From Opitutales bacterium (lineage in GTDB: Bacteria > Verrucomicrobiota > Verrucomicrobiia > Opitutales > Coraliomargaritaceae), in NCBI GenBank assembly GCA_030729385.1, contig JANQXM010000042.1, forward strand, positions 120,336 through 172,360: a stretch of DNA of 52,025 nt. The letters run 5' to 3'. A program made the translations under genes and the position numbers. Every line of letters begins with the position of its first letter. The first letter of the stretch is position 1. Shown here one piece after another: positions 1 to 52,025 of the stretch. A model generated the notes under the pieces. The model was not told the DNA's origin and made no database searches. It saw only the letters and a list, made by a program, of their open reading frames with translations.

Positions 1-3
1 AAA

Positions 4-417
4 ATGGCCCGCCGACGCTCATCGAAACCACCGGAAGAAGATTTCCCCATGACGCCGATGATCGATATGGTCTTCCTGTTGTTGGTCTTCTTTATGACGG
101 TCAGCACATTGGCCCAAGCAGATAGGCGTGTGAAGCTCGACTTACCTGAATCGTCGCAGAGTGACGTGCCGGAAGATTTGTCGGATCGTGGCACGATCTC
201 TTTGGATGCTGAGGGCGCGATCTATCTTGGCGCACAAGTGCGTAGCTTGGATGAAATGCAGAGCGCGATTCAAGAGTCGCTCGAGCTCAACCCAGACTTG
301 CGGATCCACGTTCGAGCCGATCAAGCGACAGCCTACAGTGACATTAAAAAAGTCCTCCGTGCCTGCGCGGAAGTGGGGGCTTACGAAGTGATCTACGCCA
401 CCTACCAATCGAGATAG
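4..417 (+). CDS. exbD: ExbD/TolR-family biopolymer transport protein (first copy)
   Basis: A 137-residue protein with the ExbD/TolR plan: a short basic cytoplasmic head, one membrane segment at about residues 17-38, and a periplasmic domain of about 95 residues. Asp21 in the PMIDMVFLLL motif is the conserved membrane aspartate that conducts protons with ExbB. In the family, ExbB-ExbD uses the proton motive force to energise TonB and outer-membrane receptors. A second exbD follows after 2 bases, so the two are almost certainly co-transcribed; exbB would be expected upstream, outside the window. Upstream sequence is missing, so the start at base 4 cannot be checked, but the length is normal. 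The TonB receptor at 28072 is a possible client (inference). Confidence 0.9.
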   Translation: MARRRSSKPPEEDFPMTPMIDMVFLLLVFFMTVSTLAQADRRVKLDLPESSQSDVPEDLSDRGTISLDAEGAIYLGAQVRSLDEMQSAIQESLELNPDLRIHVRADQATAYSDIKKVLRACAEVGAYEVIYATYQSR

Positions 418-419
418 CC

Positions 420-863
420 ATGGCCAAACTAAAGAAGAAAGCAGAAGAGAAGATCAGCATCCCGATCGCACCCATGATCGATGTGGTGTTTCTCTTGCTG
501 ATTTACTTTATGGTTTCGTCGACGTTGGAACAGCAAGAGGCGGACCTCTCGTTTCAGTTGCCGGGCTCAGTCGAGCAGGACGAACCTCTGGATATTCCGG
601 ATGAGCAAATCATCGAGATCAGGGAAGATGGCCAAGTTGTGGTGAACGACTATCCCTACGATGTCCCAGATGCGCCCCGCTTGGAAGAATTAGCAGCGAT
701 GCTGACACGTTTTCGCGAAGCGAGCGCTGCCAATAAAGTAGAGGCGATTGTAACGATTTCGCCCTCAGATTCTGTGGCACATGCTCAAATCGTTAAGGTG
801 ATGGATGCCTGCTCTATGGCTGGTGTGGAGGCAGTGAATTTCGCCTTGGGCGACGATTCATGA
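420..863 (+). CDS. exbD: ExbD/TolR-family biopolymer transport protein (second copy)
   Basis: A 147-residue paralogue of the preceding gene with the same topology: lysine-rich head, membrane segment at about residues 16-37 in PMIDVVFLLLIYFMVSST, Asp21 as the conserved proton-path residue, then a periplasmic domain. It starts 2 bases after the stop of the first copy, so they form one operon. Two divergent ExbD subunits in tandem are common in Verrucomicrobiota and Planctomycetes and may form a mixed complex with one ExbB (inference). No strong terminator follows; the weak C4/G4 hairpin at 869-884 has no T-run. Confidence 0.9.
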   Translation: MAKLKKKAEEKISIPIAPMIDVVFLLLIYFMVSSTLEQQEADLSFQLPGSVEQDEPLDIPDEQIIEIREDGQVVVNDYPYDVPDAPRLEELAAMLTRFREASAANKVEAIVTISPSDSVAHAQIVKVMDACSMAGVEAVNFALGDDS

Positions 864-976
864 ATGTTCCCCAAACTTGTGGGGGCAGTCCTATAATCTT
901 ATATACGACTGCGCTACCTATTAATCCCCAAAACCGCTAAAGAGTTTGGTGTTAGCCCGCAGAATCCGTGCTGCTT

Positions 977-2647
977 CTACGCCAACACGCCCATGGTCTT
1001 CAGTAAGGTGGAGACATAAGGAATGAGTTGTTTCTTGCGGCTGACGATGCCGGCGAGTTCGTAGATATTACTCTGGCCGCGCTGCGGATAGTTGATCTGG
1101 CTTTTTAGTTCTTCGCTGCCTGCGACGACTAGGAGTGAGTCCTGAGAGTTGATGTCAGTGACGAGGAGGAAGCAAAATAGTAGGTCTTCTTCTGCCCGAT
1201 ATGCTTCCAGAGCCTTGTCTAGATCGTCTTCTTTCTCCCAGAAGTTATTGAAGCCCAATTCTTCAATCTGGGAGACGGAGTAGCGGAACTCACCTTCGTC
1301 GTAAATCTTGCAGTCGGAGCTGATGACTTTTTCGGGTGAGTTATTGATGATGACGGAACCGGCGGTAAAGATAAGCTCTGCGAGCTCTTTAGGCTCGATG
1401 CCTGCAATCGGAGAAAGCCAGTCGAGTAGCTCGCCTTCAAGCGGAGTGGTTGTTGGGCTATTGAGTAATAAAGTATCGGAAATGATTCCAGCCATCATGA
1501 CACCCGCAATGCCCTGAGTGGGTGTGAGCGAGTGCGATCGGAAGAGGTCCGCCACGATCGAGCAGGTGGATCCGACCGGTCGATTGATGAAGAGGATTGG
1601 TTGCTCGGTGGGTATGTTGCCCAGTCGGTGGTGATCGAGGATTTCGGTGATCTGGACTTCGCTGGCGCCGTTGACGGCTTGCCCGAGCTCGTTGTGATCG
1701 ACGAGTGCGATGCGTGTGCTACTAGGGCGTAAGATATCACTCTTAGAGAAGACCCCAATCAGCTTTTTGTCGTCGTCGACGACAAGGTAAAGAGGGTGGT
1801 TTAAGTGGGCAATGCGGCGCTTTACGGAGGAGATGCGATCTTCTCTGGTGAAGCAAATCACTTCACTTTCGACTAAGCCTTCAATGTGTGTGGCGGTGCG
1901 AATGATCCACGAGGTAGTGGCCGAGTCGTAGGGGCTGACGATGAGAGAAACGCCGCGCTCTTTAGCTCGGGCGACCATGTCTTCATCGACTTCGAGTCCG
2001 CCTGTTATGACTAAGAGGCGGATGCCGAGTTGCAGGCAGCGCTCTTGAATGTCCCAGCGGTCGCCGACGATGATGATGCTATTGCTCGAAGGCATGCCAT
2101 CTTCTTTGTGATGACTGCCAAACGAGCGGATGTCCATTGCACCGATCCGGACGTAGAGCTCTTCTAGGCAATTAGGATTTTCTGAGTGTAGGACTTTGGC
2201 GCTTAGCGAGCGGATGATAGAATCGATGCTCGTGTGCACTCGCCGCATGAGGCGTGGCTCTTTTGGCTTAGGTATGAAGAATTCGCCGAGCTGGAAAATG
2301 GAGATCATCCCTGCGACATGATTGTCCTCAGTGACTACTGGTAGTGCTCGGACATCATACTTATCGATCAGTTCGAGGGCTTCCGCGCAGGTGCTATCTT
2401 TGGTGACGGTTCGCACCTTTTGGCGCATGATATTTTCTACGCGTGGGGTGACATCACCGATAAAGAGTGGCAGCTTGACTTTGAATCGATCGAGGATCGC
2501 ATCGATGCGGGCGTTAGAGTTCCCGCAGCGAGCAGCTTTATAATCAGTTTCGCCAATCGCGTGCTTAAACGCTTCGTAGGCGAGCGCAGAGCAGATGGCG
2601 TCGGCGTCAGGGTTCTTGTGCCCTAGTATATAGATTGGGTCTGACAT
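977..2647 (-). CDS. ppaC: Manganese-dependent inorganic pyrophosphatase, family II, with CBS and DRTGG domains
   Basis: Hydrolyses pyrophosphate to phosphate in the cytoplasm, pulling biosynthetic reactions forward. The DHH-type metal site is visible: GHKNPDADAI near the N-terminus, a DHNE motif, and a DHHRLG motif about two thirds along. The substrate-binding SRKKQ motif is near the C-terminus. Between the first motif and the rest of the catalytic domain lie a CBS repeat, a DRTGG-like stretch and a second CBS repeat. This is the regulated form known from clostridia, where adenine nucleotides control activity. The start at 2647 (MSDPIYILG) is chosen because a longer reading frame back to 2710 would begin beside the terminator of the upstream gene. 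Length 556 residues, normal for the CBS-containing class. Confidence 0.93.
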   Translation of the reverse strand: MSDPIYILGHKNPDADAICSALAYEAFKHAIGETDYKAARCGNSNARIDAILDRFKVKLPLFIGDVTPRVENIMRQKVRTVTKDSTCAEALELIDKYDVRALPVVTEDNHVAGMISIFQLGEFFIPKPKEPRLMRRVHTSIDSIIRSLSAKVLHSENPNCLEELYVRIGAMDIRSFGSHHKEDGMPSSNSIIIVGDRWDIQERCLQLGIRLLVITGGLEVDEDMVARAKERGVSLIVSPYDSATTSWIIRTATHIEGLVESEVICFTREDRISSVKRRIAHLNHPLYLVVDDDKKLIGVFSKSDILRPSSTRIALVDHNELGQAVNGASEVQITEILDHHRLGNIPTEQPILFINRPVGSTCSIVADLFRSHSLTPTQGIAGVMMAGIISDTLLLNSPTTTPLEGELLDWLSPIAGIEPKELAELIFTAGSVIINNSPEKVISSDCKIYDEGEFRYSVSQIEELGFNNFWEKEDDLDKALEAYRAEEDLLFCFLLVTDINSQDSLLVVAGSEELKSQINYPQRGQSNIYELAGIVSRKKQLIPYVSTLLKTMGVLA

Positions 2648-2712
2648 TATATGGCATAAAGAAAGCAGAAGCTTTGCCTTGAACAACGCCAAAGTGAGCG
2701 ATTTGGGCAAAG

Positions 2713-2744
2713 AAAAAGCCAGCTCCCTGCGGAGCTGGCTTTTT
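2713..2744 (-). terminator. Rho-independent terminator of the prepilin-like gene
   Basis: A perfect 14-base stem (AAAAAGCCAGCTCC with its complement) around a 4-base loop. It has T-runs on both sides, so it could work in both directions. It lies 14 bases past the stop codon of the prepilin-like gene and upstream of the pyrophosphatase start. Confidence 0.9.
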
Positions 2745-2758
2745 AAGCGATAAATTAA

Positions 2759-3469
2759 TTAATTACTGTCAGCTCTAAGGATTTCCTTTTTCGAGCTAAC
2801 AGTCGAGCTGATCACATCATTGATGTTGACGGTAGTTTGTCCGTTGGTCGGGTTGTTTAACGCACCATCTTCAGTTTCGTCTAATTCATTGTAGAATTGA
2901 ACGTGGCCATCGAGGAAAGCGATGTGTCCGCCGCGCTTCCAAGGTGTGTCGACTCCCCAAGTTCCATCGGTTGATAGTCCACGAGTCCAAATGAGTGGTG
3001 TTGTAGAAGTTGGATCACTTCCGCCTACGCCAAGTCCAAAGTCATAGCTGACTGGGACGGATGAGCTCCAGTTGTCGTCATTCCAGACATTTGAGCTATC
3101 GCGATACCCGATTACTTGTGGGATTGTTTCGCCAATGACTAGTTCATCACTATCAATTGTCCAGATAGCTGCGTCAGTGAGGTCAACTTTCTCGGCGAGG
3201 AATGCTGCAACGCCTTGAACTGTCTTGCCTCCTTTTACTCCAGTTAATTTGGATTCAGTCAAAACTTTTACTTTACCACCGGAAGTGGAGTAGGTTGCGT
3301 AGGAAACGGCAATCGAGCGAATATTGCTGGATGATTTCATCTTTTGCGCAACTTCACGAACCTTGCCAACGGCAGGGATCAAAATAGCGGCAAGAATACC
3401 GATAATTGCGATAACAGTGAGCAGCTCAATGAGGGTAAAGCCTGCGCGAGGGGATTTTGGTGTTTTCAT
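2759..3469 (-). CDS. Prepilin-like protein with N-terminal methylation motif and H-X9-DG type C-terminus
   Basis: A 236-residue pseudopilin-type protein. Residues 10-30 carry the type III signal (GFTLIELLTVIAIIGILAAI), with Gly before the cleavage site and the conserved Glu at +5. After an amphipathic helix comes a globular domain ending in GGHIAFLDGHVQFY, the aromatic/DG motif typical of the very abundant pilin-like proteins of Verrucomicrobiota, Planctomycetes and Lentisphaerota. It would be cut by a PilD-type peptidase and held in the inner membrane or built into a pilus or type II secretion pseudopilus; its partner machinery is not in the window. It stands alone between two terminators, so it is probably monocistronic. 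The exact substrate or role is unknown. Confidence 0.88.
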   Translation of the reverse strand: MKTPKSPRAGFTLIELLTVIAIIGILAAILIPAVGKVREVAQKMKSSSNIRSIAVSYATYSTSGGKVKVLTESKLTGVKGGKTVQGVAAFLAEKVDLTDAAIWTIDSDELVIGETIPQVIGYRDSSNVWNDDNWSSSVPVSYDFGLGVGGSDPTSTTPLIWTRGLSTDGTWGVDTPWKRGGHIAFLDGHVQFYNELDETEDGALNNPTNGQTTVNINDVISSTVSSKKEILRADSN

Positions 3470-3604
3470 ATTAATTATAATAAATGAGTGAGGAGTGAAC
3501 CCGCCAGTCAGTGGGAAGACTGCTGACGATGCTTAAATGTAGGTTATTTACTTTATTAAGTCCAATTCTTTTTCGCATCTGTTTGAATTAGGCAGCTTGG
3601 ATAT

Positions 3605-3640
3605 AAAAAGCTCCTGTCGCATAAGGCGAACAGGAGCTTT
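3605..3640 (-). terminator. Rho-independent terminator of glyA
   Basis: Read on the minus strand, a stem built on AAAGCTCCTGT and its complement, extended by GCG/CGC with one bulged base, is followed by TTTTTATAT. It lies about 30 bases past the glyA stop codon. Confidence 0.85.
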
Positions 3641-3670
3641 GTAGATGAAATGACTGTAAGTGCCGCTTGT

Positions 3671-4951
3671 TTACGAAGCGTAAGGCAGTGGGTGCTTTTG
3701 GCAGAGGTCCAGTGCGATTGCTTTCGCTTTGGCAATGACGGCTTCGTCAGTAGGAGCGTCGAGCACTAGGTCGATGGCTTCTGCGATTTTCACCATATCG
3801 GCCTCGACAAGACCACGGCTAGTCACCGCGGGAGTGCCTAGGCGGATACCGCTTGTTTGGAATGGGCTGCGTGTTTCGCCTGGGACGGTGTTTTTATTGG
3901 ACGTGATGTGGGCTTTATCGAGCGCGATTTGCGCTACCTTGCCGGTGAGCTCGGGGTCTTTGACGCGAAGGTCGATCATCATGAGGTGATTGTCTGTGCC
4001 ACCGCTGATGATGTGGTGGCCGCGTTCCATGAGCGCATTCGCAAGTGCCTTTGCATTTGCCGCCACTTGTTTTTGGTAAGTTTTGAATTCTTCCGAGGCG
4101 GCTTCCTTGAAGCAAACTGCTTTGCCAGCGATCACGTGCATGAGTGGACCGCCTTGGATGCCTGGGAACACCGCCGTGTCGATTTTTTTAGCGTGTTCTG
4201 CTTTGCACAAAATCAGGCCGCCGCGTGGACCACGGAGGGTCTTGTGGGTGGTGGTCGTTACAAAGTCAGCATGCGGGATTGGAGAAGGGTGGACGCCAGT
4301 CGCGACTAGACCTGCGATATGCGCGATGTCTGCCATCAAGTAGGCGCCGACTTCGCGGGCGATTTCACCCATGCGAGCAAAATCAATGATGCGAGAGTAG
4401 GCAGATGCGCCCACAGTGATCATTTTTGGCTGCTCTTTGCGAGCGGTCTCGGCGATGTTATCGTAGTCGATGAGTCCATCTTCGGCGCCGACACCGTAGT
4501 TGACGACTTCGTGATAGATGCCACTGAAATTCATTGGGTGACCGTGTGTCAGGTGCCCGCCGTCAGAAAGATTCATGGTCAGGATTTTGTCACCCGGGCG
4601 AAGCACGGAGAGGTAAACGGCCGCGTTTGCTTGGCTGCCTGAGTGTGGCTGAACGTTGGCATGGTCGGCACCGAAAAGAGCTTTTGCGCGCTCGATCGCG
4701 AGTGTTTCGACGACGTCCACGTGTTCGCAGCCACCATAGTAGCGTTTGCCGGGGTAGCCTTCGGCGTATTTGTTAGTGAGCACACTTCCTTGCGCTTCGA
4801 TGACGGAAGGGTAGGTGAAATTCTCCGAGGCGATTAACTCGAGGTGGCTCTCCTGACGCTTGCGTTCGGCGGCTATAGCTGCAGCGATTTCCGGATCGAC
4901 GCTTGCGAGCGGTTCAGGGTTGAGGGCGGATGGCTGTGTAGCTGATGTCAT
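3671..4951 (-). CDS. glyA: Serine hydroxymethyltransferase
   Basis: Interconverts serine plus tetrahydrofolate with glycine plus methylene-tetrahydrofolate; a cytoplasmic PLP enzyme feeding one-carbon metabolism. It is 426 residues, the usual size. Visible family motifs are LIASENF near the N-terminus, the substrate/cofactor region [18 protein letters not shown], and the PLP lysine Lys237 in [14 protein letters not shown]. The start at 4951 (MTSATQP) is preferred: a longer frame back to 5086 would overlap the end of the next upstream gene and add a basic tail not seen in the family. It has its own terminator. The partner glycine-cleavage gene gcvH lies elsewhere in the window (23813), without gcvT or gcvP. 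Confidence 0.97.
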
Positions 4952-5003
4952 GACGATAATATTGCGGTATGTTAAAATTCTGTAGTTTGTCAGTTGTGAG
5001 TGA

Positions 5004-6575
5004 TTAGAACGGCCAAGCCCAACTTTTCTTGGACGGGCGCTTGGATGTTTCTTTGGGTTCTGTTGCTTCTTCGACTGTCTCTTCAACTTCCTCGACGGTT
5101 GCCTCGGAGACAGGCTCGACAGCTTCCTCGACTGTCGCGTTAATTTCGGAGGCAGACTCGACAGGTTCGCTCACGGGCGCTTCTGTTTCGATTACTTCTG
5201 TTTCCGAAACGGCTGGTTTGGTTGCTTCAGCTTGCTCACTCCAGAAAGGCCACCACCATGGGTCACCCACATCGGTTTCCTCGTAACCTTCCTCCAAGAG
5301 GGCATCGGTTGATGCGGTGGCTTCATCTTCGCTGAACGGCCAAGCCCAGCGTGCAAAAGTGCGACCCCATCCTGCATCTTCTGTGACTGGAGCAACGCCA
5401 GCGGCCTCTGAAAGGGCAAGCATTTGGCGGGCAACATTTTCACGGCCTTGCAAGTGCTCTGCGAGCTTGGATGCATCTGCTGGAGCGGCTGGGTATGTGC
5501 GGGTGGGCACGCCATCGAGTGGTCGCCCCGGTTTGTATTCATAAAGAACGAATCCATGACCGACAGGGCTTAGGATTTGCCGAGAACCGTTGTCCCAGCG
5601 TAGGAAAATGTCTTGCCCATCCATACGCCAGGAACCTTCGAGATTCTTGCCGCGCGTAGTAGTGATACCCCCGAAACGACCCAATTCAATTCGTTGGTAA
5701 GTGTTCTCATCAATTTTTACGAGCCATGTGCCACGGTAAAAAGCTCGAGCGTTTTTACGGCTGGAGAAGGCGATGCCGCTGGTATGAATTTCACGCTCGG
5801 TATGGTAGCCAGATAGCCAGTTCGCGGGCACCTTGTCGTCGATTGTGCGGGTGGCGGTTTGAAACTCGGTTTTGTCGTCTTCGATCACGAGCCCAGCGTC
5901 GATTCTTTTGTAGGAGTAGGCGCGTTCGTTTTCGCGCAGGATGGAGTAATGTCCACTGTCCCAAACAATGTGTAGTTCGCTGCCTTGCTTCGCCCAAGAG
6001 CCGCGTAATCCACGGCTATCACCCCAAGTGCTGGCTGCAGAGCGGTCCGATTCGATGAAGACATAGTGACTGCTGGAGTCATCGCTGATTTCCCAAGTGC
6101 CGAAATAGCCTTTTGCTTTGTCTCGGTCTGAGGCGACTTCGGTGGTGGCAGTTGGTGGCTTGGCCCATTGACCTAAAATATCTTTGGGCACTTGTTGGGC
6201 GGGGACGGTGTAAACTATGTTTTGATTGCGATCAACTAGTGAGATTCCGAAGCCCAGCGCATCTCTAAGGATCTTATGTTGGCTACCATCTTGCCATTGA
6301 AGTGTGGCGGTTTCATCTGTGCTGGACCAAGTGCCTTGGTAGACGGTGCGGTCGGTATTGTCTCCCCAAAAATAAGAGGCGAGACCCCCGCGTTTCACGA
6401 GTAGAATGAGTGCACCATCATTAGGCGTATCGATTTGCCATGTGCCTCGAAACAAATCGTTGCCGGTTTGAGCAAGCGAACTGGAGGCACTGCTGATAGC
6501 CAATAGTGTGAGAAGGATTGCTCTCGCGTGGAGACGGAAGCGGCTAAAGTATCTCATCGGAGAGAAAATGTTCAT
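5004..6575 (-). CDS. Secreted protein of unknown function: three lipocalin-like repeats and three W-P-F motifs
   Basis: A 523-residue protein not recognised as a named family. It starts with a signal peptide (hydrophobic core at about residues 17-34, cut near SSLAQ). Three homologous repeats follow, each of the form YxGTW-(charged)-x-GSW-x-W-(D/N)-G-x-x-x-I-L, at about residues 43-115, 155-225 and 278-350. The spacing suggests small beta-barrels like lipocalin-like DUF domains. The last third is low-complexity and acidic (runs of EA, EV and SE). Within it the aromatic motif recurs as WAWPF, WWWPF and, as the last five residues, WAWPF. The gene lies just upstream of glyA on the same strand (52 bases). 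The repeats suggest ligand binding and the WPF tails suggest protein contact, both inference. Confidence 0.75.
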
Positions 6576-6650
6576 GTGAGGTGCATATTTTTCGCTCGTG
6601 AGGCATGCAAGTATTAATGTGCCCCAGTGAAAATGCCTAAGCGAAGGGAG

Positions 6651-7430
6651 TTAAGGTTTTTGGCCAATTTTTGAGAAATCGAGGAGGCTGCGACTGATCT
6701 TCCCGCGTTCTAAAGTGGCGCGATCAGATTGTGGGTGCGCCTCGATGATGGTGCCTTCCGAGTAGTGGAAGTTGAATTTGCCGGGGCTGGTTTCTTTATA
6801 GAGGCTGCCCAGTTCGATTTTGGCAGGGAAGGTGTCTTCAATAGCCGTTGTTGGGGTTGTTTCTGCTGGGAAATTAACATTGAGAACGGTTCCTCTTTTC
6901 GGCGGGTCTTGAACCGCAAGGAGGGCAATGTTGGCCGCGTGCTGGGCTGCGGCTATTAGGCTGTCATTAAAACGGCCTTCGGTGCGACCGTTACTGTCTC
7001 GAACGGCTTCAAAGAGGTCTCCCGGGACGCACTGGCTGAACGCAATAGCGGGTAGCCCCCAGAGGGCTCCTTCGATGGCACCAGCAACAGTGCCAGAGCT
7101 CAAAATAAGGGTCTCTGTAGTATTGTAGCCAATATTGATACCGGAGACGACGATGTCTGGCTTTTCGGGCAGCAGATTGCCGAGTGCGATATTGATACAG
7201 TCCGTAGGCGTGCCGCTGATTGCCCAAGCGTCTACAGATTGTGGGAAAATCGATGGGCTATGTATGACCTCAACTTCCTTATGGCGGCTCACGGCTCGCC
7301 CTATCCAGCTTTGCTCAAAGGCGGGCGCTGCGACCGAGACCTTAAAGTGCTGTGAGAGCGCGTCCACCAGTTGGTGGAGGAAGGCTGACTCAATGCCATC
7401 GTCGTTGGTGACTAAAACATGTGGTTTCAC
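6651..7430 (-). CDS. surE: 5'/3'-nucleotidase SurE
   Basis: A metal-dependent nucleoside monophosphate phosphatase of 259 residues, normal for SurE. The metal-binding Asp10-Asp11 of VTNDDGI are at the N-terminus. [12 protein letters not shown] (the family SGTPxDCV motif) and [10 protein letters not shown] are also present. It begins with GTG at 7430: the codon is GTG, giving (M)[11 protein letters not shown], and no in-frame ATG gives a complete first strand. The next gene on the same strand (thioesterase, 7466-7936) ends 35 bases upstream, so the two may share a transcript. In other bacteria SurE is linked to stress survival; here the neighbours give no further clue. Confidence 0.94.
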
Positions 7431-7465
7431 TGGATACGTGGAGGGTGTGAAGGTGACGGCGAGAG

Positions 7466-7936
7466 CTAGACACCCGCTGGACGGGCGAGGGCTTCGCTTG
7501 GCGCTACGGTGATGCGCTCGCGCACGGATGCGGGTAATTCAATGGATTGCAGCTCGCCGCTGGCAGTCAGCTTGGTCAGCACCGTCACCATATGCCCTTT
7601 GCCAGCTTGTGTGCGTGAGCCATCCTGATTTTGGCGGAAAATACGGAATTGGTATTCGATCGACCGATCTTTCATCGATTTTACTGCGAGATGTATGTCG
7701 ATTGTGTCGCCGAAGCGAATGGGGGCGGAGAACTTACATTCTGCTCGTACCCGAGGCCAGCCTACGACTTCGCCTGGCTGCGTGTTGATCAAATCGACAC
7801 CTGCGGCTTCGAAAAAGTCCCGCTCAGCGGTTTCCATGTAGCGGAAAAAATTCGAGAAATGGACGAGTCCGGCCATATCTGTTTCGGAAAACTCGATTCG
7901 ACGAGTCGAAGTATGTTCATAAGGCATATGATGCAT
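7466..7936 (-). CDS. YbgC/FadM-family acyl-CoA thioesterase (hot-dog fold)
   Basis: A 156-residue single hot-dog domain. The family signature is at the N-terminus: [21 protein letters not shown], with the catalytic Asp followed by the AGxVHFxNY-like segment of 4-hydroxybenzoyl-CoA thioesterases. These enzymes hydrolyse short-chain or aromatic acyl-CoA esters; YbgC itself is tied to the Tol-Pal system, but no tol genes are adjacent here, so the substrate is open. Two in-frame ATGs lie close together (7936 and 7927); the second gives [10 protein letters not shown], and either could be used. It precedes surE on the same strand by 35 bases. Confidence 0.88.
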
Positions 7937-7995
7937 TCATGAGAAGCATCTGCAGTTTAGCAATCGCAGGATGCACAAAATTGCGGTGAGGGACA

Positions 7996-8027
7996 TAAAA
8001 ACGGGAAGCCCTTTTCAAGGCTTCCCG
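7996..8027 (-). terminator. Rho-independent terminator of the transaldolase gene
   Basis: On the minus strand a 9-bp stem (CGGGAAGCC with GGCTTCCCG) around an 8-base loop is followed by a run of five T. It lies about 25 bases past the tal stop codon. Confidence 0.87.
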
Positions 8028-8052
8028 CGTAAAGGAGTATGTCTCAGTGTGT

Positions 8053-9012
8053 TTAGGCGAGCTTGGCTTTGACGATTTCGCGCACCTTTATCATGTCTTG
8101 CCCGAACACACGGATGCCTTGCGCGAGCTTTTCGGTCGCCATCGCGTCTTCATTTAGAAGCCAGCGGAAGGATTTCTCGGAGACGTCGAGTTTCTCGATG
8201 TCGGCGTCTTTCGCGGCTTCGGGATCGAGCTTGCGTGGCACTTCGTCAGACATGCCTTTTAGTTCTTCCAAGAGATTTGGGCTGATTGTAAGTAGATCAC
8301 ATCCAGCGAGTTCAAGGATTTCGCCGAGATTTCGGAAGCTGGCTCCCATGACCTCAGTCTTGTAGCCGAATTTCTTATAATACGTGTAAATTTCTTTCAC
8401 GCTGAGCACACCGGGGTCATTCTCCTGAGTGTAGCTCTCTCCGGTGCTTGCCTTATACCAATCGAGGATGCGACCGACGAAGGGTGAAATGAGCTGAGCG
8501 CCTGCCTCGGCGCAAGCCACTGCCTGGGCTAAAGAGAAGAGCAGCGTCATATTGCAGCGAATGCCCTCTTTTTCCAGTGTCTCCGCCGCACGAATGCCTT
8601 CCCAAGTGGAAGCCATTTTAATTAAAATACGTTCACGGGAGATGCCATTGGCCTCGTAAAGTGCGATGAGCTCGCGGGCTTTGGCGATGGTGGCATCGAC
8701 GTCAAAAGAGAGGCAGGCGTCCACTTCGGTGGAGACGCGACCAGGCACAATCTCCAAGATTTTGCAGCCAAACCCGACGATTAGGTGGTCGACCACGAGG
8801 TCCACGAGTGCTTCACCGCTGAGCCCTGAGTCCTTCGTCGAGGCGATGGCTTCATCTAAAACGGCGGCATACTCCGTTTTTTGCAGGGCTTTTAGGATCA
8901 AGGACGGATTTGTAGTCGCGTCTTGCGGCGTATAGGCCGCCAAAGTTTCAAAGTCGCCAGTGTCGGCGACCACAGTTGTCAGTGCTTTCAGTGCTTCAAG
9001 TGTATTACTCAT
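8053..9012 (-). CDS. tal: Transaldolase, TalB type
   Basis: Transfers a dihydroxyacetone unit between sugar phosphates in the non-oxidative pentose phosphate pathway. The protein is 319 residues from MSNTLEALK, matching the 317-residue TalB class. Family motifs are [10 protein letters not shown] (residues 33-42), the Schiff-base Lys132 in [12 protein letters not shown], and [20 protein letters not shown], then [10 protein letters not shown] longer reading frame extends to 9171 but overlaps the DUF423 gene in another frame and adds no family sequence, so 9012 is preferred. A good terminator follows. Confidence 0.96.
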
Positions 9013-9068
9013 GGGAGCCTGTGTATGCTCTGCGGCGCATATTTCAAACTTCTTTAGTATGAGTTCTA

Positions 9069-9458
9069 TTAATTCGTCGCATTTACAGGTGGCTTGCATG
9101 ACTTCCAGGCGAGGAGGCCCCAGCCTACGATGAAGCATAGCCCGCCAAGTGGTGTGATGGGACCGAGCCAATTGGGCGCACCTAGTGCGAGCGCATAAAG
9201 TGAGCCGCTAAAGAGAAAGATGCCCAAGCAGAAGGAATTACGGCAGAAATGGGCGATTTTGTCATGAATTGGCAAATTTGCCAGTATTAGGAGGCCTAGC
9301 GCGTGCCACATATGATAGTCCACTGCAGTTTTCCATGTTTCAAGCGTGCCCCTTTCGAGCAGAATGACTTTTAGGGCATGAGCTCCAAAGGCGCCAAGCA
9401 CGACGGCTGTTAGGGCAAAGGCGCTGCCAAGGCAGATGAATGTGTGGCGGTGTTTCAT
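9069..9458 (-). CDS. DUF423 family small membrane protein (YgdD-like)
   Basis: A 129-residue integral membrane protein with about four hydrophobic segments. The N-terminal [10 protein letters not shown] motif and the mid-protein [10 protein letters not shown] motif identify DUF423, a family found across bacteria with no agreed function. The C-terminus ([14 protein letters not shown]) is also typical. It lies upstream of tal on the same strand with a 56-base gap, so it may share a transcript. The divergent gene at 9619 leaves about 160 bases between them for two promoters; no convincing -35/-10 pair was picked out. Confidence 0.87.
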
Positions 9459-9618
9459 AAATATCTATCGTCGAGGTGGGCTGTTGTTATGATTAATAGA
9501 GGTTCATTTTCCACAAAGCGTGAGGACTCATTGGTTCAGCTAATGCGTATCGTGGTAATTGGGCGGTATTTTTTATACTTGCATTACTAACCATTTTATA
9601 CATTAAAGTGGAATAAAT

Positions 9619-10140
9619 ATGCGTATTAATTCTATTAATGTATGCTTTGTCGCGCTTGCCGTGACAGTATCTGCTTTGACTTTATCTGCTGCTGACACGG
9701 GTTCCGATGCGGACCGTATTGCTCGTTTGGAGGCTCGTTTGATCGAGTTGGAATCTCGTTTGTCTGATACAGAGCAGGAAACGAAAGAAGTGAAGGTTTT
9801 AGCTTCCAGCGCAGCAGCGACTGGCGGCAATGCTTCTATTCTAGGTAATCAAGCCACTTTCGACATTTTAGCTGGGAGCGCATGGCGCAACCTTCGCTGG
9901 ACTCAAGAAGAGCAGTGGGCAGGCATTCGTAAAGGGATGACTGAAGAGCAAGTGATCGAGCTTCTTGGCGCACCGCCTCGCTCGGTGAAGTCACTTAAGC
10001 CACGTGTGGACAAAGTCGCTTACTACGAAACCAGCATGCGTGATCACTCAGGCGCCCTTCGTGGCAATATATCTTTTAAGAAAGGCAAGGTAATTGCTTT
10101 TCAAAAACCCAATTTCAAAGCAGTGAAGTCGGCTCAATAG
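9619..10140 (+). CDS. Exported coiled-coil protein with BamE/SmpA-like domain
   Basis: A 173-residue secreted protein. The signal peptide covers about residues 1-24 (cut near LSAAD). Residues 27-60 form a heptad-rich coiled coil (RIARLEARLIELESRLSD). The C-terminal 80 residues read as a BamE/OmlA-like domain: WAGIRKGMTEEQVIELLGAPPR followed by a two-strand YYET...GNISFKKGKVIAFQ end. BamE-type domains are used in outer-membrane assembly or peptidoglycan contact, but no lipobox cysteine is present, so this is not BamE itself. It lies 57 bases upstream of the porin-like gene on the same strand, so a role in barrel assembly or as a periplasmic spacer is possible (inference). Confidence 0.7.
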   Translation: MRINSINVCFVALAVTVSALTLSAADTGSDADRIARLEARLIELESRLSDTEQETKEVKVLASSAAATGGNASILGNQATFDILAGSAWRNLRWTQEEQWAGIRKGMTEEQVIELLGAPPRSVKSLKPRVDKVAYYETSMRDHSGALRGNISFKKGKVIAFQKPNFKAVKSAQ

Positions 10141-10163
10141 CTTGCGGAACTGTTTAGGAACAA

Positions 10164-10190
10164 CAAACAAAACAAACAAAACAAACAAAA
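10164..10190 (+). repeat. Three tandem copies of CAAACAAAA in the leader of the porin-like gene
   Basis: Exactly three copies of the nonamer CAAACAAAA end 7 bases before the ATG of the porin-like gene. The leader has no G over this stretch, so it cannot fold and has no Shine-Dalgarno sequence. CAA-rich unstructured leaders are known to promote ribosome binding, so it may act as a translation enhancer for an abundant outer-membrane protein (inference). Confidence 0.8.
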
Positions 10191-10197
10191 CTACACT

Positions 10198-11214
10198 ATG
10201 AAAAACACAATTGCTATCGCATCTGCATTTATTGCAGCTTCTAGCTTTTCGACTGCGGAGATCGTTGTTAACGATTTCCTTTCGTTCGAAGGCTTTGTAG
10301 ATTCCTCTTACTGGCACTCTGATACTGATTCAGACAATCCTTCCGAAAGCGGTAGCGCAAACAGCTACCAAGTCGACCAAGTTGAAATCAGCTGGTTGTT
10401 TAACTTCGACACAGTGACTGCTCAAATCGATCTTCAGTATGAAGGTGACAGCAATCTTACTACTGGCGCCGATGGCGAGCTCGTTGAGCAAGCGTTCGTG
10501 AACTACGCACTCGGCAATGGTGATGTTATCACTGCTGGTCGCTATGCGTCGATGCTTGGCTTCGAAGCGTTTGAGCCAACTGGTCTCTACCAGTACTCCA
10601 CAGCCTATAGCATGTCTGGCCTTCCAGGTTACGCACAGGGTGTGAAATACACACGTGAGTCCGATACTTCCTTCTTCGGTATCTCGATCCAAGACGAAGC
10701 GTTTAACAATGGTGCCAATTCTCTTGGCGGCAATAACAACGACGGCAGCTATGCTGTTGAGCTTGCGTACTCGCAGGTTCTCGGCAACGGCATCGCGGTA
10801 TTCCTTGGTGGTGCCTATGAAGATGGCGATGCACTGGGTGATACTTACATCATTAACGCATACACAACCTACGAAACAGGCGCATGGCTGTTCGCTGCTG
10901 AAGTGAACTTCTTCAAGAGCGAAAACATTTTGTTCTCCTTCACGGGTGCTGATGTTGATGTGCTCAGTGGTTTGCTGATGGCTAACTACGCGTACAGCGA
11001 CACTGCTTCGGTAACAGCCCGTGTGAGCTATGAAGAAGTTGATGAGAATGGTGCTGTTGATGAATTCATCAAATATACATTGGCTCACAACAAAGCGCTT
11101 GCCGAAAACCTCGCTCTGATCGTAGAGGTCAGTTATAGTGAGTTCGATCTCGACGGCAATACAGACGATGCAGACGCACTCGAACTAGCGGTTGAGCTTC
11201 TCTTCACATTCTAA
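10198..11214 (+). CDS. Outer-membrane beta-barrel, porin-like (BBP2-type)
   Basis: A 338-residue outer-membrane protein. A signal peptide is cut near residue 20 (SSFSTAEI). The mature part is made of alternating hydrophobic/polar strands of 9-11 residues separated by acidic Asp/Asn/Gly loops, such as SDTDSDNPSESGS. It ends with Phe (ELLFTF), the terminal aromatic recognised by the BAM machinery. The sequence fits the putative beta-barrel porin-2 group common in Verrucomicrobiota. The very acidic loops suggest a cation-attracting channel, but the substrate cannot be read from the sequence. The leader carries three CAAACAAAA copies and a strong terminator follows, both fitting a highly expressed gene. 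Confidence 0.8.
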   Translation: MKNTIAIASAFIAASSFSTAEIVVNDFLSFEGFVDSSYWHSDTDSDNPSESGSANSYQVDQVEISWLFNFDTVTAQIDLQYEGDSNLTTGADGELVEQAFVNYALGNGDVITAGRYASMLGFEAFEPTGLYQYSTAYSMSGLPGYAQGVKYTRESDTSFFGISIQDEAFNNGANSLGGNNNDGSYAVELAYSQVLGNGIAVFLGGAYEDGDALGDTYIINAYTTYETGAWLFAAEVNFFKSENILFSFTGADVDVLSGLLMANYAYSDTASVTARVSYEEVDENGAVDEFIKYTLAHNKALAENLALIVEVSYSEFDLDGNTDDADALELAVELLFTF

Positions 11215-11254
11215 TTGGGCCTCGCCTAATTAGATCGTAAAGAAAACTTATTTC

Positions 11255-11286
11255 AAAGCCCTCCGACTTCGGTCGGGGGGCTTTTT
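11255..11286 (+). terminator. Rho-independent terminator between the porin-like gene and hemA
   Basis: An 11-bp GC-rich stem with the very stable C(TTCG)G tetraloop, then a TTTTT run on the plus strand. An A-rich side (AAAG before the stem) gives some T-run on the minus strand, so it may also stop hemA transcripts, which end 11 bases away. Confidence 0.92.
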
Positions 11287-11296
11287 CTTTGCTCGG

Positions 11297-12346
11297 TTAC
11301 GAGCGCGACATGAGCTCGCGACGGCGCAGCTGCAGCCAAAGCGTCCATGCATGGCGCTTGAGGATTTCGCGGGCATGGTCGATCTCCGCGCGGCGTTGCT
11401 CTAAGTTTTCGTTCGCGATCGCGGAGAGGTCGTCGAGATTGTATAGGTAGACGTTTTCCAGCTTCTCCACGTCGGGCGCAATGTCGCGAGGCATCGCAAG
11501 GTCGATGAGGAAGCAAGGGCGCTCTGGGCGCTGCTTGAGTGCAGGAGTTAGGTTCCCTTGACTTAGAATTGTGGTTGGTGCAGCAGTGGAGCAAATAATA
11601 ATGTCGAAATGCTCGAGTTGTGCTTCGAAGTCGCTGAATTCAATGGCGGCGCCGCCTAGTTGGTGCGCCAGTTTGTGAGCATTTTCAAATGTGCGACTGC
11701 TGACTGTGATGTCCGCGACGCCGCGACTTTTGAGTGCTTGGGCGGTCTTTTCGCTGACGTCGCCGCTGCCCAGTAGTAGGACGCGGCTACTGTTGAGCTT
11801 GCCAAAAATCCGGCTGGCGAGGTCGACCGCGACGTTGCCGATACTGATTTGACCACGAGTGATCGCAGTTTGTGAGCGAGCGGACTTGGCGGCTTGAAAG
11901 CTTTTCTCAAAGAGGCGGTTGAGCACGGTGCTGGTGCAGCCCGCGTCGCGTGCGCTGGCGTAGGCACCCTTCATTTGACCTAAGATGTCGGTTTCGCCAA
12001 CCATTTGAGAGTCTAGGCCTGTGCAGACCTCCAGCGCATGCTGGAGCGCCTCAAGGTTGGTGTGCCAGAAAGAGTGCGCGTCAAACAGCTCACGACTCAG
12101 TCCATGCTCTTGGCAAAGGAGGTCGCGTATGCGCGGCTCGATGTCTGGCGTCGTCGCCAGTCCATAGATCTCGAGGCGATTACAGGTATTCACGACGAGA
12201 CATTCTCGGATATCTTCGTCGGCGTAGATTTTCTTTTGCAGGCTTTGGGTCTGTTCTGCAGTCAGGGAAAAGCGTTCACGGACCTCAAGCGGCGCTTGAT
12301 GATGGGAACTCCCTAAGACAAACAATGACTGCAATACCTCGCTCAT
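11297..12346 (-). CDS. hemA: Glutamyl-tRNA reductase, short form lacking the C-terminal dimerisation domain
   Basis: Reduces glutamyl-tRNA to glutamate-1-semialdehyde, the first committed step of C5 haem synthesis. The catalytic domain is clear: [12 protein letters not shown] (residues 13-24) and Cys55 in [10 protein letters not shown]. The NADPH domain is also present ([17 protein letters not shown]), as is [12 protein letters not shown]. At 349 residues it is about 70 shorter than the usual 415-420: the chain stops soon after [15 protein letters not shown], where the linker helix and dimerisation domain normally continue. The stop is followed 11 bases on by a terminator, so this does not look like a fresh frameshift. 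It is 15 bases downstream of hemX. Confidence 0.93.
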
Positions 12347-12361
12347 ACAGATAATGACAGC

Positions 12362-13204
12362 TTACTTGGCGTCCGTGGTGGCGCTGGAGCTTGGGATAGA
12401 TTCGGTGTGGCGCGCAGATTGGACGGGCCAGAGTGAAGCCATTGCGAGGAGAAAGAGTATGATGGCAGCGATGGCGTGCCGACGTGTGACTAGCTTCTTT
12501 TGCAAACGCAGGATGACAACGACGATGTAGCCAGCCCAAATGAAGCAAGTCACCCCGAGTTTAAACATGGGCACTAAGTGGGGGTTATTAATCCAGAAAA
12601 CAGCTCCAAAGAGAAGGGCGGCAGTGAGGAAAATGACACCAGTGATCATGAGCCGCTTGGCCATGAGGTCGAGCTGCTGGACGGAGGGCAGGTATTGGTA
12701 GAGCCCTTTGAATTGTTTCTTTTTAAGCCCGTGTTGCTGGATCAGAAACATCACGGAAACCAATGCCACGATGGCAAATACCCCGTAGCTAAAGATGGCC
12801 AGTGCGGCGTGTAATTCGATCCAGGGGTTACCGCCGAAGATACCCGCTGGGTATGGTTGATCCCATGCCGGCAGTAGTAGGCTCCCGCCAGAGAGCAGTG
12901 CGGTCAACCCTGCCACAAAAAAGCCAAGTAGCCGTAGCCTGAAGACCGGACCGACGATGAAATACAGTAGCACGAGCGACCAAGCGATGAACTGGGCGAT
13001 TTCGAAGGTATTGCCCAATGGGCATGCCTTGATAGCGGCACCACGTAGGTTGAGCCCTAAGGTCTGAATGAGAAACCCACCACTGAGAAGTGCAAACATC
13101 GCCGCTCGCGGGTATGGCTTTTTTAAGAGCAGCGCGATACAGCCAAAGAGAAAAGCAGCCAGATAGATCGTGGCGCCGATCGCAAAAGCGGTTCGGTCAG
13201 TCAT
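12362..13204 (-). CDS. hemX: HemX/CcsA-type cytochrome c assembly membrane protein
   Basis: About 280 residues with eight hydrophobic segments. Family features include [20 protein letters not shown], with the histidine conserved in CcsA/HemX proteins. In Bacillus, HemX lowers HemA levels; CcsA/ResC relatives move haem for cytochrome c maturation. Sitting 15 bases before hemA on the same strand, the HemX role in controlling 5-aminolevulinate synthesis is the better guess (inference). The long WWD loop of a full CcsA is not obvious in the sequence. Start chosen at 13204 (MTDRTAF); an ATG six codons earlier (13222) is also possible. Confidence 0.85.
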
Positions 13205-13308
13205 AGCGATGTCTTGCAGCATGTTTGGCGGGCGATGGAGTTAGGTCAGTTTGTTATACTGAATAACCAATAGCGGAGGGCGTGCCTTATCAAGGCTTCT
13301 CTCTGGGC

Positions 13309-14376
13309 TTAACGCTGGATATAAGCAGGAGGCGTTGCGTGGGCATGCTCCAATTCACCCGCTTGCCATGCTTTGACTTTGTCGACGAGGAACTCGATGA
13401 ACTTCGGGTGCTCGTTGAGGCAAGGGATTTGCTCGAACTCTTCGCCGCCTGCTTCCAAGAAAATGTCGCGGCCCTCTTCGGCGATTTCTTCTAAAGTTTC
13501 TAGGCAATCGGCGGTGAAGGCGGGGCACATCACTTTGACTCGTTTACAGCCGTCCTCTGCGAGTTTTTCCAATGTCTTGTCTGTGTAAGGTTGGAGCCAT
13601 GGATCACGACCTAGACGAGACTGGAATGTGATCATGTATTTGTCCTTAGGCAGTCCAGCGGCGGCGACAAATTTTTCGACTGTCATCGCACATTGATGGC
13701 GGTAGCAGGTGCCATGGGCTGGGTGGCAGGTGTTGCAGCAGTCGTGTGTGGTGAGGCAGTGGTTGTGCGACGGGTCTCCTTTAACGAGGTGACGTTGTGG
13801 TATGCCGTGGAAAGAAAAAACGAGTTTATCAAAGTCGCCTTTTTCGATCGCAGGGCGTGCGTTCTCGACCATGGCTTCGATGTAGGCTGGATCTTGGTAG
13901 AATGGCTGCAAGAGCGTGGTCTTCATGTCCGGCTTTTGGGCGCGAATCGCATCCATTGTGTGCACGACAGCTGTTTCATAGCTCGACATGGCGTAGTGCG
14001 GATACATGGGAACGATAAAGAGATCATCCACGCCCTGCTCGATGAGTCTGGCGATGGCGTCTGGTGTGGACGGTGTGCCGTAGCGCATGCCTAATTCCAC
14101 GGGAACGTCGACTTGCTCTGCTAGCTTTGCGCGTTGCCCTTCCGAGATCAGAATGAGCGGCGAACCTTCATCGCGCCAGATACTGGCATAGGCTTCGGCA
14201 GATTCTTTTGGGCGTGTTGGTAGAATCAGGCAGTTGACGATAAACCATCGAATCGGGAAAGGCGCATCGAGCACTCGACCGTCCATAAGGAATTCGCGCA
14301 GGTAGCGGCGAACGTCGCTGACTTCGGTGGAGTCGGGTGAGCCGAGATTGAGGAGTATGACGCCTTGCTTTGACAT
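13309..14376 (-). CDS. hemH: Ferrochelatase with a cysteine/histidine-rich insertion
   Basis: Inserts iron into protoporphyrin IX to make haem. It has 355 residues from [14 protein letters not shown]. Key parts are LNLGSPDS at the N-terminus, [11 protein letters not shown], the catalytic His190 in [10 protein letters not shown], and [15 protein letters not shown] with [15 protein letters not shown] near the end. Compared with the E. coli protein there is an extra segment at about 204-230 carrying Cys207, 213, 214, 217, 224 and 229 and several His. Some bacterial ferrochelatases have a similar HCL...CC...CYRHQC segment. The start at 14376 is preferred to the extended frame at 14424; 14382 is also possible. 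hemX and hemA follow on the same strand after about 100 bases. Confidence 0.96.
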
Positions 14377-14491
14377 GGGCATAGAGAAGGGCAGCAAAAC
14401 GGAACTTGTCAAACCGAAGGTCACAGTTGCGTCTGCACAGTAATGTTACTTCGCATGGAGTTGACACATTGGGCGTCTTTGCTATCACCTT

Positions 14492-15109
14492 GTGACTCAG
14501 ATGGGCACAGGTCTTAAATATCGCGTCCTTGTTCTGAACCGACTGTGGCAAGCAGTTAACATCGTCGGCGTTCAGCGCGCCTTCAGCCTCTTATTGCAAG
14601 ACCATGCACAGGTGATCTACACGGGCGACGAGAGTTTTCGGATGATGGATTCGGTCGCTTGGTTGGCTCTTTCCGAAGAGGAATCGCCGGATGATAATGA
14701 GGCTTACGTGCAGACTGTTCGTATGCGTATCCGTGTGCCGAAGGTGTTGCTCTTGCGCGAATATGACCAATTGCCAGTGCAGGAAGTGCGGTTTTCCCGG
14801 GAGAGCCTTTTTGAGCGCGACAACTATCGCTGCCAGTATTGCGGCGATAACTTTGAAGAGAAGCATTTGAACATGGATCACGTCATCCCGAAGGATCGTG
14901 GCGGACGCACTTCTTGGGAAAATATTGTGACCTCGTGTATCAAATGTAATTCACGGAAGGCGAATCGATTGCCGCACCAAGCTAGTATGCACTTAATTCG
15001 TAAACCGGAACGCCCTCGTTGGCGGCCTTTTATCAGTTCGTTAATCGGTCAGGATTATGACTCTGACTGGGACAACTTTATTAAGCTAAAGAAGCAGGGG
15101 AGTGCTTAG
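14492..15109 (+). CDS. HNH endonuclease-domain protein
   Basis: A 205-residue protein of the stand-alone HNH type widespread in free-living bacteria. The N-terminal half begins VLVLNRLWQAVNIVGVQRAFSLL, typical of this group. The HNH motif follows at about residues 110-155: CQYCGD, then LNMDHVIPKDRGGRTSWENIVTSCIKCNSRKANR. The two CxxC pairs form the zinc knuckle, and the His of MDHV is the catalytic general base. No partner methylase or phage gene is nearby, so it is not obviously a restriction enzyme. An ATG three codons in (14501) is another possible start. The stop overlaps the convergent yhbY stop by 4 bases. Confidence 0.88.
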   Translation: MTQMGTGLKYRVLVLNRLWQAVNIVGVQRAFSLLLQDHAQVIYTGDESFRMMDSVAWLALSEEESPDDNEAYVQTVRMRIRVPKVLLLREYDQLPVQEVRFSRESLFERDNYRCQYCGDNFEEKHLNMDHVIPKDRGGRTSWENIVTSCIKCNSRKANRLPHQASMHLIRKPERPRWRPFISSLIGQDYDSDWDNFIKLKKQGSA

Positions 15110-15396
15110 GCTGACGCTTCCGGCATTTCGCGGAAGAAGACGGCTGTCTTGCCGACACCGCCGATGTATTCACAACCACGTTTCTCGACGATTTCCTCGC
15201 TATAGCCTTTGATGGCGGCACGCTCTGCTTCGAAGCGGATCTTGATGAGACCGTTTTTAAGCAGGGCCATTTCGATTTCGCCCATGACTGTCTCGCTCAG
15301 ACCTTGCTTGCCAACGTGAAGGTGGGGCTTGAGCCGTTGGGCGAGGCCGCGCAGCTCCTTTTTCTCGGCGCTGGAGAGTGGTGTATTTTCTTCCAT
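15106..15396 (-). CDS. yhbY: YhbY/CRM-domain RNA-binding protein
   Basis: A 96-residue single CRM domain: LRGLAQRLKPHLHVGKQG, then a helix (TVMGEIEMALLKNGLIKIRF) and the GGVGKTAVFFR strand. In E. coli YhbY binds 23S rRNA precursors and helps 50S assembly. The start codon is 3 bases after the thrS stop, so thrS-yhbY is an operon linking two translation genes. It overlaps the convergent HNH gene by 4 bases at the stop codons. Confidence 0.92.
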   Translation of the reverse strand: MEENTPLSSAEKKELRGLAQRLKPHLHVGKQGLSETVMGEIEMALLKNGLIKIRFEAERAAIKGYSEEIVEKRGCEYIGGVGKTAVFFREMPEASA

Positions 15397-15399
15397 AGC

Positions 15400-17235
15400 T
15401 TAATCCTTCGGGTCTGGAAGCGTTTTGTCGGCAATATTCTGCAGGAGCTCTCCCATGAATTGGGCGGGCGTTTTGAGGCCTTCCAGCGCTTTGTTGGCGC
15501 GGGAGTTGACTTTAACCAAGCCTTCTTCTGCCTCTTGTTTGCCAAGCACGAGGAAGTTGGGCACCTTGTCGAGGTGGCACTTGCGGATCTTAGCGCCGAG
15601 TTTGTCGGCGATGGCGTCGACGGTGACGCGGATCTTTGCAGCTTTAAGGAGTTTCTCGATTTCGCGCGCTTGCGGCACGAGATCGTCATTCATGGGCAAG
15701 ATACGGACTTGCTCCGGGGCGAGCCATGTCGGGAAGCTACCGGCGAAGTGCTCGATTAGGACGCCACAGAAACGCTCCATCGAACCGAATGGTGCGCGGT
15801 GGATCATGACCGGGCGGTGCTTCTCGTTGTCGGCTCCGATATAGTTAAGGTCGAAACGTTCGGGTAAATTGTAGTCTACTTGGACAGTCCCGAGTTGCCA
15901 CTCACGGCCGATCACGTCTTTCACGACGAAGTCGATCTTAGGACCGTAGAAAGCGGCTTCGCCAGGTTCTTCGACGTAATCCACGTCGAGCGTTTGTGCG
16001 GCTTCGCGCAGGGCGGCTTCAGCTTTGTCCCACTTCGCGGCATCGCCTACATACTTGGTGGAGTCAGGGTCGCGCAGGCCGATACGGACGCGGTAGTCCG
16101 ACATGCCGAGTGTGGTGAATACGAGTTTCACCAAGTCGAGGCAGCCTTTGATTTCTTGTCCGATTTGGTCTTCGGTGCAGAAGAGGTGGGCGTCGTCTTG
16201 AGTGAATCCGCGCACACGAGTCATGCCGTTTAGTTCGCCGGACTGTTCCCAGCGGTAAACGGTGCCGAATTCGGCGAGGCGAACAGGCAGGTCGCGGTAA
16301 GAGTGTGGCTGGCTGTCGAAGACCTTGATGTGCATCGGACAGTTCATCGGCTTGAGCAGGTAGCCATCGATTTCTCCGGAATCGAGTTGATTGGAGAGGT
16401 CGCCACAAGAGCAGCCTTCGGCGGCGAGCCGTTCGACTGTGCCGGGCTCAACGATCGGCGGGAATTGCGATTCCTTGTAGTAAGGGAAGTGTCCGGATGT
16501 GCGGTAGAGACCAAGCTTGCCAATGTGCGGCGTGAAAACTTGATCGTAGTCGGCCATGCGCAGTTCTTCGGCGATGAAGTTCTGCAGCTCTTGGCGGATA
16601 ACTGCGCCATTGGGCGTCCAGAGTGTGAGGCCTGCGCCGACGGCTTCGTCGATATGGAACAGTTTCAAATCTTTGCCTAGCTTGCGGTGGTCGCGGGCTT
16701 TGGCTTGCTCCAAGCGCTCTAGGTGTTCGGTGAGTTCTTCCTTGCTTGGAAAAGCGGTGCCGTAGATGCGTTGGAGTTGTTTGTTGTTCTCGTCGCCGCG
16801 GTGATAAGCACCTGCGATGGAGAGCAGCTTAAAGGCTTTGATCTTTTTGGTGTATCCCACGTGGGGACCGGCGCAAAGATCGATAAACTCACCGTTTTGG
16901 TAGAAGCTGACTTGTTCGCCTTCGGGCACGTCGCCGAGGCGGCCGAGCTTGTAGGTCTCTTGTCCAATTTCTTTGATCTTGGCGATGGCATCTTCGCGTG
17001 AGCACTCGATGCGGGTGAAGCGCTGATTCTCTTTGATGACTTTTTTCATCTCGTCCTCGATTTTTTCGAGGTCGGTGGCGTCGAGCTTCTTATTCAGATC
17101 GATGTCGTAGTAGAAGCCACTGTCGGTCGGAGGGCCGATATCCAGCTGCGTTTCTGGGTAGAGACGTAGGATCGCGGTGGCGAGCACGTGCGAGCATGAG
17201 TGGCGGAGTTCCTCGAGTGGGGACATTTCTTTCAT
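15400..17235 (-). CDS. thrS: Threonyl-tRNA synthetase without the N-terminal TGS domain
   Basis: Charges tRNA-Thr. The 611-residue chain begins directly with the editing domain (RHSCSHVLATAI, with CAGPHV further on), so the TGS domain of about 60 residues is absent. Catalytic zinc ligands are present: Cys299 in KPMNCPMH, His in QDDAHLFC, and His in MIHRAPFGS. Editing-site residues (HSCSH, Cys121, His125) are kept. Between YYKES and the KPMNCP motif there are about 25 residues more than in E. coli, including Cys275 and Cys277 (CSCGD). The upstream gap to the SMP-30 gene is only 80 bases, so a missed N-terminus is unlikely. It forms an operon with yhbY. Confidence 0.96.
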   Translation of the reverse strand: MKEMSPLEELRHSCSHVLATAILRLYPETQLDIGPPTDSGFYYDIDLNKKLDATDLEKIEDEMKKVIKENQRFTRIECSREDAIAKIKEIGQETYKLGRLGDVPEGEQVSFYQNGEFIDLCAGPHVGYTKKIKAFKLLSIAGAYHRGDENNKQLQRIYGTAFPSKEELTEHLERLEQAKARDHRKLGKDLKLFHIDEAVGAGLTLWTPNGAVIRQELQNFIAEELRMADYDQVFTPHIGKLGLYRTSGHFPYYKESQFPPIVEPGTVERLAAEGCSCGDLSNQLDSGEIDGYLLKPMNCPMHIKVFDSQPHSYRDLPVRLAEFGTVYRWEQSGELNGMTRVRGFTQDDAHLFCTEDQIGQEIKGCLDLVKLVFTTLGMSDYRVRIGLRDPDSTKYVGDAAKWDKAEAALREAAQTLDVDYVEEPGEAAFYGPKIDFVVKDVIGREWQLGTVQVDYNLPERFDLNYIGADNEKHRPVMIHRAPFGSMERFCGVLIEHFAGSFPTWLAPEQVRILPMNDDLVPQAREIEKLLKAAKIRVTVDAIADKLGAKIRKCHLDKVPNFLVLGKQEAEEGLVKVNSRANKALEGLKTPAQFMGELLQNIADKTLPDPKD

Positions 17236-17315
17236 AGTATGAACGATTTAAAATTCAGAAGTGAGAAGACAGAAGGCTGCTCGCGAGTAGTCAATGCCAG
17301 AAAGGCGTCTACTAG

Positions 17316-18188
17316 TTACCCTTTGTAGGCGAATGCGGGGACTCCTTTGATGCCCAAGCCGTCGATGACGAAGAGTTTGCCGGCATCTGGTTCATCGTAG
17401 CCGGGCTTGAGCCCTGTCGTCACGAATAGGCGATCTAGGTTTGGCCCGCCGAAGGCGCAGGCAGTGGTTTCGATGCAGGGCAGGTCGACACGTAGGAGTT
17501 CTTTATTTTTAACGGGGTCGAAGCAAACGACGCAACCGCCGTGGCAAAACGCGACCCATAGGTTATCATCAGCATCGATGGTCATACCATCAGGGGAGCT
17601 GGCGTAGCCTTTTTCGGCGGTATCGATGACCATACGAGGGTTGCTGATCGCGCCGCTTGCGAGATTGTAATCGTAGGCGCGGATCGTTTTTGTGGGCGTG
17701 TCGATGTAGAACATCGTTTTAGCATCCGCACTCCAGCAGATGCCGTTCGAGTTAGTGACGTTGGAGATTTTTAGGCTGAGGCTGCCATCAGTTTCAAGGC
17801 AGTAGAGGTTGGCAGTGCCTTCGTTTTTGACTAGGCTGATCGTGCCGGCCCAAAAGCGCCCGGCGGGGTCGCATTTGCCGTCGTTAAAGCGATTGGCATC
17901 GCGTAGCTCGGCTTCGGGGTCGGCTAGGTTGGCTTTGGCTGCTGTCTCCGGATTGAATCGAATGAAACCAGTGTCGCCTGCGTAGATGTAATCGTTCGTA
18001 GTTGTCGGCACGACGGTGCCGATGCGTTCGCCAATCTCCCAGACTGTTTCTTCGCCGGTTTCGGGGTTGAGTTTGATCAATCGTTTGTCGTTGGTGTCGA
18101 CGTAAAGTAGGTGGTCTTGCCACCAGATCGGGGTCTCCCCCCAGAGTGCTGTATATTTGCCGATGGTAGTGATGGTAGGCGTAGTCAT
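17316..18188 (-). CDS. SMP-30/gluconolactonase-family protein
   Basis: A 290-residue six-bladed beta-propeller of the SMP-30/regucalcin/LRE type. Metal-site signatures are ALWGETPIWW (Glu18), a central NSNGICWSADAKTMFYIDT with the metal Asn, and SPDGMTIDADDNLWVA with the metal Asp. Such enzymes open sugar lactones, for example in arabinose, xylose or glucuronate oxidation. No sugar dehydrogenase or dehydratase is adjacent, so the lactone is not known. No signal peptide, so cytoplasmic. It has the same strand as thrS but an 80-base gap. Confidence 0.9.
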   Translation of the reverse strand: MTTPTITTIGKYTALWGETPIWWQDHLLYVDTNDKRLIKLNPETGEETVWEIGERIGTVVPTTTNDYIYAGDTGFIRFNPETAAKANLADPEAELRDANRFNDGKCDPAGRFWAGTISLVKNEGTANLYCLETDGSLSLKISNVTNSNGICWSADAKTMFYIDTPTKTIRAYDYNLASGAISNPRMVIDTAEKGYASSPDGMTIDADDNLWVAFCHGGCVVCFDPVKNKELLRVDLPCIETTACAFGGPNLDRLFVTTGLKPGYDEPDAGKLFVIDGLGIKGVPAFAYKG

Positions 18189-18235
18189 GTAGTAGCTTTA
18201 TTGAAGACTATACTGCACCTCGTCAATAGGTTGCC

Positions 18236-18266
18236 AAAAAAAGGCCATCGTTGATCGATGACCTTT
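18236..18266 (-). terminator. Rho-independent terminator of the gene at 18292
   Basis: On the minus strand, AAAGGTCATCG pairs with CGATGGCCTTT (one G-T pair) around a 5-base loop, followed by TTTTTTT. It lies 26 bases past the stop codon of the small secreted protein. Confidence 0.9.
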
Positions 18267-18291
18267 GATATGAAAAGTGATATAGATGCTA

Positions 18292-18804
18292 CTACCTTTT
18301 CCGGTTAGGGGTGCCGGAGGTATTGTCGCCTTTCCAGATGAGCCCTTTGGCTGCCTCTAGATGCTCCAAAATTAGATCATGGGCAGGGCCTTCGGACTCG
18401 TCGATGTAGACGTGCCCGTGCTCCAAGAGATGGAACGTGCCGCGTAGTCGCTTGCTATCGACTCTTTCAGATGAGCCGCGATCGATGTCGGGCATGCTGC
18501 CGTATTTTTTGACAAAAGAAGAAGCCTCTTCGGTGAGGACTGCCACGACGATGGAGCCGCCACGCATGTTGTTGTCATCATCTTTTGTATGGGCGAGGTA
18601 GAAACTGACGCCTTCCACTTGGGGGCCACCATTGATGCGAGTGACAAAGATACAATCGACGTCGACGCGCTTGGTGTCGAACTCTTCGGGATGGCTTTTG
18701 TAGTAGCGGGCGGAATCTTTACCAGCTTCTGAGCCAGCAAAACTAGGGGTCAATAGCGCAACTGAGGCTACAAGGAAAACGAGTATTTTGGATATATGTT
18801 TCAT
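18292..18804 (-). CDS. Small secreted protein of unknown function
   Basis: A 170-residue exported protein, not recognised. The signal peptide spans about residues 1-23 (VFLVASVALLTPSFAGS). The mature part starts KDSARYYKSHPEEFDTKRVDVDC, a pattern of small exported proteins in which a tyrosine-rich helix precedes a strand. It then has an alternating beta region with a GGSIVVAVL strand and a basic C-terminus. One cysteine remains after processing. It stands between terminators and so is probably a single-gene unit. Function unknown. Confidence 0.75.
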   Translation of the reverse strand: MKHISKILVFLVASVALLTPSFAGSEAGKDSARYYKSHPEEFDTKRVDVDCIFVTRINGGPQVEGVSFYLAHTKDDDNNMRGGSIVVAVLTEEASSFVKKYGSMPDIDRGSSERVDSKRLRGTFHLLEHGHVYIDESEGPAHDLILEHLEAAKGLIWKGDNTSGTPNRKR

Positions 18805-18838
18805 GGTAGATAATATTTAATGGTTCAGTTAAAAATCG

Positions 18839-18875
18839 TCGCAAAAAACAGATTGTTTCAGGCTATTTTTTGCGA
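18839..18875 (-). terminator. Possible terminator downstream of cysS
   Basis: A 10-bp stem TCGCAAAAAA/TTTTTTGCGA with an 18-base loop, 28 bases past the cysS stop. The T-run lies inside the stem rather than after it, so the call is tentative. Confidence 0.5.
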
Positions 18876-18902
18876 TGCTTCTATGGCTATTGTTTCGATT
18901 GA

Positions 18903-20348
18903 TTATTTCGGGCTTTGGCTGAGCTCAAAGCCTTCTTTGCTGTCTTTGATGATCCATCCTTGAGCTAACACGGCATCACGAAGCTCATCGGCTTTAGCCC
19001 AATCTTTGGCTTGCTTGGCGTCCCAACGGGCTTGGGCGAGTGCGATAACCGCTTTTGGGGCATCCGATTGTTTCGGCTCGGCGGTGAAGAGTTTTAGCCC
19101 GAGGGCATAGAGTAGGCTGCCAAAGGCGTGAAGCAGTGAGCGCGCGGCTTCAGCATCGAGCGATGCGGCAGGGTTTGAGCCGATGACTCCAAAAATCGCA
19201 CCTAAGCAGGCTGCGGTATTGAGATTAGTGCGGAGGGCGTCCCACGCTTTCTCAAGTCGACCGTAATCTTTAGGTGCTTCTGTCGTCACATAAGTATCGT
19301 TAAACTGCTCGGTCGCTTCACCGGTTTTTGCTAGTAGTGATTCCGCGAAACGCTCGAGCTTTGAAAGGGCGCTTTGCGAGGCATGCAGTCCATCGAAAGT
19401 GAAGTTGAGCTGTTGTCGATAGCTGCCTGAAATGAGCGTGTAGCGCACAATCATCGGGTCGAAACCCTTAGCGCGCAAGTCGTCGAGCGTGTAGAGGTTG
19501 CCTAGGCTTTTGGACATCTTGGCACCTTCGACCATGAGGTGGGCGCTGTGAAACCAGTGTTTGCAAAAGTCGTGGCCGTGGGCGCATTCCGACTGTGCGA
19601 TTTCGTTTTCATGGTGCGGGAAGCAAAGATCGATGCCGCCCCCGTGCAGATCGATGGTTTCACCATCAAAGGCACTGTCGACCATGGCGGAACACTCTAG
19701 GTGCCAGCCTGGGCGGCCTTCGCCCCATGGGCTTGGCCAATAGTTGGCGCCGTCCTCGGGCTTGCGGGATTTCCAGAGCGCGAAGTCAGTGACCGACTCG
19801 CGATCATACTCGTCGGCGTCGTTGACCTCGCCTGCGGAGTTCTCATTTTGGGTTTTGAGTTCTCGCTGTTTTAGTTTGGAGAGGCGGCCGTAGTCTTCAA
19901 AGGAGTTGACGCGAAAATAGACGGATCCGTCTTCGGTGGCGTAGGCGTGGCCTTTCTCGATGAGTTTTTCAACCAGTGCGATTTGCTGTGGGATGTGAGC
20001 GACAGCGCTCGGCTCGATACAAGGGGACAGCATGTTTAATGCTTTACAATCGGCGTGGAACTTGTCGGTCCATTTGGCGGTAAATTCTCCGAGGGACAGC
20101 CCTTCCGCCATGGATTGGCGAATGGTTTTGTCGTCCAAGTCGGTGATGTTACGCACATGCTTTACCTCTGTGCCGTCGACTTCGAGGACGCGGCGCAGCG
20201 TGTCTTGTATCAGGAAAGTGCGGAAGTTGCCGATGTGCGCGGGGCCATAAACAGTAGGGCCACAGCAGTAAAAACGCAGCGGTTTGCCGTTCTCGGTGGA
20301 GAGTGGTTGTATGGATCGGCTGAGTGTGTCGTAGAGTTGAACGGACAT
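18903..20348 (-). CDS. cysS: Cysteinyl-tRNA synthetase
   Basis: Charges tRNA-Cys. At 481 residues it has the usual length. Visible class I features are the zinc/substrate Cys in YCCGPTVYGPAHIGN, with HIGN at residues 38-41, the zinc-binding region around CSAMVDSAFDGETIDLHGGGIDLCFPHHENEIAQSE, and the KMSKSLGN loop at about residue 286. The C-terminal helical anticodon-binding domain is complete. It is divergent from hemB; the 118-base gap between the two starts contains a large palindromic repeat. Confidence 0.97.
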   Translation of the reverse strand: MSVQLYDTLSRSIQPLSTENGKPLRFYCCGPTVYGPAHIGNFRTFLIQDTLRRVLEVDGTEVKHVRNITDLDDKTIRQSMAEGLSLGEFTAKWTDKFHADCKALNMLSPCIEPSAVAHIPQQIALVEKLIEKGHAYATEDGSVYFRVNSFEDYGRLSKLKQRELKTQNENSAGEVNDADEYDRESVTDFALWKSRKPEDGANYWPSPWGEGRPGWHLECSAMVDSAFDGETIDLHGGGIDLCFPHHENEIAQSECAHGHDFCKHWFHSAHLMVEGAKMSKSLGNLYTLDDLRAKGFDPMIVRYTLISGSYRQQLNFTFDGLHASQSALSKLERFAESLLAKTGEATEQFNDTYVTTEAPKDYGRLEKAWDALRTNLNTAACLGAIFGVIGSNPAASLDAEAARSLLHAFGSLLYALGLKLFTAEPKQSDAPKAVIALAQARWDAKQAKDWAKADELRDAVLAQGWIIKDSKEGFELSQSPK

Positions 20349-20363
20349 GTTGCCATGAATGGC

Positions 20364-20459
20364 AGAGTGCAGGTGAAAGTGAAGGTGAAAATGGAGGTGA
20401 ATGCGCGCTTTGTGCAGTGGTCATTTTACACTTTCACTTTCACTGCCACTTGGCACTCT
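20364..20459. repeat. Converging arrays of a degenerate hexamer (GTGAAR) between cysS and hemB
   Basis: The left array (20368-20400) is about five steps of GTGAAA/GTGAAG; the right array (20424-20459) is the same hexamer on the other strand, and both outer ends carry AGAGTGC. The arrays can pair into one long imperfect hairpin. The element fills almost all of the space between two divergent start codons, so it must overlap their promoters or leaders. Confidence 0.75.
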
Positions 20460-20466
20460 TACCGAT

Positions 20467-21477
20467 ATGCAAGAAAGCTTTCGCTTAGATTTAACTCGTC
20501 GTCCGCGTCGCATGCGTCGTTCTGGGGCGTTGCGTGCTTTGGCTAATGAGACTTCGGTCTTACCGCAGCACTTGATCCAGCCGGTATTCGTGATCGATGG
20601 TGAAGGAACTGCCGAGGTGATCGATTCGATGCCAGGCATCCATCGCTTGACCATACCTTTACTTATCGAGGAGTGCCGTGAATTGCTGGCATTGGGTATT
20701 TCCGCTGTGGCGCTGTTTCCAAAACTAGAAGCTTCGTTGAAAAGCGACGATGGGCGGGAAGCGCTGAACCCCAATACACTGGTGCTGCGTGCCATTCGTG
20801 AGATTAAGGCAGAGGTGCCCGAAATGGCTGTTATTACAGATCTTGCGCTCGATCCTTACACGACGCACGGGCATGATGGCTTGTTAGATTTAACCACTGG
20901 TGATTTAGCCAATGATGCCACTGTTGAGATTTTGGCTGAAATGGCGGTTCTCGCTGCCGAGGCTGGTGTGGATTTGGTGGCTCCGTCTGATATGATGGAT
21001 GGTCGAGTCGGTGCGATCCGTGCGGAGCTCGATGCGAATGGTCATGAATTAACTGGTATTATGGCGTATTCGGCTAAGTTTGCGTCGGCTTTTTATGGGC
21101 CGTTTCGTGATGCGGTGGGCAGTGCGAGTAGCGCGGGCACCAAGAGCTTGGACAAGCGCACCTATCAATTGAATCCGGCAAATCGGCGTGAGGCTTTAAT
21201 GGAAATCGCCTTAGATGAAGAAGAAGGCGCGGATATTTTGATGGTGAAACCCGCGGGCCCTTACCTTGATATCATTCGTGAAGTGCGGGAGGAAACCGAA
21301 TTGCCCTTAGCCGCGTATCAAGTGTCTGGCGAGTATGCGCAGATCATGGCTGCCGCTCAGAACGGCTGGCTCGATCTCGAAAAGTGCAGGGACGAGTCGC
21401 TACTGGCGATTCGTCGCGCTGGGGCCGATATGATTTTAACTTACTTCGCAAAGGAATTTGCAAAGAGTCAGGCCTAA
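20467..21477 (+). CDS. hemB: Porphobilinogen synthase (5-aminolevulinate dehydratase), non-cysteine metal type
   Basis: Joins two 5-aminolevulinate molecules to porphobilinogen in haem synthesis. From ATG 20467 (MQESFRLDLTRRPRR) it has 336 residues. The two active-site lysines are Lys204 (YSAKFASAFYGP) and Lys261 (MVKPAGPYLDI). The metal region 126-138 reads LALDPYTTHGHDG, with Asp in place of the three zinc cysteines of the E. coli type, so this is the magnesium-using class. The frame is open back to 20401 but that stretch is repeat sequence. The stop overlaps the convergent CNNM gene by 4 bases. It completes a haem set with hemA and hemH in this window. Confidence 0.96.
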   Translation: MQESFRLDLTRRPRRMRRSGALRALANETSVLPQHLIQPVFVIDGEGTAEVIDSMPGIHRLTIPLLIEECRELLALGISAVALFPKLEASLKSDDGREALNPNTLVLRAIREIKAEVPEMAVITDLALDPYTTHGHDGLLDLTTGDLANDATVEILAEMAVLAAEAGVDLVAPSDMMDGRVGAIRAELDANGHELTGIMAYSAKFASAFYGPFRDAVGSASSAGTKSLDKRTYQLNPANRREALMEIALDEEEGADILMVKPAGPYLDIIREVREETELPLAAYQVSGEYAQIMAAAQNGWLDLEKCRDESLLAIRRAGADMILTYFAKEFAKSQA

Positions 21478-22526
21478 TTCTCGCGACGAGCTTTGCGTTT
21501 TTCGGCGTATTGTCGGCGGCGTGCGAGTTCTCGCATATCAACTGCCGGATCGTCGTCCTCAAAGATTTCTTGCCCGATGATGTGCTCGATAACGTCTTCC
21601 ATCGTGATGACGCCCGACATGGAGCCATACTCATCAACCGCGATCGCTAGTTGTTGATGCTCCTTTAAGAATTTTTGCAATGCATCTGACGCGGCTGCGT
21701 TGTCTGGCACGAAAATAGGGTCATTCATCAGTTCGGAAATGCGGATATGATCTTCATCTTTAGCTTTGGCGCTGAGAATATCGCGACGGCGCACAATTCC
21801 GACAATGTTATCTGTGTCGTCGTGATAAACGGGTATCCGAGCAAAGGGGACGTCCATCGTCTTGTTGAACAGTGAACCGATGGTCTCTTCGCCGTCGATT
21901 ACGTGCACAACAGTGCGCGGGGTCATGATTTCGTTGACATGCAATTCGTCGAGGCGAAGCGCATTATTGATCATGTCGCGCTCATTGGTGGTGAGGGTGC
22001 CTTCTTTTGCGCTTTTCTCGGCGAGTAATAGAATTTCCTCGTCACTGTCCGTCGGGGTGGTTGACGGGCGAAGGAGAAATTTGACTAGGAAGCCAACCAC
22101 CGTGGAGATGGGCTTCATTACTGCGCAGAGCCAACTCAATGGGAACACAAGTATCGGTTGCAGCGCCGGGCGATAGATGACACCCATGTTTTTTGGAATG
22201 ATTTCTGAAAAGAAGAGAATCGCCATCGCCATCGCGCTGGAGATCTTGAGCAGCACGTTTGAATCTTCCGGCCAGATTTTCACAGCTAGGCCACCAACCA
22301 TTGTCGCGCCGAGTGTGTTTGCGATAGTGTTGAGGCTCAGTATGGCGGAGCTGGTTTCTTCCAGTTCCATCTTGTATTTTTCCAGCTTTTCACCGCGCTT
22401 TGGGTGAGCCTTTTTGAGCCCTTCGATCTCAGCGGTAGTCGTGCTGAGTATCATTGCCTCGAGGATCGAGCACAGTGCAGAGACGCCTATGGTAAAGACG
22501 ATGGCGAGAATGAATGCTGGAATCAT
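21474..22526 (-). CDS. CNNM/CorC-type membrane protein with CBS pair (hemolysin-like)
   Basis: A 350-residue protein with a DUF21 (CNNM) membrane domain at about residues 1-155. It shows the family ASxxxxxSxxxAxxLS-like N-terminus (SALCSILEAMILS), NTIANTLGATMVG and the FFSEIIPKNMG motif. Two CBS repeats follow (NEIMTPRTVVHVID and MNDPIFVPDNAAASD...YGSMSGVITMEDVIEHIIG). Members are linked to magnesium or cobalt efflux and Mg-ATP sensing. The usual C-terminal CorC/HlyC transporter-associated domain is absent; the chain ends in a basic tail (RRRQYAEKRKARREN). Convergent with hemB. Confidence 0.9.
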   Translation of the reverse strand: MIPAFILAIVFTIGVSALCSILEAMILSTTTAEIEGLKKAHPKRGEKLEKYKMELEETSSAILSLNTIANTLGATMVGGLAVKIWPEDSNVLLKISSAMAMAILFFSEIIPKNMGVIYRPALQPILVFPLSWLCAVMKPISTVVGFLVKFLLRPSTTPTDSDEEILLLAEKSAKEGTLTTNERDMINNALRLDELHVNEIMTPRTVVHVIDGEETIGSLFNKTMDVPFARIPVYHDDTDNIVGIVRRRDILSAKAKDEDHIRISELMNDPIFVPDNAAASDALQKFLKEHQQLAIAVDEYGSMSGVITMEDVIEHIIGQEIFEDDDPAVDMRELARRRQYAEKRKARREN

Positions 22527-22683
22527 TAGAAAGGTGTTGTCCGAACGAGGTTAGTTTGCCCTCATTTTAAGCACATGCACGGATAAGCACTGGCAGCAGT
22601 TCATGATTCCTTCGGGGTAGGTTCAAGCACTTTTCGCTACAAAATGTTGCTCAAATTAGGGTGAAGTCTCTGCTCCTATGGTC

Positions 22684-22713
22684 TTGACCATTCTGGGGCG
22701 ATGTTGATATGTT
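22684..22713 (+). promoter_or_regulatory. Candidate promoter of the first PEGA lipoprotein gene
   Basis: TTGACC at 22684 and TATGTT at 22708 are separated by 18 bases, close to sigma-70 consensus. The same GTCTTGACC word recurs at 23190 upstream of the second PEGA gene, so the duplication of the two genes seems to include the -35 region. Confidence 0.45.
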
Positions 22714-22749
22714 TCTACGTTCAGCCCAGCTTTCCCCTTTTTCTTGTCT

Positions 22750-23124
22750 ATGAAATTTCAATCCCTTGTCTCTCTTGTCGTGTTTACGACGCTTAGTAGC
22801 CTCTTCTTTACTGGATGTGCATCGCTTGACCGTGGGGTTTCCCAAAAGGTCTCAATAGATTCGTCTCCTCCTGGCGCAACGGTCTTCATCAATGGTGAAG
22901 AATACGGTGTCACGCCCTTGGAAGTGAAGCTGGCTCGTAAGCTCAATCATGAGATACGCATGGAGAAAACGGGTTTTCAACCTGTGCTCGAATATATTGC
23001 ACCAGCCTCCAACAGTCAGAGCCGTGACCTTATTCGTGTCGGTATATTTGAAGATTTAGGCTATTATGTCGATCTAGAGCCGCGTGCTTTGAATGTTACG
23101 CTTAAAACCAATGGGGAGAAGTAG
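22750..23124 (+). CDS. PEGA-domain lipoprotein (first of a tandem pair)
   Basis: A 124-residue lipoprotein. The signal peptide ends in a lipobox (FFTGC), so it is anchored through the cysteine. The mature part is one PEGA domain: VSIDSSPPGATVFINGEEYGVTPLEVKL, named for the PEGA-like turn (here PPGA), and a second strand set ending GYYVDLEPRALNVTLK. PEGA domains occur in surface or S-layer-associated proteins. A TTG two codons earlier is possible but ATG 22750 is preferred. The next gene is a clear paralogue, with matching lipobox, strand pattern and EDLGYYVDLEP motif. Confidence 0.85.
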   Translation: MKFQSLVSLVVFTTLSSLFFTGCASLDRGVSQKVSIDSSPPGATVFINGEEYGVTPLEVKLARKLNHEIRMEKTGFQPVLEYIAPASNSQSRDLIRVGIFEDLGYYVDLEPRALNVTLKTNGEK

Positions 23125-23261
23125 TTCTATCAGTCGGTCAGTAATTGGCTAAGTGTGCCCTCTGAATAGGCATCGACTGCTATGCTAAAGTCTTGACCGT
23201 CATCGTTACTCCTAACTATTCTTCCATCCAGTTGTATTTCCGTTCATTTCGCTCAAATTAT

Positions 23262-23777
23262 ATGAAATTAAAACCTCTTTTTTCTCTCGCTTGCCTCAGT
23301 GCGCTCATGATCACATTGTTCACGGGTTGTGCCTCGTTTGATCGCGGTACGCCACAGGAAGTCATCATTTTGTCGTTCCCCACTGAAGCGAGTGTATACA
23401 TTAATGGGGACGCGGTTGGCATCACCCCGATTGCGGTCAAGTTACCTCGTAAAGTCACCCATGAGGTGAGACTTGAAAAGTATGGTTTTAATTCAGCGGT
23501 GAAATATTTTGCACCTGTTGCCAACGAGAAGAGTAAAAATTTCATCCGGTTCGGTCTTTCGGAGGATCTTGGTTACTACGTAGATCTCGAGCCTGGCACT
23601 TTACAGGCAGAGCTGAAGAGTGGCTTAGTGCCTAATTCTACTGGCTCAGATCCATTCGAAACGATGGCTCAAAAGGCCTTAGAAGCAGACCGTCAGCTCG
23701 AGGCTGGTGAGATCACACCTTTAGAGCATAAGGTCGTCATCGAGCAGATCATCGAGTTTTTCGAGCAGAGCATCTAA
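23262..23777 (+). CDS. PEGA-domain lipoprotein (second copy) with SHOCT-like C-terminal extension
   Basis: A 171-residue paralogue of the preceding gene. It shares the lipobox (LFTGCAS), the FDRGxxQEV start, the INGDAVGITPIAVKLPRK strand-turn and EDLGYYVDLEP. In the PEGA turn, PPGA is replaced by PTEA. It adds about 50 residues at the C-terminus (ALEADRQLEAGEITPLEHKVVIEQIIEFF), which resembles a SHOCT-type short helical domain. The start is ATG 23262; a TTG 69 bases earlier gives only a poor N-terminus. A tandem duplication followed by gain or loss of the tail is the simplest history. Confidence 0.83.
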   Translation: MKLKPLFSLACLSALMITLFTGCASFDRGTPQEVIILSFPTEASVYINGDAVGITPIAVKLPRKVTHEVRLEKYGFNSAVKYFAPVANEKSKNFIRFGLSEDLGYYVDLEPGTLQAELKSGLVPNSTGSDPFETMAQKALEADRQLEAGEITPLEHKVVIEQIIEFFEQSI

Positions 23778-23812
23778 GCTCTTGTTGCAATAATACCGCG
23801 TGCTGCACTCAT

Positions 23813-24193
23813 ATGAGCGAATTACCGAACAATCTTCTCTATACTAAAGATCACGAGTGGCTTCGGCTACATGAAGACGGCACCGCCACAGTTGGCATCA
23901 CGCATTACGCGCAGGAAAGTTTAGGGGATATCACCTTTGTGGAATTTCCTGATGTTGGCGCAACGATGGAGGCTGGTGAAACTTTTGGAGTCGTCGAGTC
24001 GGTGAAAGCCGCATCTGATCTTTACATGCCGATTGATGCTGAAGTGCTTGAAATCAATGAAGAAGCGGACTCTTCGCCCGAACTCTTGAATCAAGATGCG
24101 TTTGGAGCTGGTTGGCTTTTAAAAATCCGCATCACTGATGAATCACAGGTTGCAGGATTGCTATCCCCTGAGGCCTACTCGGAGATTATTTAG
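23813..24193 (+). CDS. gcvH: Glycine cleavage system H protein
   Basis: A 126-residue lipoyl carrier that shuttles the aminomethyl group between the P, T and L proteins. The lipoylated Lys65 lies in VESVKAASDLYMPIDAEV, and the N-terminal LLYTKDHEWLRLHEDGTATVGIT and C-terminal GWLLKIRI are standard. It starts 35 bases after the second PEGA gene and 112 bases before speA. gcvT and gcvP are not in the window, so the glycine cleavage genes are split here. No glycine riboswitch fits in the short leader. Confidence 0.97.
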   Translation: MSELPNNLLYTKDHEWLRLHEDGTATVGITHYAQESLGDITFVEFPDVGATMEAGETFGVVESVKAASDLYMPIDAEVLEINEEADSSPELLNQDAFGAGWLLKIRITDESQVAGLLSPEAYSEII

Positions 24194-24305
24194 CATCTCA
24201 GACGTAACGTGTCGGATTCGGAATTTTATCGAGACTGTCGAGTTACATTTTGTTTTTTTAAGCAGGAGTTGATGGTTCATCGTCTGCGTTCAATTTTATT
24301 GCAGT

Positions 24306-26237
<1,932 letters not shown>

Positions 26238-26251
26238 ATTTCCCTTTTCGG

Positions 26252-27568
26252 TTAACTATCTAGGTCTTCTTTGGGCAGGGTCGGGATCTTTTCGATCGGT
26301 GTGACTTCAGGAATGGCCTCAGCGGAGGCGCTGTCAAGGGCTTCAAACTTCTTCGCTGTCACCAGTAGGCGACTTTCGACTGAGCTGATTGCTTTATTGT
26401 AGTGTCCGACAGATTGGTCGAGGCTCTTGCCGAGTTTGGCGAAGTGTCCGGCGACCACGCCGATGCGTTCGTAGAGTTCTTTGCCGAGTGCCGCGATCTG
26501 TTTGGCTTCGCGGGCGATGGCTTCTTGCTGCCAACCATAGGCGATGGCCTTGAGTAGGGCGATAAGCGTGGTCGGCGTGGCGAGGATGACCTTATTGAGC
26601 ACACCTAGTTCGATCAGCTGTGGGTCTTGTTCAAGGGCTGCGCTGAAGATGGTCTCGTTCGGGATGAAGAGCACCACGAATTCAGGCGCGTTGTCGAACT
26701 GCGTCCAATAGCTTTTAGCCGAAAGTCCTTTGATGTGGTCGCGGATATGGCGGGCGTGTGCGACCATACGTTCTTTCTGATGGTCAGGGTCTTCCGATTG
26801 CAGGGCATCCAAATAGGCGGCGAGTGGCACCTTGGAGTCGACCACTACGACGCGCTCGTTTGGTAGACGAATGATCATATCAGGGCGCTGGCGCTGACCG
26901 TCGATGGTTTCGACGGAGGCCTGCTCTTCAAAGTCGCAGTAGTTGATCATGCCCGCCATCTCGACTGTGCGGCGGAGTTGCATTTCGCCCCATTGTCCAC
27001 GGACTTGCGGTGCGCGGAGTGCCTGCACTAGGCTGCCTGTTGTGCGGCTGAGTTGAATTTGTGATTCGGCGAGCTGCTGGAGCTGTTGCTTGAGGGTGGC
27101 GTCGGTTTGGGTGCGTCGCTCCTCGATCTTTTCCACACGTTCGTTGAAGGCTTTGAGTGCGAGACCCACAGGCTCGACGGTTTTGTTGATCGCCTCTTGG
27201 CGTTTCTCTAAATCGCTTTTGGCGCCATCTTGATATTTCTCTAGTGTGGTCTTGGCTAAGTTGAGGAAGGACTCGTTATTTTTCGAGAGGGCCTCGGAAG
27301 AAAGTGCCTTGAAGCTGTCCTGTAGTTTGGCTTTGGCCTCTTCAAGCAGCGCGAGTTTTTCATTGGCGGCCTTAAGCTCCGCATCGCGTTGCGCTTCGAT
27401 TCGGGCGAGGGCTTCGCGGGCTTCTGCGTGTTGCGCGCGCAAGGCATCGCGTTCGGTTTCGACGTCGTTGATTGCTTGCTGTCGATCTTTCTGTGCGTTG
27501 TTCAATACAAAGAAAACGAGTCCGCCTCCAAGTATGACTCCGACTGCTACACCGATTAAAATTTCCAT
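26252..27568 (-). CDS. rmuC: DNA recombination protein RmuC
   Basis: A 438-residue protein: an N-terminal membrane anchor (residues 4-22), a long coiled coil to about residue 190 (many Glu/Ala/Lys heptads), and the RmuC domain. The latter contains RGQWGEMQLRRTVEMAGM, VVVVDSKVPLAAYLDAL and an ATPTTLIALLKAIAYGWQQE segment typical of the family. RmuC limits DNA inversion at short repeats and resembles restriction-type nuclease folds. This is of interest in a window with so many inverted repeats, though the link is only speculation. Confidence 0.94.
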   Translation of the reverse strand: MEILIGVAVGVILGGGLVFFVLNNAQKDRQQAINDVETERDALRAQHAEAREALARIEAQRDAELKAANEKLALLEEAKAKLQDSFKALSSEALSKNNESFLNLAKTTLEKYQDGAKSDLEKRQEAINKTVEPVGLALKAFNERVEKIEERRTQTDATLKQQLQQLAESQIQLSRTTGSLVQALRAPQVRGQWGEMQLRRTVEMAGMINYCDFEEQASVETIDGQRQRPDMIIRLPNERVVVVDSKVPLAAYLDALQSEDPDHQKERMVAHARHIRDHIKGLSAKSYWTQFDNAPEFVVLFIPNETIFSAALEQDPQLIELGVLNKVILATPTTLIALLKAIAYGWQQEAIAREAKQIAALGKELYERIGVVAGHFAKLGKSLDQSVGHYNKAISSVESRLLVTAKKFEALDSASAEAIPEVTPIEKIPTLPKEDLDS

Positions 27569-27646
27569 AGCTCAATTGAGTCACGTTTCTCGAAACTGGC
27601 AATGGCGAACTTGACGAAGTGTGGATCCTGTGCCCTGATTGCCTCG

Positions 27647-28015
27647 ATGTTCAATGAATACCAGCGCAATCATAGCACTACTCCGTGGCTTTCGGGGTGT
27701 TTAGCTGTGTTGGTATTGTTGCTTTCGTTCGCTTCGGTGAGCCCGAGCTTGCACCATGCTTTGCATGCTGATGAAAGCGGCGATCATCAGTGTGAAGGGA
27801 ACCATCATGATGAAGCACCTGCCCAAGAAGAAGGCGCTCATATTTGTGCGGTAACCATACTGGATCTGGGAGCAACGGCTCCGCTTGCGGTCTCTGCGCT
27901 GTTGCGCGTCGATCAAGTATTGGCTGAGGTGTCGATTGAGGCGCAGAGTATTTGGTGTGGTCAAGCACCACTCCAGTTGTGTGCGCGAGCACCTCCGACT
28001 GTAAAAATTGTTTAG
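27647..28015 (+). CDS. Small His/Glu-rich exported protein upstream of the TonB receptor
   Basis: About 122 residues, not recognised as a named family. A hydrophobic segment (LSGCLAVLVLLLSFASVSP) acts as signal peptide or anchor. It is followed by a metal-binding-like stretch with HHALHADESGDHQCEGNHH at its core and EEGAHIC after it. The C-terminal half is hydrophobic with three cysteines. The stop lies 57 bases before the start of a TonB receptor with its own His/Glu-rich runs, so the pair may handle the same metal, most likely zinc (inference). The ATG at 27647 is preferred; the frame is open to 27602. The end of the gene forms one arm of an inverted repeat. Confidence 0.6.
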   Translation: MFNEYQRNHSTTPWLSGCLAVLVLLLSFASVSPSLHHALHADESGDHQCEGNHHDEAPAQEEGAHICAVTILDLGATAPLAVSALLRVDQVLAEVSIEAQSIWCGQAPLQLCARAPPTVKIV

Positions 28016-28064
28016 TGACCTGAGCGCCCGCACGAAGCGGTTGCTTGAAACAATTTTTTACAGT
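27998..28064 (+). promoter_or_regulatory. Inverted repeat between the His-rich gene and the TonB receptor start
   Basis: The left arm 27998-28013 (ACTGTAAAAATTGTTT) pairs with 28048-28064 with one extra T, leaving a loop of 34 bases. The left arm includes the stop codon of the upstream gene and the right arm ends 7 bases before the receptor ATG. The stem would cover the ribosome landing area. It could be a translational or attenuation switch, or an operator for a dimeric repressor. Confidence 0.6.
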
Positions 28065-28071
28065 CAATATA

Positions 28072-30123
28072 ATGAAAAGCTTTTTAATCAAAAGCAGTGC
28101 CATGGTTGGTGCTGCACTCCTTTTATCCAATCTCCACGCAGACCAAGAAGATCCGGTCTATCAACTCGAGGACTTCGTAGTGTCGGTGGGGCCCATTGCT
28201 CGTCCGCTGGACGACTATGCTAGCCCAGTGACATCACTCGATAGCGATGCGATTCGACGTGCGGGTGGTGGCACCCTTGGTCAACTGCTCGATGGTCAAC
28301 CAGGAGTGAATGCCACCAGCTTCGGCGCAGGTGCTAGCCGTCCAATCATTCGTGGTTTCGATGGACCGCGTGTGCGTGTCATTGAATCTGGGCTCGGTTC
28401 GCTTGACGTTTCTGAAACCAGTCCGGATCACGCAGTATCCGTTGAACCCTTATTGAGTGATCGAGTAGAAGTTCTTCGCGGGCCTTCTACTCTGCTGTAT
28501 GGTAGCTCTGCCATCGGTGGAGTGGTGAATGTTATTGGAAAAGAGATTCCACGTGAACCAGTTGACAGCAAAGGCTACGATGGCGCGTTTGAAACACGCT
28601 ATGACTCTGTTTCTGAAGGCGAAACGTTGCTGGGTTACTCTACCGTCGGTGGTGATCGTTGGGCTTTGCGCGTAACTGGCCTGACTCGAAAGGCTGATAA
28701 TTATGAGATTCCTGGTGATGCGGAAGCTTACCATGAGGACGAAGAGCACGAAGAAGAGGAATCTGGCGATGAGCTCGAAAGTAGCTTTGTCGAAAACGAC
28801 TACTTCTCGGTAGGTGGCACTTGGTTCTTCGGAGAGCAAAATTACATAGGTGCGTCTTTTTCCAACTACGATGCCTTCTATGGGGTTCCCGGGCATGCGC
28901 ACCATGAAGAAGAGGAGGGTGAGGAAGAAGAACATGGCGAAGAGGGTGTCGCCATCGACCTTGAGCGTAAGCGTTTCGATCTGGAATTAGCTATTTTTGA
29001 ACCCTTCGATTGGATTCAAGCGGCTCGAGTGCGATTGGGGCATACTGATTACGAACACACTGAGCTTGAAGGCGAAGAAGAAGGCACTGTCTTTGAGCGC
29101 GACGGCTGGGAGCTACGTGCTGAGCTTGCCCACCTAGAATGGGCATTTATCGATGAAGGTGTCTTTGGAGTGCAGCTGTCTGATACTGACTTCGAGGCGA
29201 CCGGAGAGGAAGGGGGCGCCTTTGGTGTGCATGCTCAAACGCGTAATCAGGCCATCTTTATCAATGAGCACGTTCATACTGGCGATTTGCATTACGAATT
29301 CGGTGGCCGACTTGAAGCACAGCAAATCGATGCGGAAGGTGCGCTCGATTACGACGATGTCGCAGCCAGTCTAGCAGTGGGTTTCATCTACGATATCGAC
29401 AACAAAAACTCGATTGCCCTTTCGCTCCAGCACTCGCAACGCCATCCGACTTCATCGGAACTCTATGCAGACGGGGCTCACCTCGCGACACAACAATATG
29501 AAGTCGGGGATGATGGACTTGGATTGGAAACTGCTTTAGGTGTCGATCTGAGCCTTCGCCATGAGAGCGAAGTTTGGAGTTCAACAGTCTCCGTATTTTA
29601 TACTCATTTTGAAGATTATATCTATGCACAAGAGACTGGGGCTGAACTCGATGAGCTGCCAGTGTTCGAGTATTCTGCAGTAGCCGCTGCCTTCTATGGC
29701 GTTGAACTGGAAGTCGAGCATCTCATTTACGATTCGACCAACACGCAGGTTCGCATAGGTCTTTTGAGTGATTATGTGAAGGCGGAGAACCGTGATGCCG
29801 GCGAAAACCTACCTCGCATTCCGCCGCTACGAATTGGAGGGAAGCTCCGCGTAGATCATCGGAACTGGGCGGGCGGTATGCTGATTCGCCATGCCTTTGC
29901 TCAGAATGATACCGCTTTATTGGAAACGGATACAGATGCTTACACTGAGTTGAAGGCAGACCTGTCTTATACCTTTGATATAGATGATCACACAGCGCTG
30001 ACGCTTTTTCTGAATGCCGACAACCTGCTCGACGAAGAAATTCGTCATCATACATCGTTTATTAAAGACTTCGCTCCCTTGCCAGGGCGCAACTTCACCG
30101 TCGGGGCACGGATTGCATTCTAG
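28072..30123 (+). CDS. TonB-dependent outer-membrane receptor, probably for zinc (ZnuD-like)
   Basis: A 683-residue receptor. A signal peptide (cut near NLHADQ) is followed by a TonB box-like stretch (LEDFVVSVG). The plug domain contains GGTLGQLLDGQPGVNATSFG, RPIIRGFDGPRVRVIESG and VEVLRGPSTLLYGSSAIGGVVN. A 22-strand barrel ends in GRNFTVGARIAF. Two loops are extremely rich in His and Glu (around EDEEHEEEES and HHEEEEGEEEEHGEE, residues about 215-225 and 275-295), as in the zinc receptor ZnuD. Substrate zinc is inferred from these loops and the His-rich neighbour. Energy would come from an ExbB/ExbD/TonB complex such as the exbD pair at 4-863. The start is ATG 28072, not the upstream TTG. Confidence 0.9.
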   Translation: MKSFLIKSSAMVGAALLLSNLHADQEDPVYQLEDFVVSVGPIARPLDDYASPVTSLDSDAIRRAGGGTLGQLLDGQPGVNATSFGAGASRPIIRGFDGPRVRVIESGLGSLDVSETSPDHAVSVEPLLSDRVEVLRGPSTLLYGSSAIGGVVNVIGKEIPREPVDSKGYDGAFETRYDSVSEGETLLGYSTVGGDRWALRVTGLTRKADNYEIPGDAEAYHEDEEHEEEESGDELESSFVENDYFSVGGTWFFGEQNYIGASFSNYDAFYGVPGHAHHEEEEGEEEEHGEEGVAIDLERKRFDLELAIFEPFDWIQAARVRLGHTDYEHTELEGEEEGTVFERDGWELRAELAHLEWAFIDEGVFGVQLSDTDFEATGEEGGAFGVHAQTRNQAIFINEHVHTGDLHYEFGGRLEAQQIDAEGALDYDDVAASLAVGFIYDIDNKNSIALSLQHSQRHPTSSELYADGAHLATQQYEVGDDGLGLETALGVDLSLRHESEVWSSTVSVFYTHFEDYIYAQETGAELDELPVFEYSAVAAAFYGVELEVEHLIYDSTNTQVRIGLLSDYVKAENRDAGENLPRIPPLRIGGKLRVDHRNWAGGMLIRHAFAQNDTALLETDTDAYTELKADLSYTFDIDDHTALTLFLNADNLLDEEIRHHTSFIKDFAPLPGRNFTVGARIAF

Positions 30124-30178
30124 TAGCCACCAAAGTTTATCTTGGCACATTCATGCTGCCACATTTTCATAGCCGCTT

Positions 30179-30676
30179 ATGACAGAACTAGATCTCGGAC
30201 CAACAGGTGAAATTTGCTTTGACCTACCTTCTCCCTACGAGCCCCATCCATGCGGGTTGCTGCATTTGCCGCGCTTTATTGCAAAGTGCCACAAGCATCT
30301 GGCTGGGGAACTGCCGAAGTCGTATCAGAAGAATTTCTGTCGCGGGTTTGATCGTTTTCTTTCCATGCACCTCGGGGTTGAGCCGAAGCAGGTGTTGGAA
30401 GCAGTCGAGCAGGCGGGTGATGACGAGATTGAGTTGGACCGCTTGCTTGGCGAGTTCTTCCCTGAGGATCTAAAGGTCGTCGAATGGAATCGAGAAGTCA
30501 CTCATAAGGGACAAACTGAAGCTGGTCGCGAGTTTTTAGCAGAATCGCTCACCAATATGGGCTGTCCAGAGATGATCGGCAAGGTCGAGTGCGTCATGGA
30601 TATGATCGATTTCGACGAGGGACGGATTCCCGGATTCTCTGACGAGCGACGTCGAGAATGGGAAGCTGCGCAGTAG
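30179..30676 (+). CDS. DUF5069-family protein
   Basis: A 165-residue cytoplasmic protein. The pattern LLHLPRFIAKCHKHLAGELPKSYQKNFCRGFDRFLSMHLGV matches the DUF5069 core (PR-x-IDKARA...LGI), common in Planctomycetes and Verrucomicrobiota and without known function. The rest is helical and charged, with a late DFDEGRIPGF. It follows the TonB receptor by 55 bases on the same strand, but nothing in it suggests a link to metal uptake. Confidence 0.78.
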   Translation: MTELDLGPTGEICFDLPSPYEPHPCGLLHLPRFIAKCHKHLAGELPKSYQKNFCRGFDRFLSMHLGVEPKQVLEAVEQAGDDEIELDRLLGEFFPEDLKVVEWNREVTHKGQTEAGREFLAESLTNMGCPEMIGKVECVMDMIDFDEGRIPGFSDERRREWEAAQ

Positions 30677-30764
30677 GTTCTGTGTGTCATGTGTAGCATT
30701 CGTTGTGAAACGGATGCTACTGTCGGCGATGGACATAAGCCTGGCAGCGGATGGAAGCATTCAC

Positions 30765-30797
30765 AAAAAAGCCCCGCGAATCGAAATCCGCAGGGCT
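30765..30797 (-). terminator. Rho-independent terminator of the sigma factor gene
   Basis: On the minus strand, AGCCCTGCGGAT pairs with ATTCGCGGGGCT (two G-T pairs) around a TTCG loop, followed by TTTTTT. It lies 27 bases past the stop codon. Confidence 0.88.
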
Positions 30798-30823
30798 AAC
30801 CTATTACAAACAACAGGTCGAAA

Positions 30824-31855
30824 TTAATTGATGCTGCCTTGAGCTGCGAAGAATTCTTGGAGCACTTCCATCTTCTTCTGCTCAATACGCTCTTCCTGCA
30901 CTTCCTCCTTTGAGCGCTGGCGTTCATTTTCAGTCATAATGCGGCGCATTTTGTGGATCGCGATATTCTGAATTTGGCGGACACGTTCGCGTGTGATCTC
31001 AAACTTCTCGCCAACTTCTTCGAGAGTGAGTGGGCGGCTGCCGTCGAGACCGAAGCGAAGGCGTATAATCTCGCCTTCTCGTTCCTCTAGCAGGCCGATG
31101 ACAGAAGCGATGTCATTGCTCATCGACTTCCCTTCTAGGTCTTCTAGGGGGGTGGCTTGGTTCTCGTCGCCGACGAGTTCGCCAAAACTGGTGTCACCGT
31201 CTTCGCCAACCGGCGCATCGAGTGAGGCTGGGCGGACGCTGACGGATTTGAGGTGGGCGATCTTGTTGACCGGTATGCCCATTACATATCCAATTTCTTC
31301 ATCGGAGGGCTCGCGATCGAGTTCGTCCGCCAGTTGGGCAGTTACCTTGCGGATCTTCGCGATTTTATCGACTAAGTGAACTGGTAGGCGGATGGTTTTG
31401 CTCTGATTTGCAAGTGCTCTTTTGATGGACTGTTTGATCCACCAAGCCGCATAAGTGCTGAGCTTGCCACCTTTTGAAGGGTCGAAGCGTTCGACGGCTT
31501 TGATGAGACCGATGTTGCCTTCGCTTATCAGGTCGAGCAGTGGAAGGCCGAAATTGTTATAGTCGTGGGCGATCTTAACCACCAAGCGGAGGTTCGCGGA
31601 GATCATGTGGTCACGAGCGGCTTTGTCGCCTTTTTGGATGCGGGCGGCCAGCTTGATTTCCTCCTTAGGAGTGAGCAGTGGCGTTTTGCCGATTTCCTGC
31701 ATGTAGGTGCGCATGACATTACGATCTGCGGATGGTAATTCACGAACGTCAGTGACCGCTTCCACTGGATCTGATTCCGAGCGTGGCACGCGGGAACGTT
31801 TGGGTGCGAGTGGGCGACTGTTGCGAATTTTTTCTGCTGCCGATTTCTGTGCCAT
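30824..31855 (-). CDS. RNA polymerase sigma-70 family factor (RpoD/RpoS-like) without region 1.1
   Basis: A 343-residue primary-type sigma factor. Region 1.2 is at about residues 45-75 (MRTYMQEIGKTPLLTPKEE). Region 2 contains DLISEGNIGLIKAVERFDP and FSTYAxWWI-like KLSTYAAWWIKQSIKRA, region 3 follows, and region 4 has EVGEKFEITRERVRQIQ. Region 1.1 is missing; the N-terminus is a short basic tail. After region 4.2 there is an unusual charged extension of about 40 residues (NERQRSKEEVQEERIEQKK). It could be the housekeeping factor of this lineage or a group 2 alternative; the window does not decide. Confidence 0.92.
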   Translation of the reverse strand: MAQKSAAEKIRNSRPLAPKRSRVPRSESDPVEAVTDVRELPSADRNVMRTYMQEIGKTPLLTPKEEIKLAARIQKGDKAARDHMISANLRLVVKIAHDYNNFGLPLLDLISEGNIGLIKAVERFDPSKGGKLSTYAAWWIKQSIKRALANQSKTIRLPVHLVDKIAKIRKVTAQLADELDREPSDEEIGYVMGIPVNKIAHLKSVSVRPASLDAPVGEDGDTSFGELVGDENQATPLEDLEGKSMSNDIASVIGLLEEREGEIIRLRFGLDGSRPLTLEEVGEKFEITRERVRQIQNIAIHKMRRIMTENERQRSKEEVQEERIEQKKMEVLQEFFAAQGSIN

Positions 31856-31947
31856 GATAATGTCTGCGTTAGAAGCGTTTATTGCTTACCTGTTTAGAGC
31901 ATGGACAGGGAAACTTATTCCTTGTTCATATAAATCTATCGCAGAAA

Positions 31948-31967
31948 TTTCGGTAGCCTTACCGAAA
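31948..31967 (-). terminator. Possible terminator of trpE
   Basis: A perfect 8-bp stem TTTCGGTA/TACCGAAA with a 4-base loop, 13 bases past the trpE stop on the minus strand. The following T content is weak (ATTTC), so confidence is moderate. Confidence 0.5.
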
Positions 31968-31980
31968 GAATCGAAAAAAC

Positions 31981-33474
<1,494 letters not shown>

Positions 33475-33488
33475 GGGAATGGAAAACG

Positions 33489-33669
33489 TCGAACGTTGAA
33501 CTTCGAACGCCGAACGTCGAATAAATTTTCAAGGACTAATGGTTGAAAGGATGAATTATTGAATGAGGGTCATGGCTCATGCTCGGCGGCAGCTAAAGCA
33601 GCCGGTCCAAGCCTTGCACAGTGGCTCATTAGAAAATCGAAGTTGAGCGTTCGAAGTTCAATGTTCAAG
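33489..33669. repeat. Converging arrays of a heptamer (GAACNNN) between trpE and purK
   Basis: The left array 33489-33521 has four steps of GAAC plus three variable bases. The array at 33637-33669 is the same type on the other strand, and the two share a central block (TTGAACTTCGAACGC in the reverse complement). About 115 bases of unique sequence lie between. The right array covers the purK stop codon at 33665-33667 and lies directly upstream of trpE in the other sense. Confidence 0.78.
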
Positions 33670-34807
33670 CGCCTGCAAGGCGCGCAAAGTGCGCTTCGGC
33701 TGACTGTAGGGTTTCCTCAATATCGTCGCCGACCACGCAGAAGTGCCCCATCTTGCGTCCCGGGCGTGCTTCGCCTTTGTCGTAGAGGTGGAGTTTTACG
33801 TTCGGATCGCTGAGTAGCCCAGCCCAGTCGGGTTCGCCATTTTGCCAGACATCGCCCAGCAGGTTGATCATTACGGTCGCGCTCTCTAGGTCGGTAGAGC
33901 CAAAAGGTAAGTCAGTGACTGCCCGAATGTGCTGCTCGAATTGCGAAGTGACGCAGCCGTCGATTGTGTAGTGACCTGAATTGTGGGGGCGCGGGGCCAT
34001 TTCGTTGATGATCAGGCTGCCGTCTTCGTCGAGAAAGAGCTCTACTGCAATTAGCCCGACCACATTCAGCTTGTCGGCAATCTTACAGGCAAGCGCCTCA
34101 CCCGCAGCACAGGTCGCATCCGTTACACGCGCGGGAACGATCGAGGCGTGTAGGATATGGTGCACGTGGATGTTTTCCGACATAGGGAAAGTGATTTTTG
34201 AGCCATCGACCTTGCGGGCGCAGACGACGGAAAATTCACCGATGTGGTGGATCCATTTTTCAACGACGACACGTGGTGGGCGTTCTAGAAAGTTCCAGAG
34301 GTATTCACAGTCTGCGGCTTCTTCGGGGGCATTGAGCTTGATCTGACCTTTACCGTCATAACCAAAGGCAGCGGTTTTAATCACGCAGGGGTAACCAATT
34401 GCTTCGACCGCAGCCTTCAAGCTTTCAGGGGAGTCCGCATATTCAAAAGGCACGCAAGGCAGACCGTTTTCCTTGAGAAAATCTTTTTCGCGTTGGCGGT
34501 GCTGGCAAATGTGTAGCGCTTGTTTACCTGGCATCACTGGCTTGATCGCGCTCAGCATGTCGAGCACCTCGGCAGGTATGTTTTCAAACTCCAAGGTGAT
34601 GATATCGACGCCCTCAGCAAATGCGCGCAGCGCTGCTTCATCGGAGTAGGGCGCATTCACTTCTTTATCCGCCACCATACCTGCAGTGCAGGGACCAGAT
34701 GGTTCGAAGATGTGAAAGCGATAGCCTAAAGCGCGGCCAGCGAGAATGAGCATGCGACCGAGTTGTCCCCCGCCAAGAATACCAATGGTGCTACCTGGTG
34801 TAATCAT
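33665..34807 (-). CDS. purK: N5-carboxyaminoimidazole ribonucleotide synthase
   Basis: An ATP-grasp enzyme that carboxylates aminoimidazole ribonucleotide for purine synthesis. It is 380 residues. N-terminal IGILGGGQLGRMLILAGRALGY is the signature. ATP-grasp parts are PCVIKTAAFGYDGKGQ, VVEKWIHHIGEFSVV and INEMAPRPHNSGHYTIDGC. Its ATG overlaps the purE stop codon by one base (TAATG), so translation is probably coupled. The last codons and stop lie inside a repeat array, so the C-terminus may have been altered by it. Confidence 0.96.
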   Translation of the reverse strand: MITPGSTIGILGGGQLGRMLILAGRALGYRFHIFEPSGPCTAGMVADKEVNAPYSDEAALRAFAEGVDIITLEFENIPAEVLDMLSAIKPVMPGKQALHICQHRQREKDFLKENGLPCVPFEYADSPESLKAAVEAIGYPCVIKTAAFGYDGKGQIKLNAPEEAADCEYLWNFLERPPRVVVEKWIHHIGEFSVVCARKVDGSKITFPMSENIHVHHILHASIVPARVTDATCAAGEALACKIADKLNVVGLIAVELFLDEDGSLIINEMAPRPHNSGHYTIDGCVTSQFEQHIRAVTDLPFGSTDLESATVMINLLGDVWQNGEPDWAGLLSDPNVKLHLYDKGEARPGRKMGHFCVVGDDIEETLQSAEAHFARLAGA

Positions 34808-35310
34808 TATGCTTCCGGTAGCTCAGTAGAGAGCACGGTGTTAGTTTGATTTTCGCGGAAAGCCTTGAGGCGGTCACGCACGCCGCTGTCGTTGAGCGAA
34901 AGGATTGAGGCGGCGGAGAGCGCGGCGTTTTTCGCGCCAGCGACACCGATTGCCAAAGTCATGACTGGGATGCCTGCGGGCATCTGCACGATGGAAAGAA
35001 GCGAGTCTTGCCCACTCAGTGCCTTCGATTGCACTGGCACGCCGAGCACGGGCAGGTGAGTCATAGCAGCAGTCATACCTGGTAGGTGGGCTGCGCCGCC
35101 AGCACCGGCGATGATGATTTGGATGCCACGCGCCTCGGCTTCTTCTGCGTAAGAGTAGAGTAGTTTCGGGGTGCGGTGCGCACTCACGATCTTCGTTTCG
35201 AAGGGAATTTCGAGCTGTTTGAGCAAGGCTGCGGCTTCACCCATGGTGCTCCAATCTGATTGGCTTCCCATGATGATCCCGACGACGGCGTTGTTTGCGT
35301 TGGCTTCCAT
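34807..35310 (-). CDS. purE: N5-carboxyaminoimidazole ribonucleotide mutase
   Basis: Converts N5-CAIR to CAIR in purine synthesis, working with PurK. It has 167 residues from [56 protein letters not shown] and [27 protein letters not shown] are the class I PurE motifs, with the catalytic His in SAHRTP. The frame is open to 35397 but the extra residues are not family-like. It overlaps purK by one base. Confidence 0.96.
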
Positions 35311-35496
35311 GGGGGCAAGATAAGTGGATTCCTTGAGGGAATTCAACCTTTGAAGCGTTGAAATGGTGCTTTGCAATTTTCTCGATTCCCGAGGCATGCG
35401 CAGAGAGTTCTACTCGAGTGGCCGTCCGTGCGTTTGATTCAGACGGTGACTCTGTTTGTGCCGTGCTCTCGGTGTAGTTGGGCGATGAGGCAGTTC

Positions 35497-37119
35497 TTAT
35501 CCAGCAACTGGCTTAAGTGTGTAATCTCTCGCTAAGGTGCGAAAGCTCTCTGCTTCGCTCTGCGCCCATGCTTCGGATTCGTCGAGTTCTTGGGCGAGGA
35601 GTTGGGCGATGCGGTCTGCTGAATCGATGGCGGCTTGTGCGTTGAGTAGCAGGATGCGGGTCCGACGGGAAAGGATGTCTTCGACCTTGCGGGCCATTTC
35701 GTTCTGAATGGACCAGACGGCATCAGCCATGGTGTAAGGGAGATCAGAATGGATGCGTTGAGCTAGTTCGGGGCGCTCTGCGATGAGTGCTTGAATTTGT
35801 GGAGCGTCACAGCCGTAAAGTGCGAAATGGGTAGGGACGGCTGCCTCTAGCCGTCCGTTCATTTCATCGGCGGACGTCTGAGGGCAGACGTCCCTACCGC
35901 CGTGCAACTTCAATTCCGCGGTCTTGCATGGCAATGCGCTGAGCCCGCCGAGCGTTTCGGCTTGGTCGATGGCGTCTTCGGCCATGTGGCGATAAGTGGT
36001 CCATTTGCCGCCGGTGATGGTGAGTAGACCGCTGTCGGAAATCAGGATTGTGTGGTCGCGTGACAGGGCGGCGGTGTTGCCTTCGCTGTCGTGGGCTTTC
36101 ACGAGTGGGCGCAGACCGGCGAAGACGCTGAGCACGTCAGATCGTTGTGGGTCTTTGGCTAAATACTGAGCGGCGTTTTTGAGGATAAACTCGATTTCCT
36201 CTTCAAGCGCGACGGGTTCGAGGTCGATGCTTTCGACGGGAGTGTCGGTGGTGCCGACGATCACATGGTCGTGCCACGGCACTGCAAAGAGCACTCGACC
36301 GTCCGTTGTTTGTGGCACCATCACTGCGGCGTCACCAGGGACGAACTCTTTGGGCAGCACGATATGCACGCCTTGGCTGGCGGCGATAATCTTGGGTGTA
36401 ATTGGATTATCAATACGGCGTAGGGCATCAGTGAAAACGCCGGTCGCGTTAATGATGACTTTCCCGGCGAGTGTAAAAGCTTCGCCGGTTTCGGTGTCTT
36501 CGCAGTGGACGGCACGGATGAGTCCGTCTGTTTTTTCAAAGCCTGTGGCTTTAATGTAGTTCAAGGCGATGCCACCGTGGTCATAAACTGTTTGCGCGAG
36601 ATCGATCGCCAGCCGTGCGTCGTCGAATTGACCATCGTAGTAGATCACGCCGCCTTGCAGGCCCTCTGTCTCAAGAGTTGGGATACGTTCGAGTGTTTCT
36701 TCTTTGCTGAGATTCTTTGAAGGCTTGAGCCCCAGTTTACCCGCTAGCATATCGTAAACTTTGAGACCGATTCCGTAAAAGGGACCGTCCCACCACTTAT
36801 AGATCGGGACGATAAAGGATTGGTGGCGGACGAGGTGGGGCGCATTCGCGCACAGGCGACCGCGTTCTTTCAAGGCGTCTAGCACGAGCGAAATATTACC
36901 CTGTTTCAGATAGCGCACGCCGCCATGCACCAGCTTAGTGCTTCGACTGGACGTGCCTTGCGCAAAGTCCGCTTGCTCTATGAGGGCGACTGAGTGTCCG
37001 CGACTGGCGGCATCGACCGCGCAGCCTAGACCGGTTGCGCCGCCTCCTATGATGACGATATCGAAAGGTGCTGTGCGCGACTTCAGTTTCGTCAATGCCT
37101 CGTTACGATTCATTGGCAA
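35497..37119 (-). CDS. glpD: Glycerol-3-phosphate dehydrogenase (FAD), carrying a translated palindromic repeat
   Basis: Oxidises glycerol-3-phosphate to dihydroxyacetone phosphate and passes electrons to the quinone pool at the membrane. It is 540 residues. The FAD site is DIVIIGGGATGLGCAVDAASRG, followed by GTSSRSTKLVHGGVRYLKQGN. TGGKWTTYRHMAEDA is the late FAD/substrate motif, and the C-terminal DUF domain follows. At about residues 408-430, between LKLHG and HFALYG, lies a segment encoded by a twin-hairpin repeat (35831-35897). It keeps the frame and adds a peptide with no family counterpart that I recall. It lies upstream of purE on the same strand, with mqo next: two membrane-associated quinone-reducing enzymes side by side. 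Confidence 0.94.
   Translation of the reverse strand: MPMNRNEALTKLKSRTAPFDIVIIGGGATGLGCAVDAASRGHSVALIEQADFAQGTSSRSTKLVHGGVRYLKQGNISLVLDALKERGRLCANAPHLVRHQSFIVPIYKWWDGPFYGIGLKVYDMLAGKLGLKPSKNLSKEETLERIPTLETEGLQGGVIYYDGQFDDARLAIDLAQTVYDHGGIALNYIKATGFEKTDGLIRAVHCEDTETGEAFTLAGKVIINATGVFTDALRRIDNPITPKIIAASQGVHIVLPKEFVPGDAAVMVPQTTDGRVLFAVPWHDHVIVGTTDTPVESIDLEPVALEEEIEFILKNAAQYLAKDPQRSDVLSVFAGLRPLVKAHDSEGNTAALSRDHTILISDSGLLTITGGKWTTYRHMAEDAIDQAETLGGLSALPCKTAELKLHGGRDVCPQTSADEMNGRLEAAVPTHFALYGCDAPQIQALIAERPELAQRIHSDLPYTMADAVWSIQNEMARKVEDILSRRTRILLLNAQAAIDSADRIAQLLAQELDESEAWAQSEAESFRTLARDYTLKPVAG
35831..35897. repeat. Twin-hairpin palindromic repeat inside glpD
   Basis: Two 27-base arms (35831-35857 and 35871-35897) in inverted orientation with a 13-base spacer. 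Each arm begins GTAGGGACG on its own strand, has two variable bases, TGCC plus a short loop, the complement of the variable bases, and CGTCCG, so each arm is itself a hairpin. It is read through in frame by glpD. A second copy lies at 45065-45138. Confidence 0.9.
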
Positions 37120-37174
37120 AACTTAACCGAAGTCGCCGGGCAATGGCGATAGGAATGTTGCGCGATGGCGCTGC

Positions 37175-38713
37175 TTACTCGCTCTTTGCGTTGGTCGCTG
37201 CGTCGATCTGGAGCAGCGCGTCGGCCTTCGAGCGTAACTCGTGGTAGCGGGCTTGGTCTTCGGCGAGGTTTTCGCCGTAAGCCGGAGTCATTGCTTTGAG
37301 TGTGCTTTGCCAGGCTTCTGTCTTCACTTCATCGGGAAAGCATTTTTCTAGCACTTCGATGATAATCGAAACAGCAGTGGATGCGCCGGGTGATGCACCG
37401 AGCAGTGCGGCGATGCTGCCGTCTTGTGCAGCGACGACTTCTGTGCCGAACTCAAGCTTACCCGTGCTGTCGGGGCTCTTCTTGATGATCTGCACGCGTT
37501 GACCAGCGGTGACTAGTTTCCAATCTTCTTCCTTTGCGTCAGGGAAAAATTCACGGAGCCCATCGACGCGGTCGCTGTGTGACTTGCGGCACTCGTTGAT
37601 CAAGTATTGTGTGAGCGACATGTTATCGCGACCGACTGCGAGAAGGGGGAGAATGTTGTCCAACTTTACTGATTTGATCAGGTCGAGTATGGAGCCTTCC
37701 TTTAGGAATTTAGGAGAGAAGCCGGCGTAGGGTCCAAAGAGTAGTGCCTTCTTGCCATCGATCACCCGCGTGTCGAGGTGGGGGACGGACATCGGTGGTG
37801 CGCCAACGGCTGCTTTGCCATATACTTTAGCGGCGTGTCTTTCGATGACATCTTGGTCTGTGCACACGAGGAACTGACCGCTGACAGGGAAGCCGCCAAA
37901 GCCGAGACCTTCCGGAATGCCAGATTTTTGTAACAGGTGAAGTGAGCCGCCACCTGCGCCGATGAAGGCGAACTTTGCGCGCAGCTTGCGTTTGCCTTCG
38001 GTCTCACTGTTGATTTTTACACGCCAGCGGCCATCAGGCTTTTGGTAGATGCCAGTGACACGTGCTTGCATGGCGAGTTCGACGCCATCCAATGAGATGA
38101 GGTAGTCGACGAGTTGCTGTGTGAGTGCGCCGAAGTTGATATCGGTTCCAGACTCAACACGTGTGGCTGCGATTGGCTCGTCGCTCGGGCGCCCTTCAGT
38201 CAGTAGGGGTGCCCAGCGCGAAATCATGGCTTTGTCTTCGCTGTAGACCATTTCTCCGAAGAGGTGCTGTTTGCGCATCGCAGCGAAGCGTTGACGTAAA
38301 AACTCTTGATCTTCCTTGCCGCGCACGAAACTCATGTGCGGGACACGTTTGATGAAAACCGAGGGATCTTTGATCACGCCTTGCTCGACGAGGAATGCCC
38401 AGAAGTGTTTGGAATTTTCAAACTGCTCGTTGATCTCGACGGCCTTGGAAATTTCGACACTACCGTCTGCCTGCTGAGGCGTGTAGTTCAGCTCGCACAG
38501 CGCGGCGTGACCCGTTCCGGCATTGTTCCATGCGTGCGAGCTTTCAAGTGCGACGCGTGGTAGTGATTCAACGATTTGAATTGTGAAATCAGGGTTCAGC
38601 TTCTTGAGCATGATGCCCAGTGTGGCACTCATGATTCCCCCGCCGATTAGGACGATGTCAGGATTGTCAAGAATGGGACCCGTGGACGGGCGGACGGTGC
38701 GTGTGGTCGTCAT
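37175..38713 (-). CDS. mqo: Malate:quinone oxidoreductase
   Basis: Oxidises malate to oxaloacetate with FAD and reduces quinone, a membrane-associated replacement for or partner of malate dehydrogenase in the TCA cycle. It is 512 residues, as usual. The FAD site VLIGGGIMSATLGIMLKKL is at residues 21-39. ESSHAWNNAGTGHAALCELNYTP, FIGAGGGSLHLLQKSGI and GFGGFPVSGQFLVC are typical. The C-terminal LLGASPGASTAV is also standard. It precedes glpD on the same strand (55-base gap). Confidence 0.97.
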   Translation of the reverse strand: MTTTRTVRPSTGPILDNPDIVLIGGGIMSATLGIMLKKLNPDFTIQIVESLPRVALESSHAWNNAGTGHAALCELNYTPQQADGSVEISKAVEINEQFENSKHFWAFLVEQGVIKDPSVFIKRVPHMSFVRGKEDQEFLRQRFAAMRKQHLFGEMVYSEDKAMISRWAPLLTEGRPSDEPIAATRVESGTDINFGALTQQLVDYLISLDGVELAMQARVTGIYQKPDGRWRVKINSETEGKRKLRAKFAFIGAGGGSLHLLQKSGIPEGLGFGGFPVSGQFLVCTDQDVIERHAAKVYGKAAVGAPPMSVPHLDTRVIDGKKALLFGPYAGFSPKFLKEGSILDLIKSVKLDNILPLLAVGRDNMSLTQYLINECRKSHSDRVDGLREFFPDAKEEDWKLVTAGQRVQIIKKSPDSTGKLEFGTEVVAAQDGSIAALLGASPGASTAVSIIIEVLEKCFPDEVKTEAWQSTLKAMTPAYGENLAEDQARYHELRSKADALLQIDAATNAKSE

Positions 38714-38862
38714 AGGTTGTAGGTAGCTCTAGTTATAGGCCACGAGTCCGTGCTAGTTGGTAGGCGCAGGAGAACTCTCGTAAGCCGCGTCGATGCAAAC
38801 TCGAGCTAGGCGTTAGTCAAACTAATAGCCGATATTCTGGGCAACACTTTTACTAATGGGAG

Positions 38863-39699
38863 CTATAAGTGCTGAATGACCGCCTCTTGGAAGCGCTTGA
38901 GTTTGGCTTCTACAAAGTCCTGCACGTTCAGGGTATCGTCCTCGGCGAGATCTGTCAGATCCATCGCAAACCAAAGTTGGTCGACTGTGTCGATACTGTG
39001 CGAGTCGTAAAAAGTGGCGTTGGCTTTGCGGCGTCCGATGACGGCATCGCCGTAGTTTTTACCGCCGGCGATTTGTGATTCGAAGCAGTCGTTGAGTTGC
39101 TTGGCAAGTTCCGGATGCCCACTGACGTCGAGAGCGATTTTATCCTCATCGCAGAGCCAGTCGAGATCGCGCCAGACCTCGCAGCCATATACTTTCTTCG
39201 GGCGAGAGAAGGGGGGCACTCGGCGGATCGCTTCGATCACGGCATGGAAAACGGCAACATGGGAGGCATGCTTGTCGGCTGGGTTATGCGTGTAAACGAT
39301 TTCTGGCTGGGTGGTGAGTAGCAGCGCTTCAAGTTCGTCGACCAGCGCGCTGCGCTGTGCCGGGTCTTTGATCGTGGCGCTGGAATAACCGAGCTGCGCG
39401 ATAAAACTGTATTTCCCAATCTCTGCGGCCTTACGCTGTTCGGCTAGTCGGATGGCTTTCATCGCTTCATCCGTCGTGTCGGCAAATTTTCCTGCGCGTG
39501 AACTCCCGCCGCCGTCTGTGCAGGTGATGCCACTAAACCAATGCGATGGTTGCTCATAACATGAACTGATCCCATGAAAGGCCATGAACTCTAAGTCGTC
39601 CTGATGCGCACCAATGCCTAGGTGGGATGTGCGTGCTTGCGCCTCAGGCGCGATGACTCCGTCGGGGATGTAAAGGTTGGCGTTTGGATTGGTAGGCAT
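38863..39699 (-). CDS. PIG-L/LmbE-family deacetylase
   Basis: A 278-residue zinc hydrolase of the PIG-L type, which removes N-acetyl groups from amino sugars such as GlcNAc conjugates. The metal motif is AHQDDLEFMAFHG (His32, Asp34, Asp35), a variant of the usual PHPDDE with Gln in place of Pro. A third ligand lies in HNPADKHASHVAVFHA. The N-terminal part LYIPDGVIAPEAQARTSHLGIG is common in the carbohydrate-linked members of Verrucomicrobiota. No bacillithiol or glycosyltransferase gene is adjacent, so the substrate is open. Confidence 0.87.
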   Translation of the reverse strand: MPTNPNANLYIPDGVIAPEAQARTSHLGIGAHQDDLEFMAFHGISSCYEQPSHWFSGITCTDGGGSSRAGKFADTTDEAMKAIRLAEQRKAAEIGKYSFIAQLGYSSATIKDPAQRSALVDELEALLLTTQPEIVYTHNPADKHASHVAVFHAVIEAIRRVPPFSRPKKVYGCEVWRDLDWLCDEDKIALDVSGHPELAKQLNDCFESQIAGGKNYGDAVIGRRKANATFYDSHSIDTVDQLWFAMDLTDLAEDDTLNVQDFVEAKLKRFQEAVIQHL

Positions 39700-39815
39700 C
39701 TATCTATTAGGAACGATTTTTGGATCGCTTCGCAAGCTCAACGAATTTCATACAATATATTACTTGTCTTTTAACCGATAGCTATTTATCTCTTTTTACC
39801 GTGGAACCGCAAATT

Positions 39816-40475
39816 ATGTTAATTATTGGCTTTATTATCATCGTCGGAGTGGTGGTTTATATCAGCCATCTTCAAGCAAAGAAGCGTCGCGAGGCCTTCG
39901 AGCGCCTAGCGATGGAGTTAGGTTTTCGTTTTCATCCAGACAAAGATTACAGCTTTGCTTCGCGTTACGGCTTCTTGGAGCACATGGACGACGGGTCTAA
40001 GCGCTATGCGTTCAATCGTCTTTCCGGTGAATTTGAGGGGCAGAGCGCCAACATTTTCGATTATCACTACGAGACTTACTCAAGGGATAGTAAAGGGAAC
40101 CGTCGCACAAGTCATCACTACTTCTCGATTTTCACCCTAGGGCTGCCGGCGAGTTTTCCAGAGCTCAACATCGAGCGCGAGGGCTTCTTTTCCAAAATCG
40201 GCCAGGCGCTTGGATTTGACGATATCGACTTTGAGTCGCTGGAGTTTTCCAAGCGCTATAAAGTGAAATCTCGCGATAAGAAATTTGCCTACGACTTTTG
40301 TAATGCGCAGATGATCGACTATCTGCTTCGCCAACAAGACTTGATCATCGAAGTGGATGGCAATACCTTGGCGCTCACTTTTAAGGGAAAGCTTTCGATT
40401 GAAGCGATTCGCCCGAACTTTGAGCGCATAAAGCAGATCCGATCACTCATACCGAATTACCTGTTTAATAACTAA
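39816..40475 (+). CDS. Membrane-anchored protein of unknown function next to lemA (possibly DUF3137-like)
   Basis: About 219 residues from ATG 39816: a single membrane helix (MLIIGFIIIVGVVVYISHL), then a basic stretch (AKKRREAFERLA) and a soluble cytoplasmic domain. The domain has an ANIFDYHYETYS strand and LEFSKRYKVKSRDKKFAYDFCNAQMIDYLL. These recall DUF3137-type proteins, which are often found with LemA, but the match is weak and by eye. The frame is open to 39720 (TTG). The next gene is lemA, with a palindromic element between, so the pair may be functionally linked. Confidence 0.6.
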   Translation: MLIIGFIIIVGVVVYISHLQAKKRREAFERLAMELGFRFHPDKDYSFASRYGFLEHMDDGSKRYAFNRLSGEFEGQSANIFDYHYETYSRDSKGNRRTSHHYFSIFTLGLPASFPELNIEREGFFSKIGQALGFDDIDFESLEFSKRYKVKSRDKKFAYDFCNAQMIDYLLRQQDLIIEVDGNTLALTFKGKLSIEAIRPNFERIKQIRSLIPNYLFNN

Positions 40476-40484
40476 TGATTGTGA

Positions 40485-40679
40485 GAACCGTTAATGAACG
40501 TGAATGGACGTTAATTTTTAGATGATGACAGATTTGCTGATAGAAGGTTACCAGATCATTCGTGATGTCTTCACATCTGATGAAGTCGCGCTTCTGTGCG
40601 ATTAGCTCTCTTGGCACGAGTCAGAAGTTGCTTTCGAAATGTCTCCTCATTAACGTATATTCACGTTCATTAACGGTTC
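40485..40679. mobile_element. Small inverted-repeat element enclosing a dioxygenase gene fragment
   Basis: Arms 40485-40515 and 40649-40679 are 31 bases each and match at 29 positions in inverted orientation. Each arm is made of decamer steps of the type CGTTAATGAA, CGTGAATGGA, CGTTAAT. The 133-base centre holds a reading frame resembling the N-terminus of phytanoyl-CoA dioxygenase. No transposase and no clear target duplication is visible. The plan is that of a non-autonomous element (MITE-like) that captured host sequence (inference). Confidence 0.65.
40522..40605 (+). pseudogene. Fragment resembling the N-terminus of a phytanoyl-CoA dioxygenase (PhyH) family protein
   Basis: From ATG 40522 the frame reads 27 residues containing LIEGYQIIRDVFTSDEVALL. 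This fits the start of PhyH-type Fe/2-oxoglutarate dioxygenases, in which a GYxVIRxVF strand precedes a helix. It stops at TAG 40603-40605. The same frame continues another 15 codons (LSWHESEV...) to TAA 40651-40653, so this could be a decayed fragment. The His-x-Asp metal site is not present, so it cannot be an active enzyme. It lies wholly between the arms of the inverted-repeat element. Confidence 0.5.
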
Positions 40680-40707
40680 AATCAATCTACTGTAACCCTC
40701 AAATATT

Positions 40708-41271
40708 ATGATACCTACCATTATCGTCCTCGCTGTTGTTCTAGGTCTGCCCGTGCTATATCTGATTGTGACTTATAATGGTCTGGTCGCGATCCGGAAT
40801 CATATCCGTGATGCTTGGGCCAATATCGATACGGAATTGAAGCGTCGCTATGACTTGATCCCTAATCTCGTCGAGACGGCCAAGGGCTACGCGAAGCACG
40901 AGAGCGAGACCTTGGAAAATGTCATCGCCTTGCGCAACCAATGTCGCGCCAATACGGGTTCGCCAGCCGAGCAAGCAACGACTGAGAAGCTGCTCGTTTC
41001 CAGTTTGAACGGACTCTTTGCCTTGGCCGAAAACTACCCAGACCTTAAAGCCAATGCGAACTTCCAGCAGTTGCAGGAGGAGTTGGTCAACACGGAGGAC
41101 CGGATTCAGTCTGCTCGTCGTTTCTACAATGGCAATGTTCGTGACTACCGTAATAAGACCCAGACTTTCCCCAGTAATATCGTAGCAGGCATGTTCGGCT
41201 TCCCGCCGATGGCAGAGGAATTCTTCGAGGTGGACCCAGTTGAGCGCGAGCCAGTGAAAGTGAAGTTTTAG
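40708..41271 (+). CDS. lemA: LemA family protein
   Basis: A 187-residue LemA protein: an N-terminal membrane segment (residues 3-23, PTIIVLAVVLGLPVLYLIV), then VAIRNHIRDAWANIDTELKRRYDLIPNLVETAKGYAKHE, the family signature. A four-helix bundle follows, ending with SARRFYNGNVRDYRNKTQTFPSNIVAGMFGFPPMAEEFF. The topology places most of the protein outside the cytoplasm or facing it depending on the species; the role is not settled. It often accompanies TPM or DUF3137-type genes; here it follows a membrane-anchored protein that may be the partner. Downstream is the rapA-like gene. Confidence 0.95.
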   Translation: MIPTIIVLAVVLGLPVLYLIVTYNGLVAIRNHIRDAWANIDTELKRRYDLIPNLVETAKGYAKHESETLENVIALRNQCRANTGSPAEQATTEKLLVSSLNGLFALAENYPDLKANANFQQLQEELVNTEDRIQSARRFYNGNVRDYRNKTQTFPSNIVAGMFGFPPMAEEFFEVDPVEREPVKVKF

Positions 41272-41345
41272 GAAAAGCTGAGATTTTGAAACGTTTTTAG
41301 CTATTATTTCAGTTTTCAGTATTTTAGCGTTTCAGCGTTTTATAA
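41272..41345. repeat. Array of degenerate octamers (TTTCAGNN type) between lemA and rapA
   Basis: The right part 41306-41345 has about five steps of TTTCAG or TTTTAG plus two bases. The left part 41272-41302 carries imperfect complements of the same words (GAAAAGCTGAGATTTTGAAACG). Pairing is weaker than in the other elements of this window. It begins immediately after the lemA stop codon. Confidence 0.6.
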
Positions 41346-41389
41346 ACTTCGCTTTGACAAGGGGGTGTGTTCTGCCAGACGCTTAGGCG

Positions 41390-44236
41390 ATGGCAAATTT
41401 TACCGTAGGACAACGTTGGATCAGTGAAACCGAACCGGAGCTTGGGCTCGGTATTTTGGAGGAGGTTTCGCGCCACCAAATGCGCTTGGTCTTTCCGGCT
41501 TCGAGCGAGGCGCGTCTGTATGCGCCGGCAAATGCTCCGGTGAAGCGTGTGGAGTTTCATGTTGGCGATACGATTCACTCGCAGCGTGGTGAAATGGTGA
41601 CGATCGAGGAAGTGCGTGAGGTCGACGGCATCATCACTTACGTCGGCGGCGGCGTGGAAGTCGTCGAAATGGATTTAGCGGATACCATCAGCTTCAGTAA
41701 GCCGGAAGACCGTCTGATTGGTGGGCAAATCGATCAATCCAATGCCTTTTCTTTGCGCTACGAGGCGATCGAGCGCCATAGCCGGGCGCGTAAATCGCCG
41801 GTGGCTGGCTTTGCGGGTGGGCGGATCGACTTGATCCCGCATCAGCTTTATATCGCCTCCGAAGTGGCAAACCGTTATATGCCACGTGTGTTGTTGGCGG
41901 ATGAAGTGGGCCTTGGTAAAACCATTGAGGCGTGTTTGATTTTGCATCGACTACACCTGACCGGGCGTGCCGAGCGTATCTTAATCGTGCTGCCGGAGTC
42001 GCTGGTGCACCAGTGGTTCATTGAGCTACTTCGTCGATTTAATCTTTGGTTCACCTTGTTGGATCACGAGCGTTGTGAGGCGCATACTGCAGCCGAGGCA
42101 GATACCAATCCGTTCATGGAAGAGCAGTTGGTGATTTGCAGTATTAAGACCTTGCTGGAAAGTGAGCGTTGGGCGCAGTCCGCAATCGATGCGAAGTGGG
42201 ACATGCTGGTCGTTGATGAAGCGCACCACTTGGAATGGACACCGGAAGCGGTGAGCCCGGAGTATGCTTTGGTGGAGGCCTTGACCAAGAAAAGCCATGG
42301 CTTGTTGTTGTTGACTGCTACGCCCGAACAGTTGGGCGCGGAAGGGCACTTTGCACGCTTGCGATTGTTGGACCCTGAGCGCTATCCGGACCTAGAGAAA
42401 TTCAAGGAGGAGCAGGCGGATTATTCGGAAGTGGCAGCGGTGGCGGATAAATTAGTCGGTGGTAAGAAACTGACCAAGGCGGACACGGGTTATTTACGTG
42501 AAGTCTTTGAGGAGTTTAGCGACAAGGAATTTGCCGAGCATTTGAAGGATCAAAAGTCGCTGTTGAATGATCTGGTGGATCGTCATGGCACGGGGCGGGT
42601 GATTTTTCGGAACACGCGTGATGCGTTGAAGGGCTTTCCTGAGCGGAAAGGCTTGCCGACAAAATTGGGCGCGCGGGCAAAACTTTCGAAGGCGGATCTG
42701 CAAGCGCGTTTGTTGCGCGAGTTCGACCTTGAAACCGATACGGCTGAAGAAGGCGAAGGTTATGATTTTCGCCACGGCCCACGTATCAAGTGGTTGGCGG
42801 ATCTTTTGCAAGAGCTGGGCGAATCCGAGAAGGTGCTGCTGATCTGCCGCACCCGAGATAAGGTGCAGGCGATTTATGATGCGCTGCAAGATGAGTTGAA
42901 TGTGAAGGCGGCGCTGTTCCACGAAGACTTGACCTTACTGCAGCGCGACCGCAATGCGGCTTGGTTTGCGGAGGCTGATGGCGCCCGCATTTTACTTTGC
43001 TCGGAGATCGGCAGTGAGGGGCGCAACTTCCAGTTCGCGCACCATTTGGTGCTGTTTGATTTGCCGCTTAATCCGGAGCTTCTGGAGCAACGCATCGGGC
43101 GTCTCGACCGTATTGGTCAGACGGAAACGATTAAGATCCATTTGCCATACTTGGAGCATAGTTGGACAGAGTTGCTGATGCGCTGGCACCATGAAGGTCT
43201 GGATGGGGTCGAGCACTCGCTGAAGGGTGGCTATGCTTATCTGGCGAAATTTGGCGAGGCGGTGCGCAAGCTCGGGCCCGTTTACCACTCGGGCGCTGCT
43301 AAAGTGTTGAAGCAAGCAGATGCCTTGATCGAAGACAGCCGTGCGTTTCGCGACGACCTCGAAGCGCGATTGGGCAAAGGGCAGGACCGCTTGATCGCCT
43401 TGAACTCGTTTCGAGAGGAAGACTCTCGCGAGTTGGTTGAGCAGATCGCTCGGATGGATGCTGACCTCACTTTGGATCGCTTTATGAACCGCATCTTCGA
43501 CCACTTTGGCGTGACGGTGGAGGACATTGATAAACGCACTTTTCATTTATCGCCAGGGCAGTTGTTTACGGATTCGTTTCCAGGCTTACCGGACGAGGGC
43601 ACCGTGGTGACTTGTGATCGCGCGCGTGCGCTGGGTCGCGAGGATGTTGGCTTTTTGACTTGGGATCACCCGATGGTGCGTGGTTCGATCGACCTGATGC
43701 TGAGCTCAGAGAAGGGGAATAGCTCAATTGTTGTTTGGAAGGATACGTCGATCGACTCGCCGCCGATTTTGATCGAGGCGATTTATGTGTTGGAGAGCGT
43801 GGCGCCGTCGCGTTTGCATGTGGATCGCTTCTTGCCGCCGACACCGGTGCGCATCGTGGTCGATATGCAGGGCGAAAATGCCACCGATGATTTTCCACAT
43901 CCGTTGATTAACAAGCATTGCGGCGACGAGGAGACCTTCCGGTTGAAGCAAAATCCAGAGCTTTTGAAGGCGCTTGTGCCAGAGATGTTGAAGTCTGCGC
44001 GTGCCCTGGCTCGTGAGCAGAAATCGGAGCTCTTGCAGTCGGCGATGCAGGAGGCTCATGCGAGCTTGGATGGCGAAGCGGAACGCTTGAAAGAGTTACG
44101 TAAAGTGAACCCGAGCGTGCGCGAAGAGGAGATCAAGATCGCTGAAAACGTGATCGCAGATGTCACGCGACACATTGCGAAAGCACACCTGCGTTTAGAT
44201 GCGGTTCGTTTGATTCTTCGTGGCCCGGGCGCTTAG
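41390..44236 (+). CDS. rapA: RapA-like SNF2 ATPase (RNA polymerase recycling)
   Basis: A 948-residue SWI2/SNF2 protein of the RapA class, which frees RNA polymerase stalled after termination. N-terminal Tudor-like part (residues 1-100, starting FTVGQRWISETEPELGLG, the RapA start) is followed by the motor. Walker A is LLADEVGLGKTIEA (169-182), then the DEAH box VVDEAHHLEW, the TATPEQLG motif, and the second lobe with LLCSEIGSEGRNFQFA and LEQRIGRLDRIGQ. The C-terminal third (CAP-binding-like, residues about 650-948) is present, so this is RapA rather than a minimal SNF2. It begins about 120 bases past lemA. Confidence 0.93.
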   Translation: MANFTVGQRWISETEPELGLGILEEVSRHQMRLVFPASSEARLYAPANAPVKRVEFHVGDTIHSQRGEMVTIEEVREVDGIITYVGGGVEVVEMDLADTISFSKPEDRLIGGQIDQSNAFSLRYEAIERHSRARKSPVAGFAGGRIDLIPHQLYIASEVANRYMPRVLLADEVGLGKTIEACLILHRLHLTGRAERILIVLPESLVHQWFIELLRRFNLWFTLLDHERCEAHTAAEADTNPFMEEQLVICSIKTLLESERWAQSAIDAKWDMLVVDEAHHLEWTPEAVSPEYALVEALTKKSHGLLLLTATPEQLGAEGHFARLRLLDPERYPDLEKFKEEQADYSEVAAVADKLVGGKKLTKADTGYLREVFEEFSDKEFAEHLKDQKSLLNDLVDRHGTGRVIFRNTRDALKGFPERKGLPTKLGARAKLSKADLQARLLREFDLETDTAEEGEGYDFRHGPRIKWLADLLQELGESEKVLLICRTRDKVQAIYDALQDELNVKAALFHEDLTLLQRDRNAAWFAEADGARILLCSEIGSEGRNFQFAHHLVLFDLPLNPELLEQRIGRLDRIGQTETIKIHLPYLEHSWTELLMRWHHEGLDGVEHSLKGGYAYLAKFGEAVRKLGPVYHSGAAKVLKQADALIEDSRAFRDDLEARLGKGQDRLIALNSFREEDSRELVEQIARMDADLTLDRFMNRIFDHFGVTVEDIDKRTFHLSPGQLFTDSFPGLPDEGTVVTCDRARALGREDVGFLTWDHPMVRGSIDLMLSSEKGNSSIVVWKDTSIDSPPILIEAIYVLESVAPSRLHVDRFLPPTPVRIVVDMQGENATDDFPHPLINKHCGDEETFRLKQNPELLKALVPEMLKSARALAREQKSELLQSAMQEAHASLDGEAERLKELRKVNPSVREEEIKIAENVIADVTRHIAKAHLRLDAVRLILRGPGA

Positions 44237-44299
44237 GTGCGGCTTGAGCTGGTAGGGTGCGCTCGTGGTTCGACCTTACCTAAACATACAGAGACGTGG

Positions 44300-44350
44300 A
44301 CTACCCTTCCGTCTGCTGCGAGCGCAGACACCTTCCTTTGCCAGGGAAGG
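44300..44350. repeat. Palindromic repeat with alternative hairpins
   Basis: GTCTGC at 44311 pairs with GCAGAC at 44324 around a 7-base loop. CCTTCC at 44305 and 44331 can both pair with GGAAGG at 44345, so two mutually exclusive foldings exist. It lies between rapA and the convergent gene at 44498. Confidence 0.6.
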
Positions 44351-44382
44351 AGCTTAATTCCGAATCATACACACGATTTTCA

Positions 44383-44470
44383 GGTAGCGCGGCCGCGTCT
44401 CGCGGCGCATCCGTCGTGCTGGTTGCGGCTTTTGAACGCTCTTGCGGAGCGGGGACGCTCCTGCGCTACC
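44383..44470. repeat. Twin-hairpin repeat with GGTAGCGC ends
   Basis: Inverted arms 44383-44412 and 44441-44470 both start GGTAGCGC on their own strand. The first folds as GCCGCG/CGCGGC, the second as GGAGCG/CGCTCC: different bases but complementary inside each arm. It has the same design as the GTAGGGACG elements but a different sequence. Confidence 0.75.
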
Positions 44471-44497
44471 GTGTTGTTGTCTCTGAATTCGAAAGTC

Positions 44498-44983
44498 TCA
44501 GATCTTAGCTTCTGCCTCGGCGACTGTGTAGCTTGATTTGAATTCAAGTGTGCGGTCGTCGGTGGTGATCTCTAATAAGATGGTCTTGTTTTTAAGTGGA
44601 AGCACTTCGCAAATGATATTGTTCGGTGTCTTGCCTTCCTTGTAGCTGATAGCTTTTCCACGTAGGACGCCACCGTTGTTGCCGAGATCGTTGACGTTGC
44701 TGTCGAGCGGCAAAACGATGCGACCTTTGTCGTTCTTCGACTTCATGAGTGGCACCACGATGGAGTATTCGCCGACAAGGTTGCCATTTTCTGGAACGAG
44801 TGCGCTCACCGAAAGTTTTACTGATGCGATACCCACGCGGCACTTCGAATCTTCGATTTCGAAGACCAAATTATCCCATTGGACGAGGTCTTGCGTCTGG
44901 TTGATCTCGGTCGCGTTGAGCGAGAGAGGAAGCCATACAAGAGTGATCGCCATGAAGGCGCCGAGAAGAGATAAGGTGCGCAT
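44498..44983 (-). CDS. Small exported protein of unknown function
   Basis: A 161-residue protein from ATG 44983: signal peptide residues 1-25 (LGAFMAITLVWLPLSLNATE), then a beta-rich domain (VQWDNLVFEIEDSKCRVGIASVKLSVSAL) ending in a charged C-terminus. No family recognised. The frame is open back to 45151, but that part is encoded by a repeat element, so the shorter form is preferred. Confidence 0.75.
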   Translation of the reverse strand: MRTLSLLGAFMAITLVWLPLSLNATEINQTQDLVQWDNLVFEIEDSKCRVGIASVKLSVSALVPENGNLVGEYSIVVPLMKSKNDKGRIVLPLDSNVNDLGNNGGVLRGKAISYKEGKTPNNIICEVLPLKNKTILLEITTDDRTLEFKSSYTVAEAEAKI

Positions 44984-45064
44984 GTCTGCTGAGTGGTCGC
45001 TTGAAATGGGCGAATTGTCAAATCTTTGAGGTTGGTGATGATACCTGAGGGTGCCGACAAAAGG

Positions 45065-45138
45065 GTAGGGACGCTTGCCCTCAAGCGTCTGTTTGTTGGG
45101 GCTATGCACGGCGGACGGCTGAGGGCAGCCGTCCCTAC
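45065..45138. repeat. Twin-hairpin palindromic repeat, intergenic copy
   Basis: Arms 45065-45091 and 45112-45138 belong to the same family as the copy in glpD: GTAGGGACG, variable bases, TGCCCTCA core, complementary variable bases, CGTC. The first arm reads CT/AG at the variable positions and the second GC/GC, and each remains self-complementary. It lies between the gene at 44498 and the terminator of the phosphate transporter. Confidence 0.9.
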
Positions 45139-45148
45139 CTTCTGAGCA

Positions 45149-45182
45149 CAAAAAAGACCGTCTCGAAAGAGACGGTCTTTTG
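45149..45182 (-). terminator. Rho-independent terminator of the Na/Pi cotransporter gene
   Basis: A 13-bp perfect stem (AAAAGACCGTCTC and complement) with a 4-base loop and T-rich flanks on both sides, directly past the stop codon of the gene that ends at 45199. It may also work on the plus strand. Confidence 0.92.
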
Positions 45183-45198
45183 GGAAATGGATCGAAGC

Positions 45199-46860
45199 TT
45201 AGTCGATCTGGCTGAGAAGCTTCAGGATGTTGAGCGAGTGGTCGCCGATGCTTTCGATGTTGTTGAGGATATCGATGTAGAGCATCTCTGACTTGATGTT
45301 AGTCGGATCGCTCATACGGCGGACGGCTTCGCGGCGAAGCTTCTTACGCGAGGCATCAATGGTCTCTTCAAGCTGCATGGCAATTTCGATATCTGCGTGC
45401 GTGACCTTCTTGGTCAGGCTTTGAATATAGAAACCCATGAACTGATCGACGGGACCGCTGAAGTTACGAATGGCTTCTTGAGTCTCCGCTGGGAGCACGC
45501 GCTTCTTACGGTATTTACGTTCGGCTAGCTTCACTAGATCAAGTGTGCAGTCGCAGATTTCTTCCATTTCAGAGATCACGCGTAGCATCACGGTGACTTC
45601 AGTCAAGCGCTCGCGGCTGAGTTCTGAGGAGGTGCAATAAATGAGATACTGAGTGATATCGAAGGCGAGACGGTCGCTGCGCTCTTCCATTGCTTTCAGT
45701 TCGACAATGCGGGCGCTCAAATCCTCGTCAGGGCGTTCGTAGACCTCGTTGAAGCCTTTGAACATCTCACGGGTGAGTTCTGCCATCGCCTTAATTTCGC
45801 GCTGCGCCTCGGCGAGGTTGATTTCACCAGTTTGTGGCAGATTCGGCGCTTGATATTGGATGTGGTCAGATGCCTTGGAGTCGGTTTCCTTGCTGCGCAC
45901 CATCTTGGTTGCCAGGCTAGCCAACTGCGGCACAAACCACGCCAGAATGCAGATGTTCAACAAGTTAAACATCGTGTGGAAGAGTGCGAGGTGATAGAGG
46001 GTATGCTCCGGATCGTTCGCATCGCCCGGGGTGATTAGATCGATGAAGTCGGTGTAGTATCCGAACAGGCACAGCATCCAGCCCACACCTATGATATTGA
46101 AGAGGAAGTGGGCACGAGCGGCGCGTTTGGCTTCGACGCCACCTGTCATCGCAGCGAGGTTGGCGGTGATTGTTGTGCCGACGTTTTCACCGAGCACAAT
46201 CGCAGCAGCGTCTTCGTAGCCGATCCAGCCTTTGGCAGCGAGTGTCAGTGTAATCGCGCCCGCTACGGAGGAGGATTGCACGACGACTGTGAGGATCACA
46301 CCGAAGAGGAAGAAGATCGCGACGGAGCCCATGCCGTGACCAGTCCAGTCAGCAAGAAAGGAGAATAGCTCTGGATTGGATTTAACATCGGGCACCGAGC
46401 CTTTGAGGAAGTTTAATCCGAGAAAAAGGATACCAAAGCCGATCAGCGCTTCACCGCTATCGCGCACCTTAGGCTTGCGAAAGAAAATCATCGCCACACC
46501 GATACCTACGCAGGGGAGGGCGATCGCGGACAGGCTGAATTTGAAACCAAGGAAAGCGACGATCCAGAAAGTGGTCGTGGTGCCCAAGTTGGCGCCCATG
46601 ATCATGCCGATCGATTCGCGCAATGTTAGCAGTTTCGCATTCACGAAGCTGACGATCATGACTGTCGTCGCACTGGATGACTGCACCAGAGTCGTCATGA
46701 GCGTGCCGCTTACGATCCCAGATAGACGATTGCGCGTCATGTTGGATATCAGCGCGCGGAGGCCTTCGCCGGATACTTTTTGAAGGCCTTCACTCATGAC
46801 CTTCATTCCGTAGAGGAAGAGGCCAAGGCTGCCGAAGATTGCGAAAAGAGTTGAAAACAT
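45199..46860 (-). CDS. Na/phosphate cotransporter family protein with PhoU-like domain
   Basis: A 553-residue inner-membrane protein of the NptA/PNaS type. N-terminal FGSLGLFLYGMKVMSEGLQK is the family start. The two QSSS motifs that form the substrate path are LVQSSSATTVM (residues 59-69) and VVQSSSVAGAIT (about 195-206). About eight to nine membrane segments run to residue 320. From about 345 the chain is helical and charged and forms a PhoU-like domain (IVELKAMEERSDRLAFDITQ, VISEMEEICDCTLDLVKLAE). In the family this imports phosphate with sodium; it may instead prevent phosphate loss. It has its own terminator. Confidence 0.94.
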   Translation of the reverse strand: MFSTLFAIFGSLGLFLYGMKVMSEGLQKVSGEGLRALISNMTRNRLSGIVSGTLMTTLVQSSSATTVMIVSFVNAKLLTLRESIGMIMGANLGTTTTFWIVAFLGFKFSLSAIALPCVGIGVAMIFFRKPKVRDSGEALIGFGILFLGLNFLKGSVPDVKSNPELFSFLADWTGHGMGSVAIFFLFGVILTVVVQSSSVAGAITLTLAAKGWIGYEDAAAIVLGENVGTTITANLAAMTGGVEAKRAARAHFLFNIIGVGWMLCLFGYYTDFIDLITPGDANDPEHTLYHLALFHTMFNLLNICILAWFVPQLASLATKMVRSKETDSKASDHIQYQAPNLPQTGEINLAEAQREIKAMAELTREMFKGFNEVYERPDEDLSARIVELKAMEERSDRLAFDITQYLIYCTSSELSRERLTEVTVMLRVISEMEEICDCTLDLVKLAERKYRKKRVLPAETQEAIRNFSGPVDQFMGFYIQSLTKKVTHADIEIAMQLEETIDASRKKLRREAVRRMSDPTNIKSEMLYIDILNNIESIGDHSLNILKLLSQID

Positions 46861-46984
46861 AAGCGTGTCCTAGGGAGTTAGTCTAGAGTCCGAGCAAATG
46901 TTACAATTGGGTGACGGCAACGATAAAAGCGATTATTCTGGGGAGTTCTGCCGCTCAAAGCACTTCCCATGAGATCTACGGGTG

Positions 46985-48172
46985 CTAAGCCAAGATGGGC
47001 TCAAGCTTTGGTGCATTTGGGTCGAGCTTTGATTGCTCGGTAATGACCAGTGGGTAGCGGTATTCCTCGCCCTGAAAATTGTGCATGACGATGGCCTCGT
47101 CAGTCACTTCCTTGATATATTCTGGGTTGATCGGGATCTTGCCACCTCCGCCAGGTGCATCGATGACGAACTGAGGGATGGCATAACCGGTGGTGTGCCC
47201 ACGGAGCGCCTGCATGATTTCGATGCCTTTGCGTGGGTCCGCTCGCAGGTGGGCGCTACCGGTGATCAGGTCGCATTGGTATAGGTAATAGGGGCGCACA
47301 CGCATCATAAGGAGGCGGTGGATCAGCGATTTCATGATCTCGGCGTCGTCATTCACTTGCTTGAGGAGCACGGATTGGTTGCCGATGGGCACGCCAGCGT
47401 AGGCGAGGCGGTCGCAGGCGGCTTTCAGCTCGTGGGTGCACTCATTTGGGTGGTTGGTATGGATGCTCAACCAAATAGGACCGTGTTTCTTGAAGATTTC
47501 GCAGAGTTCCGGCGTGATGCGCTGGGGCAGGAAGACTGGGATACGCGAGCCGATGCGGATAAATTCGACATGAGGGATCTTGCGCAGCTCGCCGAGCAGG
47601 TAATCGAGCTTTTTGTCGGAAAGTAGGAGCGGGTCGCCGCCGCTGAGCAGCACATCACGGATCTCTGGGTGGGTGCGGATGTATTCGAGACCGCTCTCGA
47701 ACTCGGGGTGGAAATTATAGTCCTGCGCGTTGGACACGAGGCGGCTACGTGTGCAATAGCGACAATAAGCCGCGCAACGATCAGTCACGAGAAACAGCAC
47801 GCGGTCTGGGTAGCGGTGCACGATACCGTCCACAGGCTTGGTGTTTTCTTCGCCGACCGGGTCGAGCATCTCCTCTGGAGCGACATTCATCTCGCCCGCG
47901 CGCGGCACGACTTGGCGGCGAAGCGGGTCGTTCGGGTCGTTGAAATCGATTAAATTGAAAAAGTAGGGCGTGATGGCGAGCGCCAGCTTGTCCTTGGCGA
48001 ACAGGCAACCTGCCCGTTCGTCGGCAGTCAGTGTCAGGTGTTCCTCCAACTGTTCCAGCTTGGTGATGCGGTTTTTCAACTGCCATTTCCAGTTGTTCCA
48101 GTCCTCTGCGGGCACATCGGCCCATGGGCCTTGGCCGCTTTGCCAGTTTTCGAGTGAGTCGTTTGGATACAT
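46985..48172 (-). CDS. kamA: Lysine 2,3-aminomutase (radical SAM)
   Basis: Converts L-lysine to L-beta-lysine with a radical SAM cluster and PLP. It has 395 residues. The N-terminus WNNWKWQLKNRI is typical of KamA. The cluster motif is DRCAAYCRYCTRSR (Cys133, Cys137, Cys140), and the SAM-binding GGDPLLL follows. The PLP lysine is in DAPGGGGKIPI, near residue 350. Beta-lysine can be a compatible solute precursor (N-acetyl-beta-lysine) in marine organisms or a fermentation intermediate; no ablB acetyltransferase is next to it. EpmB-type enzymes are shorter. It is divergent from an ArsR regulator. Confidence 0.94.
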   Translation of the reverse strand: MYPNDSLENWQSGQGPWADVPAEDWNNWKWQLKNRITKLEQLEEHLTLTADERAGCLFAKDKLALAITPYFFNLIDFNDPNDPLRRQVVPRAGEMNVAPEEMLDPVGEENTKPVDGIVHRYPDRVLFLVTDRCAAYCRYCTRSRLVSNAQDYNFHPEFESGLEYIRTHPEIRDVLLSGGDPLLLSDKKLDYLLGELRKIPHVEFIRIGSRIPVFLPQRITPELCEIFKKHGPIWLSIHTNHPNECTHELKAACDRLAYAGVPIGNQSVLLKQVNDDAEIMKSLIHRLLMMRVRPYYLYQCDLITGSAHLRADPRKGIEIMQALRGHTTGYAIPQFVIDAPGGGGKIPINPEYIKEVTDEAIVMHNFQGEEYRYPLVITEQSKLDPNAPKLEPILA

Positions 48173-48289
48173 TTATGTAAGAGAAGGAAGTAGGAAGAAG
48201 TTAGAAGCTAGTAGCCGCGCTCACCTGATGTGCTTGTCGTAGGACGAAAGGTAGATTCGGTGCTTGAACTGAAGAATCATAGACGTATT

Positions 48290-48305
48290 CATATACTTAA
48301 ATATG
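48290..48305. promoter_or_regulatory. Candidate ArsR operator overlapping the regulator start codon
   Basis: CATAT at 48290 and ATATG at 48301 are perfect complements around ACTTAA. ArsR-type repressors bind AT-rich inverted repeats of this size, usually at their own promoter. Here it overlaps the arsR ATG at 48303. Autoregulation is inference. Confidence 0.4.
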
Positions 48306-48629
48306 TCAATGTCGCAAGAGCAGATCGATTTGGATACCTTGGCCAAGCAGCTTTGGGCGATTGGCGATCCTGTGCGTTTACAGATATTGCGCCTGTTACC
48401 AACAGAGCCGACTTGCGAGAATGCCTGCAATGTTTCGAAGATCGCTGAACGGATTGGGCTTTCGCAGCCCGCCACATCGCACCATCTACGCATCCTTCGC
48501 CAAGCAGGCATCATCACCAACGAGAAAAAGTGCCGCGATATGATCTACTGGATCGACTTGGATTCGATCAGTGGTGTTTCGGCAAGCCTGCAAGAATTGA
48601 TAGGCGGATCGCTAACAACCGAGCTTTAG
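48303..48629 (+). CDS. ArsR-family transcriptional regulator
   Basis: A 108-residue winged-helix protein: LAKQLWAIGDPVRLQILRLL (family start), then KIAERIGLSQPATSHHLRILRQAGIITNEKK with the recognition helix, and a C-terminal helix. Cys in TCENAC before the DNA-binding helix could bind metal, but the classic CVC metal motif is not present. The serine/glutamine-rich recognition helix SQPATSHH fits this group. Divergent from kamA with a 130-base gap; it may control kamA or itself. Confidence 0.9.
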   Translation: MSMSQEQIDLDTLAKQLWAIGDPVRLQILRLLPTEPTCENACNVSKIAERIGLSQPATSHHLRILRQAGIITNEKKCRDMIYWIDLDSISGVSASLQELIGGSLTTEL

Positions 48630-48747
48630 GCCGATCTCCAGTCGGTCATTTGAAGCCAGATTCTTGGAAGAGTTTTACACGGGGAACGAGAACGATTCAG
48701 GGTCGAGTGCTGTTATCGCAGTTTAATCTTCGCCTCGCGGCGGCGAT

Positions 48748-49026
48748 TTACTCAGGCGCGCTTTGTTCGGTATTTTTAGCATTACCCCAGCGCCACTTCG
48801 GTGGCTCGCCCTTCATGTAACAAACACCAATCAAGATTCCTGTGCAGCCAATCATCGCCGCAAGAAACAGTAGCAAATTCTCATTCGGATTGATGAGAAA
48901 GGGTAGAATGGAAATCACCGCAATGTAGATGATGAAAACGCCCCATCCTTGCCAAGTCGCAGGTAGTCCCCAGCCCCAGCCATAACGCTTTGCAGGAAAC
49001 CAGTAAGATTTTGTATTTTTGTTCAT
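48748..49026 (-). CDS. Small membrane protein with WFPAKRYGWGWG motif
   Basis: A 92-residue protein from ATG 49026: N-terminal SYWFPAKRYGWGWGLPATWQGWG, then two membrane helices (VFIIYIAVISILPFL and LLLFLAAMIGCTGILIGVCYM) and a short charged tail with KGEPPKWRWG. Small proteins with this WFPAKxYGWGWG start recur across many bacterial phyla with no assigned function. The frame is open back to 49119 but the extra part is not membrane-like. Confidence 0.75.
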   Translation of the reverse strand: MNKNTKSYWFPAKRYGWGWGLPATWQGWGVFIIYIAVISILPFLINPNENLLLFLAAMIGCTGILIGVCYMKGEPPKWRWGNAKNTEQSAPE

Positions 49027-49142
49027 CGATAATCGGGGCGTTAGAATCTTTTCACGCGAACGTGAAGACTGGTCGACGCGAGGTAGCTCATAACGGGCGC
49101 GTAAACTCGCATTGACCATGTCGTCCCTGGTTTCATTTTTTT

Positions 49143-49250
49143 AACCGCAGATTCACGCGGATGGACGCTGATTGATTCATTTTTCTCTTATTCATCTGCG
49201 TGACGGAGGTCTGCTGGAGATGGCGTAGCAATCGGCGTCCATCTGCGGTT
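49143..49250. repeat. Converging decamer arrays with unequal unit number
   Basis: The left arm 49143-49174 runs as the decamers CGCAGATTCA, CGCGGATGGA, CGCTGATTG. The right arm 49229-49250 is its reverse complement with exactly one decamer missing. Part of the missing unit reappears inside the loop at about 49192-49205. Confidence 0.78.
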
Positions 49251-49708
49251 CCAAATTTAATTCTTATTTCTCTATAGCGTGAAGAGCTGGAATCCCAGCC
49301 TGTAAAGTTTAGTGGTTAAAAGTGCATTTCGCATCGTGAAGAGTGCTCATGAAGTGAGGCACGAACGAAATTGAGCTGCTCGACTGGATATCCCCGTTGG
49401 CTGAGCCGAAGAGGTCGACTGGTCTGAGTGTTTCAAGTCTGTTTCAATTCGTTTCATTTGAACTGTTCAGGATGGTTAGAATCTGGATTCCTTCAATTCA
49501 ATTATGCCCAGAGGCCAGCAGAGTTGGATCCGCTTAACTTCGCTTGATTTACGCTTAAAATTAAATCTCTGACGTCGTGCTAGTTAAGCGTTCATTAAGC
49601 GTGATTAAGCGGTTTGAAAATCAGGGTTCTTTCTTTTGGATCGTGGAGGACTATCTCGGAGTGAGCGACGCAGGAGCGAACGGAGTTGATAGCAGCGTCT
49701 TGATGGAG
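49251..49708. other. Non-coding stretch between the decamer repeat and the toxin-antitoxin pair
   Basis: No supported gene. It contains a decamer repeat at 49530-49612 and a tandem GTTTCA-type run at about 49430-49462 without a clear inverted partner. The rest shows no recognisable RNA gene or promoter. The region from 49027 to 49708 as a whole is therefore repeat-rich intergenic DNA. Confidence 0.6.
49530..49612. repeat. Converging arrays of CGCTTAA-type decamers
   Basis: The left arm 49530-49558 has three steps based on CGCTTAA at 10-11-base spacing. The right arm 49584-49612 is its inverted partner, matching at about 23 of 29 positions. The spacer is 25 bases. It has the same decamer rhythm as 40485 and 49143. 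Confidence 0.72.
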
Positions 49709-49981
49709 CTAATTTTTAAAGAGATCACTGTGACTTCCAGAACGTTCCAAGTATAATGATTCGGACTCATTTCGATAGATTAGAATCCAGTCAGGCTCAA
49801 CGTGGCAATCTCTAGAGCCAACCCACCTACCAATCAGAGCATGATCACGGTGTTTTTCTTCGAGAGGCTCATCTGCGGCAAGCAACCGGACGACATTTCC
49901 TAGCTTTTCGAGATCCTTTCCTCTTTTCTTCAGGCGTTTGATGTCCTTCTTAAACTGGCTGGTTTGAACTACCGGCTTCAT
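49709..49981 (-). CDS. yafQ: YafQ-family mRNA interferase toxin
   Basis: A 90-residue RelE-superfamily toxin. All YafQ catalytic residues can be aligned: His47 (RDHALIG), His60, Asp63 and Trp64 (DCHVEPDWILIYR) and His84 (GSHSDLF). It cuts mRNA on the ribosome in the family. The start abuts the antitoxin stop (TAA then ATG), which ties synthesis of toxin to antitoxin. The partner lies directly upstream. Confidence 0.94.
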   Translation of the reverse strand: MKPVVQTSQFKKDIKRLKKRGKDLEKLGNVVRLLAADEPLEEKHRDHALIGRWVGSRDCHVEPDWILIYRNESESLYLERSGSHSDLFKN

Positions 49982-50236
49982 TTATTTCCAGCTGTCAATC
50001 AGGGCATCCGCGCTTTCGAAATGCTCCAGATTGCGACCCGAACGTGAGTCTTCCAGAGCCTTTTCTGTTTCTTCATTCGGGATTTCCACAGTAAAGGGTA
50101 GGCCGTTCCGTAAGGTGATCTGTGTGTAGAACATCCGAATGGCCTCAGTTGGGCTCATTCCTAGGCGATGAAGAATAGTCTCCGCTTTTTCCTTTGTTTC
50201 AGGATCGATACGACTGTGAATAGCTGCTGTTTTCAT
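49982..50236 (-). CDS. dinJ: DinJ/RelB-family antitoxin
   Basis: An 84-residue antitoxin from ATG 50236: a ribbon-helix-helix N-terminus (AAIHSRIDPETKEKAETILHRLGMSPTEAIRMFYTQI) binds DNA as dimer, and the C-terminal half (EKALEDSRSGRNLEHFESADALIDSWK) wraps the toxin. The extended frame to 50407 is not antitoxin-like. The upstream palindrome at 50248-50265 is a candidate operator for autoregulation. Confidence 0.94.
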   Translation of the reverse strand: MKTAAIHSRIDPETKEKAETILHRLGMSPTEAIRMFYTQITLRNGLPFTVEIPNEETEKALEDSRSGRNLEHFESADALIDSWK

Positions 50237-50272
50237 ACTCCTAGTATGTGTTGCATATGCCACACAAGTCAA
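50237..50272 (-). promoter_or_regulatory. Promoter and operator of the toxin-antitoxin operon
   Basis: On the minus strand, TTGACT (50272-50267) and CATACT (50248-50243) are 18 bases apart. The spacer and -10 edge hold an 18-base palindrome (50248-50265, GTGT...ACAC around GCATATGC) with one mismatched pair. Only 6 bases separate the -10 box from the ATG, so the transcript may start at or very near the start codon (leaderless). Confidence 0.6.
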
Positions 50273-50327
50273 GCGGGCTTTTCTTTCTCCATCGTAGAGA
50301 GCGAGTATAGATGAGCGGTAGCGAAAT

Positions 50328-50804
50328 CTATTGTCTCGCTCGACTGGTTGGATCTTTTTCGTGGATATATGTGTATTCCGAAAAGTCGAAATCGTTAAAT
50401 TCTTCAATGCTCATGACTCTTGCTGTTCCATCTATGTAGGCAACTGCAAAGCCTGGAGTCTTTCGATATAAGTTTCAGATCGTTGGTTGTGGGACATTCG
50501 AGAAGTTCTGCCCGCACATTACAATGGGCTGTTCCTCATCATTTCTTATTTCATTTTTGAGCCAGTATGATTTCACTCCCCACCCATATGAAATCACGCC
50601 TTTCATATCGTCACTCGACAAGAGATCTTCAATTTTCAAGTGATTACCTTTCTTCTGATCGAAAAGCATCAAGTTACATGCCACCGCAATTTGTCGAGTG
50701 TTGCTGAGGGCTGCACTATTTCCTCCGCAGTTACTGGTCTTGACGATTGGAATCAAGGCACCAATCCCAATGACGATTAAGACAACTATCAGTGCTTTCT
50801 TCAT
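50328..50804 (-). pseudogene. Pilin-like gene interrupted by an in-frame TGA
   Basis: From ATG 50804 the frame codes MKKALIVVLIVIGIGALIP, a single N-terminal helix like small pilin-type proteins but without the GFTLIE motif. A soluble part follows (SAALSNTRQIAVACNLMLFDQ, common in this pilin-like class) and stops at TGA 50477-50475. The same frame then goes on for 49 codons to TAG at 50328, and this part contains TPGFAVAYIDGTARVMS. That is the DG-type C-terminus expected of such proteins, so one codon (probably TGG in the ancestor) seems to have become a stop. Sequencing error is an alternative. It may still yield a truncated product of 109 residues. Confidence 0.7.
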
Positions 50805-50836
50805 TATTTCATCCAACGTCAAAGGCCTGCCACCCG

Positions 50837-51406
50837 CTACTGGGGGCGCCTCTCCGATTCACGTTTGGTTTCCTCTTTACCCGCCGGCTTCGACTCCGGA
50901 GCGGTAGCGGGTTGGTCAGCGCCGCCTTGTTCGCTTTTTTCGTAGCCCAGGCCGACCAAATACCATTGCTCGCCGATGCGTGCCGCCGGGAAAGCGACTT
51001 CAATGTCGATCCCGCCTCCTTTGGGGTATTCAACGACAATCATGTCAGTAGGCGGAAACATAAAGGCAACCCGCTTACCAAAAAGAACGGGCTGCCTGGA
51101 ATTGTCGCCCCCTGACTGTCGAGGCAACAGCATGTCCGGTGTATAGCCGGTTGATTTTCCGAACTCGATCTCCCCTAATTTAACCTTCGCCTCTCGAAAT
51201 TCTTGGACATGCAGCTTGTTCAACGAAGCTTCGTATTTGCTGAGTTGCTTCGGTTGACTTTTTGAATATCGGAGTTCGTCGAGTTTGGCTGCGTCAGTGG
51301 CTTCGAATGCGTCACCGACCTTCCCGGCGAGCTCTTCGAGGGTGTCCGCCGAGAATACTTGAAGAGTCCCGGCAATAAGGATTGAGAGTGCTGCAATGGG
51401 TTTCAT
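50837..51406 (-). CDS. Secreted protein of unknown function
   Basis: A 189-residue exported protein: signal peptide residues 1-19 (LSILIAGTLQVFSAD), then a helical part (TLEELAGKVGDAFEATDAAKLDELRY) and a beta-rich domain (VAFMFPPTDMIVVEYPKG, EQWYLVGLGYEK). It ends with a charged, proline-containing tail (APESKPAGKEETKRESERRPQ). The EATDAAKLDELRY stretch and EQWYLVG ending recall proteins of the NTF2-like or DUF4878 type, but this is not certain. It is upstream of the interrupted pilin-like gene on the same strand (32-base gap). Confidence 0.72.
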   Translation of the reverse strand: MKPIAALSILIAGTLQVFSADTLEELAGKVGDAFEATDAAKLDELRYSKSQPKQLSKYEASLNKLHVQEFREAKVKLGEIEFGKSTGYTPDMLLPRQSGGDNSRQPVLFGKRVAFMFPPTDMIVVEYPKGGGIDIEVAFPAARIGEQWYLVGLGYEKSEQGGADQPATAPESKPAGKEETKRESERRPQ

Positions 51407-51432
51407 TTAGAAGCGAACGTCTAGCTCTGGCA

Positions 51433-51513
51433 CAGATGGGGCGGGAGGGAGCGTCGGTAGCTGAGAAACCTTTCAAGCTACACGACGCTCCGAGAACAAA
51501 GGCACCCCATCTG
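51433..51513. repeat. Large nested stem-loop between the PEP-CTERM gene and the gene at 50837
   Basis: The outer arms CAGATGGGG (51433-51441) and CCCCATCTG (51505-51513) enclose a 15-bp stem: 51448-51462 pairs with 51476-51491 with one bulged base. The loop is 13 bases. There is no T-run, so it is not an ordinary terminator. It resembles a mobile or structured repeat unit. Confidence 0.75.
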
Positions 51514-51537
51514 TTGTCCAGCAGCGACTTGTTCGAC

Positions 51538-52023
51538 TTAGCAAGTTCTACGGCGAAGTGCAACAATCCCCAATGCTCCAAGTCCCAGAAGAAGTGCTGA
51601 GGATGGCTCTGGAACTGCAGATATATTTACTGTCGCAGAATCATTGGCCCAAGTGTATGTGTAACTTGCTGGTGTAAGGCCTAGGCTGGCTATCGTTTCT
51701 CCGAGCCAAGTTGAAGACCCAGAAATCGTAGTTCCTGATACATATCCGACAGGAACCCAGACATCATATGATACCAAACTGCCGGCATTCCCGAAGAAAT
51801 CCCCGGAACTTGAGTCAGGCAATATGAGAGTCGCACCTGGTCCAAGACTCGTTGGTCCGAAATTACTTGGAGCCCCATATGGATCAAAAGCCGCACTGCC
51901 GCCAAAGCCGAATGTGGCGGTGTCTGGCGCGACACCAAGGGCACCGACTTCGACAGGGACTGGTTCTCCGTCATTCTGATGGGTTAATCCCGTAAGATTA
52001 ATCGTTCCTGTGAAGGTAGCCAC
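51538..52023 (-). CDS. PEP-CTERM sorting-domain protein (5' end cut by window edge)
   Basis: The last 161 residues of an exported protein. The C-terminus is a PEP-CTERM signal: VPEPSSALLLGLGALGIVALRRRTC, with the VPEP motif, a membrane helix and a basic end. The preceding part is rich in Gly, Ser and Thr with aromatic strands, as is usual for these surface or exopolysaccharide-linked proteins. The frame is open to the window edge, so the N-terminus and signal peptide are missing; the GTG at 52023 is not a supported start. Processing would need an exosortase, which is not in the window. Confidence 0.88.
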   Translation of the reverse strand: MATFTGTINLTGLTHQNDGEPVPVEVGALGVAPDTATFGFGGSAAFDPYGAPSNFGPTSLGPGATLILPDSSSGDFFGNAGSLVSYDVWVPVGYVSGTTISGSSTWLGETIASLGLTPASYTYTWANDSATVNISAVPEPSSALLLGLGALGIVALRRRTC

Positions 52024-52025
52024 GA

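Follow-up and report, generated by a model that had tools for sequence, protein, structure and literature searches.

Compensatory stem changes in GTAG-type REP dimers of a verrucomicrobial genome

The four short hairpin arms in the window (the whole 52,025-nucleotide stretch of DNA analysed here, on contig C42 of a 2.59-Mb draft genome of 73 contigs, G000) form two dimers of a GTAG-type REP, each in head-to-head orientation, and the dimers are REPIN-like. The variable bases of their stems covary across the genome, and the structural constraint most likely acts on the mobile element. We propose, with a probability of roughly 0.78, that these are non-autonomous, REPIN-like GTAG REP dimers of the RAYT (TnpA_REP) type, that their spread needs a foldable hairpin, that copies decay after insertion and that the corresponding RAYT has been lost or degraded or has escaped detection. 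A familiar kind of repeat is thus documented in a verrucomicrobial family that has been little studied; its covariation statistics are clean across genomes, and two species have in common an in-frame copy inside glpD.

Anatomy of the four arms in the window

The sequence GTAGGGACG occurs exactly four times in the window, at 35831 (plus strand), 35897 (minus), 45065 (plus) and 45138 (minus). The expected number is 0.18, and none of 100 shuffled sequences reached four. The intergenic dimer (45064 to 45139) is an inverted repeat, both arms of which match our covariance model: the plus-strand arm (45065 to 45091) has the variable pairs CT/AG and a G·T foot pair, and the minus-strand arm (45112 to 45138) has GC/GC. 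By Pfam, its neighbours are a Na/Pi-cotransporter gene, whose downstream end with a terminator-like hairpin faces the dimer, and a gene of unknown function. The other dimer (35830 to 35898) was delimited as an inverted repeat and by comparison with the congener G002. It lies in frame within a minus-strand gene (35497 to 37119) for a glpD-type FAD-dependent glycerol-3-phosphate dehydrogenase, which was assigned by the Pfam domains DAO and DAO_C and by orthologues in relatives. Its two arms also match the covariance model; the variable pairs are GC/GC in the plus-strand arm (35831 to 35857) and TC/GA in the minus-strand arm (35871 to 35897), the latter being CC/GG in the orthologous G002 copy.

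The preliminary description had read the variable dinucleotides (GC/GC, TC/GA, CT/AG and GC/GC) as complementary in every arm, and they are so in four of four. Its layout of the hairpin was right for these pairs but not for the 6-base loop. Because the outermost loop bases G...C pair with each other, the arm has a 9-bp stem (GGACGNNTG...CANNCGTCC) and a 4-nt loop; this outermost pair is formed in three arms and is G·T in the remaining one. A further small correction is that the arm at 45065 has a G·T foot (CGTCT). The tetranucleotide GTAG stands directly 5′ of the stem in all four arms, and the consensus unit is gGTAG-GGACGNNTG-CCCT-CANNCGTCC-G, mostly doubled head-to-head with a variable spacer. 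When folded as DNA, the arms form hairpins of greater stability than shuffled sequences. The window contains only three perfect GTAG-footed 8-bp hairpins, all of them among the four arms; the fourth arm has the G·T foot. The curated covariance models of Rfam gave no match to the window at gathering thresholds.

Covariation of the stem within and across genomes

When both variable dinucleotides were left free, the pattern had 41 matches in the own genome, and the reversed-pattern control had none. In 43 arms with these positions free, 84 of the 86 variable pairs were Watson-Crick; one G·T and one C·A made up the rest, clearly far from a mismatch in most other copies. The first variable pair was C-G in 32 arms, G-C in 5, T-A in 4 and A-T in 1, with one G·T and no other mismatch, and complementary alternative stem residues define sub-families among the arms. 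The genome-wide covariation test proposed in the preliminary description bears out its observation: the covariation score of the arm alignment was 0.233 as compared with 0.086 in shuffles, none of 500 shuffles reached the observed value, and partners slid out of register scored 0.060 at most. In the foot, T2 and G4 were invariant and G1 and A3 were conserved in at least 90%, where many copies had been chosen by that very motif. A covariance model built on 28 distinct arms detected 55 hairpins in the 2.59 Mb (E ≤ 0.01). Chance, or simple duplication of a few identical sequences whose pairing is unconstrained, is an extremely improbable source of this pattern. The same CC/GG pairs are indeed found in 29 of the 43 arms, so the copies are related, but within a single genome the first variable pair takes all four Watson-Crick forms, and the covariation is far above shuffles; the genome-wide pair counts refute this explanation.

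Twenty-two head-to-head dimers of the GTAG REP, mostly 64–74 bp in total, were found in the own genome. Most lie outside long ORFs; at least four, the glpD copy among them, are intragenic. The two arms were identical in none of the 22 dimers. Because each short arm keeps its pairing while the arms of a dimer usually differ, what is conserved is the individual REP hairpin and not a perfect 70-bp cruciform, and the whole-element cruciform was therefore rejected as the conserved structure. Active avoidance of identical arms was not significant (0 observed and 1.64 expected, P = 0.14) among 24 dimers, two of which belong to another palindrome (GTAGCCACGG) let in by a loose filter.

Several other features of the repeats were noticed in this genome. 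A lone hairpin at C71:14754 (L190:1155-1184) has an inverted loop (GAGGGC for GCCCTC) and ends in CCCTAA; it looks as though a deletion had joined the outer half of one dimer arm to that of the other. The genome also has a second family of GTAG-footed palindromes, GTAGCCACGGCA...TGCCGTG (for example L174:3223-3294 and L181:253-314), with 50 exact copies of GTAGCCACGGCA and none in the window. At several copies (L162, L170, L172, L179, L184 and L191), similarity runs past the dimer into flanks that are alike, with TGAGCGTATTTG on one side and CTTTGGCGTCAG on the other, which suggests a subfamily of longer elements.

The same hairpin was found in other species genomes, among the matches listed mainly in Verrucomicrobiota (Opitutae MAGs and Cerasicoccus maritimus being examples) and in Kiritimatiellae. 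When positions 8-11 and 20-23 were not constrained in the search, 444 of 468 inner pairs of distinct arms were Watson-Crick, where shuffling led to an expectation of 277 and a maximum of 300. In 118 distinct arms drawn from many genomes, the five highest APC-corrected mutual informations among 351 column pairs were the stem pairs 10-21, 11-20, 8-23, 9-22 and 7-24. These shuffle nulls ignore phylogeny; descent alone is an unlikely account of the covariation because several pair types occur per position and the signal coincides exactly with the helix. Selection on a folded structure, or inheritance of one, is strongly supported: covariation falls exactly on the stem columns and exceeds shuffles. 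Among distinct inner pairs, G·T on the GTAG strand was more frequent than A·C (13 versus 4, P = 0.049), as it was among the mispairs of all arms (40 versus 19, P = 0.009, the copies not being independent). This excess is a hint that a single GTAG strand folds, as ssDNA or RNA. The original list of cruciform, RNA and palindrome copying, which did not mention GTAG REPs or REPINs as the kind of repeat concerned, is thus supported in part and narrowed: the full-length cruciform falls away, folding of one strand is hinted at, and spread of subfamilies explains the data better than pair-by-pair repair in place.

Selection at the level of the host could also maintain paired stems. According to this explanation, the arms act as RNA hairpins, in mRNA 3′-end protection or attenuation, or as protein-binding DNA, and are compensated in place at each locus. 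Stem covariation is expected from it, the G·T excess suits RNA as well as ssDNA, and the intergenic element follows closely on the 3′ end of a gene with a terminator-like hairpin. However, each arm of a dimer is read from a different strand, and an RNA role would favour one arm only. Furthermore, Rfam gave no match, and the copy sets differ among congeners (55 model matches in G000, 12 in G002 and 2 in G001). The glpD copy speaks on both sides, with one pair compensated in situ but a hairpin without obvious use in this gene and, in G002, three acquired wobbles and two mismatches. Overall, we regard host-level selection as unlikely.

The glpD copy and the movement of stem variants

Translation of glpD continues in frame across the element at 35831-35897, giving GRDVCPQTSADEMNGRLEAAVPT. 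Eight relatives lack the element, and measured against them it adds about 15–17 residues, net, to a variable linker that follows "HG". The congener G002 alone shares it, with the same codon position; in G001, a further member of the genus, it is missing. This presence and absence would fit an insertion. The GlpD proteins of G000 and G002 are 77% identical. In the right arm, a T-A pair in G000 corresponds to C-G in G002, so that pairing is kept although both codons are altered (V to A and T to A). Other changes in the G002 copy are uncompensated: two C-G pairs of the left arm have turned into T·G, and the right arm has one G·T and two broken pairs, the inner of which (13-18) lies outside the 8 pairs scored by our in-situ comparison. 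Thus, this old copy is only weakly maintained in place, because three wobbles and two mismatches arose beside a single compensated pair. An orthologous element of this kind is a natural means of separating element-level selection (mobility) from host-level selection.

Four intragenic REPs of the own genome are read in one common frame (GRDxC...). Their hosts are an ORF that is UvrA-like by sequence, an FGAR-AT (purL-type) gene, a 443-aa ORF and glpD, and their positions are C33:43209 (L176:1110), C33:74078 (L177:1129), C48:30474 (L182:1125-1188) and 35831-35897 of the window. The reading frame in which GTAG contains the codon TAG is barred to intragenic REPs.

Stem variants were then compared between sites. 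In one REP subfamily of three related Opitutae MAGs, an A-T pair goes with the loop CCACG and a G-C pair with CCGCG in 34 of 36 arms, and the loop base that co-segregates with the stem pair is unpaired. Because a stem pair and an unpaired base change together, complementary stem changes can travel as blocks. At the sites L096 and L124, the whole stem and loop block differs beside a flank that is 98% identical on one side only. At one position of a DUF3418 gene in two Opitutus-like MAGs (L088 and L136), the REP dimers differ by four compensated pairs and by loop changes, and their spacers also differ. A further count from the in-situ comparison, 26 double changes as against 4.4 expected, was not used because chance-folding coding sequence and paralogous repeats contaminated it; we relied only on cases whose flanks were clear.

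These sites bear on the idea that whole arms are renewed in place in one step, whether by gene conversion between REPs, by strand exchange through a RAYT or by a templated correction of the palindrome. The block difference at L096/L124, the DUF3418 dimers and the T-A versus C-G pair of the right glpD arm all agree with it. However, a common flank on one side only means that rearrangement explains the L096/L124 difference, the unlike spacers at L088/L136 allow independent insertion at one site, and the G002 glpD arm, with its non-consensus letters and mismatches, is unlike a freshly converted arm. We therefore consider renewal in place quite unlikely as the explanation. The proposal that REP arms at fixed sites, protein genes included, are rewritten as whole hairpins (stem pair and loop) by conversion or RAYT-mediated replacement is likewise improbable. 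If it were true, palindromes would be renewed in place and complementary changes would arise in one step with no unpaired intermediate, a one-step route to compensatory change. Because blocks co-segregate in 34 of 36 arms and the old fixed glpD copy gained mispairs, the data are better explained by the spread of subfamilies that can form the hairpin than by repair of single pairs at every site, and pairing is probably inherited with the mobile subfamilies.

RAYT genes and comparison with known systems

REPIN-like elements are non-autonomous and are attributed to RAYT (TnpA_REP) tyrosine transposases. In our preferred reading, that of GTAG REP dimers as mobile elements, copies would spread only while a GTAG-footed single-stranded hairpin can be recognised. 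Recognition would require an intact stem but tolerate many stem sequences; spreading variants would therefore bear complementary stem changes, and after insertion most copies would decay. In one group 3 TnpA_REP, a stem mismatch lowers or nearly abolishes cleavage, complementing stem blocks has no drastic effect, and reverse-complementing the loop severely affects cleavage (PMC8266576). From these requirements a covarying stem, a fixed foot and a conserved loop are predicted, as observed here; by analogy, they may carry over to the REP of the window.

The gene neighbourhood in a relative of the same family, G004, also argues for mobility. There, a RAYT at L194:1074-1559 (NF047646, E 2e-27, above the cut-off) lies between two REPs with the same foot, the stem GGACGCCT/AGGCGTCC (GTAGGGACGCCT...AGGCGTCC) and the loop cgccg; foot and stem are those of the REP in the window, whereas the different loop counts against this reading. 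In G004:C91 (L194:1018-1686 and L195:996-1165), the RAYT-flanking REP alternates with a second hairpin, GTAGGGCTCT(C/T)TCGCCGA(A/G)AGAGCC, in a BIME-like array. Two strong PF01797 matches near REPs in another genome, G032 (148 and 142 aa), resemble IS200-type transposases more than RAYTs in sequence, and this neighbourhood was not taken as a REP-RAYT association.

A PF01797 search of the own genome gave nothing at threshold. The view that it has no RAYT at all was given up when the G004 RAYT protein, used later as a query, gave two weak matches. One is a divergent RAYT-like ORF at C67:45620-46051 (NF047646 E 1.8e-12, below the cut-off), which adjoins other repeats; the ORF (L255:1171-2126) has on either side copies of another repeat, CGTTCCCCGAAGC...GAGCTTCGAGGC and GGCCTCGTTGCTCAGCAACGGGG. 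The other is an apparently frameshifted remnant on the contig of the window, at C42:83624-83752, bracketed by GGAGGGACG hairpins. These hairpins are GGAG-footed, GGAGGGACGCGTTTCCACGCGTCCGCC (L256:1438-2063), and the region represents a fossil REP-RAYT-REP unit belonging to a sister type of REP. Neither search (PF01797 or the G004 RAYT) found an intact RAYT flanked by the GTAG REP of the window in this draft genome, which also counts against the preferred reading, and the RAYT that moved its copies may, besides the fates named above, have acted in trans.

The compensatory stem pattern is already known for REPs, and so are intragenic REPs. Modified REPs retain the palindrome, "suggesting selection for complementary mutations" (PMC2817692). 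In most GTAG families there are sub-families whose stems differ by alternative, complementary residues, and REPs sometimes lie inside genes, Opitutus terrae being richest in intragenic GTAG repeats, uvrA genes included (PMC3733652). For REPIN and RAYT in Verrucomicrobia, our literature search yielded PMC3733652 only. The elements described here resemble, by description, the GTAG REP families of Di Nocera et al. 2013 (PMC3733652) in the GTAG foot, the short loop and the head-to-head dimers; those families have 6-13-bp stems and 20-100-bp spacers, and our arms have a 9-bp stem and a 4-nt loop. Complementary stem sub-families and some intragenic copies, as in uvrA of O. terrae, are further points of likeness, whereas the host here belongs to the Puniceicoccaceae (Verrucomicrobiota). 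As in REPINs (Bertels and Rainey 2011, PMC3116915), two inverted REPs and a spacer form the unit and doublets predominate; compensatory changes on either side of the hairpin were noted there too. Unlike the Pseudomonas REPIN families of that study, copies are far fewer here and no intact cognate RAYT was found in the own genome. With respect to RAYT/TnpA_REP systems (Nunvar et al. 2010, PMC2817692; PMC8266576), the arrangement in G004, an NF047646 RAYT between REPs, is alike, although the loop there is cgccg as compared with GCCCTC in the window, and the own genome has only the divergent RAYT-like ORF and the frameshifted remnant. Finally, Rickettsia palindromic elements (RPE; PMC3733652) are similar in layout, as short palindromic repeats in frame in protein genes, whereas the repeat here is a GTAG REP.
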